From Candidatus Terraquivivens tikiterensis (lineage in GTDB: Archaea > Thermoproteota > Nitrososphaeria_A > Caldarchaeales > Wolframiiraptoraceae): DNA of 38,152 nucleotides. The notes under the pieces are model-generated. The model worked only from the letters and a program-made list of their open reading frames with translations, had not been told where the DNA came from and made no database searches. Location of the stretch: assembly GCA_003056285.1 (NCBI GenBank), contig NDWU01000003.1, forward strand, positions 69,522 to 107,673. Direction: 5' to 3'. The position numbers were made by a program, and so were the translations under genes. This document shows positions 1-38,152 of this stretch, piece by piece (the stretch's first letter is position 1; each line of letters begins with the position of its first letter).

Positions 1-1460
1 AGGAAGTTTACGAGGCATATTACGCTTACAGCGTCTTAGGTTGTCAAGAGGTTATGTGGGATTCCGAGGGAAAGGACATAGACCCGCACGTCGTCAGGAA
101 GCTTTTGACAGGCTATCCCAGCTTCTTTAAAGAAAAGGTTCTCGGCAGGGATGTATTCCTCACCTATAGGATTCCAAACCCTATGCTGGAGAGGGCGGAG
201 AAGAAGGTTTTCCTCGAAACCCTTCAGGCAATACCCAAGCATTTTGACGTGGCCAGACAATTTTATGGGGAGGGGGAGCATGCGCCGGTCTTCGAGGTCA
301 TACTGCCCTTCACCAGCAGCCATAAGGATGTCGTTAGGGTGTTGAGGGCGTATTCGGAGGCGGTGGTAGGAATAGAGAACGTAAGGGTTGACTTCCCGGA
401 TGTCACGCTGGCAGAGCTTGTAGGCGAGATCCGACCAAAAACCATAAACGTGATACCGTTGTTCGAGGAATGGTCTAGCTTGACGAATTTGGATAGCTTG
501 CTTTTTAAGCTTTTGGAGGCCACTTCTCCAAAATATCTGCGCGTATTCCTTGCAAGGTCCGACCCAGCCCTCCATTACGGGCTCGTGCCTTCAGTAATTC
601 TTGTAAAGGTCGCGCTCTCTAAAATCAGGAGGCTTATCGAAAAGGAACGCGTTGACATCTATCCTATAGTAGGTGTCGGCAGCTTGCCCTTCAGGGGTCA
701 TCTCTCACCGAGCAACCTGGAAAACTTTGTTGAAGAGTATAAGGGCGTGAACACCGTTACAATACAGTGCGGACTAAAGTACGACTACCCTGAGGACGAT
801 GCGAAGATGGTTGTAGATTATCTGAACAGAAATTTACCAAAAGGTGAGGCTGATGACCTCTCGCAAACGGAGCAGACACTACTATCGGTCGCATCAAAGT
901 TTAAGGATGCGTACTACGAATTTTTAACGTACGCTGCAAAGACGATCGAGAGGGTATCAAGGCTCGTGCCGGCTAGGAGGGCCAGAAGGCTACACGTGGG
1001 CCTCTTCGGCTATAGCAGGATGATAGGCGATGTAGCCATGCCGAGGGCGATACCGTTCACGGCCTCCCTCTACTCTTTGGGCCTACCACCCGAGTTTATA
1101 GGGCTGAGGGTGTTCGGAACCCTGAAAGAGGATGAGCAGCGTGCGATGCTGGATGCGTACAGGAACATAAAAGAAGACCTTAGGTTTGCCGCAGAATTTT
1201 TCTCATGGAGGAACTTGGATACAATCCGCGAAAGCGGAGCGTTCGATAAGATGTTCGTGGAATCTGCACTTCCGTTGTTGGTTGAGGACGTTAAGGTAGC
1301 GGAGGAGGTTATGGGTTTAAAAATGGGCCCAAATAGCTCTGTCGCGAGGAGGCACGAGAATAGCACAAACGATTTCATAATTCTGTTCTCCGAGGGTAAA
1401 ATGGAGGAGGCGAAAAAAGCGTTGGTTAAGGCCGCAAAGCTTAGGCGAAGCCTCGGTTAA
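1..1460 (+). CDS. ppcA: Phosphoenolpyruvate carboxylase, archaeal type (5' partial)
   Basis: Carboxylates phosphoenolpyruvate to oxaloacetate in the cytoplasm, replenishing C4 intermediates. The short archaeal-type family (about 500 residues) is recognised by the segment MWDSEGKDID near the N-terminus, the glycine-rich LHVGLFGYSRMIGD stretch, and the C-terminal GLKMGPNSSVARRHEN motif. The reading frame continues without a stop to the window edge: the codons from position 3 read EVYEAYYAYSVLGCQEV ahead of the ATG at 54. That ATG is therefore internal, and the real start lies upstream of the window. The C-terminus is complete. Family assignment comes from motif recall. Malic enzyme at 32.9-34.3 kb acts at the same metabolic node. 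Confidence 0.92.
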   Translation, partial: EVYEAYYAYSVLGCQEVMWDSEGKDIDPHVVRKLLTGYPSFFKEKVLGRDVFLTYRIPNPMLERAEKKVFLETLQAIPKHFDVARQFYGEGEHAPVFEVILPFTSSHKDVVRVLRAYSEAVVGIENVRVDFPDVTLAELVGEIRPKTINVIPLFEEWSSLTNLDSLLFKLLEATSPKYLRVFLARSDPALHYGLVPSVILVKVALSKIRRLIEKERVDIYPIVGVGSLPFRGHLSPSNLENFVEEYKGVNTVTIQCGLKYDYPEDDAKMVVDYLNRNLPKGEADDLSQTEQTLLSVASKFKDAYYEFLTYAAKTIERVSRLVPARRARRLHVGLFGYSRMIGDVAMPRAIPFTASLYSLGLPPEFIGLRVFGTLKEDEQRAMLDAYRNIKEDLRFAAEFFSWRNLDTIRESGAFDKMFVESALPLLVEDVKVAEEVMGLKMGPNSSVARRHENSTNDFIILFSEGKMEEAKKALVKAAKLRRSLG

Positions 1461-1484
1461 GCTCCGAAGGGTTGCGCGATCTTC

Positions 1485-2243
1485 ATGATGCTGCCGCAAA
1501 CGGATCTAATACAACTAGGAATTTTGGCAAGCCTCGTCGTTGGCTTAGCGACCGGGATAGGTGCCGTGCCTGTTTTGTTCTTCAAGCAGGTATCGCATAA
1601 GGTGACGGATTCTGCGCTAGGCTTTGCAGGCGGCGTTATGATAGCGGCATCCGTGTTCAGCCTACTCGTCCCTGCGATAGAGGCAGGGGGCGCATTCGTC
1701 GCCGTGACGGGTTTTGTTTTTGGAAGCGCTTTTGTTTACATACTTGACAGATACGTACCACACACCCATATCCTAAAGGGTATAGAGGGGCCGAGGAGCA
1801 CGCTCTCTACGGTAAGCCTCATGGTACTCGCAGTAACCATACATAATTTTCCGGAGGGTCTTGCTGTCGGTGTTGGCTTTGGCTCGGGGGACTTAACGCT
1901 TGCCATGACGATCGCCGTAGCCATAGCTTTGCAGAACATCCCCGAGGGCATGGCGATAGCCTTTCCGTTGATTGGCGTAGGCCTGAGGAAAACGAAAGCA
2001 TCCCTTTACGCGCTGCTTACTGGTCTAGCCGAGCCGATCGGGGGCATAATAGGCGTCCTAACGGTCACCCTCGTGGGCCAGGCACTTCCTGCCTCTTTGG
2101 CCTTCGCGGCGGGTGCTATGGTTTACGTGGTCAGCGATGAGATGATTCCGGAGAGCCATAGACGAGGCCATGAGCTAGAGGCCACTTTTGGCTTTCTCGT
2201 AGGCTTCGTCGTTATGATGGTACTCGATACAATTTTCCTATGA
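1485..2243 (+). CDS. ZIP family metal transporter (ZupT/GufA-like)
   Basis: Predicted membrane transporter of divalent cations such as zinc, iron or manganese. The 252-residue protein is almost entirely hydrophobic, with about eight likely membrane segments. It carries the two paired ZIP signature motifs, HNFPEG at about residues 120-125 and QNIPEG at 150-155, whose His, Asn and Glu residues line the metal site in the family. A short loop with HTHILKGIEGP lies between membrane segments 3 and 4, where ZIP proteins usually have a histidine-bearing loop. The gene starts 24 bases after the PEP carboxylase stop and may share its transcript. Substrate metal cannot be told from sequence. Confidence 0.88.
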   Translation: MMLPQTDLIQLGILASLVVGLATGIGAVPVLFFKQVSHKVTDSALGFAGGVMIAASVFSLLVPAIEAGGAFVAVTGFVFGSAFVYILDRYVPHTHILKGIEGPRSTLSTVSLMVLAVTIHNFPEGLAVGVGFGSGDLTLAMTIAVAIALQNIPEGMAIAFPLIGVGLRKTKASLYALLTGLAEPIGGIIGVLTVTLVGQALPASLAFAAGAMVYVVSDEMIPESHRRGHELEATFGFLVGFVVMMVLDTIFL

Positions 2244-2297
2244 CGTTATGGTTTTGAGTTTAAGCTATAAGGCACCTATCGTCCTATTTCCGACTGG

Positions 2298-3419
2298 ATG
2301 CGCGTCTGCATAATATCCCATGAGGGAGAGCTCGGCCCGCAGATGATCCAGTTCGCCAGACGTATGGCCAAGAGGGGCATCGAGGTTCATGCGATAATCA
2401 GGTCGCATCCCCTTCAGATCAGAGAGTTTTCGATGGTCGACGGTGTTAAGAGACACATAGCTCCCGTGATTCCGATAAAGAGGCTCATGTTCCCCTCATA
2501 CTTTTTGAGCGCTTTTCTCATAGCGCTTTCCATCAAGGATTCCATAACGATCTGTAGAGAGCCTTTCACGGGCCTCATCGGTGCTATGGTGAAGCTCATC
2601 ACGGGTAGGAAATCTGTCATATACGTCGTAGACTCCTCGACGGAGCTTAAGGTCGAGCGGGGGGCATGGAGGAGCCGATGGCTAGTAAGGTTCGGGAGGC
2701 TGCTCGAGAGGCTGGCGATATCGGCTAGCGACCTAATAATAGCCTTAGACAACTCCCTGATACCTTACCTCAGAGCCATGGGTGCAAAACGCATCGACGT
2801 GGTACCCTATGGGGCTAACCGCGAACTCTTCAGGAGGGGCGACCCATCGAGGGTTTTGAAGAGGCTGGGCTTAGAGGGTAAGAGGGTTATAGTATACGCT
2901 GGAAGCATGGAATATTATCATGGAGCGCTGTACCTCGCAAAAGCCGCGCCTATCATAAAGCAGAAAGTCCCCGATGCAATCGTGCTATTTCTCGGAAACG
3001 GCCCTCTGAGGGGTGTCATGGAGAAAGAGGCTGGAGATGCCGGGATTTTCCTCGGTACCGTCCCTTACGAAGAGCTGCCTGACTACTTTGCGGTTGCCGA
3101 GGTCGCCGTGGCGCCACCAGCTCCGAGGTCGCCTTACGTGAGCGTCCTTACGACGAAGATTTTTGATTACATAGCTGCTGGGAAGGCCGTCGTCGCGACA
3201 AACGTTGGCGGGATCGAACGGGCATTTAGGGATGCGGCAATAATCGTCAAACCAAGAGACTACCTGCAGTTGGCAGAGGCAGTCATTCGAATACTGAAGG
3301 ATGAGCAGCTTAGGTCGAGGCTGGAGAGGGGCGCTATTAGGCTGGCCGAGGAGGTATTCGACTGGGAGGGGCTTACGGATAAGTTCGTTGCCGCTCTTGA
3401 AAGATTGCACCCGGCTTAA
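2298..3419 (+). CDS. Glycosyltransferase family 4 (group 1)
   Basis: Predicted retaining GT-B glycosyltransferase that moves a sugar from a nucleotide-sugar donor, probably to a glycan, glycolipid or glycoprotein. The N-terminal half starts MRVCIISHEGELGPQMIQFA, the Rossmann-like acceptor domain. The C-terminal half begins with RVIVYAGSMEYYHGALYLAKA and holds the donor-binding stretch VSVLTTKIFDYIAAGKAVVATNVGGI (split across residues about 280-310), with the usual late EX7E-like region replaced by a variant. Length of 373 fits the family. It ends three bases before the end of the convergent ATP synthase subunit I gene. Acceptor and sugar are unknown. Confidence 0.85.
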   Translation: MRVCIISHEGELGPQMIQFARRMAKRGIEVHAIIRSHPLQIREFSMVDGVKRHIAPVIPIKRLMFPSYFLSAFLIALSIKDSITICREPFTGLIGAMVKLITGRKSVIYVVDSSTELKVERGAWRSRWLVRFGRLLERLAISASDLIIALDNSLIPYLRAMGAKRIDVVPYGANRELFRRGDPSRVLKRLGLEGKRVIVYAGSMEYYHGALYLAKAAPIIKQKVPDAIVLFLGNGPLRGVMEKEAGDAGIFLGTVPYEELPDYFAVAEVAVAPPAPRSPYVSVLTTKIFDYIAAGKAVVATNVGGIERAFRDAAIIVKPRDYLQLAEAVIRILKDEQLRSRLERGAIRLAEEVFDWEGLTDKFVAALERLHPA

Positions 3420-3422
3420 AGG

Positions 3423-5474
3423 TCACTTTATCTTTATGTCAACGTAGGTCGTCTCGGACCTTAAGCCCCTGAAGGGCTTGCCGCTACCTTCGAAGAACTT
3501 TGTGAAGAACTCGTATAGGTGGAGCCTCAAGGATTGTATGAATACTATCAGACCCTCTAAGGCCATTATGCCTAAGTTTCCTATAACGAGTATCGGTAGG
3601 GACATCAGCCCGAGCGCATACCAAACGTTGTTCAGGAGCATCAGGAGGGCGACGTGAACGAGCAGGAGTATCGTTAGCCTAGCATAAGATATAGTGTTCG
3701 ATAGGAAGTGGATTATGTTCTCTAAGACCTCGAGCAGACCCATTCCGGCGGCGCCCACGAATCCACCACCCCTTCTTGTTAACAGGTTTGCAACTGGTCT
3801 CCCCAAAATTAGGACGAAAATGCTCGCTATGCCGCCAGCCATGCCGACGGCTCCTACAAGCGAGGACGGAAGGCCTATGAATGGGGCGGGGCTCTGGGAT
3901 GTCAACATCTGCGCAACGCCCCCAGCGCCGAAGAATGCGAGGGCAAAGAGTACGCCGAATATGTACATGCTTATCGTCGGAACTTTGGACGTAAACGCCT
4001 CCAGGTACTCTCGGTTCTTGATGAGCCTGTAGGCGCTCAAGGAGTAACCTAGGGTGAGGTGCACGATTCCTAGCATTATCGTAAACTGCAAGAGCTTCTG
4101 GACCGATGCCAGGTTGAGCTCCTTGACGCCGGCATGCTCCTCCACCAAATGTACGAGTTCTGGCGAGGCTATGCCCCAGCCTGACAGCCTAAAACCAAAA
4201 CACTCGCCGAGCAGGAAGCCGACAATGCTGGACGATAACCCAAGCACGGCTAAGAGCACGCCCCAATCCCTTAGCCTGCCCTTGGTCCTCATACTCATGA
4301 GAAGGCCGAAAATCATGAGCACCAACCCCTGACCAAAGTCCGCGAACATTATTCCATAGAAGACGGAGAAAAAGAGCGCGACGAAGGGTGTTGGGTCTAT
4401 TTCGTCGTTGCCAGGCAATCCTTGTATACCCGTAACGTTCTCGAAGGCCTTAACGATCCCCCTATTGCGGAGCAGGGTGGGCGGGTTGTCTGCATAGGCC
4501 GTACCGCCCTCACCAGCATGCGTAGCTTTCGCTTCGGAGACGAAAACTGGGTACCTCCCATCAAACATTTTGAGTAGCTCGCCGCTCTTTTCGTAGGGCA
4601 CATAACCCTCGATTAGAGCAAACCTCTTCAGCCTCCCCGTAGTCTTTAGCCTTTCTAACGACTCCTTAAGCACGCTCGCACCCTCTCTCAGCGACAGGAT
4701 CTTCCCCTTTGACGCTTCCAGCACCAAATTCAGCTTTTGCTTAGCATCAGCCAGCTCCGCGTTTAGCTCGGCCAGCTTAGACTCGACGGCCGCATACGCC
4801 TCTGGGATCGCCCTGGGCAGCCACTCTGGGACTGTGAACGGCTTCACACCGAAGCCCTTAAGAACCCTTTCGACCCTTTCCGCATCCTTAGAGGATGCTA
4901 CGAAGAGGACGGCGCTTAATGTCTTGGTTAGCATAACATGCAGCGCTGCTGCCTCAGGAAGGCTCCTCTTTATCTCCTGAAGATCCCTGATTGGCACGAC
5001 GGCAAAGACTGCGTAAATCCTCCTCAAGCTTGAGAGGTCAGAGGGTGCTATGCGCAGATCCTTCAGGAGCCGTAGGGCTGCGAGGAGCGCCTCATTCTTC
5101 TGCACCTCTTTCGTCAGGGCATCGATTTTCGTGGATAGCCCATTTAGCTCCGACACGATCGGCCCTGCCTCGGACTCCAATGCGTCCACAAGCCCCCTCA
5201 GGTCTTCGGCCTCAATTCTATGCCGCTCAACCTTGACGCCCTTTATTATGGAATCGATGATGCCGACCTCCGATCTTATACCGAATTCGCTGACTATAGT
5301 GTCGAGAGCCAACTCAACCTTCTTAACCTTCTCCAGCATCTCCTCCAAGCTTCTGTCGACAGTTTCGTGCTCTATTGGGTGGAAATCCCCAAACTTGAAA
5401 AGCTCCTTAACTACCTCTTCGACCTCTGTCTTCGGTGCGATTATGGATACCTTGGCCAGCTTTGCCAGACCCAT
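3423..5474 (-). CDS. atpI: A-type ATP synthase subunit I (a subunit)
   Basis: Membrane-embedded stator subunit of the archaeal A1Ao ATP synthase, which carries the proton or sodium half-channels and the peripheral-stalk contact. The 683-residue protein has an N-terminal soluble half (about 1-340) rich in charged coiled-coil segments, then a C-terminal half with about seven or eight membrane segments. The region with PTPFVALFFSVFYGIMFADFGQG is typical of subunit I/V-ATPase a. Near the C-terminus, NTISYARL and HVALLMLLN give the conserved arginine segment (SYARL) proposed to face the c ring. No other ATP synthase subunit is in the window, so this gene is separate from any main operon, or at its edge. 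Confidence 0.93.
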   Translation of the reverse strand: MGLAKLAKVSIIAPKTEVEEVVKELFKFGDFHPIEHETVDRSLEEMLEKVKKVELALDTIVSEFGIRSEVGIIDSIIKGVKVERHRIEAEDLRGLVDALESEAGPIVSELNGLSTKIDALTKEVQKNEALLAALRLLKDLRIAPSDLSSLRRIYAVFAVVPIRDLQEIKRSLPEAAALHVMLTKTLSAVLFVASSKDAERVERVLKGFGVKPFTVPEWLPRAIPEAYAAVESKLAELNAELADAKQKLNLVLEASKGKILSLREGASVLKESLERLKTTGRLKRFALIEGYVPYEKSGELLKMFDGRYPVFVSEAKATHAGEGGTAYADNPPTLLRNRGIVKAFENVTGIQGLPGNDEIDPTPFVALFFSVFYGIMFADFGQGLVLMIFGLLMSMRTKGRLRDWGVLLAVLGLSSSIVGFLLGECFGFRLSGWGIASPELVHLVEEHAGVKELNLASVQKLLQFTIMLGIVHLTLGYSLSAYRLIKNREYLEAFTSKVPTISMYIFGVLFALAFFGAGGVAQMLTSQSPAPFIGLPSSLVGAVGMAGGIASIFVLILGRPVANLLTRRGGGFVGAAGMGLLEVLENIIHFLSNTISYARLTILLLVHVALLMLLNNVWYALGLMSLPILVIGNLGIMALEGLIVFIQSLRLHLYEFFTKFFEGSGKPFRGLRSETTYVDIKIK

Positions 5475-5641
5475 CGCTTGGTATTTTAAGATTTTTCGTA
5501 AATATTAGCTTTAATGCCATAAGAACTGAAGCAGAACGGATGGTTATGAAATGCTAGCTATCCGACAACGGATACTAAACATCCTAGAGAAGGATAGTCT
5601 TATGACGTATGCCGGAACCTTTGCTACGTGTCTAAAACGGG

Positions 5642-5728
<87 letters not shown>

Positions 5729-5818
5729 AGGATTCCGGACAACACACCATTATAATATTGGATAATAGAAAGGGATAAACGTTATGCGAGCAAACTTGAT
5801 AACATTAATTAACCCGGA

Positions 5819-6544
5819 ATGGTACCTACCGACCGGAAAGGGATGCTCGAGACCGATGTTGTTTTTGATGGGGACCTAGAAAAGTTTTACTCTGAAGACA
5901 CCGTGCTGATAGAGGGCCTCCCAGGCGTAGGTCTAGTGGCAAAGGTCGCCGTTTCCTACTTTTTGACAAAGCTTGACGCTAAAAGGGTATGCCGGCTCTA
6001 CTCGCCCTACTTTCCGAGTGTCAGCTTCATAAGGGATGGTAGGCTCATGTTCAGCTTCGGTGGCCTTTACCTCGTCAAGTCGCCCAGGCCCTTGCTACTG
6101 CTTTATGGAAACGCGCAACCAACGACTAGCTATGGACAGTATGAGTTCTGCGAGAAAGTTTTAGACCTTGCATGCAAGTTTGGGTGCAGATTCGTCGTGA
6201 CGCTTGGAGGTTACGGCAAGGACGTTGTATCGGATAAAAGGGCGGTTTACTGCTCCTCGACAGATGAAAAAGCACTTGAGAGATGGATTAAGAAGATCGG
6301 TGGATTAAGGTATTCGGGACAGATAATAGGTGCAGCTGGTCTGTTGATCACGCTGGCTAGCATGAGGAAGATGAGCGGCCTTTCGATACTTATAGAGACG
6401 AACGGTATAGCGCCGGATTTCTTCGGGGCCATGCGGGCTATAGAGTCCATAAACAAGCTCCTCGACATTAACGTTAGACCAAAAGACATTGAGGAGCTTT
6501 CCAGCAGCTACGCTCTTGCAGAGCTCGAGTACGAGCGCATGTGA
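5819..6544 (+). CDS. PAC2 family protein (proteasome assembly chaperone-like)
   Basis: Member of the PAC2/COG2047-type family, named for eukaryotic proteasome assembly chaperone 2. Archaeal members are suspected proteasome-assembly factors, but the role is not firmly established. The characteristic N-terminal stretch is TVLIEGLPGVGLVAKVA (residues about 29-45), followed by VVTLGGYGKDV and GAAGLLITLASMRKMSGLSIL near residues 180-200. No membrane segment is seen. The ATG at 5819 was taken; a second in-frame ATG at 5843 (MLETDVVF) is a possible alternative. The TGA stop lies inside the GTGAGCTACC end of a transposon relic, so the last residues may have changed when the element inserted. Confidence 0.82.
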   Translation: MVPTDRKGMLETDVVFDGDLEKFYSEDTVLIEGLPGVGLVAKVAVSYFLTKLDAKRVCRLYSPYFPSVSFIRDGRLMFSFGGLYLVKSPRPLLLLYGNAQPTTSYGQYEFCEKVLDLACKFGCRFVVTLGGYGKDVVSDKRAVYCSSTDEKALERWIKKIGGLRYSGQIIGAAGLLITLASMRKMSGLSILIETNGIAPDFFGAMRAIESINKLLDINVRPKDIEELSSSYALAELEYERM

Positions 6545-6820
6545 GCTACCAAGGCCGTAAGCCAGCGGGCTTCCTGCTCCAAGGGCGGATCTTGCCTTTA
6601 TCCCCAGCAGAGACCCCTCCTCGGTAAGCGTACCAGGCCTGCCCCATGACCTTATCCTGCACGTAGGGATCCTCAGCCTAGCCTCAGGTGGCCCTTCGTG
6701 GACTTTGGTAAACTTCAGCCTTAGTTTTCTCTCTTCTGACGGTTTTCAACTATAAATTTTGTTCGCTCCATCCAATACTAAAGGATGCAGGATTTACCTC
6801 CCAAGATGTTAAATACCATC
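6541..6820 (-). mobile_element. IS200/IS605-type relic, internally deleted
   Basis: Small decayed insertion read on the minus strand. Its right end (6541-6580) has GTGAGCTACC followed by a hairpin and GGGCTTCCTGCTCC, matching the ends at 13834 and 34414. Its left end (about 6770-6820) has TACTAAAGGATGCAGG and AAGATGTTAAAT, matching 14275-14312 and 34675-34709. Between them the minus strand still reads KLRLKFTK (like a TnpB N-terminus) running into AGSPLAYGLGSS (like a TnpB C-terminus). No transposase domain remains. It fills the gap between the PAC2 gene and the Sm-like gene. Confidence 0.7.
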
Positions 6821-6833
6821 CTCTTGGTCTCAA

Positions 6834-7256
6834 TCACTTTGCCTCTTCTTTCATGAATTCCTCAAAGACCTTTTGGACACGCTCGGCGGCAGGCCCGGAA
6901 CCTTCGACCACGCCATTCTTTGTTACCCTGATCCTGTCCATTACCACTATGACGTCAGCCTCTTTAATGTACTTAACCATGCTTGGGAAAACGCGATTAA
7001 GCCTCTCCGCCAGCTTCTGCATATCTATTCCTGCCTCCATGACCTCTAGCATCAAGATGTTGCTGCCGGACAGGAAGACCTTGGGGAAGACGTTACCGCT
7101 CTCATTCTTCGCATCGGCAAGCCACACGCTATAGTCCGAGGGGTTGTAAGCTAAGAGCTTACCCTCAAGCTTTATGCCCTGAACCGTCGATACCCTAACG
7201 ACTTTATCTATGAGCGCCGCAAATTCATCGGTAAACCTTTTGGACGGCAACGCCAT
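6834..7256 (-). CDS. Sm-like archaeal protein with C-terminal extension (SmAP3-like)
   Basis: RNA-binding Lsm/Sm-fold protein expected to form a ring. The Sm1 motif spans about residues 12-50 (LIDKVVRVSTVQGIKLEGKL, then NPSDYSVWLADA), and the Sm2-like strand is KVFLSGSNILMLEV at 59-73. The remaining 65 or so residues form a second domain (IDMQKLAERLNRVFPSMVKY, then VIVVMDRIRVTKNGVVEG). That extension resembles the longer SmAP3 class better than the 75-residue SmAP1/2. RNA partners are unknown. The stop is only 13 bases from an IS relic. Confidence 0.82.
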   Translation of the reverse strand: MALPSKRFTDEFAALIDKVVRVSTVQGIKLEGKLLAYNPSDYSVWLADAKNESGNVFPKVFLSGSNILMLEVMEAGIDMQKLAERLNRVFPSMVKYIKEADVIVVMDRIRVTKNGVVEGSGPAAERVQKVFEEFMKEEAK

Positions 7257-7296
7257 GAGCCTAACCTCGCTTTAGTAATGGAATTAACTTGGATAA

Positions 7297-7345
7297 AAAC
7301 GTGAACTACCCCGCGCCTTAAAGGCTGTGGGTCCAATAGGTGATA
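7297..7345. repeat. Orphan IS200/605-type terminal hairpin
   Basis: The stretch GTGAACTACCCCGCGCC, then TTAAAGGCTGTGGGTCC, matches the GTGAGCTACCC-hairpin-GGG end of the relics at 6541, 13834 and 34414, but no transposase sequence is attached. It lies upstream of the Sm-like gene start and downstream of the KaiC-type gene end. It is probably a solo end or the last trace of a deleted element. Confidence 0.5.
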
Positions 7346-7401
7346 GACCTACGAGCTCTTAGAGTCAAGAAACTTATGGTTTTAAGCCACGGGAACGTCA
7401 A

Positions 7402-8187
7402 CTATGTCTGCGAAACCTCGCTACCTTCATCCTCGACTTCTTCCGTTTCGACCCCTGACGCCGCTGCTTTACTGACCAAGGAATCAAGGGGTTGCTTGAT
7501 GACTATGCCAGCACCGGGTTGTATGTCAAACGTATATATCGTCGGGTCCATCCGTGACCACCTCATCTTCCTCACGTATAGCGTCCTGACGAGCCTGCCA
7601 TCGAGCCTCATTATGCCCATAACTATAACGCCGGAAGCGAGGAACTCCTCATAGCCGAACCTGCTCAGCCTAGTGGAGCCCGTGGGTATGTCGGTAACGA
7701 GTAAAGTCGTGGCGTTGCACTTCTCCTCTAGGTAGTTTATGATCTCTCTCAGATACTCTCTAACGTAAAACTCCTCCTTCGCTCCCGCAGCAAGAGCAGA
7801 GACAGGGTCCAGGACGATCCTCGATATAGGCCCTCCCCTTGTTACCCTCCTTATAGCCTCGATGAACGCCTTGCTCTCCTTACCGTACTTCCTAACCTCT
7901 GCTGCCTCAAGCCTTATCTCGAACGGGTAGAAAAGGCCGCTGTTGATGTAGGGCCAAAAGTTCCAGCCTAGGGTTTCGACGCCCGAGAGGACGTTGCCGA
8001 CCCTTTCGTCTAGCGATACGTATACGCAGGGCTCGTTGCGCGATAACCCCTCCCTTAAGAACTGCAGGGCAAGTATCGTCTTGCCTGCACCAGTCTCGCC
8101 TGCAACGAGGTACGTCCGTCCTTGGATTAGCCCGCCTCCGAGCATCCTGTCGAGCTTTAGTATGCCAGTCGAAACCCTTTGCAGCAA
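7402..8187 (-). CDS. Single-domain KaiC/RecA-like ATPase
   Basis: Predicted P-loop ATPase of the KaiC/RadA superfamily. One KaiC domain fills the 261 residues: STGILKLDRMLGGGLIQG (6-23), Walker A GETGAGKT (30-37), Walker B-like RIVLDPVSAL, and TTLLVTDIPTGS before the last strands. The acidic tail ETEEVEDEGSE looks disordered. The only in-frame start is TTG at 8187, because a TGA lies just upstream. A TATA-like TATTTATAAG around 8219-8228 fits a leader of about ten bases. Archaeal single-domain KaiC proteins are diverse and this one cannot be given a specific role. It is not a circadian clock protein on this evidence. Confidence 0.82.
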   Translation of the reverse strand: MLQRVSTGILKLDRMLGGGLIQGRTYLVAGETGAGKTILALQFLREGLSRNEPCVYVSLDERVGNVLSGVETLGWNFWPYINSGLFYPFEIRLEAAEVRKYGKESKAFIEAIRRVTRGGPISRIVLDPVSALAAGAKEEFYVREYLREIINYLEEKCNATTLLVTDIPTGSTRLSRFGYEEFLASGVIVMGIMRLDGRLVRTLYVRKMRWSRMDPTIYTFDIQPGAGIVIKQPLDSLVSKAAASGVETEEVEDEGSEVSQT

Positions 8188-8229
8188 AAGCAGTCAATAT
8201 ACTCAACTACACTCATCTTATAAATATTC

Positions 8230-9459
8230 TCACCGGCTGAGCAGCGAGGCGAGAAGATCCCTGACCAGTCCCAATTCAGGTACGATTTCCGTTGGCTCCA
8301 GGCCCTTGATAAGCTCGGGGTTCGGGTCCTTTAACATACTTCCAGTGCAGACGCAAACTATCGTCTCATCGGCATCGATATCTCCGCTCTCTATGAGTTT
8401 CTTGACGCCCGCTACGGAGGCTGCCGCTGCGGGTTCCACACCTATTCCCTCGAGGCTAGCAAGCATCCTCTGAGCCTGGATTATTTCAGCGTCCGAGACC
8501 TTTGCGACGAGGCCGCCAGATTCCTTCACGGCCAAAAGCGCTTTTTTCCAGTTTACCGGCCTGCCTATCCTTATGGCGGATGCTACCGTCTTCGGCGTTT
8601 CGACGGGTCTTAAGGTCTCGAGCCCTTCCTTCACCAAATCGACAAACGGCGAGGCACCCTCGGACTGTATGCCGACCATCGACGGTTTCTCGTTTATGAG
8701 GCCAGCCATCTCCATCTCCTTAAACCCCTTCCAAGCCGCCGCTATGTTTCCGCAATTTCCGACTGGAAGGACGACGTACCTCGGCACCCTACCGAGCTGG
8801 TCTACCGTCTCGAAGGCCACAGTCTTCTGCCCCTCGAGCCTCCACGGGTTGATCGAGTTGAGTAAGTACACCCCTACCTCTTCGGAAGCCTTCCATACAA
8901 GGCTTAGGGCCTCATCGAAGGTTCCGTGAAGCCTAACGACCTTGGCACCATACAGCAAGGCTTGGAACAATTTACCTAGGGCGACAACCTCCTTTGGCAC
9001 AACGACGATGCAAGGGATTCCGGCCTTGGCCGAGTACGCTGCCAAGGATGCGGCCGTGTTGCCGGTCGATGCGCACGCAACTCCCCTCGCACCGAGCTTT
9101 AACGCTTTAGTTATACCGACGCACATCCCTCTATCCTTGAAGCTACCCGTTGGGTTCATGCCCTCGTACTTTATGTAAACGTTTTTTGCCCCTAGCCACT
9201 CGGCAAGCCTATCGGCTTTGTACAGGGGCGTTCCACCCTCTTCCAGCGATACCGCATGCTCGTGGTCTTCAAACGGGAGTAACTCGATGTACCTCCAAAC
9301 GTTAAACCTCCTCGACCTAAACCTCTCCCAAGAGATGTCACCTAGGCTTTCGATGTCTATACTAACTTCTAATAAACCACCACAATCGCACCTATACCTG
9401 ACGGCGTCCGCATCGTATACGGAACGGCACTCTATACACTCTTGCCAAACCCTTTTCAT
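8230..9459 (-). CDS. thrC: Threonine synthase
   Basis: PLP enzyme converting O-phosphohomoserine to threonine and phosphate, the last step of threonine synthesis. The N-terminus carries four cysteines (C8, C11, C24, C26) like the zinc-ribbon start common in archaeal ThrC. The PLP-binding lysine is K108 in MNPTGSFKDRG. ACASTGNTAASLAAYSAKAG and LPVGNCGNIAA are the substrate and phosphate-binding loops. The 409 residues fit the family. Homoserine dehydrogenase and aspartate kinase lie about 25 kb away rather than adjacent. Upstream on the same strand is the riboflavin kinase gene, ending 30 bases before this start. Confidence 0.95.
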   Translation of the reverse strand: MKRVWQECIECRSVYDADAVRYRCDCGGLLEVSIDIESLGDISWERFRSRRFNVWRYIELLPFEDHEHAVSLEEGGTPLYKADRLAEWLGAKNVYIKYEGMNPTGSFKDRGMCVGITKALKLGARGVACASTGNTAASLAAYSAKAGIPCIVVVPKEVVALGKLFQALLYGAKVVRLHGTFDEALSLVWKASEEVGVYLLNSINPWRLEGQKTVAFETVDQLGRVPRYVVLPVGNCGNIAAAWKGFKEMEMAGLINEKPSMVGIQSEGASPFVDLVKEGLETLRPVETPKTVASAIRIGRPVNWKKALLAVKESGGLVAKVSDAEIIQAQRMLASLEGIGVEPAAAASVAGVKKLIESGDIDADETIVCVCTGSMLKDPNPELIKGLEPTEIVPELGLVRDLLASLLSR

Positions 9460-9488
9460 AACTTTTCATCCTGAACCTGTGCGCTAAT

Positions 9489-10205
9489 TTAAACGTTGCC
9501 GGTGCCTAAAAGGTTGTTAAAGAAGAAGGCCGGTTGGAGGTTGACGCTCAGCCTAACCTTATCGCCATCCTTAAGGCCATACCTCTCCCTAAGTTTGTAG
9601 GGCGAGACAACCTCTATCACAGATGCATCGTGATGCGTCCTTTCTATGAAGAGTATGGCGCATTCATCTACGTCGTTGAAAACAGCCTTAACGCACTTTG
9701 CGCCACCATAGCTCCTCTTCTCATCCTTGAAGCCTTCTATCACTATGTCCGCAACCCTCTCGAGTAGAAGCCTGCCCTCTATCGAGGCGCTCGACGAAAG
9801 CCTTACGTTGAGCGTACCCAAGAAAGGCTCAAAACCAAGCCTTTCCTTGAGCTGATTGTAATAACCAGGAAGTCCGATGTAGTAGGCGCCCTCGCCGAGC
9901 CCAGAAAATACCCTTCCTTCCAGGGTTATCTTCACGGGTCTCTCGAAGATCCCCTTCAACCTAGCGTACAACCCGATCAACTCGTTTACCCCTTTTTCTG
10001 TTAACCTCACGTAGGTTTCTTTCCCGACGATCCTTCTTGTTACGTAGCCCTCCCTCTCCAGCTGGATGAGAAGCCTGGAGGCTGTCTGTTGCGAAACCTC
10101 AACCTGCTTTGCAAGCATCGACGTGGTTATCTTGACCTCACGAGCAAAAGCGGCACCCTCTGCCAAGAATATCAGAATGCTCTCCTTTCCTCTTAGGAGC
10201 CCCAT
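9489..10205 (-). CDS. ribK: CTP-dependent riboflavin kinase with N-terminal winged helix (RbkR-like)
   Basis: Archaeal riboflavin kinase makes FMN from riboflavin using CTP. Residues 1-90 form a winged helix (TTSMLAKQVEVSQQTASRLL, then REGYVTRRI). Residues about 95-230 form the DUF120 kinase fold, with GEGAYYIGLPGYY, LGFEPFLGTLNVRL and the late SPYKLRERYGLKDGD motif. Proteins with this fusion (RbkR) are known in some archaea as combined kinase and transcriptional regulator of riboflavin genes. Regulation here is therefore plausible but inferred. The start is the ATG at 10205. No other riboflavin gene is in the window. Confidence 0.9.
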   Translation of the reverse strand: MGLLRGKESILIFLAEGAAFAREVKITTSMLAKQVEVSQQTASRLLIQLEREGYVTRRIVGKETYVRLTEKGVNELIGLYARLKGIFERPVKITLEGRVFSGLGEGAYYIGLPGYYNQLKERLGFEPFLGTLNVRLSSSASIEGRLLLERVADIVIEGFKDEKRSYGGAKCVKAVFNDVDECAILFIERTHHDASVIEVVSPYKLRERYGLKDGDKVRLSVNLQPAFFFNNLLGTGNV

Positions 10206-10272
10206 ACGAAGAGCCGTCCCGTGCGCCGGCCTATGCTACCGATCGCTGACTCCCCGGCATCAGAAACGCTCC

Positions 10273-10878
10273 TCATAGATTTATAGTTTCGTTAACCATT
10301 AGACCTTTCTCGGTAAATATGAGTACGTCTATGCCGTTCCCGCTCGCCGCATCCCTAGCTATCGAGGCCTTGATTGCCTTTATGGAAAGATCGTAAAGCT
10401 CCTTCGGCGTCATGTCTTCCCTGTAATCGCTTTCAATGACACCTATCGCTATCTCAGCACCAGAGCCTACGACGGCATAGTCGTCCTCTATCATGGAGCC
10501 AAGCGGGTCCAGGACTATGACGTGCGCCCCGCTCTCATCAAAGCCCCCTACAACGCTTTCCGTCAAGTAGGGGAAGAACCTGCTGCTGAAGAGGTAGTTA
10601 GATAAGACCTTAGCTACCGTCTGTACCCTTGGCTCTATACGGTTCTCGATTCTGTAGAGGTTTATCACGGCCGTCGCATCCCTTATGAGCATCTGCATGT
10701 CGGCCACGAACCCTGCGCAAGCGGCGCCTATCTTAGGGGTTATCTGGAAGACCTTCCTGACGGATTTGCTCATGACGAAGTAGCCGTATGAAAGCCTCTT
10801 CTCCGAGGCCAGGGCGACAGCGTTCTTGCTCCTGATGCCCAGCGTCGTCGCACCCGGGTATGGAAACTGAGTGCTCAA
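10273..10878 (-). CDS. psmB: Proteasome beta subunit, probably non-catalytic
   Basis: Beta-type subunit of the 20S proteasome. The family fold is clear: GATTLGIRSKNAVALASEKR, then LSYGYFVMSKSVRKV, and later VVGSGAEIAIGVIE. Active beta subunits self-cleave before Thr1 of GTTTVGI. Aligning here puts Ala10 at the Thr1 position and Glu at the position of Asp17, while the Lys33 equivalent is kept (SVRKV). This matches, from memory, the unprocessed beta subunit class of Sulfolobales. It should assemble with an active paralogue encoded elsewhere. The start is TTG at 10878, with no other usable start before the fold. It is divergent from a PAC2 gene. Confidence 0.9.
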   Translation of the reverse strand: MSTQFPYPGATTLGIRSKNAVALASEKRLSYGYFVMSKSVRKVFQITPKIGAACAGFVADMQMLIRDATAVINLYRIENRIEPRVQTVAKVLSNYLFSSRFFPYLTESVVGGFDESGAHVIVLDPLGSMIEDDYAVVGSGAEIAIGVIESDYREDMTPKELYDLSIKAIKASIARDAASGNGIDVLIFTEKGLMVNETINL

Positions 10879-11090
10879 GCCCGCTCACCGATCTGCCTGG
10901 TTAATCGTATTTTAAGCGGCATACTTAAACGTTCACCATCTCATAAGGTTTTCCAATACAAAAAGTTTGGCAAACGTTTTCGATGCTTGCGGCACCCTCG
11001 ACTTATTCCCGTCTAATTTTTTATCAGCTTTGAGGTCCGGCCCACGCGTTGGTTAGGTTAAATAGTGGAGCGATAAACAATTAAAAAGGC

Positions 11091-11900
11091 ATGGAAGAAA
11101 TCATCCGATTTTACGGGTCGCCTAACCTAAAGGAGCCCTATCTAGTCGCCGGCTTCTACGGCTGGTCCGACGGCGGAAGGGTGTCGAGTATGTCGCTCCT
11201 TTACCTCTTAACGAGGCTCCCGTCAAAACTCCTTGCCGAGATCGACGCAGAGCCCTTCTACGATTTTACGGTAAGGAGGCCTTACGTCTCTTATAAGTCA
11301 GGCACGATCGTCAGCTATACTATGCCGAAGAACGAGTTTTGGTACGTCGAGGAAGCAGGGGGTCGATCGCTTGTGCTTTTCCTTGGCGAGGAACCGAATC
11401 TAAACTGGTTAAGGTACGTTAGCGCCATGATGCATGTGATTAAAAAGTTTGGAATAAAGAGGGTCTACACGGTAGGCGGTCTCTTGGACAGGATACCGCA
11501 CACGGTCGAGCCCATGATCAGCTTCTTCGTCAACAGCGAAAACCTCAAGAAAGAGGTATGGATGCTTGGCGGTGAGCTCTCGGACTACGAAGGACCGAGC
11601 AGCATCCATAGCCTTATCCTGTACATGTGCATGAACGAGGGCATAGAGGGCATGAGCATATGGGCTCACTCTCCAATCTACCTTCCATTCCCTGACATTC
11701 AGACGACTTACTACTTGACAAAGAAGCTCGTGGAGCTTCTCAACATAGATCTGGACCTGAGCGGCTTCGAGGCTGAGAGTAAGGACTTCAGGGCCAGGCT
11801 CGACATGGAGGTGCAGAGCCAGCCAGAGCTGAGGAGGTTGGTTCTGGAGCTGGAGGAGGAGTACTATAGGACGCGAAGGAAGCTCGGATACATCTCTTAG
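11091..11900 (+). CDS. PAC2 family protein (proteasome assembly chaperone-like), second copy
   Basis: Member of the PAC2/COG1938-like family. Characteristic parts are PYLVAGFYGWSDGGRVSSM (residues about 17-35), FGIKRVYTVGGLLDRIPHT (about 120-138), and the acidic C-terminal helix ELRRLVLELEEEYYRTRRKL. It is divergent from the proteasome beta gene across a 212-base gap, a context that supports the proposed role in proteasome assembly. Possible promoter elements are GTTAAATAG about 35 bases before the ATG, while the run AATTAAAAAGGC directly precedes it. It shares only family-level similarity with the PAC2 gene at 5.8 kb, so the two are likely paralogues with separate partners. Confidence 0.83.
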   Translation: MEEIIRFYGSPNLKEPYLVAGFYGWSDGGRVSSMSLLYLLTRLPSKLLAEIDAEPFYDFTVRRPYVSYKSGTIVSYTMPKNEFWYVEEAGGRSLVLFLGEEPNLNWLRYVSAMMHVIKKFGIKRVYTVGGLLDRIPHTVEPMISFFVNSENLKKEVWMLGGELSDYEGPSSIHSLILYMCMNEGIEGMSIWAHSPIYLPFPDIQTTYYLTKKLVELLNIDLDLSGFEAESKDFRARLDMEVQSQPELRRLVLELEEEYYRTRRKLGYIS

Positions 11901-11928
11901 ATGCCCTAGCGGGTACGCGTGGTGTGCT

Positions 11929-13026
11929 TTGAGCGAGAGGCATCTGACGGACCTTGACGGTTCCGTGGGAGAGGGTGGAGGCCAGATACTGAGGGTTGCC
12001 ATAGCCCTCTCCGCCGTGCTGCTAAAGCCCGTCAGGATATACAACGTCAGGGCCAAAAGGTCGCCCCCTGGCCTCAGGCCGCAACACCTGACGGCGGTTA
12101 AGGCAGTTGCTTGGTTGGCGGACGCTGAGGTTAAGGGGTTGAGCGTAGGGTCGAGCGAGGTCATCTTCTTTCCGAGGAGGCTTAAGGGCGGAAAGATGAC
12201 GTTCGATGCGGGAACTGCTGGCAGCACGACGCTAATCCTCCAGTCCTTGATGCCGGCGATGGCCTTCGCGGAAGAACGCGTAGAGGCCGAGATAAGGGGA
12301 GGGACCAACAACCCCATGGCACCCACTTTTGAGTACTTGTCCTACGTGCTCCTACCCGTGCTTAGGAACATGGGTTGTAGCTTCTCGCTCGATTTGCTGA
12401 GGCGCGGTTTTTATCCAAGGGGTCAAGGAATAGTCAGGGCTGTCTCGGAGCCCGTGGATTATCTGAGGCCGATTAAGCTAACGGAATTTTCTGGCGTAGA
12501 GAAGATATCCGGTATCAGCTACAGCTGTAGATTGCCGGGCCACATAGCCGAGCGTATGGCCAAGAGCGCGTCTAGGTTTTTGAGCGAGAACGGTTACGAA
12601 AACACCGATATATCTTTGGAGGTGTTGCAGCAGAACGCGGCAAAATGTTCCGTGGATCCGGGCTGCGGCATCATACTGTTCGCTAGGACAAAGGAAGGCC
12701 ACATCATCGCGTCTGACAGCCTTGGAAGGCTGGGCGTTCCTGCCGAGAAGGTAGGCGAGGAGGCAGCGGCAGACCTGGTAAAACAGTTGAACGCTAAAGC
12801 ACCAGTTGACAAGCACCTTGGCGACCAGCTGGTTATATGGGTTGCAATAGCAAAAGGTTACTCTGAGTACAGGGTTACTGAGCTAACGTTGCACACCCTT
12901 ACGAGCATAGAGGTCTGTGAGAAGATGACCGGCGCGGAGTTCACAGTCAACGGCTCGCTCGGTGAGCCTTGTAGGATATCTTGTAAGGGCATAGGCTTGA
13001 TGCGGAAAACTGGGGAAGAGCGTTAG
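11929..13026 (+). CDS. rtcA: RNA 3'-terminal phosphate cyclase
   Basis: Converts RNA 3'-phosphate ends to 2',3'-cyclic phosphates with ATP through an adenylated histidine. Diagnostic motifs are DLDGSVGEGGGQILRVAIAL at the N-terminus, RPQHLTAVKAVAWL, GGTNNPMAPT, and KHLGDQLVIW, in which His296 is the likely adenylated residue. Length of 365 is slightly above the usual 340. The start is TTG at 11929, which gives the usual distance to the EGGGQILR motif. The gene follows the PAC2 gene by 28 bases. No RtcB or RtcR is seen nearby. Confidence 0.93.
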   Translation: MSERHLTDLDGSVGEGGGQILRVAIALSAVLLKPVRIYNVRAKRSPPGLRPQHLTAVKAVAWLADAEVKGLSVGSSEVIFFPRRLKGGKMTFDAGTAGSTTLILQSLMPAMAFAEERVEAEIRGGTNNPMAPTFEYLSYVLLPVLRNMGCSFSLDLLRRGFYPRGQGIVRAVSEPVDYLRPIKLTEFSGVEKISGISYSCRLPGHIAERMAKSASRFLSENGYENTDISLEVLQQNAAKCSVDPGCGIILFARTKEGHIIASDSLGRLGVPAEKVGEEAAADLVKQLNAKAPVDKHLGDQLVIWVAIAKGYSEYRVTELTLHTLTSIEVCEKMTGAEFTVNGSLGEPCRISCKGIGLMRKTGEER

Positions 13027-13038
13027 GGACAGCGTGTC

Positions 13039-13818
13039 TCAAGCTCGAAACTTTGCGGCCCTGTTGGCTATCATCGCAGAGAGGACGCCCGCCGGAACGC
13101 CGCCGTCTATGTTAACCACACCTATGCCGAGCGAGCAGGACTGGAGCATAGCCATCAACGCCGTCTTGCCCTTACCGCCGTACCCGTAACCGGACGATGT
13201 TGGTACGGCGACTATCGGCAAGTCTATGAGGCTTCCGACAACCGTCGGAAGGGCACCCTCCCTTCCTGCCACGACCACGAGTACGTCCGCATCCCATTCC
13301 AAAAGGGCTCTAAGCGGTTCGAAAAGCCTATGCAGGCCGGCAGCTCCAACATCGTAGAATGCTTTTACTGCGCAACCCATCTCCTCGGCAACCACCCTTG
13401 CTTCCTCGGCTATGGGTATGTCGTGCGTCCCGGCCGTGAGTATGCCGACCCTTCCGCCAGTGCTGGGTCTTAGGAACCCCTTCCTCCTTACAACAAGCAA
13501 CTTTGCTAGCTCATTATACTGTAGCTCACAGTCTCCTGGTAGGCGCATTATTATTCTCCTGTATCTTTCCTCTTGAAGCCTGGTAACTATAACCCTGCCG
13601 GCTTCTTTAAGGAATGCATGCAGTATCTCCAGAAGTTGTTCATCCGTTTTCCCCTCGGCCAACACAAGCTCAGGTATGCCCCTCCTTAACTCCCTACCAA
13701 CATCCAGCTTGGCGAAGCCAGAGACCTCTTGGATGGCAAGAAGCTTTATGAGCCTCTCGGCTTCCTCGACGCTCAATTGGCCTTTAGATACCTTACTTAG
13801 TACCTCGCGTAGGTTCAT
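13039..13818 (-). CDS. larB: LarB, nickel-pincer nucleotide synthesis carboxylase
   Basis: LarB carboxylates and hydrolyses nicotinic acid adenine dinucleotide (NaAD), the first step to the nickel-pincer nucleotide of lactate racemase-type enzymes. The protein has the AIR carboxylase (PurE)-like C-terminal fold: GILTAGTHDIPIAEEARVVA, YDVGAAGLHRLF, VVVAGREGALPTVVGSLIDL and VPTSSGYGYGGKGKTAL. An N-terminal helical part (1-60) is typical of LarB, and length of 259 fits. LarE lies upstream on the same strand, separated by about 720 bases of transposon debris. LarC and a target racemase are not in the window. The stop is 12 bases from the convergent rtcA stop. Confidence 0.92.
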   Translation of the reverse strand: MNLREVLSKVSKGQLSVEEAERLIKLLAIQEVSGFAKLDVGRELRRGIPELVLAEGKTDEQLLEILHAFLKEAGRVIVTRLQEERYRRIIMRLPGDCELQYNELAKLLVVRRKGFLRPSTGGRVGILTAGTHDIPIAEEARVVAEEMGCAVKAFYDVGAAGLHRLFEPLRALLEWDADVLVVVAGREGALPTVVGSLIDLPIVAVPTSSGYGYGGKGKTALMAMLQSCSLGIGVVNIDGGVPAGVLSAMIANRAAKFRA

Positions 13819-13838
13819 TCGACACCCACTCGGGTGAG

Positions 13839-14162
13839 CTACCCACGGCTGAAAGCCAGTGGGCTTCCTGCTTCAAAGGTGGAGCTTGCTGGTATCCCTA
13901 CCAGTAGAGGCTCCACCTCGGCAGGCGAATCAGGGCTGCCCCATCCCCTCATCTTTATTCTACATGCAGAAATCCAGTCCCTATAAGGGTTTTCGTAGCC
14001 TAGCCCTTCCGGGGTGCCGCTCGGAATTCTCTCCTTCCCGTTCCACTGTGCTAGAAAGTAGTTGTAGGTCTGCCTGCAAAGCTCCAAAGTTTCCAGCAGC
14101 CTTTCTTCATGCTCTGTTTTCGGGTAAAGCCTGAACTTGTAGGTCAATTGGACTTTTTGCAT
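13839..14162 (-). pseudogene. tnpB: tnpB, large internal deletion
   Basis: A 107-residue open frame. The first 45 or so residues (MQKVQLTYKFRLYPKTEHEE, then RLLETLELCRQTYNYFLAQW) match the TnpB helix-turn-helix start. The last 35 (SPAEVEPLLVGIPASSTFEA, then GSPLAFSRG) resemble the variable TnpB tail next to the element end. The whole RuvC-like nuclease and zinc finger between them are missing. The ATG overlaps the element's gene order: it starts directly after the tnpA stop. Product, if made, would have no nuclease site. Confidence 0.8.
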
Positions 14163-14246
14163 TCACTTCCCCTTCTGTTCTTCTATGTATTTCTGTATCG
14201 TTTCATCCGAAACATGTCCATAAATCGAGACGAAGTATGAGAAGAC
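14163..14246 (-). pseudogene. tnpA: tnpA (Y1 transposase) C-terminal remnant
   Basis: In the frame ending at the TGA directly before the tnpB ATG, the minus strand reads VFSYFVSIYGHVSDETIQKY followed by IEEQKGK. This is the typical last helix of IS200-type Y1 transposases (pattern YFV..GHVSEE...KYIEEQ). The catalytic HUH motif would lie upstream and is absent, so only about 27 residues survive. Confidence 0.75.
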
Positions 14247-14312
14247 GATATATAAATGCTCGCTTTCATCCTACCCATGAATGGTGTGGGATTTCCCGCT
14301 CACATTGTTAAA

Positions 14313-14500
14313 ACCGATAGGTTCTTGTTTCTAAGGCTTTTCGGCCATCCGTAACCCTTCTAGGCTCCCGCCTCAAAACCATTCGCTTACGACCCACGTC
14401 TAAGGTATGGGTTTTTACCCATCGCTGGTCTCTAAAACCCTTCTCCCTGAGCCTCCGCTCATGCATCCGGAGCGGCAGAAGTTGGTTACCTACCGAGCTT
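14313..14500 (-). mobile_element. Second TnpB tail relic next to the miniature element
   Basis: The minus strand reads GLRMAEKPLETRTYRF and then a stop close to the neighbouring element's left end. This resembles the TnpB tail PMKALEAGIPT found at 17.95 kb. A hairpin-like ACCCACGTCTAAGGTATGGG lies at about 14389-14408. No longer coding. It is either a nested insertion or a rearranged part of the neighbouring element. Assignment rests on short matches only. Confidence 0.4.
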
Positions 14501-14539
14501 ACATCTCAACGTTAAAAGCTTATAATTTCTCGCCGAGCA

Positions 14540-15418
14540 CTATGCAGGATTCCCAGTAGGGGTGGACTTGCCCGTATTTCGGAGGGGCTCGAGAAAGCTC
14601 CCTTTCCTGTAGCCCTCCATGTCGAGCGTAACGAAGCTGAAGCCCAATCCCTTGATGTATGCCGCTATCCTATCCATAAGGTTCATGTCAAACATAAGGT
14701 GCCTTTCTTCCCTGCCGACCTCTATCCTGACAATATCTCCGTGAACCCTGACGCGGAGAGTCTTTGGATTAACGTGCATCCTTATGAAAGACTCAGCCAT
14801 CTCGACCTTTCTAAGGAGCTCAGCGCTTATCGGCTGACCGTACGCTATTCTAGACGCGAGGCATGGCGAAGAAGGTTTAAGCGCTGTGGGTAGGTCGAGG
14901 AGCCTCGAGATTTCCCTAACGAGTTCCTTCCTTATTCCCAACTCGGCCAAAGGGCTCCTAACCCCGAACTTTCTGGCAGCCTCTATTCCCGGTCTAAAAT
15001 CTTCCAGGTCTTCAAAGTTTGTACCGTCTACTATTTGCTCAACTTTCAGTTCGGCTGCGAGATCCAGGAGCTTGGCGTAAAGCTCTTCCTTGCAAAAGTA
15101 GCACCTGTCAGGCATGTTTCTTGTGTATTCTGGCTTTGTCGTCTCGTCGACGTCCACGAAGATGTGTTTGATGCCTATGAGTTTAGCTATGTCCGCAGCC
15201 TCCTTCAACTCCCAGCTAGGGACGGACGGCGAACGGGCCGTGACAGCGTAGGCCTTATCCCCTAACACCATGTGAGCGACCTTAGCGACAAGCGTGCTGT
15301 CGACGCCCCCTGAGAATGCAACCAAAACGCTGTTGAACTGCTTAAACCAGGCCATGAGCGCTGAGAGGCTCGAACCCGCATCTTCCATCATCTTCCATAC
15401 AGAATATACTTTAATCAA
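14540..15418 (-). CDS. larE: LarE, ATP-dependent sacrificial sulfur transferase
   Basis: LarE adenylates the carboxylates made by LarB and inserts sulfur, building the thiocarboxylates that bind nickel. Visible motifs are the PP-loop SGGVDS (36-41), PDRCYFCKEELY with C106 and C109, DGTNFEDLEDFRPG, and KPSSPCLASRIAYG with C186 at the position of the sacrificial cysteine of the Lactobacillus enzyme. A single cysteine there would imply the sacrificial mechanism, but the extra CxxC could allow an iron-sulfur variant. The start may be the ATG at 15418 or the ATG pair at 15391/15388, since the first nine residues are not family-like. LarB lies downstream beyond transposon debris. Confidence 0.92.
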   Translation of the reverse strand: MIKVYSVWKMMEDAGSSLSALMAWFKQFNSVLVAFSGGVDSTLVAKVAHMVLGDKAYAVTARSPSVPSWELKEAADIAKLIGIKHIFVDVDETTKPEYTRNMPDRCYFCKEELYAKLLDLAAELKVEQIVDGTNFEDLEDFRPGIEAARKFGVRSPLAELGIRKELVREISRLLDLPTALKPSSPCLASRIAYGQPISAELLRKVEMAESFIRMHVNPKTLRVRVHGDIVRIEVGREERHLMFDMNLMDRIAAYIKGLGFSFVTLDMEGYRKGSFLEPLRNTGKSTPTGNPA

Positions 15419-15499
15419 TAAATCTAAATTAAAAGTTTTGAGGTAGAGCTATCATATGCGTGCCAACCCCTTGAGCATTCTCCTTCACGCTTCAAAAAG

Positions 15500-15690
15500 C
15501 TCACCATGAACTATCCGCGGCTGCAATACCGCGGCTTCTTGCATCTACGATGGAGCCTGCTATTATCTCCACCAGTAGGGATCAACCCCGACAGGTGATC
15601 AGGTCTGACTGCAAAGCTCCAAAGTTTCATTTGACGCTCTCCGCGGCTGAAGCCGGAGATTCTTGCTTCTAAGGCTTTCTCGTCGGGTTT
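15500..15690 (-). mobile_element. Two degenerate IS200/605-type right ends
   Basis: Two separate traces occur on the minus strand. At about 15506-15560 ATGAACTATCCGCGGC leads into a hairpin and CGGCTTCTTGCATC. At about 15628-15672 CTCTCCGCGGCTGAAGCC leads into GGAGATTCTTGCTTC, and the minus strand reads EKALEARISGFSRGE, like a TnpB tail. Between them, CTGCAAAGCTCCAAAGTTTC also occurs word for word near 14074 in the miniature element, which supports common origin. Part of a 350-base gene-free stretch between larE and the methyltransferase. Confidence 0.55.
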
Positions 15691-15772
15691 TTGTAAAAAT
15701 TCAGCGCGACGTTTTTAAACTACGGATAGTTTTTTAGAAAAGTCTTTTTGTTGCCGGATGCCTTAACATTTC

Positions 15773-16465
15773 GTGCCAGGGCTCGGAAAGAACTGGTGGA
15801 GGGTCATAAGGGCTCTCGACAGGCTCTCGCACTTCTACGATGAATTGAACTCGGTAATATCGCTCGGCAGGGATAAAGAGCTCAGGAGGGCTGTTGCCAG
15901 AAATCTAGGAAACGTATGCGGCGTCGTGCTCGATGCCGGTGCGGGAAACGGGGCTATGACGAAAGCCGTGCTTGCCGAGAATCCGAGGCTGAGCCTCGTC
16001 GTCATGTTGGATTTCTTGCCGGGAATGCTGAAGAAGGCCGACGTGGAACGCTCCCTTTGCGAGAGGGTCGTCGGGGTGTTCGAGGCAATGCCGATAAGGA
16101 GCGGCTCGGTCGACGGCGTGGTGATGGCGTTTTCCTTGCGCGATGCCTACGACGTTTATGCTGCTTTACAAAACGTCAAAAGGGTCATGAAGGAGGGCGG
16201 GAGGCTCGGGATTCTTGAGCTCGGGAAGCCCGATTGCGCGCTCAAGCGCTTACTCGTCTCTTTATATTGGAAGCTCATATCGCCGATGCTTGCGTTTCTG
16301 AAGCTAGGAAGGAAAGGTTTGCTTGCCTACGAAATATATCCAACGTACATGAAGATGCCCAAGAACAGGGTTCTTGTTGAAACGATTAAAACTTTTTTTG
16401 AAAACGTGAGCGTTGAGAAGAGGATGCTGGACGGTGTTTTGCTGATAAGCGCATCGCATGGTTAA
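15773..16465 (+). CDS. Class I SAM-dependent methyltransferase, UbiE/MenG-like
   Basis: Predicted methyltransferase of the UbiE/COQ5 type, which methylates quinone precursors. SAM-binding motif I is VVLDAGAGNGAMT (about residues 51-63), motif II follows as VVMLDFLPGMLKKA, and FEAMPIRSGSVDGVVMAFSL is the motif around the usual FxxMPF. The late part RLGILELGKPDCALKR and YPTYMKMP resembles menaquinone methyltransferases. Length of 230 fits. The start is GTG at 15773. A quinone substrate is plausible but not shown, since no other quinone gene is nearby. Confidence 0.78.
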   Translation: MPGLGKNWWRVIRALDRLSHFYDELNSVISLGRDKELRRAVARNLGNVCGVVLDAGAGNGAMTKAVLAENPRLSLVVMLDFLPGMLKKADVERSLCERVVGVFEAMPIRSGSVDGVVMAFSLRDAYDVYAALQNVKRVMKEGGRLGILELGKPDCALKRLLVSLYWKLISPMLAFLKLGRKGLLAYEIYPTYMKMPKNRVLVETIKTFFENVSVEKRMLDGVLLISASHG

Positions 16466-16498
16466 ATACACCCCTCAACCATCTTTTGTTGGTCAGTA

Positions 16499-17029
16499 TT
16501 GAGGAGGGGCTTATTCATAGGAAGGTTCCAGCCAATACACATGGGTCACGTCGAGGCAATAAAGCACATACTATCAGAGAACGAAGAGGCCATAATCGTC
16601 GTAGGGAGCGCGCAGTACAGCCACACGTTCGAAAATCCCTTCACGGCCGGCGAGAGGATCGAGATGGTCAGAATGGCCCTAGAGGAGGCAGGCATAGACC
16701 TTAGGAAGGTTCTGATAATACCGGTACCCGACGTGGGCTCCCACCCCATGTGGGTTGCGCACGTTAAGTCGTTAGTTCCAAGCTTCCAAACGGTATACAC
16801 TAACAACCCGCTTGTCACGCAGCTATTCAGGGAGGCGGGCTATGAGGTGAAACCCATCGAGATGTTCAGGAGAGAGGAGCTTATAGCTACGAGGATAAGG
16901 AAGATGATGTTGGAGGACGGTGATTGGAGGCAGCTCGTGCCAAAGTCCGTGGCCCAGTTCATCGACAGGATAGAAGGTACAAAGAGGCTTAAGACGGTAG
17001 TCAGCACGGACTCGCCTGCTCACGTCTAA
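16499..17029 (+). CDS. nadM: Nicotinamide-nucleotide adenylyltransferase, archaeal type
   Basis: Joins NMN (and often NaMN) to ATP to give NAD or NaAD. The nucleotidyltransferase signature GRFQPIHMGH is at residues 8-17, with the late ATRIRKMM motif completing the ATP site. Other family-typical parts are GSAQYSHTFENPFTAGER and VYTNNPLVTQLFREAGY. The start is TTG at 16499, only seven residues before the signature, as expected. Its 3' end overlaps the convergent SAM hydroxide adenosyltransferase gene by 29 bases. NaAD, one possible product, is the LarB substrate, so closeness to larB and larE may be functional. Confidence 0.93.
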   Translation: MRRGLFIGRFQPIHMGHVEAIKHILSENEEAIIVVGSAQYSHTFENPFTAGERIEMVRMALEEAGIDLRKVLIIPVPDVGSHPMWVAHVKSLVPSFQTVYTNNPLVTQLFREAGYEVKPIEMFRREELIATRIRKMMLEDGDWRQLVPKSVAQFIDRIEGTKRLKTVVSTDSPAHV

Positions 17030-17822
17030 TTCGAATCCTTTCGCCGACCCTGGCTCCAGTGGCCTCCGCAGCGCTGCCCATGTTAACGGCGATTTCTAGG
17101 AAGCCAGTTCCACCAAACACTATGAGCATAGAACCCGGAGGGACATCTCCATAAGTTTTGCATAGGGGAAGGATATAGCGGTGACCGAGAAGCTCAACCT
17201 CATACTTCCCGGAAGTAGGCCCCAGCATCGTAAGGGACTCCTTTGATATGTTCGTTATGAGGTTACCAAACTTGTCTATGTGCATCAGCTCTGCGTTCAA
17301 CCATCCGTTGGAAATCTTGGGCCCAAAAAATTCGACCCTTGCCATGCAGTCAACCCTTCTGCCCAACCTTGATGGCCTGACACCCATCGCGAGCTTTGCG
17401 GCCACGTACGCGAACACATCCCTTCCGTGAAAAGTCTCGCTCGTTCTCGGAGGTAGCCTCGACCCGTCTATTTCGTAGATGCCGATGATGCCTGAGGCGT
17501 TCGCCGCGGGCCACATAAGACCGGTATCCGGGCCGACGAAGGTATGTCCGAGCCTCGTGGAAACGATTATCCCCCTCCTATCCGTTCCGACCTTTGGGTC
17601 GACTATGCATACATGGACGGTACCCCTCGGAAAGTGTCTCGTAGCCGTTAGGAGTATGAACGCACCCCGCCTTTCGTCAAAGCTAGGTATCATGTGCGTT
17701 ATGTCGACTATTTGCGCATCAGGGACGAGCGAAAGGATTTTCGCTTTAACCTCGGCGACGTACGGGTCTTCCAAGCCATAGTCCGTAGTAAGCGTTATAA
17801 TTGGCCTCCTTCTCACAGGCAT
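17001..17822 (-). CDS. SAM hydroxide adenosyltransferase family protein (DUF62)
   Basis: The family splits S-adenosylmethionine with hydroxide to adenosine and methionine and is related to bacterial fluorinase and chlorinase. Motifs seen are LTTDYGLEDPYVAEVKAKIL (near 10-29), VDITHMIPSF, CIVDPKVGTDRRGI, FVGPDTGLM, ETFHGRDVFAYVAAKLAMG and DKFGNLITNIS. The Asp-Arg-His trio of the hydroxide-type enzymes fits DPKVG...R and HGRD. No halogenase-specific insertion is seen. It overlaps the nadM end tail to tail. Physiological role is unclear. Confidence 0.9.
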   Translation of the reverse strand: MPVRRRPIITLTTDYGLEDPYVAEVKAKILSLVPDAQIVDITHMIPSFDERRGAFILLTATRHFPRGTVHVCIVDPKVGTDRRGIIVSTRLGHTFVGPDTGLMWPAANASGIIGIYEIDGSRLPPRTSETFHGRDVFAYVAAKLAMGVRPSRLGRRVDCMARVEFFGPKISNGWLNAELMHIDKFGNLITNISKESLTMLGPTSGKYEVELLGHRYILPLCKTYGDVPPGSMLIVFGGTGFLEIAVNMGSAAEATGARVGERIRIRREQASPC

Positions 17823-17867
17823 TAAAAACCGAGCCTTCTGGATAAAGCTTTTTCAGGCTGGGTTCCG

Positions 17868-18007
17868 TTGAGACCTCACGGCCGAAGCCATGGGGTTCTT
17901 GCTTAAAGGTGGGACGGGATGAGGTGGGAGCCTAAAAGGGCGATGAGCGACCAACCTATGAAAGCCTTAGAAGCAGGAATCCCCACTTAAGTGGGGGAGT
18001 GTCAGCA
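17868..18007. mobile_element. Two oppositely facing TnpB-element ends
   Basis: The plus strand reads SDQPMKALEAGIPT and then a stop at 17990, followed by TTAAGTGGGGGAGTGTCAGC. This is a TnpB tail with its right-end hairpin (CCCCACTTAAGTGGGG). At 17868-17905 the minus strand shows a second, more worn right end (ACCTCACGGCCGAAGCC, GGTTCTTGCTTAAAGG). The two ends face away from each other with under 100 bases between. Lies between the SAM hydroxide adenosyltransferase gene and pth2. Confidence 0.55.
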
Positions 18008-18066
18008 AAACCTCAGGCTGTATGGTTTAATAGATGGGCTGCTCAAGGGTTGCGGGAAGCAGGAAA

Positions 18067-18429
18067 ATGGATGCTTTTCGATACAAGCAAGTAATCGTCG
18101 TCAGGACCGACATAAGCATGAGCGTCGGAAAGCTTGCGGCCCAAGTAGGCCATGCCGCGGTATCGGCGGCTGAGGAGTGTAGGAGGCTTAGGCCTAAGTG
18201 GTTGAGCGAATGGATGGAAGAAGGCCAGAAGAAGGTGGTCCTCAGGGTAAAGTCTGAAAGCGAGCTCGGGGAGCTGAAGAGGAAGGCCGATGCGCTCGGC
18301 ATCCCAAACGCCCTCGTATGCGACGCCGGCCTGACGGAGCTCGAGCCCGGAACGGTAACGGCCCTAGGGTTAGGGCCAGCACCCTCCGAGCTAATCGATA
18401 AGGTGACTGGTAGCTTGCCGTTGCTATGA
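18067..18429 (+). CDS. pth2: Peptidyl-tRNA hydrolase, archaeal/eukaryotic type
   Basis: Releases tRNA from stalled peptidyl-tRNA. The Pth2 family is clear from [34 protein letters not shown], and the tail [20 protein letters not shown], which holds the conserved Asp and Thr/Glu residues of the active site. The ATG at 18067 was chosen because it gives the usual short N-terminus ([12 protein letters not shown]) and follows TTTAATAG by a promoter-like distance. The ATG at 18034 would add 11 residues that do not look family-like. truD follows 19 bases downstream and is likely cotranscribed. Confidence 0.93.
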
Positions 18430-18448
18430 AAAACGGGGCGGGTATGCG

Positions 18449-19831
18449 ATGCTTAACAAACTACGTCCAGAGGACGTTGAGCGTTTCATAGGCATAGAAC
18501 GTTACGCGAGTAGGTCTGAGGGCGTTGGAGGTGTGATCAAGGAAAGCCCGGACGATTTCACGGTATGGGAGATTCTAAGGGACGGGAGCGATTCAAGGAG
18601 CATGTTCGAGATGGTGTTTTCGACGGAGAAGCGCGGAGGTTTTTCGCTGTGCGTTCTCCACAAGGTCGATGTCGATACGATATCGGCAGTATCCATCGTC
18701 TCCAAGCTGCTTGGCGTTAAGCAAAAAGACATAGGTATTTGTGGGATAAAGGATAGAAGGGCCCGCTCGTGGCAATTCATCACAATACCCGACAACGGCA
18801 GAATAACCTCAAGCGACGCTATCCAACTTACGGAGCGTGTATGGCTACGCAGGGTATCCGTTAAAGATTCCAAGCTTTCATCCGCCGAACTTTACAGAAA
18901 TGCGTTCGAAATCAAGATTTCAAAGCTGCGGCTCGATGGTCACTCTGCTGCGGCTCTAGTGGAGAGAACTGTCGAGGAGTTAAAGCAGAAGGGAATACCG
19001 AACTTTTTTGGGCACCAGAGGTTTGGAGCGTCTAGGCCCATAACGCACGTAGTCGGGAAGCTGATAATAAAGGGCCGTCTAAGGGAGGCCGTTGAGGAGT
19101 TTCTTATGGACTGGACATGGTTCGAGCCAAAGGCTGTGAGGGAGGCCAGGATGAGGCTGGCGGAATCTTGGGAGCCTAAGAGGGCCCTTGAAGTTTTACC
19201 GAGGCGTCTTTTCTACGAGAGGGCCGTGGCAGATTATATAGCCAAGAACCCGCATGATTACGTGGGCGCTCTTAGGAGGCTGCCCTTAAGGCTGAGGAGG
19301 CTTTTCGTGGAGGCCTACTCCTCGTACGTCTTCAACAGATGCCTCTCAAGGCTACTGGAAAACAACGTCGAATTGCTGCTGCCCAGCGAGGGAGACTTGG
19401 TCGTCGAATACGATGCTCGCGGCGTTCCCTCTCGTAAGCCCTTCTTTCTACGCCCAGGCGCAATGCCTCGTGCTCTGTCCGTAGCACAGGCTGGCAGGCT
19501 ATCCGTCCTACTTCCGACGCCAGGATGGAGGGTCAGGATACCTGCTAACGAGAAAGGGGAGGTCTTAGAAAGAATTCTTGAGGAGGAGGGCGTGGAATTG
19601 GAGGATTTTGCGTCCAGGGCCCTGCCGGAGGCTGCCACCGCAGGAGGTTACAGGCCGGTTTCCATACCGTCTTGGGAATTCAGGGTTTCTAGTATAGGGG
19701 ATCGTCACATTTGGGTCAACCTTTCCCTTCCGGGCGGATGTTATGCGACGTCCTTGCTAAGGGAGCTTATGAAGCCGGCGAGCGCCCTTTGCTTAGAGGG
19801 TTACGCAGGTGACGTACCCTCCGCGGCTTAA
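18449..19831 (+). CDS. truD: tRNA pseudouridine(13) synthase
   Basis: Makes pseudouridine 13 in tRNA. The catalytic aspartate is D102 in GIKDRRARS. Other TruD marks are GGVIKESPDDFTVWEI at the start, and the NFFGHQRFGASRPITHVVGK stretch in the catalytic core. SSYVFNRCLSRLLENN sits after the TRUD insertion region. Length of 460 is normal for archaea. The last seven residues (GDVPSAA) are read from sequence resembling the GTGAGCTACCC end of the local IS family, with the TAA stop in its hairpin loop, so the tail may have been replaced by an insertion. Confidence 0.93.
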   Translation: MLNKLRPEDVERFIGIERYASRSEGVGGVIKESPDDFTVWEILRDGSDSRSMFEMVFSTEKRGGFSLCVLHKVDVDTISAVSIVSKLLGVKQKDIGICGIKDRRARSWQFITIPDNGRITSSDAIQLTERVWLRRVSVKDSKLSSAELYRNAFEIKISKLRLDGHSAAALVERTVEELKQKGIPNFFGHQRFGASRPITHVVGKLIIKGRLREAVEEFLMDWTWFEPKAVREARMRLAESWEPKRALEVLPRRLFYERAVADYIAKNPHDYVGALRRLPLRLRRLFVEAYSSYVFNRCLSRLLENNVELLLPSEGDLVVEYDARGVPSRKPFFLRPGAMPRALSVAQAGRLSVLLPTPGWRVRIPANEKGEVLERILEEEGVELEDFASRALPEAATAGGYRPVSIPSWEFRVSSIGDRHIWVNLSLPGGCYATSLLRELMKPASALCLEGYAGDVPSAA

Positions 19832-19905
19832 GCCTGGAAAGCCCCATTCCAAGCTGAAGCTTTCTGTCAATTCGTCCTAAAGCTTCAGCGCTGGGTTTCC
19901 GGACA
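19809..19905. repeat. Long imperfect hairpin at the truD 3' end
   Basis: GCTGAAGCTTT (19853-19863) is exactly repeated in inverted form as AAAGCTTCAGC (19879-19889) around a 15-base loop. Pairing can extend outward through CCA/TGG and GGAAA/TTTCC, giving a structure of about 68 bases (19836-19903). It directly follows GTGACGTACCCTCCGCGGC (from 19809), similar to IS200/605-type ends nearby. It may be an element end, a transcription terminator for pth2-truD, or both. Confidence 0.6.
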
Positions 19906-20029
19906 TCCATTTTATTATAATTGTGGCCAGAAAAACCAAGGCCTTTTAAGCGTGGATGAGTGGCGTAAATGCTTAAATACGGTCTGGTAATAAAAGCTCT
20001 GAGCGAGCAGCTCGTATGCGGCCTGGACG

Positions 20030-20220
20030 TCCAAAAGCCGGATAGAGCCTCTGGGCCGAAAAGGGAGGTTCGGGCGGTCAATATGGGAAAAAGCATTCCA
20101 TGCCCTAACGAGAGGCATAGGATGGCGGAGGCGTGAGCCCCGCGAACCAGCAGATGTGACCGGAGGCGCAAAGCCCGGCCGAACGCTGGAAGCTCCGGCT
20201 TTAGGTGTGGAGTAGCTCAC
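20030..20220 (+). mobile_element. IS200/605-type relic, TnpB tail and right end
   Basis: Gene-free stretch ending in GAAGCTCCGGCTTTAGG and TGTGGAGTAGCTCAC, a hairpin plus the reverse complement of GTGAGCTAC. Before it, GGCGGAGGCGTGAGCCC, CGCGAACCAG and GGCCGAACGCTGGAAGC match, with few changes, the reverse complement of 24802-24885. This shows two copies of one element subtype in opposite orientation. No long open frame is left. Lies between truD and trmI. Confidence 0.65.
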
Positions 20221-20260
20221 AAATACTCCGGCCAGACATTAATCGTGGAGGAGGGGCCGG

Positions 20261-21046
20261 TTGGTAGAAACGATACAGGAGGGTTGCAGGGTTCTTCTAC
20301 TGACCGAGCGACGGAAGCGTTATTTGGTTAAGGTTAAGCCCGGAGTAAGGTTCCATACGAGCGAGGGCTACGTGGACCTATCAGACCTCATCGGTAAGAG
20401 ATACGGTACGAGGCTTACGAGCAACACGGGCTCCGTTTGGTTCGCTCTTAAGCCCACGATCTTGGATATTGTTATGAAGATGCCGAGGCCGACCCAGATA
20501 GTCTATCCTAAAGACCTGGGTACTATAATACTCCTTGGGAACATCAGGCCGGGCTCGAGGGTCCTAGAGGCTGGAACCGGTAGCGGCGTCCTGACAGCAG
20601 TGATCGCATCCTACGTCATGCCAGACGGTGTGGTTTATAGCTATGACATCGTAGGTGAGCATCTAGAGAACGCGAGAAAGCAACTGGAGGAATTGGGTCT
20701 GCTACAATATGTAAGGCTGAAGCAAGGGGACGTCACGGTGGCGATCGAAGAGAGGGATCTTGATACTGTAGTCTTAGATATACCTACGCCTTGGCTGGCT
20801 GTGCCAAACGCGTACGAGGCATTATCCGACGGCGGTATTTTTGTATCCTTAAGCCCTACGATCGATCAGGTCGTGGAGACCGTCGAAAAGCTTAATTCAA
20901 GCGGTTTCGTGGACATCACCACCATTGAGCTACTGATGAGGACTTTACGCGTTAAGAGGGGTATGACTAGACCTGACCATATAATGAGAGCGCATACCGC
21001 CTACATAACAGTAGCCAGAAAGGCCTGTCAAGGTATTCAGGGCTAA
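20261..21046 (+). CDS. trmI: tRNA (adenine-N1)-methyltransferase TrmI
   Basis: Methylates N1 of A58 (and A57 in some archaea) in the tRNA T loop. The N-terminal beta domain has VKVKPGVRFHTSEGYVDLSD and IGKRYGTRL. The SAM site is GSRVLEAGTGSGVLTAVIAS at about residues 105-124, and VVLDIPTPWLAVPNAYEALS is the conserved DxPxPW motif of TrmI. The C-terminal RPDHIMRAHTAYITVARK is also typical. The start is TTG at 20261, behind a GGAGGAGGGG stretch about 8 bases upstream that can act as ribosome binding site. A transposon relic ends 40 bases upstream. Confidence 0.93.
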   Translation: MVETIQEGCRVLLLTERRKRYLVKVKPGVRFHTSEGYVDLSDLIGKRYGTRLTSNTGSVWFALKPTILDIVMKMPRPTQIVYPKDLGTIILLGNIRPGSRVLEAGTGSGVLTAVIASYVMPDGVVYSYDIVGEHLENARKQLEELGLLQYVRLKQGDVTVAIEERDLDTVVLDIPTPWLAVPNAYEALSDGGIFVSLSPTIDQVVETVEKLNSSGFVDITTIELLMRTLRVKRGMTRPDHIMRAHTAYITVARKACQGIQG

Positions 21047-21068
21047 GCTTGGTGCTTCAAAGACCGTC

Positions 21069-21272
21069 TTACGTAGTAGCCTGCCCCTCGCCAGTCGCTG
21101 CCTCCGTCGTAGGCTTCTCCTCGGCCGGTGGAGCCCCTTCGGCCGGTGGTGTAGGCTTCTCCTCAGCCGGGGTTGGTGCTGCCTTCTTTGCCCTTTTAGC
21201 CGCTGTCTTCTTCTTAGCCCTCTTCTTTGTAGCCCTTCCTCTCTTCTTGCCTCCCTTTCTTCTCCTAGCCAT
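21069..21272 (-). CDS. Lysine/alanine-rich small basic protein
   Basis: A 67-residue protein of unknown function. Residues 1-31 are strongly basic (MARRRKGGKKRGRATKKRAK, then KKTAAKRAKK), and the rest is Pro/Ala/Glu-rich with an imperfect repeat (PAEEKPTPPAEGAPPAEEKP). It resembles histone H1-like or ribosomal-protein tails and may bind nucleic acid non-specifically, but no domain is recognised. It starts with ATG and is convergent with trmI, 22 bases away. The opposite strand is also open (21049-21318) because of the repetitive codons; the basic frame is the more believable one. Confidence 0.6.
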   Translation of the reverse strand: MARRRKGGKKRGRATKKRAKKKTAAKRAKKAAPTPAEEKPTPPAEGAPPAEEKPTTEAATGEGQATT

Positions 21273-21377
21273 ACGCTTTCCTTATGTTTCTTCTCACGAC
21301 TCCTTAATATTTATTTAGTCGGATACGAACGTTTGTGCTTGCGCATCGTGATAAGCTCGACAAAGGAGGGTAGAACA

Positions 21378-21569
21378 TTGAGGAGCATCGTGAAGAGCAT
21401 AACGTTAACTATGCTTACGCTACTAATCGGCCTCTCTGCAGTATTTGGCTACATCTCCGAGAAATTGCTACACATGCAGCCACCTACGGGTACGGCCGTG
21501 GCCCTCCTCACGACGGCTATAGGTACGGTTGCGATCGTCGTGCTATTTTGGAAGGAGAAGGCTATGTAG
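21378..21569 (+). CDS. Small two-helix membrane protein, unknown function
   Basis: A short protein of about 63 residues with two likely membrane helices, SITLTMLTLLIGLSAVFGYI and GTAVALLTTAIGTVAIVVLF, ending in a charged tail WKEKAM. The TTG at 21378 was picked because AGGAGGG sits about 8 bases before it. An upstream TTG at 21333 would add 15 residues. The last 8 bases overlap the end of the convergent adenylate kinase gene. No family recognised; coding status is supported by the ribosome binding site and hydrophobic pattern only. Confidence 0.55.
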   Translation: MRSIVKSITLTMLTLLIGLSAVFGYISEKLLHMQPPTGTAVALLTTAIGTVAIVVLFWKEKAM

Positions 21570-22182
21570 CGATGCCCTTTTGTTGTAGTACGTATCTTAT
21601 AAGGTTTGCAATATCCTTGGCGCACTCTACTGCATGCTGAAAGGGGTACTCCTGAGGGTAGTAGTACTTAAGGATCTTCAGATGGCATTTCGCCTCGTTC
21701 GCTGCCGCAATGGCAAACATCCTGCTTACGTTTTGGTGCTCTTCTATCGCCTCTAAGCTATCCAGTTCTCTCTTCCTGACAGACTCTCGGTCCCTCTCCC
21801 TTCTCTCAAGTATATCTTCCGGCCTAAATTCTAAGACCACTATCAAATCGGCTTTTAGCGTCCTAACGACTTCTGGGGGTAACCCTGGGTAGTAACCATA
21901 AGGCGTGCTTATGGCGGCATGAGTATCTACAACAACGGCTCCATCACTCCGGCTTGCTATCGTCTCAGCTGCACGTAGCTGAAGGTTCCTATAATCCTCG
22001 AGGGCTATCTTTTTTCTCATCTCATCCCTATCCGTTATGCCGAAGAGCCTCGAGGCCTCCTCAAGCATCAGGTCGCCGAAATTTACAACGGAGACAGATG
22101 GCATGATCTCTTTGAGCTTCTTGAGAATTGTTGTCTTCCCAGCACCGGGTACGGCGACGACGATCAATAAAGCTTTACCCAT
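21562..22182 (-). CDS. adkA: Adenylate kinase, archaeal type
   Basis: Interconverts ATP+AMP and two ADP. The archaeal AdkA class, distinct from bacterial Adk, is shown by the P-loop AVPGAGKTT (10-18), VNFGDLMLEEA, VVVDTHAAISTPYGYYPGLP, and the LID-like ERRERDRESVRKRELD stretch. Length of 206 is slightly over the usual 190-200. The ATG at 22182 starts right at the fold. The zinc-ribbon coiled-coil gene ends 34 bases upstream on the same strand. Confidence 0.92.
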   Translation of the reverse strand: MGKALLIVVAVPGAGKTTILKKLKEIMPSVSVVNFGDLMLEEASRLFGITDRDEMRKKIALEDYRNLQLRAAETIASRSDGAVVVDTHAAISTPYGYYPGLPPEVVRTLKADLIVVLEFRPEDILERRERDRESVRKRELDSLEAIEEHQNVSRMFAIAAANEAKCHLKILKYYYPQEYPFQHAVECAKDIANLIRYVLQQKGIAT

Positions 22183-22216
22183 GGGTGGCCACTACGGAAT
22201 ATACGCCCTGTATAAA

Positions 22217-23002
22217 TCAAAACTGCATTTCTAACTGTTTTTCGAGCCTCTGCTTTTGGGCTAAGTACTCGTCCTCCTTAAGCTCGCCGATTTTGTACCT
22301 CAGCTCCAGCTTATTAAGCTCATGCTTTATCTTTCTATGCTGCTCCATCAGAACGTTCAAGTCCTCGAGCACGCCGCTTAGGTCCTTTAATACGAACTCG
22401 ATGAGCTCGTCGCTCATTTTGAGGCTCTTGCCTGAGCTTTTGATCCTCTCTATCCTCGCTCGAACTGATTCCTCGAATGCCGGCAGGTCGGCAAGCCTTA
22501 CGTCGTACGGATTTTGCAGAAGCCCGAGCTTTGGTCTCAGCTTTGAGAGCTCCTTGTCTATCTCTAGCTTAGACATGATGTACTGTCTATCAGGTATCTC
22601 GCCGACCTCGTGTCTGACCTTAAGCTGATTGAGCTTCGTCGTCAGCTCTCCTATCCTCTCCTCTATCTTTGCCTTCTCCTCCTGTAGCTTGCTTTCCAGA
22701 GTCTTGGTTCTCTCATGGTATTCTCTGTATATTTCCTCAAACACGTCTACGTCAGTACCGCCTTCCAAGAAGACGTCTATGAGCTTGAACTTCCATTTGT
22801 GGAGGTTTGCGAGCTGCTCAACGAGCTTCCTCTCCTCGGCCATCTCTTCTGGCTTGGGGGCCTCTACGCTCGGTACCTGGGCAGCTGCTTGCGGCTCAGA
22901 GGCCGGCTCCAGCTCCTTTCCGCAGTACATGCAAAACCTCCCTTTGATCGTTAGCTTCCCACAATGCGGGCATGCAACCCTCTCTATGCTCATACAGCTC
23001 AC
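22217..23002 (-). CDS. Zinc-ribbon coiled-coil protein, unknown function
   Basis: Residues 11-27 form a zinc ribbon (CPHC...CMYC; C11, C14, C24, C27), followed by a Pro/Ala/Glu-rich linker and then about 200 residues of charged coiled coil. Two related segments, LKVRHEVGEIPDRQYIMSKL (about 128-147) and LELRYKIGELKEDEYLAQKQ (about 232-251), each have the pattern L.LR...GEI/L...Y...K and look like duplicated SHOCT-type helical hairpins. No enzymatic motif. The start is GTG at 23002 or ATG at 22993, with little to choose between them. The gene is divergent from the histone gene and upstream of adkA. Confidence 0.75.
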   Translation of the reverse strand: MSCMSIERVACPHCGKLTIKGRFCMYCGKELEPASEPQAAAQVPSVEAPKPEEMAEERKLVEQLANLHKWKFKLIDVFLEGGTDVDVFEEIYREYHERTKTLESKLQEEKAKIEERIGELTTKLNQLKVRHEVGEIPDRQYIMSKLEIDKELSKLRPKLGLLQNPYDVRLADLPAFEESVRARIERIKSSGKSLKMSDELIEFVLKDLSGVLEDLNVLMEQHRKIKHELNKLELRYKIGELKEDEYLAQKQRLEKQLEMQF

Positions 23003-23180
23003 GATTTTCGCCTAAAAAATAGTCCCCGTAATTTAAAACTTTTTTACGTAAAGCATGAGCTGGGTTATCAGGGTATAAATCATGTGTTTTTCCAGTAGTT
23101 AGTCAGAGATTTTCTGGGTTGCCCGTTTAAAAGCCAATTTAAAAAAGGCAAAATAAAGGATTTTTAGCCCTTTAGAAAGA

Positions 23181-23219
23181 TTATATAGGAGAAATAAGCC
23201 ATATTTTCCGTAAAGAGGG
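23181..23219 (+). promoter_or_regulatory. Histone gene promoter and ribosome binding site
   Basis: TTATATA at 23181-23187 is a TATA-like box in a strongly AT-rich stretch, and GAGGG at 23215-23219 sits six bases before the ATG at 23226. The spacing allows a leader of about 15 bases. It is a motif-level prediction. Confidence 0.5.
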
Positions 23220-23225
23220 TTGTTC

Positions 23226-23459
23226 ATGGTCCAGAGCGAGCTTTCTTCAGCCCCGATTCACAGGATAATAAAGAAGGCGGGAGCTGCTAGGGTAAGCGAG
23301 GAGGCTGCCGAGGAACTCAAGCGCGTGCTGGAGGAGGTAGGTCTCGCGGTCGCGAAGGAGGCGCTGGGCTTAGCGAGCTACGCTGGTAGGAGGACCGTTA
23401 AGCGGGAGGATATAGAGAGGGCGGCAAGGACTTTGCTTAAGGGAATTTTCGCGCCTTAA
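23226..23459 (+). CDS. Archaeal histone
   Basis: DNA-compacting protein with a single histone fold. ELSSAPIHRIIKKAGAARVS is the alpha-1 region and first loop, EEAAEELKRVLEEVGLAVAKEA the long alpha-2, and SYAGRRTVKREDIERAAR the second loop with the RT pair and alpha-3. The ATG at 23226 is preceded by GAGGG at 23215-23219, a better start than the TTG at 23220. An AT-rich promoter with TTATATA at 23181-23187 precedes it. At about 77 residues it is a little longer than HMf-type histones. Confidence 0.93.
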   Translation: MVQSELSSAPIHRIIKKAGAARVSEEAAEELKRVLEEVGLAVAKEALGLASYAGRRTVKREDIERAARTLLKGIFAP

Positions 23460-23529
23460 CACCGCGGAGAGGTCCCGTATCCCTTAGTATCGGTATATGG
23501 GCGAACATTTTTACGCCTCTCTACCTTCT

Positions 23530-23710
23530 GCTGCCTTTGCTAGGGATATGACGGCCGATGCCAAGCCTGCGGAGACCGTAGCTCCGCAACCGCCTTCTGG
23601 ACATTTCCTTCGGAAGGGGCCTCGCAAAAGTGGCCTGCGCTCCGGTGGGGCTGGGACCGGGCCGGTCGCTGAAGCAGAGGCCTACTGGCTTGTAGGCATG
23701 GGTAGCTCAC
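23530..23710 (+). mobile_element. IS200/605-type relic, TnpB tail and right end
   Basis: The plus strand keeps an 85-residue open frame (23497-23754) whose part AEAEAYWLVGMGSSHF resembles the TnpB tail AGSPLAYGLGSS of the 6.5-kb relic. It ends with GGCATGGGTAGCTCAC, the family's right-end signature. The rest of the 23460-23917 gap holds an AT-rich promoter-like region before the next gene and nothing else recognisable. The open frame is treated as debris and not as a gene. Confidence 0.55.
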
Positions 23711-23917
23711 ACTTCCCTGCTCCACTCCGCTTTGGCAGCATGCGTGCTCCTTAGCGATGGATAGGGTGTCACGGCCGTCGAGCCTTTGGAAGAAGTTAAA
23801 GGGGTTAACGGTTCGCTTTCTGTGGCTAAGAGAGCCTCTACTTACCCAGAACGCGGAGATTCAACCTTTTAAAGACACTAAAAATAAAAGTCAGTCGTTA
23901 AAGAGAGGGCTCAGCGT

Positions 23918-24778
23918 ATGAGGGCTGCTAAGGTTGCCTTTTTTATTTTGCTATTCTTGGTTTTTCAACCAACCGTACTATCCGAAAGGCCATACGCCGT
24001 TAACGAGGCAGCTTTGAAGGTATTTACGGATGGTACTGTCCAGGTCTCCATCGCAGTCGCAGTCAGCGAGGTAGAGCCATCCGTCACCATTCCGCTTTTA
24101 TCCCCAAAAGAACACGTATTCAACGTGATCGTTCTTGACGAGTCTGGAGCGCCGCTCGATTACGACCTTGGAAATAAAAACATAACGATCTATTCCCTTG
24201 GCGCCAGCAGCGTCTTTCTAGAATACGATACGGACGCTTTAACGCGCAAGGAGGCAGGGTTGTGGACTTTAACGCTTGCTACGCCTTTTGAGCTAACCGT
24301 GCTTTTCCCTGAAAACTCCATGCTGGTATACATGAACGCACCACCATCGACCATAAGCTCAGATGAAGGGAGGCTTAAGCTAGTCCTTTATCCTGGGGAT
24401 TGGGAGATAAGCTACGAGATACTCCGTCCAGAGGCGAGGGCTACGACGACACAGACGGAAACACCCGTCGAGTCCATGCCCGCCTCAGGCCGTTACATCT
24501 TGGCCGCAGGCATCGTCGCTGCCCTCGCGGTCGGGCTGATGGCCTGTCTGATTTTAGCCAGGCGTAGAAGAAGGTTTGGAGGGCTCAAGGCGGAGGAGGC
24601 AGAGGTCGTTCGCTTCTTGGAAGAACACGACGGAAGGGCTTTGGAGGCGGAGCTGAGGGAGGCTTTCCCAAACATCCCCAGGACAAGCATGTGGAGGCTT
24701 ATTAAGAGGTTAGAAAAGAGGGGGATCCTAAGGGTCAGGAAGGTGGGGCTCCAGAACGTAGTAGAGCTTATCCGGTGA
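23918..24778 (+). CDS. Membrane-anchored winged-helix protein
   Basis: A 286-residue protein with three parts. Residues 1-22 are a signal peptide (AKVAFFILLFLVFQPTVLS). Residues 23-185 form a beta-rich extracellular part with no recognised family. GRYILAAGIVAALAVGLMAC (about 190-209) is a membrane helix followed by ILARRRRR. The cytoplasmic C-terminus is a winged helix (EEAEVVRFLEEHDGRALEAE, then PRTSMWRLIKRLEKRGILRV). This layout suggests a one-component sensor that carries an outside signal to DNA, as in several archaeal membrane-bound regulators. Target genes and signal are unknown. Its TGA stop lies in the GTGAGCTAC end of a transposon relic. Confidence 0.75.
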   Translation: MRAAKVAFFILLFLVFQPTVLSERPYAVNEAALKVFTDGTVQVSIAVAVSEVEPSVTIPLLSPKEHVFNVIVLDESGAPLDYDLGNKNITIYSLGASSVFLEYDTDALTRKEAGLWTLTLATPFELTVLFPENSMLVYMNAPPSTISSDEGRLKLVLYPGDWEISYEILRPEARATTTQTETPVESMPASGRYILAAGIVAALAVGLMACLILARRRRRFGGLKAEEAEVVRFLEEHDGRALEAELREAFPNIPRTSMWRLIKRLEKRGILRVRKVGLQNVVELIR

Positions 24779-25023
24779 GCTACTTCCCGACTTTAAGCCA
24801 GGATGTTTCCAGCGTTCGGCCTGTGCTTTGCGCGCCGTGTTCACTTGTTCGCGGGCTCACGGCTCCGCCACCGTGGAGCTCATTACCCTATGGGCTATGC
24901 TTACGCATGCATTTCAACAGCTTAGGCATCTGAGTATTCTTCCCTTGGCCAGGCAACATGTAGCTCCAAAATGCTTTAAGTTTGCCAACCCATACCCGGG
25001 CTAAAAGCCCTTGGTTTTATGGG
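24775..25023 (-). mobile_element. IS200/605-type relic with both end hairpins
   Basis: The right end GTGAGCTACTTCCCGAC begins at 24775 and overlaps the stop codon of the preceding gene. Bases 24802-24885 match the reverse complement of the 20.1-20.2 kb relic. The far side has a nested hairpin: GGGCTAAAAGCCC (24998-25010) inside CCCATA (24989-24994) and TATGGG (25018-25023), similar to left-end hairpins of the family. No coding remains. The hairpin could also end transcription of the 25.0-26.3 kb gene. Confidence 0.6.
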
Positions 25024-25040
25024 CACAAAAGTTGTAAAAA

Positions 25041-26309
25041 TTACGGCAATGAGAACTCGGCCGTAGCCTCGAGCGGTTGCTTGCCCTCTTCGTAGGTTCC
25101 CTGCACCCTGACCCTGTATTCTCCCGGTGAGGGTTGCTTAAGCTTCAAGACGACGTGAGCAGCTTGTCCTGGTTCCAGCGAAACTAAGGCCTGGGCAGAC
25201 ACGGGTGAGTAGTAGGGTTCCCATACCCCATCCCTGTTCTTCCGCTCTATCGTTAAACCGTAGACTGTGTTTTGGAAGCGTAGAATCACGCTTCCAACGT
25301 TCTCCACCACGACCTCTAAAGTGACCCACTTGAGGTTCCCAGTAACCTTTTTCGCATCAACCCTTACGCTCAGCCCAGGCACCCCCTCGATCTTAGAGGG
25401 CGCGGGCGTGGCAAGGAGGGGCGCGACCCTATCCTCTAGCTTGCTGAGGCCTTTTGCTAGCGATCCCAGTTGACCCATTAGGCCTTTGGCACCTTTTGGC
25501 TCAGTGCTTTTGATAGTTTCCTTTAGATGCAGTATGCTCTCCTGAAACTTTTCCATTCCATGTTCTGTGAAGTTTACGCCCGCCGCCTTTAGTCTATCGA
25601 CAATCCCTCCGTACCTTTCTTGGAGCTTTTCCACGAAGCGCTCCATCCTTCTTGGCAATGCCTCCTCAGCCATCGACTTTAATGCTTGGCTGATGAGCCT
25701 ATTGGCCTCGGCGATCGCGTGGGCAGCCCCGGACACATTCCCTTCTCTAAGGAGTTCTGCTATGCTGTCTATGTTCAGGAGGCTTTTGGCGGCCTCCAAC
25801 GTTGCTTGAACCTCTGGTAAAGATTTCTCAAGGCGTGCTATCCTCTCCAGGGTACGGCTGGCCGCTACGAGAAGTCCTTGGGCCTTGACGGAACTATCCT
25901 CCCCGACCCCTTCGTGCTCCAAGGCCTGTGCCAATCCCATACGGGCCTCGCGAAGCCTCTCCATCGCGCTTATGGCTAAGCTCGTAGCCTCGCCGTAGTT
26001 CCGCTCCCGAATCGCTACCTCGGCTTGGTTGAGTAAAGCCTTCCCTTCTCCGTAAAGCTTTTCAGCATCCGTTACGTTGGCGCCCAAACTAGCCTTTTTA
26101 GCCTCGTTTATGAAGGATTCGACGCGAAGCAGAGCTTTCTCCGCTAACCCAACGATAGCCTCGGCCCTTTCAACCTCACCTGATGAAGGCGTTGCTGCGG
26201 CAGAAGTAAGCATTAAAAGCTGGGCGGATACCATAACGAGTACGAAGACAGCGCTTACCAGAAGAGCAGAGGCATTTTTCGGCATGCCAGTTTTCACCGC
26301 ACAACCCAT
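25041..26309 (-). CDS. Secreted helical protein with C-terminal Ig-like domain, unknown function
   Basis: A 422-residue protein. A signal peptide (SALLVSAVFVLVMVSAQLLM, about residues 14-33) suggests export. Residues about 45-290 are helical with heptad-like Ala/Leu/Glu patterns (for example VGLAEKALLRVESFINEAKK). Residues about 305-420 look like an all-beta domain resembling BsuPI-type or Ig-like folds (LEVVVENVGSVILRFQNTVY, SLEPGQAAHVVLKLKQPSPG, YRVRVQGTYEEG). No anchor or enzymatic motif. It may be a surface or envelope protein. The promoter region faces the ABC transporter genes divergently. Confidence 0.7.
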   Translation of the reverse strand: MGCAVKTGMPKNASALLVSAVFVLVMVSAQLLMLTSAAATPSSGEVERAEAIVGLAEKALLRVESFINEAKKASLGANVTDAEKLYGEGKALLNQAEVAIRERNYGEATSLAISAMERLREARMGLAQALEHEGVGEDSSVKAQGLLVAASRTLERIARLEKSLPEVQATLEAAKSLLNIDSIAELLREGNVSGAAHAIAEANRLISQALKSMAEEALPRRMERFVEKLQERYGGIVDRLKAAGVNFTEHGMEKFQESILHLKETIKSTEPKGAKGLMGQLGSLAKGLSKLEDRVAPLLATPAPSKIEGVPGLSVRVDAKKVTGNLKWVTLEVVVENVGSVILRFQNTVYGLTIERKNRDGVWEPYYSPVSAQALVSLEPGQAAHVVLKLKQPSPGEYRVRVQGTYEEGKQPLEATAEFSLP

Positions 26310-26513
26310 GACAAAGCATAAAGATAAGGGATGCTATGAAACGCTGCGTTTCACCTTGTGAAAAGCATGAATTTACCGGTATAAGCGATAAGACTAAAAT
26401 TTTTACAACCGAACGTCAACTATCCAGGATAGGCTGAGAGGGCGCAAACACGACATCATCAAGGTTTGGATTCCATCTATGTTTCGCTAATCGAAACTGT
26501 TGCTTATGTAAAG

Positions 26514-26522
26514 CTTTTAAGT
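26514..26522 (+). promoter_or_regulatory. TATA-like element of the ABC exporter operon
   Basis: CTTTTAAGT lies about 28 bases before the ATG at 26546. That spacing places transcription at or next to the start codon, as in leaderless archaeal genes. No ribosome binding site is seen before the ATG, which agrees. Confidence 0.45.
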
Positions 26523-26545
26523 AAGTGTCGCTAAACTAGATACGA

Positions 26546-27544
26546 ATGGATTTTGCGGTTCAAGTTAAAAATCTTGTTAAGGTTTATGATGGAAAGGTGA
26601 AAGCCTTAGATGGCGTTGAATTGGATGTGGAGCCTGGAGAGGTATTCGCTCTGCTTGGTCCGAACGGCGCTGGCAAAACCACGCTTATAAGGATTTTGAC
26701 AACACAGCTTAAGCCTACGGCCGGGGAGGCATACATCTTCGGGCTAAACGTTGTCCGCAATGGTGGCAAAGTTAGAAGGTTAATAAGCTACGTCCCTCAG
26801 GAGATGAGTGTTTGGACAGATATTAGCGGCTATGAGAATCTCCTAGTGTATGCGAAAATTTTTGACGTACCCAGCCATGAAAGAGGTAAGATAATCGATG
26901 AAGTTTTGGAAAACATGGGTTTGACGCATGTAAAAAACGACCTCGTTAGGACGTATTCTGGCGGGATGATAAGAAGGCTCGAAATAGCCTGTGCCATGCT
27001 TACCAAGCCGAAAATCATGTTCCTAGACGAGCCGACTATAGGTCTGGACCCAGCCGCGAGAAAAGTTGTTTGGGAAAGGCTTGGCGTTTTCAAGGAGGAG
27101 TATGGTGTAACAATATTTTTCACCACGCACTATATGGATGAGGCCGACCTTTACGCGGATGACATAGCCATAATCAACCAAGGAAAGATAGTGGCAAGAG
27201 GTACAAGCGAAGATCTAAAGCATTCCTTGGGCGGAGAGGTTATCTCATTTACGCTTGAAAAGGCTGCCATTAAACCCGAATTATTCCAAGAGCTTCGGAA
27301 ACTAGTTTTTGTAAAGGATGTTTTGGTCGAAAATGGAAGCTTAAATGTTTTCGTCGACGATGCTGAATCCACGTTGTCCATTCTGATGAATTTTTTGAAA
27401 AGCGAAGGGTTGTCTGTAGGAAAGGTTTCTATAAATAAGCCAACCCTGGATGATGTTTTCCTTAAGCACGTTGGGACACGGCTCGAGGAGAAAGGCAGAA
27501 TTAGCGACGTTACGCAAATGCGGTACATGATTAGGAGGGGATAG
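26546..27544 (+). CDS. ABC transporter ATP-binding protein (DrrA-like)
   Basis: ATPase of an ABC-2 type exporter. Walker A GPNGAGKTT is at 38-46, the Q-loop follows in ISYVPQEMSVW, the ABC signature is YSGGMIRRLE, Walker B is KIMFLDEPTIG with a downstream H-loop TTHYMDEADLY. The C-terminal 90 residues (KPTLDDVFLKHVGTRLEEKG near the end) are the extra domain typical of daunorubicin-resistance (DrrA) type exporters. The partner permease begins three bases after the stop. Substrate unknown; family members export drugs, lipids or polysaccharides. Confidence 0.92.
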   Translation: MDFAVQVKNLVKVYDGKVKALDGVELDVEPGEVFALLGPNGAGKTTLIRILTTQLKPTAGEAYIFGLNVVRNGGKVRRLISYVPQEMSVWTDISGYENLLVYAKIFDVPSHERGKIIDEVLENMGLTHVKNDLVRTYSGGMIRRLEIACAMLTKPKIMFLDEPTIGLDPAARKVVWERLGVFKEEYGVTIFFTTHYMDEADLYADDIAIINQGKIVARGTSEDLKHSLGGEVISFTLEKAAIKPELFQELRKLVFVKDVLVENGSLNVFVDDAESTLSILMNFLKSEGLSVGKVSINKPTLDDVFLKHVGTRLEEKGRISDVTQMRYMIRRG

Positions 27545-27547
27545 GGG

Positions 27548-28312
27548 ATGATGGAAGGTCTCAAGAATATGCTGGTTATGATCGAGCTTGAATTGAGAAG
27601 GTTGCGCCACGATAGGACGGAAATCTACTTTAGGGCAGTCCAGCCAATCCTGTGGATACTCATCTACGGTCCTGTCATGAGCAGCGTTAGGGCAATACCC
27701 ACTGGCGGTGTACCATACACGGATTTCATAACCCCGGGCGTTATGATCCAAACAACGACCTTCGTCAGCATATTCTATGGGTTGATGATGGTTTGGGAGC
27801 GGGAATCCGGCATTTTAAAGAAGCTACTCGTCACGCCAGCCTCGAGGTATTCCATGGTGATAGGGAGGTCCATGGCTTCGGGCGTAAGGGCCCTATTCCA
27901 AGCTTTAATAATCCTGCCCATAGCCCTCATAATCGGCGTTCGGTTTATACCCAACCCGGCCTACTTCTCCTTAGCCTTCACGATAATCTTCTTTGCTTCA
28001 GGCGGATTCGCAGCCATATCAATACTTGTCGCCTCCTTCATGAAAACCCGTGAAAGGTTTATGGGTATAGGCCAAGCCATAATCATGCCCCTGTTCTTCG
28101 CAAGCAATGCCTTATACCCGGTCCAAATGATGCCGCCAATCCTAAGAGAATTTTCAACCTTCAATCCGCTAAGTTACGTTGTAGACGCGGTGAGGGGGTT
28201 GTTGATCACTGGAGACCTTTCCAACCTTTTAATGGATTTGGTTGCGATAGCCATATTCGACGCAGTATCGTTCATTTTGGCATCGATAAGTTTCAAGCGT
28301 ATCATAGAATGA
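27548..28312 (+). CDS. ABC-2 type transporter permease
   Basis: Membrane partner of the ATPase before it. The 254 residues contain about six membrane helices, preceded by the cytoplasmic start MIELELRRLRHDRTEIYFRA. The loop MMVWERESGILKKLLVTPAS and the conserved FFASNALYPVQMMPPILREF plus FNPLSYVVDAVRGLL are diagnostic of ABC-2 permeases. It is translated almost back to back with the ATPase gene, so the two form one operon. Substrate cannot be inferred. Confidence 0.92.
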   Translation: MMEGLKNMLVMIELELRRLRHDRTEIYFRAVQPILWILIYGPVMSSVRAIPTGGVPYTDFITPGVMIQTTTFVSIFYGLMMVWERESGILKKLLVTPASRYSMVIGRSMASGVRALFQALIILPIALIIGVRFIPNPAYFSLAFTIIFFASGGFAAISILVASFMKTRERFMGIGQAIIMPLFFASNALYPVQMMPPILREFSTFNPLSYVVDAVRGLLITGDLSNLLMDLVAIAIFDAVSFILASISFKRIIE

Positions 28313-28707
28313 TAATAAAAATAAGGATTGAATCGAACACTGTCGGCCATTATCCCAGCTTAAAACGGTATTCAAGGTAGTCTGGATGGTGAAATGGTGT
28401 TCAAGAAGTGTTAGGCATAGTTAGAACATTGTTCGAAAGCTAGAACCCAACTATAGGATTGTAGAAACACTTCAGGATATGAGACAAGCTATCTTCATCC
28501 TTTATCTCCTAAGGGAGATACTTAAAAATAGGTGGGTCAAGCTTATGGTCTCTGAGGCAAAACCGATGTTAAGTCTCCCTTATAAGATAGTATCCTGATG
28601 AGGGGAAAGAGGGATACGAATAAGGAAATAACTTCACAAAATTTTATCCTAGACGTATCCCTGCCAGCAACGGATACTCAAAACTATAAATACGAACGCG
28701 GTACTCC

Positions 28708-28785
28708 GACCGGAATTTGAACAGACCATCAACATATCTCCGGCATCCGTCATAAATGCTACAATCGACTAAAAGAATCTTTACG
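28708..28785 (-). pseudogene. Possible degenerate tRNA
   Basis: The minus strand contains a T-loop-like GTTCAAATTCCGG followed by TCGGAGTA in acceptor position, and a D-arm-like TTAGTCGATTGTAGC at the right distance upstream. The acceptor 5' half does not pair and the T stem is broken, so it cannot fold as a working tRNA. It may be a tRNA decay product or chance. Identity cannot be given. Confidence 0.25.
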
Positions 28786-28819
28786 TTCATAACCATTCTG
28801 TATTCATTACGATTCTGGG

Positions 28820-29045
28820 CTAAGCACGAAACTCATGCTTAGTCCTTGAGCTTCACGGCCCTTATCCACCTCCGAGGTTCATCGGAGGCTTTTCATCGAG
28901 CTCTGCTCCCTTCGGGATGAACTCGCCCCATACGTTCTCTCCAGACCCTTTCGAGCTCGGGGTCATACGTATGGGGAAATTCCCATATCCTAAGGTCTTT
29001 TGCTTGCTCCCTCCAGGTCTTTATCGTAGCACCACATCTGGACGT
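28820..29045 (-). mobile_element. Possible TnpB-type element end
   Basis: At about 28823-28845 an inverted repeat CTAAGCA...TGCTTAG (around CGAAACTCA) marks one side. The minus strand next to it keeps an open patch, PSSKGSGENVWGEFIPKGAE followed by LDEKPPMNLGGG and a stop, which resembles a TnpB tail of a different subtype. There is no shared sequence with the GTGAGCTACC relics. Kept only as a weak suggestion. Confidence 0.3.
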
Positions 29046-29110
29046 TAAATTTTCTATAGTTACGCATATTTGTTTTGAAACTGCTGACTATAACATCCCT
29101 ATTCCGATAG

Positions 29111-29120
29111 TTTTATAAGT
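29111..29120 (+). promoter_or_regulatory. TATA-like element of the Lrp-type regulator
   Basis: TTTTATAAGT lies about 26 bases before the ATG at 29142 with no ribosome binding site, the arrangement expected for a leaderless transcript. Confidence 0.45.
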
Positions 29121-29141
29121 CGTGTTTATATTGCAAACATT

Positions 29142-29564
29142 ATGGTTCGAATATCAAACCTAGAATTACTGAAAATCCTCAGAGAGGATGCGAGGAAGCC
29201 TTTTCTTGAAATAGCCAAGCTACTCGGCGTGAGCGAGACCGCGGTCAGAAAGCGTGTGCGGAAGCTAGAAGAGAGCGGTATAATCAGGAAGTATACCGTT
29301 GAAGTCGACCCGAAGAAGATCGGGTTTAATATAAACGTGCTAATAGGCATAGACACTGTGCCTGAGCGCTTTATTTCGGCGCTTGAGAGGCTTAAGGATA
29401 TGGAGGAGGTCGTAAGCCTTTACTCGTCAAGCGGTGACCACATGATTCTAGCCGAATGCTGGTTCAGAAGCTCCAAGGAGTTATCGGACTTTGTAAGAAA
29501 GCTAGAAAGTATAGATGGTGTTATCCGTGTATGCCCAGCCATAATCCTTGAGAAGGTTAAGTGA
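29142..29564 (+). CDS. Lrp/AsnC family transcriptional regulator
   Basis: A 140-residue feast/famine-type regulator. The N-terminal winged helix has KILREDARKPFLEIAKLLGV and SETAVRKRVRKLEESGIIRK. The linker YTVEVDPKKIGFNINVLIGI leads to the C-terminal RAM domain (LKDMEEVVSLYSSSGDHMIL, then DGVIRVCPAIILEKVK) used for oligomers and effector binding. It is convergent with the peroxiredoxin gene, 28 bases away. Control targets and effector are unknown; autoregulation is common in the family. Confidence 0.9.
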   Translation: MVRISNLELLKILREDARKPFLEIAKLLGVSETAVRKRVRKLEESGIIRKYTVEVDPKKIGFNINVLIGIDTVPERFISALERLKDMEEVVSLYSSSGDHMILAECWFRSSKELSDFVRKLESIDGVIRVCPAIILEKVK

Positions 29565-29592
29565 GTTGGAAAAAAAATAAGGTGGTATGTGT

Positions 29593-30180
29593 CTATATCT
29601 TTCCGACAAGCTCTAATCCCGGCTTAAGGGCCTTTTTCCCCGGCTGCCAGCTCGCTGGACAAACTTCCCCTGGATGCTCCCGTACATACTTAGCGGCCTG
29701 AAGTTTCCGTAGAAGCTCCTTAGCGCTTCTACCGATGCTGTTATCGTGCATCTCTAAAGCTCTAAGTACCCCATCTGGATCGATAATGAAACTTCCGCGA
29801 AGAGATATCCCAGCACCCTCGATATACGTTCCGAACGCCCTGCAGAGTTTTCCGGCCGGATCAGCGACCATCGGGAACCTAACCTTCTTTATCGCTGGAG
29901 AGACGTCGTGCCAAGCCTTATGCACGTAAACAGTATCCGTGCTGATACTAAGAACCTCGGCTCCTTGCGCCTTAAACTCTTCGTAATGTTCAGCAATCTC
30001 CTCTAGCTCTGTCGGACAAATGAACGTGAAGTCCGCTGGGTAAAACACTAGCACCAACCATTTACCCCGATAGTCCGATAGCTTAATCGTCTTGATGTCT
30101 TCTTCATGGTATGCTTCCAGCGTGAAGTCCGGAACTTTTTCGCCGATCTTCACAACGGTGTCCACTGCTGTTTTTTCCAT
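29593..30180 (-). CDS. 2-Cys peroxiredoxin (AhpC/TSA family)
   Basis: Reduces hydrogen peroxide and organic peroxides. Peroxidatic Cys55 lies in FYPADFTFICPTELEE and resolving Cys174 in EHPGEVCPASWQPGKK, which makes it a typical 2-Cys (Prx1/AhpC) enzyme. Length of 195 fits. GSFIIDPDGVLRALEMHDNS is the usual dimer-region motif. The start ATG at 30180 has AGGTGA about eight bases upstream. No reductase (thioredoxin-like or AhpF) lies beside it, so the electron donor is encoded elsewhere. Confidence 0.95.
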   Translation of the reverse strand: MEKTAVDTVVKIGEKVPDFTLEAYHEEDIKTIKLSDYRGKWLVLVFYPADFTFICPTELEEIAEHYEEFKAQGAEVLSISTDTVYVHKAWHDVSPAIKKVRFPMVADPAGKLCRAFGTYIEGAGISLRGSFIIDPDGVLRALEMHDNSIGRSAKELLRKLQAAKYVREHPGEVCPASWQPGKKALKPGLELVGKI

Positions 30181-30187
30181 ACTTTGC

Positions 30188-30233
30188 TCACCTTAGTTCT
30201 AAAATTTCAAAAAAAAAGTTTGTTTATATAAAA
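30188..30233 (-). promoter_or_regulatory. Peroxiredoxin promoter and ribosome binding site
   Basis: On the minus strand a strong TATA box (TTTTATATAAACA, about 30221-30233) lies 45 bases before the ATG, and AAGGTGA (30188-30194) is the ribosome binding site. The spacing gives a leader of about 20 bases. GTTCGTTTTTCGAAC at 30239-30253 is an inverted repeat just upstream of the TATA box and could be a regulator site. Confidence 0.55.
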
Positions 30234-30602
30234 TTTTAGTTCGAAAAACGAACTTCGGCATGAAGGATAATAAATACTGCTAGCGTTTAACATTTTGGAG
30301 TTCCTTGATTGATTTTAAACAAACTGGCTGGAAATTCAAACTTTCCACAGCTCAGCCCTTAACAATCGTTAAATATGATGGGCTTCTGAGCTATTCAAAA
30401 ACAAATAGCAAAATAGAAGTGTCTAAGTTTGGGACCAAGCTTGTCACTGGAATTTTGTGGATTAAGGAAGGATTCTGACGAAAAATATATTGTTGAGACT
30501 GTATGAGAACGCTTTGGTCTCTTTTTTTATTTTAAGAGACTATTTAAGAAATTTTTAAAACCAGTCAATCTTTTTCTCATACCATTTTTGCTATCTCGCT
30601 CC

Positions 30603-30767
30603 TTAATAGCGGTTTAAGCTTTGCGGTAAATCTGAGCTTTTTTCATATTTAAGTTCTGGCAGTTTTGTTTTTATTGTTTCCCAGACCAAGTCTAAGTTTA
30701 CACCAAAGTACTGATGGATTAGCTTGTCCCTCATTCCTGCGATTTCTTTCCATGGAATTTTTGGAAA
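30603..30767 (-). pseudogene. HepT-type HEPN toxin, C-terminal fragment
   Basis: Too short for a normal gene. The minus strand reads PWKEIAGMRDKLIHQYFGVN and LDLVWETIKTKLPELKY before a TAA stop. RDKLIHQY is the RX4HXY motif of HEPN nucleases of the HepT/DUF86 family, which pair with MNT nucleotidyltransferase antitoxins. An in-frame TAG at 30768-30770 cuts it off, and the N-terminal half (about 60 residues) and antitoxin gene are not found upstream. This is therefore a decayed toxin-antitoxin relic. Confidence 0.7.
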
Positions 30768-31018
30768 CTAGGGAAATAGAAACGGTGTGGAAAACTAAAA
30801 ATCAAAAAAACTTAGAACGAAAGAGAGTTCGCCTGCTTACCCTTGCTTTTTCCTACCACCAATACAGGAGGGTATGAAAAAGTAGTTAGCTCCTGCCTTG
30901 TTAAGCTTCAGTCATTCATCCGTAGGGCCAGACCCCTCGCTACCAAACGCATGCTCATAGAAATGTCTTCTATAGATCTCTTCCGGAGCCTGGGCGGAAA
31001 TAAAAAGGACAAAGCCCC

Positions 31019-31366
31019 TTATAGTGCCAGCATGTATCCTGTGAACTCTGAAAGGTCGAGCTTTCTTTTAGCTAGGTCGAGTTTGATCATGTAGGCTTCC
31101 ATGTCTAATGCTCCAAAGATCAGGGGGACTGGTAGCTCGTCGACGAGGAATGCTTCAATACCTATTCTCTTCCCCTCAATTTCCACGATTAAGTCGCAAA
31201 AATGCTTACAAACAACTTTGTGACCGTCCACCACAGTAAATTCCCTTTGAATTATTAGTTCCTTCGGCGTTGAAATTTCTTTAGCAACGTCGCTTCTGAT
31301 AAGCGATCTGGATGCTCCGCTGTCAAATAAAACGTTAATGCTTGCTTGTACACAAAAGAAAGAAGG
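31019..31366 (-). pseudogene. Retropepsin-like aspartic protease, start lost
   Basis: From 31366 the minus strand reads QASINVLFDSGASRSLIRSD, then GHKVVCKHFCDLIVEIEGKR, LVDELPVPLIFGALDMEAYM and LDLAKRKLDLSEF before the stop. FDSGAS is the catalytic D-T/S-G motif of small archaeal retropepsin-like (clan AA) proteases, and IFGALDMEAYMI is the usual late hydrophobic motif. A TAG at 31367-31369 is in frame and no ATG, GTG or TTG follows before the active site. Starting at GTG 31234 would lose the catalytic Asp. It is probably a 5'-broken gene. Confidence 0.6.
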
Positions 31367-31369
31367 CTA

Positions 31370-31780
31370 GTAAGAACTTTAGATGGAAAATCGGAACCAT
31401 TCTCTCTGAACGCTATCGGATAATGGGCAACTATGACATAGTCTTTCTAGCTTTGAACGGCTCGAGAGGGATGAAACCATCGAAATCTTTCGAATAGACT
31501 TAACCGAAAGCGTGGACAGAACGTTAACAGTCTCAATAAAAGAGTGGGATGTTGTTTACGGAGGAATCATCTTAAGAAATTCTGAAGTCTGAGCCTCAGC
31601 CTTGAGTGTAGAACCATTCATCCCTACAGGGTCTGCCTAAACGTGCTAATTCCACAACACCCTTTAAAGAAAATACGCATTGGAAGGTATACGCTCAAAG
31701 TTGGCGAGGCACATTGATCAGAGGGGACAAGAGAATTGGAAGACAAAGCCTTGCGTCAAAAATAAGGAAAATTTAGAAAA
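31370..31780. other. Decayed intergenic DNA
   Basis: A plus-strand patch at about 31445-31592 reads FERLERDETIEIFRIDLTES and WDVVYGGIILRNSEV before a TGA, but has no start and an upstream stop; it may be the tail of a lost gene. Nothing else is recognised between the protease fragment and the tRNA-like relic. Confidence 0.3.
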
Positions 31781-31785
31781 AGTGG

Positions 31786-31858
31786 TGCTCCGGCGCGGGA
31801 TTTGGGCCGGGTCACCCTCGCCTTTCGACGGGATAAGCCAGGCTCTTCATCAACGTCA
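31786..31858 (-). pseudogene. Degenerate tRNA relic
   Basis: The minus strand ends in GCCGGAGCA (acceptor 3' half plus A), preceded by a worn T arm (GACCCGG, CCCAAAT, CCCGC) and a D-loop-like AGAGCCTGGCTTA. The middle can pair CCC and TC with GA and GGG, but the anticodon loop lacks a usable T33 and the 5' acceptor half (expected GCTCCGG) is absent. It lies 90 bases from the intact tRNA-Glu in opposite orientation. A tRNA-derived pseudogene is likely, but isotype is open. Confidence 0.45.
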
Positions 31859-31946
31859 TTGTTAAATTAAGAGGGGTCAAGAAGGTCGTTAGATGGTTAA
31901 AGCGTCATTACATTAATATGGTTGCTCTTGGATGTGCTTTAAGTGA

Positions 31947-32021
31947 GCCCCGGTGGTGTAGCCCGGTCAAGCATGCGGGCCTTTCGAGCCCACGACCCGA
32001 GTTCGAATCTCGGCCGGGGCA
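31947..32021 (+). tRNA. tRNA-Glu (TTC)
   Basis: Acceptor halves GCCCCGG and CCGGGGC pair fully, with discriminator A. The D arm is GTG...CAT around TAGCCCGGTCAAG, the anticodon loop is CTTTCGA (anticodon TTC, T33 present), and the T arm is CCGAG-TTCGAAT-CTCGG. Length is 75 with no intron, and CCA is not encoded. Anticodon stem CGGGC/GCCCA has a C-A mismatch at the outermost pair (27-43), where closely similar archaeal tRNA-Glu has C-G. Confidence 0.93.
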
Positions 32022-32443
32022 TCATTCTCCAAACAATCCTTCCTATTGTGAAGTAATCACGAAACCGGTGAAAAAAGAGGAAGAGGTTTTGGAGGTCAGC
32101 TGAGTTTTTCCTCCTTTTCCGCTCGGAAAGTATACAGCCGCCGGCCATAGGGTGGTCGAGGAGGCTGGAGAGGAAGATTTGTTCTAAGGTTTACATGATT
32201 CCATATACAGGGAATGGAGTGTTGAATGTCAGCATCTGGGCGATGACGGGGAGCGTATATTGTATGGTGTAGGATGCAAAGGAAAGGAATGGGGCGGTTC
32301 TAAACCTCACTTCCTTTTTATCTTATTTCCCTCTTGCTCGAAAAGCCCGTATACTTGGCCGTTCTAGTGCAACCGTACGGTTATACTACCGGGACCACGG
32401 CTATCGAAAGTTCAGCAGGAAATACGCATGTTTCTCCTTTACC
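32022..32443. other. Intergenic region downstream of tRNA-Glu
   Basis: No firm gene. A minus-strand frame at 32191-32310 could encode 39 residues from GTG (MRFRTAPFLSFASYTIQYTL, then PVIAQMLTFNTPFPVYGIM), hydrophobic and possibly a membrane-protein remnant, but there is no good ribosome binding site or known family. The rest holds no open frame, repeat or RNA that can be recognised. Confidence 0.35.
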
Positions 32444-32926
32444 TTATTCCTTGGCTTCTATGGCGTAATTGCTCATTATGCCCCTGAATCCAAGCTTGTT
32501 GTAGAACCTTACAGCAATCTCGTTCAACGTCGGGAACTCCGCAGTTATCATGTCAACCCTGTTTTTCAGCCTCTGGATTACGCTCTCTATCAGCTGCTTT
32601 CCGAGCTCTTTTCGCCTGAACTCCGGGAGGACGTACAGCTCCCTTACTCTACCCTCTATCCTTGGCTCGTAGAATATCCTATCCACGATGTCGGCTTTCA
32701 CTACGCCTATGATCTTTCCCCTCCGCTCAGCCACCAAGATGACGGAGTCGTCCGAGCCTAAGGCCGACTCGATGTACTTCTTAGTATGTACGGCTATATC
32801 GTCCCTGATCTTAAACAATGGGTCAAACTCCTCGTTTAACCTTTTTAACCTTATGACGAGCTCTACTATGCTGTTGATATCCTCGGGCCTGGCATCTCTT
32901 ATTACCACTTCCTGCATGCTTCCCAT
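32444..32926 (-). CDS. GNAT family acetyltransferase
   Basis: A 160-residue acyl-CoA-dependent N-acetyltransferase. The N-terminal strand and helix are VVIRDARPEDINSIVELVIR, motif A is VRELYVLPEFRRKELGKQLI (the R/Q-x-x-G-x-G/A loop reads RRKELGKQL, with E in place of the first G), and motif B is IAVRFYNKLGFRG. The start is the ATG at 32926 or the ATG three codons on. The gene follows malic enzyme by 15 bases on the same strand and is likely cotranscribed. Substrate unknown; resemblance to RimI-like enzymes is general. Confidence 0.85.
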   Translation of the reverse strand: MGSMQEVVIRDARPEDINSIVELVIRLKRLNEEFDPLFKIRDDIAVHTKKYIESALGSDDSVILVAERRGKIIGVVKADIVDRIFYEPRIEGRVRELYVLPEFRRKELGKQLIESVIQRLKNRVDMITAEFPTLNEIAVRFYNKLGFRGIMSNYAIEAKE

Positions 32927-32941
32927 GATGATTACCCCGGT

Positions 32942-34276
32942 TCATTCTGGAGGCGGCGGTATGAAGCCCTTCTCCATCAGGAGCTTAGTCTGATCCCTTG
33001 CTGCCTTTATCTTTCTGTAGGCTTCCTCGTAAATCTCTTCCCTGCTCTTCTTTATACGCGCGACGCCCTGCTCTATAGCCTTCATGGCCACGACGGTGGC
33101 CTCCCTCGGGTAGACCTCCCAGTCCTCCATCGTCGGGAGGATGTAGTCCTCACTAAGACCCCTTTCCTCTGCAAGCCTTGCCAACTCCTCGGCTGCAGCT
33201 AAGCACATCTCGTCCGTAATCGTGTATGCCCTAACGTCTAAGGCTCCCCTGAATATCCCTGGAAAGCCTAAAGAGTTGTTCACTTGGTTCGGGAAGTCCG
33301 ACCTTCCAGTCGCGACTATCTTGGCTCCTGCCTCCTTAGCCTCCCAAGGCCATATTTCGGGTACCGGGTTGGCACACGCAAAAACTATGCTATCCTCGGC
33401 CATCGCCGTAACCCACTCCTTCTTTATGACGCCAGGGCCTGGCTTGGACATGGCTATGCATACGTCGGCGCCCTTTAGCGACTCTGGTATGCCGCCGACA
33501 ACCCTGTCCTTGTTTGTCTTGATGGCCATCTCGTACTTCCACCTATCTTGGAACTGGAGCTTGTCGACATCCTCCCTTTCAGCGTAAAGTATTCCTTTAG
33601 AGTCGACCAATCTTAAGTTTCCTGGCGGTACGCCGTAGGCTATGAGGAGCCTTGCTATCGCTATGTTGGCCGCGCCAGCCCCTATAAGCGTCACGATAAC
33701 GTCGCTAATACGCTTCCCCACGAATTTTACAGCGTTTATAAAGGCAGCGAGCGTGACGGTCGCCGTACCCTGCTGGTCGTCGTGCCATACAGGGATGCGC
33801 ATCTCCTGCCTAAGCCTTTCGAGTATGTAGAAGCACTTAGGCTTCTCTATATCCTCAAGGTTTATACCGCCAAAGGAAGGCTCTAGCGCTTTAACGACCT
33901 CTATTATCTTTTCTGTATCCTTCGTAGCCAGCACTATGGGGAATGCGTCAACGCCGCCAAGGTACTTGAACAAGAGAGCCTTCCCTTCCATGACAGGCAA
34001 ACCAGCCTCAGGGCCTATGTTGCCGAGCCCCAGGATCCTCGTCCCGTCTGTTATGATGGCAACAGTATTGGCCCTATTCGTATACTCGAAAACTAAGTCC
34101 ACATCCTTCTGTATAGCCTTACAAGGCTCGGCTACGCCGGGCGTGTACCAGATTGCGAAGTCGTCGTATGACCTAACGGGGCATTTCAGGGCCGTCTGTA
34201 TCTTGCCCTTATAGAAGGGGTGATATTTCATCGCTAGAATGCTGGGATGAGATGCTCTCTCTTCGAGAGATACCAT
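32942..34276 (-). CDS. Malic enzyme, NAD(P)-dependent
   Basis: Oxidatively decarboxylates malate to pyruvate. Family marks are [15 protein letters not shown] near residue 47, [57 protein letters not shown] (metal site), the Rossmann [20 protein letters not shown], and [20 protein letters not shown]. At 444 residues it is the short prokaryotic form without a phosphotransacetylase domain. Coenzyme preference is not clear from sequence. The start ATG at 34276 is preceded by GTTAAATAC about 35 bases upstream. Confidence 0.94.
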
Positions 34277-34357
34277 ATTTAAGTATCTCGTGTACAGGTA
34301 TTTAACTTTTATGCATTAATTGTTTACACATCACGCTTAGCAGCTGATAGAGCTTTC

Positions 34358-34400
34358 GTCAACTACCCACGAGTAAAACAAGTGGGCTTGCGGGTGAATC
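34358..34400. repeat. Solo IS200/605-type right end
   Basis: GTCAACTACCCACGAG, then AAGTGGGCTTG, repeats the family pattern GTGAGCTACCC-hairpin-GGGCTT, immediately beside the fuller element that starts at 34414. It could be an end left by an older insertion into which the second copy went. Confidence 0.5.
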
Positions 34401-34413
34401 GTGATGGCTCACC

Positions 34414-34709
34414 GTGAGCTACCCAAGGCTTAAGCCAGCGGGCTTCCTGCTCCGATGACGGGTTAATTTTTCTACCAGCAGGGGTTCCACCTAAGCAGGC
34501 GGATCAGGCCTGCCCATCCACCCATCATTATCATGCAGGGCTAAAGGTTTCGAGTAACCTTTCCTCATGCTCTCTTTTAGCTATTCTAAGCTTTTTCAAC
34601 CCATCCCTCGTCTATTTTTGCACGATTATTGTTGTCTGCTCACGTAATATACATTTCTTCGCTCTCATCCAACCACTAAAGGGCGTGGATTTTCGCTCAA
34701 GATGTTAAA
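34414..34709 (-). mobile_element. IS200/IS605-type relic, internally deleted
   Basis: The right end GTGAGCTACCCAAGGC begins at 34414 and the left end at 34675-34709 has CACTAAAGGGCGTGG and CTCAAGATGTTAAAA. Both match the copies at 6.5 and 13.8 kb. Inside, the minus strand reads KLRIAKREHEERLLETF, equivalent to PKTEHEERLLETL of the 13.8-kb tnpB start, and further on MGRPDPPA with a stop then VEPLLV, equivalent to SPAEVEPLLVG of its tail. The frame is broken. No tnpA tail is seen. Confidence 0.75.
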
Positions 34710-34815
34710 ATTGCCATTCATCTCTGCATCGGGCAGGTTGGTAACCGCCCGTCCAGACCTTGAAGCCGTTGAAAGTCACAAGAAGGTTCTTCGAGCCGAT
34801 GTCTACACCATGCAG
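34705..34815 (-). pseudogene. tnpB: tnpB fragment carrying the RuvC-I motif
   Basis: The minus strand reads LHGVDIGSKNLLVTFNGFKV, then WTGGYQPARCRDEWQF and stop. GVDIGSKNLLV resembles the TnpB RuvC-I motif G-(I/V)-D-(L/I/V)-G-x-x-N-L. A TAA lies directly upstream in frame, so only about 36 codons survive. It borders the left end of the 34.4-kb element, so it is likely a different, older copy. Confidence 0.5.
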
Positions 34816-34988
34816 TTATATCTTACAGAAAACAAAAAAGGCCTTAAACGGCTTCTCAGGATCTTCGGTATACTTAGGCTTTCATGCTTAGAGCCCCATT
34901 CCAAAAAACATATATGCAGACCCGGTGTTTAAGCTTTGAAAACTCAGCTACCCCACCAACAGACGGTTGGTTTCCTTGAGGTGATTCG

Positions 34989-36011
34989 ATGAACATAATG
35001 ATCGTAGGCTTCGGTACCGTTGGGCAGAGCTTAGCGCAGCTGTTACTGGGCTATAGAGATTTCCTAAAGAAAGCTTACGGCATGGTCGTAAGGGTCGTGG
35101 CAATCGTTGACAGCAAGGGCGCCGCTGTATCCCAGAGGGGGTTGGACCTAGACATGGCTCTGAGGTGTAAAAGAGAGCATGGTACTGTTGCAAAAATGCC
35201 CTCCGTAGGCTCTGAGATGAGCGCCCTAGACGTCCTTCGGAGCGTCGAGGCCGACGTCCTGGTTGAAGCAACCCATACGAACTTGATGAACGGCGAGCCC
35301 GGTATGACGAATATCGTTAACGCCCTACAGCTCGGCCTTAACGTCGTAACCGTGAACAAGGGACCGCTGGCGCTGGCTATGCCGATGTTAAAAGAGATGG
35401 CTGAGCATAGAAAGCTCGCGTTGAAGTTTAGCGGAAGCGTTGGAGGGGGCTTACCAGTCTTAGCCTTCGCAAAGGAGTGCGCTATGGGCGACAGGATAGT
35501 CAAGGTAGAGGGCGTGTTGAACGGAACGACGAACTACATACTCACAAGGATGGAGGAGGGGTTGGGGTTCGATGAGGCCTTGGCGGAGGCGCAGGAGAAG
35601 GGATATGCGGAGCGTGACCCGACGCTTGACATAAGCGGCATGGATACTGCCTGCAAGCTCGTCATACTGGCCAATGAGGTTCTGGGAAAGAGGGTGACGC
35701 TTAAAGATTTAAAAATCGAGGGCATAGCCGAGATTAAACCCGAAGATATTAAGATGGCGAAGAGTAGTGGGAAGGTGATTAGGCTGATAGGCGTGGCTGA
35801 AGAGTCGGGCGTTTTCGTTAAGCCCCTGGCCGTAGACCGATCGGACCCGCTTGCCGTCAAGTACGCCTACAACGCCGTCACGCTGACCCTCGAGAATTCG
35901 GGTAGGCATACCATAACCGGAAAGGGTGCGGGCGGAAGGGAGACGGCAACAGCTATAATAAGGGACCTAATCTCTATAAAGGAACGCCTCATTGGCTATA
36001 AAATAGTTTAA
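34989..36011 (+). CDS. hom: Homoserine dehydrogenase
   Basis: Reduces aspartate semialdehyde to homoserine with NAD(P)H, en route to threonine and methionine. The Rossmann start is MNIMIVGFGTVGQSLAQLLL. VVTVNKGPLALAMPMLKEMA and FSGSVGGGLPVLAFAKECAM follow, with catalytic residues in VEGVLNGTTNYILTRMEEG and EAQEKGYAERDPTLDISGMD. Length of 340 means no C-terminal ACT domain, so direct threonine inhibition through ACT is not expected. GAGGTGA at 34978-34984 is a clear ribosome binding site. Aspartate kinase follows after 35 bases, an operon. Confidence 0.95.
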   Translation: MNIMIVGFGTVGQSLAQLLLGYRDFLKKAYGMVVRVVAIVDSKGAAVSQRGLDLDMALRCKREHGTVAKMPSVGSEMSALDVLRSVEADVLVEATHTNLMNGEPGMTNIVNALQLGLNVVTVNKGPLALAMPMLKEMAEHRKLALKFSGSVGGGLPVLAFAKECAMGDRIVKVEGVLNGTTNYILTRMEEGLGFDEALAEAQEKGYAERDPTLDISGMDTACKLVILANEVLGKRVTLKDLKIEGIAEIKPEDIKMAKSSGKVIRLIGVAEESGVFVKPLAVDRSDPLAVKYAYNAVTLTLENSGRHTITGKGAGGRETATAIIRDLISIKERLIGYKIV

Positions 36012-36046
36012 ACATTATATCCAGCCGTTTTTCTCGGATTTCCGCC

Positions 36047-37450
36047 TTGAGGCTAGTGATGAAGTTCGGAGGGACGTCGCTCGGCGATGGTAAGAGAATT
36101 AGGAACGTAGCCAGCCTGATAAAAAGATACGTTAAAGGAAACGAGCTGGTCGTTGTCGCCTCGGCGATGTCGAACGTTACAGACGAGCTCATCAGGCTAA
36201 CATCCCTCGCAGAGAGCGGAAGGGAAGACGAGGTTGACGAGCTCTTAGAAAAGCTAACCTCCCAGCACGAGGATGCCGTAGGCGAGGCCGTCAGGGAGGA
36301 GAGAATATCTGCGGAGGTATGGAGGTACGTGCAAAGGGATCTGGACGGTCTGAAGAGGGCGGTTAAGGGCGTTTGCTACATCATGGAGGCAACGCCAAGG
36401 ACGAGGGACCTCATACTCTCCTTCGGCGAGAGGCTATCCACGAGGATCCTATGGGGGGCCATGCTAGACCTTGGCATGCCCGCTGTATACTTGACTGGGA
36501 AGGATGCTGGCATAGTCACCGACTCGAACTTCGGCGAGGCCGTACCGCTCATCGAGACGACGCGCCTGAACCTGTCATCCAGGCTAGGCGACCTTATCTC
36601 GGATGGAAAGATACCGGTCGTGACTGGTTTCATAGCAGCGGATACGAGCGGCGTGATCACGACGCTTGGCAGGGGCGGCTCCGACTACACGGCCACGCTT
36701 ATAGGGAGCGCCATAGGTGCCGATGAGATCTGGCTTTGGAGCGACGTAGACGGTTTAATGACAGCCAACCCCAGGCTGGTTCCCAACGCCAAAGTCCTTC
36801 CAGAGGTCTCGTACGCGGAGGCAATAGAGATGGCAATTTTCGGTGCGAAGGGGCTTCATCCTAGGGCGTTTGAACCGACGATGGAGAAGGGCATACCCGT
36901 TAGGATTAGGAATACGTTCAACCCGGAGAACCCCGGTACCCTCATAACGAGGTCCAGAACCGTATCGGATAACGTGGTCAAGGCGGTACTCTTGGTCGAT
37001 AACGTCGGCATGGTATCCGTCAGGGGCACGAGCATCGTCGGAAGGCCTGGGACCGCGGCGAAGGTTCTGGATGCCGTAGCAAGACGCTCGGTTAACGTGA
37101 TGATGATTTCCCAGAGCGTCTCGGAGTCGAGCATATCATTTATCGTGAAGAGGGATGCTCTGGAAAAGGCAGTCGCGGCAATCGAAACGTCGCTCCTGAG
37201 CTTGGGCATCGCGAAGGACGTTGACGTTGAGGAGGACGTGGCTGTTGTCGCCGTGGTTGGGGAGGGTATGAGGGGGACGCCCGGAATTGCAGCCAAGGTC
37301 TTCAAAGCCGTTGCCAGCAAGGGCATAAACGTAATGATGATTTCCCAGGGCGCCTCGGAGCTTAACATCTCCTTCGTCGTCCGAGGCGCGGATGCCGTAG
37401 AGGCTGTCAGGGCTGTACATGACGAATTTAACTTAGGGACAGAGGGTTAG
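36047..37450 (+). CDS. lysC: Aspartate kinase
   Basis: Phosphorylates aspartate, the first step to threonine, methionine and lysine. MKFGGTSLGDGKRIRNVASL is the ATP-binding start, and FGERLSTRILWGAMLDLGMP and TTLGRGGSDYTATLIGSAIG are further catalytic motifs. Two C-terminal ACT domains (MVSVRGTSIVGRPGTAAKVL and VAVVGEGMRGTPGIAAKVFK) show this to be the regulated form, probably feedback-inhibited by an end product. The start is TTG at 36047, but an in-frame GTG (36056) and ATG (36059) lie within four codons. Downstream partner of homoserine dehydrogenase. Confidence 0.94.
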   Translation: MRLVMKFGGTSLGDGKRIRNVASLIKRYVKGNELVVVASAMSNVTDELIRLTSLAESGREDEVDELLEKLTSQHEDAVGEAVREERISAEVWRYVQRDLDGLKRAVKGVCYIMEATPRTRDLILSFGERLSTRILWGAMLDLGMPAVYLTGKDAGIVTDSNFGEAVPLIETTRLNLSSRLGDLISDGKIPVVTGFIAADTSGVITTLGRGGSDYTATLIGSAIGADEIWLWSDVDGLMTANPRLVPNAKVLPEVSYAEAIEMAIFGAKGLHPRAFEPTMEKGIPVRIRNTFNPENPGTLITRSRTVSDNVVKAVLLVDNVGMVSVRGTSIVGRPGTAAKVLDAVARRSVNVMMISQSVSESSISFIVKRDALEKAVAAIETSLLSLGIAKDVDVEEDVAVVAVVGEGMRGTPGIAAKVFKAVASKGINVMMISQGASELNISFVVRGADAVEAVRAVHDEFNLGTEG

Positions 37451-37508
37451 CTGAACATTACTTTTTTCAAAATAATATAAAGAGGGGGGATGTTCAGGAG
37501 GGACTGTT

Positions 37509-38096
37509 TTAGACTATTACGCCTCCTGGGAATATCATCAGGAGGAAAGTCATAACTCCTGACCAGAGGCAGATGACGCCGCCAAACTTCGGTGCCTTAC
37601 CGTGCGTTGCCAGGTAGAAGCCAAGGGCGGCCAGCGCGTAGGTCAGCAGGGCTATTTGAATTATCGCGGCATTTAAGTCGTACCTACCGCCGATTAGGTA
37701 ATGGAAGATCCCCATGAAGATGAACTGGTAGATGCATACAAAGAGGGCCATGTTACCAAGGTACCTTCCGTCCCATCCCATCCATGTTACGATGACGGTC
37801 GTTAGCCAAAGGAAGGCATACATCAGCGGCGTGATGCTGAACAGCTGCGTTAGGGCTACGCCTACGGGGCCTGCTGCAGCGGGATTGACGGCAGCCGGTG
37901 AGGCAGTAATCTGGTGGATGGCCATGACGAACAGCGATAGGAATGCGGATAGCGCACCGATCGTGGCAACGGTCTTTCCTGGGTCTGGTGCGCCTTCCTT
38001 TAACGGCTTCGCCTCAAACCCGAGTAGGTATAGGCCGTACATGAAAAGGCCGAAGGTCAGTCCCATCATGCCGAACGCAACAGGGGCTAAACCCAT
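37509..38096 (-). CDS. AmiS/UreI-like membrane channel protein
   Basis: A 195-residue, six-helix membrane protein. PLMYAFLWLTTVIVTW and MGWDGRYLGNMALFVCIYQF match, from memory, the F-Y/W...G-DGR-LGWYCLFVA block of UreI and AmiS, which pass urea or short amides through the membrane. LGFEAKPLKEGAPDPGKTVA is a charged loop between helices 1 and 2. The start ATG is at 38096, with 56 bases upstream in the window. Whether a urease or amidase is next to it cannot be seen. Family assignment is probable but not certain. Confidence 0.6.
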   Translation of the reverse strand: MGLAPVAFGMMGLTFGLFMYGLYLLGFEAKPLKEGAPDPGKTVATIGALSAFLSLFVMAIHQITASPAAVNPAAAGPVGVALTQLFSITPLMYAFLWLTTVIVTWMGWDGRYLGNMALFVCIYQFIFMGIFHYLIGGRYDLNAAIIQIALLTYALAALGFYLATHGKAPKFGGVICLWSGVMTFLLMIFPGGVIV

Positions 38097-38152
38097 GCAT
38101 TTTTCACCTTTTGGTATTTTTAGGTTGTATATTTTGGGTAATTAAGCTTTTC

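Follow-up and report, generated by a model that had tools for sequence, protein, structure and literature searches.

The gene at positions 23918-24778 (+) of the 38,152-nucleotide stretch of the Candidatus Terraquivivens tikiterensis genome that we analysed (hereafter the window) encodes a 286-residue protein that is, as judged from its sequence and predicted structure, a membrane-anchored one-component regulator, with a sensor and a DNA-binding domain in one chain. A neighbouring gene encodes a helical protein that sequence comparison across the phylum identifies as its conserved, predicted exported partner, and the promoter of that gene carries a palindrome, TGAAACGCAGCGTTTCA (26337-26353, - strand), which we propose as its operator. 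We consider it probable that the regulator is an envelope sensor that uses this operator to activate its exported partner, a reading that we grade slightly lower because of unexplained single-mismatch copies of the site, which occur at about twice the control frequency.

Domain architecture of the regulator

The open reading frame begins with ATG, and its product has matches at E ≤ 1e-3 in 38 of 61 genomes (its own, of 1.54 Mb, included), with many of these matches limited to the winged helix. The gene also occurs in each of the genus's five other genomes, at 64-78% identity, and a family profile finds matches at E ≤ 1e-5 in 208 of 250 genomes of the phylum, again in many cases to the winged helix only.

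A sequence-only reading of the gene had proposed a signal peptide, a beta-rich outer part, a single membrane helix and a C-terminal winged helix in one chain, and each of these appears in an AF2 model built on an alignment of 20 sequences, that of the window included. The signal peptide (residues 1-22, 23918-23983) contains a helix at residues 2-15. It is followed by an all-beta domain, predicted to lie outside the cell (residues 25-170, 23990-24427), with pLDDT of 91-98 per ten-residue block over residues 31-170 and 73 over 21-30, then by a linker of low confidence (172-189), a membrane helix (191-219, 24488-24574; pLDDT 62-73) and the predicted cytoplasmic winged helix (222-286, 24581-24775), modelled at pLDDT 83-91 over residues 225-284. 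The winged helix comprises helices at 225-236, 243-249 and 255-267 and wing strands at 271-276 and 279-284; helix 255-267 is the recognition helix, with methionine at residue 258. A run of arginines after the membrane helix fits the expected cytoplasmic C-terminus. The layout is retained by relatives: by a hydropathy test, a hydrophobic 19-residue segment separates the outer domain from the winged helix in 79 of 79 full-length entries, and a hydrophobic segment precedes the outer domain in 77 of the 79 (entries L033 and L055 come from a single contig, G088:C64, and one locus is therefore counted twice here and in the tally of 83 given below).

The strongest Pfam match to the regulator was DUF7343 (PF24034; E 4.4e-6), which is confined to residues 225-284 and at 26.9 bits falls below the curated cut-off of 27.6, yet is matched at E ≤ 0.1 by all 20 aligned members; MarR_2 and DUF5305 also matched, both far under their cut-offs, and an NCBIfam search gave nothing useful. 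At the level of fold, the C-terminal domain is predicted to be a MarR-type winged helix, its model superimposing on 4xrf (Z 11.1, 1.1 Å over 64 residues) and on MftR in complex with operator DNA (8ylg_B; Z 9.6, 1.1 Å over 65 residues), so the DNA-binding fold proposed for it is present in the model.

The outer domain had been described as belonging to no recognised family. This holds for the sequence libraries used, in that the domain had no Pfam or NCBIfam match; the ribophorin family profile did not match the regulator at E ≤ 1 in Pfam, nor was it among the 25 families listed of the 42 that matched the 20 aligned members, and a PDB sequence search gave nothing convincing, with OST1 appearing only at E 1.1 and one match in this region to a viral polymerase chain at E 0.0079. 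It does not hold for the fold, which is recognisable. Several OST1 and ribophorin chains tied at the top of the fold-search list, among them yeast OST1 (6ezn_A; Z 13.1, 2.9 Å, 147 residues aligned over model residues 21-172), and the N-domain of an M1 aminopeptidase also aligned (1z1w; Z 11.2, 3.8 Å, 136 residues). Over most of its length, then, the outer domain is predicted to share the fold of the lumenal domains of ribophorin I/OST1 and of M1 aminopeptidase N-domains, but unlike these it has no significant sequence match to them, is accompanied by no peptidase domain and is attached to a winged helix.

An exported helical partner

The partner gene (25041-26309, - strand) encodes a 422-residue protein with a signal peptide, helices over residues 43-300 and an Ig-like domain at about 310-422, although comparison with relatives makes the GTG at 26297-26295 the likelier start. 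Its AF2 model has a mean pLDDT of 77 and a pTM of 0.34, and a fold search gave no useful match for the helical bundle at 43-300, the ranked list being filled by the Ig-like domain. The sequence-only reading had placed the regulator downstream of the histone gene and upstream of this one. The neighbours are as stated, but the two genes converge from opposite strands, and the partner gene is hence not downstream of the regulator in one operon. The same convergent layout is found in all four other genus genomes that carry both genes on one contig.

The spacers on either side of the regulator differ from those of its relatives. Between the histone and regulator genes lies a GC-rich insert (23465-23720), where four of five genus relatives have a gap of only about 90-105 bp; nine other places in the same genome match parts of it at 71-85% identity, and its ends look like what we take to be those of an IS605-type element. 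The spacer after the regulator (24789-25040), reduced to 3-8 bp in four genus relatives, shares an inverted stretch of 78% identity with 20123-20201. We considered structured RNA in the intergenic stretches and discarded it: only two tRNAs in the window passed the Rfam gathering thresholds, and the stretch at 23465-23880 is instead partly a repeated element.

The pairing of the two genes extends well beyond the genus. A profile of the helical protein found 74 places in 250 genomes (after removal of 20 matches to the C-terminal domain alone), 52 of which lie within 3.5 kb of a listed regulator and 43 within 600 bp; excluding the ten places on which the profile was trained, the paired fraction is 42 of 64. 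The 52 paired places are divided between convergent (26), same-direction (24) and divergent (2) arrangements. An iterated profile placed a helical ORF within 1.5 kb of 61 of 83 regulator entries, a fraction that is not unbiased, most loci having been picked for the absence of a partner in the first search or sampled from those with one; it matched only 67 non-regulator ORFs among 1683. The other 22 entries have no helical ORF within 1.5 kb, some of them at contig ends. Hydrophobic segments are confined to the first 40 residues in all 62 partners lying within 3 kb; each of these proteins has at least one, and 61 have exactly one. In 29 entries, nearly all of family f7, the partner comes after the regulator and the two genes overlap, in most cases by 4 nt. 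The f7 genomes are those of ammonia oxidisers, AmoA being present in all six tested; at four f7 loci (L083-L086) no partner was seen. Some regulators contain helical inserts that weakly resemble the partner (best E 3.2e-5 in the set of 1683 ORFs with filters off, where heptad bias is possible).

A palindrome upstream of the partner gene

Binding sites had been suggested near the regulator's own promoter and near that of the gene at 25.0-26.3 kb. The second suggestion was borne out by a palindrome conserved far beyond the genus, found by alignment of the helical-gene promoters of five Terraquivivens species and followed by genome-wide pattern searches. In the window the promoter carries TGAAACGCnGCGTTTCA at 26337-26353, which matches the pattern exactly on both strands. 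Allowing up to one mismatch, the pattern occurs at only two places in the whole genome, this one and C2:15208-15224 on another contig, both preceding helical genes. Each of four other genus genomes likewise has a single such place, at the helical gene; the version in G001 has diverged. (A DrrA/DrrB-type ABC transporter at 26546-28312 starts divergently about 190 bp from the window's palindrome and has no match at the corresponding place in the four genus relatives.)

The search of 250 genomes gave 17 places with an exact match on one strand or both, of which 15 lie just before a helical-partner gene or, in one case (G088:C27), a short fragment. The remaining two are in the promoter region of a MacB-type ABC operon (G138:C11) and within a coding ORF (G088:C37:3985), the latter being taken as chance. 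At up to one mismatch there were 61 strand matches, against 12 for a reversed control pattern. Three of the 23 places whose best match has one mismatch were inspected: G000:C2 lies before a helical gene, and G219:C15 and G108:C1 show neither gene; the 22 other than G000:C2 amount to 25 strand matches against the 12 of the control, about twice chance, and a few of them may be real further targets.

Scoring upstream regions in the fetched loci gave a similar picture, with 18 of 27 convergent helical genes reaching at least 12 of 14, against 5 of 975 other ORFs, and those five reduce to four intergenic places beside a regulator or partner. Many partner promoters have no clear palindrome, with 9 of the 27 convergent genes and 7 of 10 in the helical-first class scoring below 12; the same-direction classes reach 12 in 3 of 10 (helical-first) and 4 of 37 (regulator-first) cases, and most regulator-first partners overlap the regulator and lack a separate promoter. 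Within the window, a search at up to three mismatches gave three matches, which is within chance (10 of 100 shuffles); the case for an operator rests on the exact, conserved sites.

The regulator's own promoter did not live up to the other suggestion: no such palindrome lies upstream of the regulator in the window or in the genus promoters, which gives no sign of autoregulation there. Sites beside the regulator were seen only in the f5 loci L140, L142 and L143. In two of these, a 275-281 residue exported protein is encoded divergently from the regulator (L142 1874-2719, L143 5193-6020), with an intergenic palindrome common to both that, from its position, suggests autoregulation in those loci.

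Promoter geometry and related operons

Among 26 promoters (the sites scoring at least 12, plus that of the paralogue on contig C2), 21 have a TYCCTTA-like box after the palindrome, at a distance of 5 nt in 20 and 6 nt in one. The window's copy is TCCCTTA at 26325-26331 (-), 5 nt after the palindrome, and its distance to the start codon leads us to regard the box as the presumed BRE/TATA region. A further GTTTCA-like half-site stands 4-9 nt ahead of the palindrome in 11 of the 26; the window has a degenerate form, TTTTCA (26359-26364, -), 5 nt before it. Half-site and box together match exactly at seven places in six genus genomes, all at helical genes and with every genome covered, and in the window's own genome matched only the two helical promoters; the combination also has seven one-mismatch places elsewhere in the genus, where the control gave 16 matches. 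As a search for a regulon in the 250 genomes it proved too short, returning many scattered places.

The same elements recur in differently organised loci. In ammonia oxidisers the operon consists of three genes, a 95-residue soluble winged-helix protein at its head (L049, L059-L062, L065, L067, L070, L075 and L077), the regulator and the partner. Of the 13 loci examined, 12 have a GTTTCA-like half-site 5 nt before a TYCCT-like box at the promoter (with ATTTCA in one of them and TACCT in one); in the thirteenth, the promoter region is hidden by the start used. Other genera of the family to which the window belongs have the helical gene as the last of an ABC operon, read in L040 as an ATPase, a secreted protein and a MacB-like permease. 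Tandem GTTTCA half-sites occur near the start of this operon in all four loci examined; 5 nt later comes TTCCTTA in two of them and a variant in each of the other two. The MacB-type operon of G138 with the exact site (L137 5019-9672) encodes an ATPase, a secreted multi-domain protein and a permease, and from its promoter would be a possible second target. We found no clear site at the MacB-type operons of the window's own genome and genus and did not retain them as further targets, the best reaching 11-12 of 14 (12 in L167 and L170, with 1-nt spacing).

Proposed mode of action and alternatives

Based on its sequence and model, the regulator would be inserted with the ribophorin-like beta domain outside the cell and the winged helix in the cytoplasm. 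There the winged helix would bind the palindrome, often together with the third half-site, and would probably do so as a membrane-held dimer or oligomer. The bound site would abut the presumed BRE/TATA region of the helical-protein gene, and the rigid 5-nt spacing leads us to infer that the bound winged helix recruits basal transcription factors. Outside the cell, the exported helical protein could meet the regulator's outer domain and gate its activity, and the pair may thus form a feedback loop that tunes an envelope function to its own state; the conserved pairing suggests such a loop, as do, weakly, the helical segments inside some regulators.

MarR-type winged-helix proteins often repress, and the regulator could instead be a repressor on the operator, released when its outer domain senses stress or when the partner runs short. 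The placement of the operator, at a fixed distance upstream of the presumed BRE/TATA region, argues against this. Sites upstream of BRE/TATA accompany activation for TrmBL1, Tgr and Ptr2 (PMC4158304), and the predicted palindrome here has the position that is activating for TrmBL1 and Tgr of Thermococcales. Repression is for us an unlikely account of the circuit.

A second alternative concerns the form in which the winged helix acts. A single membrane helix with a short juxtamembrane segment would allow the domain to be freed by intramembrane proteolysis and to act as a free transcription factor, but the linker and the membrane helix are poorly conserved, and we judge release of this kind to be quite unlikely.

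Another view is that the operator belongs to a separate, soluble winged-helix protein, with the membrane protein merely sharing the neighbourhood and signalling in some other way. The 95-residue protein that adjoins the regulator in ammonia oxidisers could bind there, but in the window a Pfam scan of seven neighbours found no winged-helix family, and the regulator is present in all 15 genomes that have the exact site before a helical gene or fragment. In addition, differences in the site follow differences at residue 258, which lies in the recognition helix of the membrane protein. We examined the 29 of 76 partner entries with a site scoring at least 11 at the usual distance, leaving out those below 11. 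Where residue 258 is methionine or leucine, the third base of both arms is A in 23 of 23 entries; where it is valine the arms are mixed (two AG and two AA); and where it is threonine or alanine both arms have G, in two of two. The entries are related by descent, the search was biased towards TGAAAC, and the site in the low-scoring entry L074 is probably due to chance. The regulator's occurrence in all 15 genomes and the covariation of its recognition helix with the site support it, short of proof, as the best candidate to bind the palindrome, and we regard a soluble binder as improbable.

Contig C2 of the same genome holds a paralogous pair (L053 7572-10881), in which an outer-domain protein of 419 residues, with repeats and a C-terminal hydrophobic anchor in place of a winged helix, is followed by a 560-residue helical paralogue that carries an extra domain and whose promoter keeps the palindrome (at C2:15208-15224, above). 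An operator in a pair that has no winged helix of its own fits control in trans by the window regulator. Although this paralogue, an anchored outer domain beside a helical protein, would also suit a structural envelope complex in which the winged helix serves for protein interaction, no part of the regulator is better conserved within the genus than the winged helix (80-88% identity), and the partner promoter is marked by the palindrome, which makes that explanation very improbable.

The reading we prefer is a membrane-bound activator that would itself bind DNA and signal directly. In some relatives a site of this kind precedes a MacB-type ABC operon, an indication that the circuit's output would be export or transport at the envelope. 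More tentatively, the system as a whole could be a phylum-wide, nearly single-target circuit for envelope surveillance, in which the ribophorin-fold sensor would read the helical partner outside the cell and set transcription of the partner and, in some lineages, of the MacB-type ABC transporter, acting through an operator at a fixed place next to the core promoter. The circuit would then have been retained in lineages ranging from hot-spring Terraquivivens to ammonia oxidisers.

Relation to known systems

Bacterial ToxR and CadC are single chains that carry an N-terminal winged helix, one membrane helix and an outer domain for sensing. The regulator resembles them in its parts and has the opposite order, with the winged helix at the C-terminus. 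Membrane-bound one-component regulators are already known in archaea, as two published accounts attest (PMC6396743; PMC4858521). In the first, ArnR and ArnR1 of Sulfolobus acidocaldarius have an N-terminal HTH followed by two C-terminal membrane helices, and the targets of ArnR are archaellum and pilus genes (PMC6396743). The present protein is like them in being an archaeal membrane-bound one-component regulator with inverted repeats upstream of a target promoter; ArnR and ArnR1 are activators (PMC6396743), a role that we propose for the regulator here. Unlike ArnR, it has the reverse order: a signal peptide leads into a large outer domain, after which come one membrane helix and, at the C-terminus, the winged helix. 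Its proposed target is a paired exported protein. In the second account, arCOG00381 comprises membrane-bound regulators of haloarchaeal pilus loci (PMC4858521). Our protein resembles these in its predicted membrane anchoring and differs in that pfam11748, the family that stands for arCOG00381, was absent from the three Pfam families matching it at E ≤ 1. TrmBL1 and Tgr are sugar-responsive and have many targets (PMC4158304), whereas the protein here is a predicted membrane protein with two strict sites in its own genome. In the open-licence literature searched, we found no report of this topology, of a ribophorin-fold ectodomain, of an exported partner or of a near-single operator in such a regulator.

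Signalling from the envelope to DNA is poorly known in archaea, and there are few circuits in which the sensor, the operator and the target have all been identified. Here all three are predicted to the level of base and residue, and the prediction can be tested on a 65-residue domain and a 40-bp promoter. The circuit would also provide a place to look for envelope sensing in ammonia-oxidising archaea.
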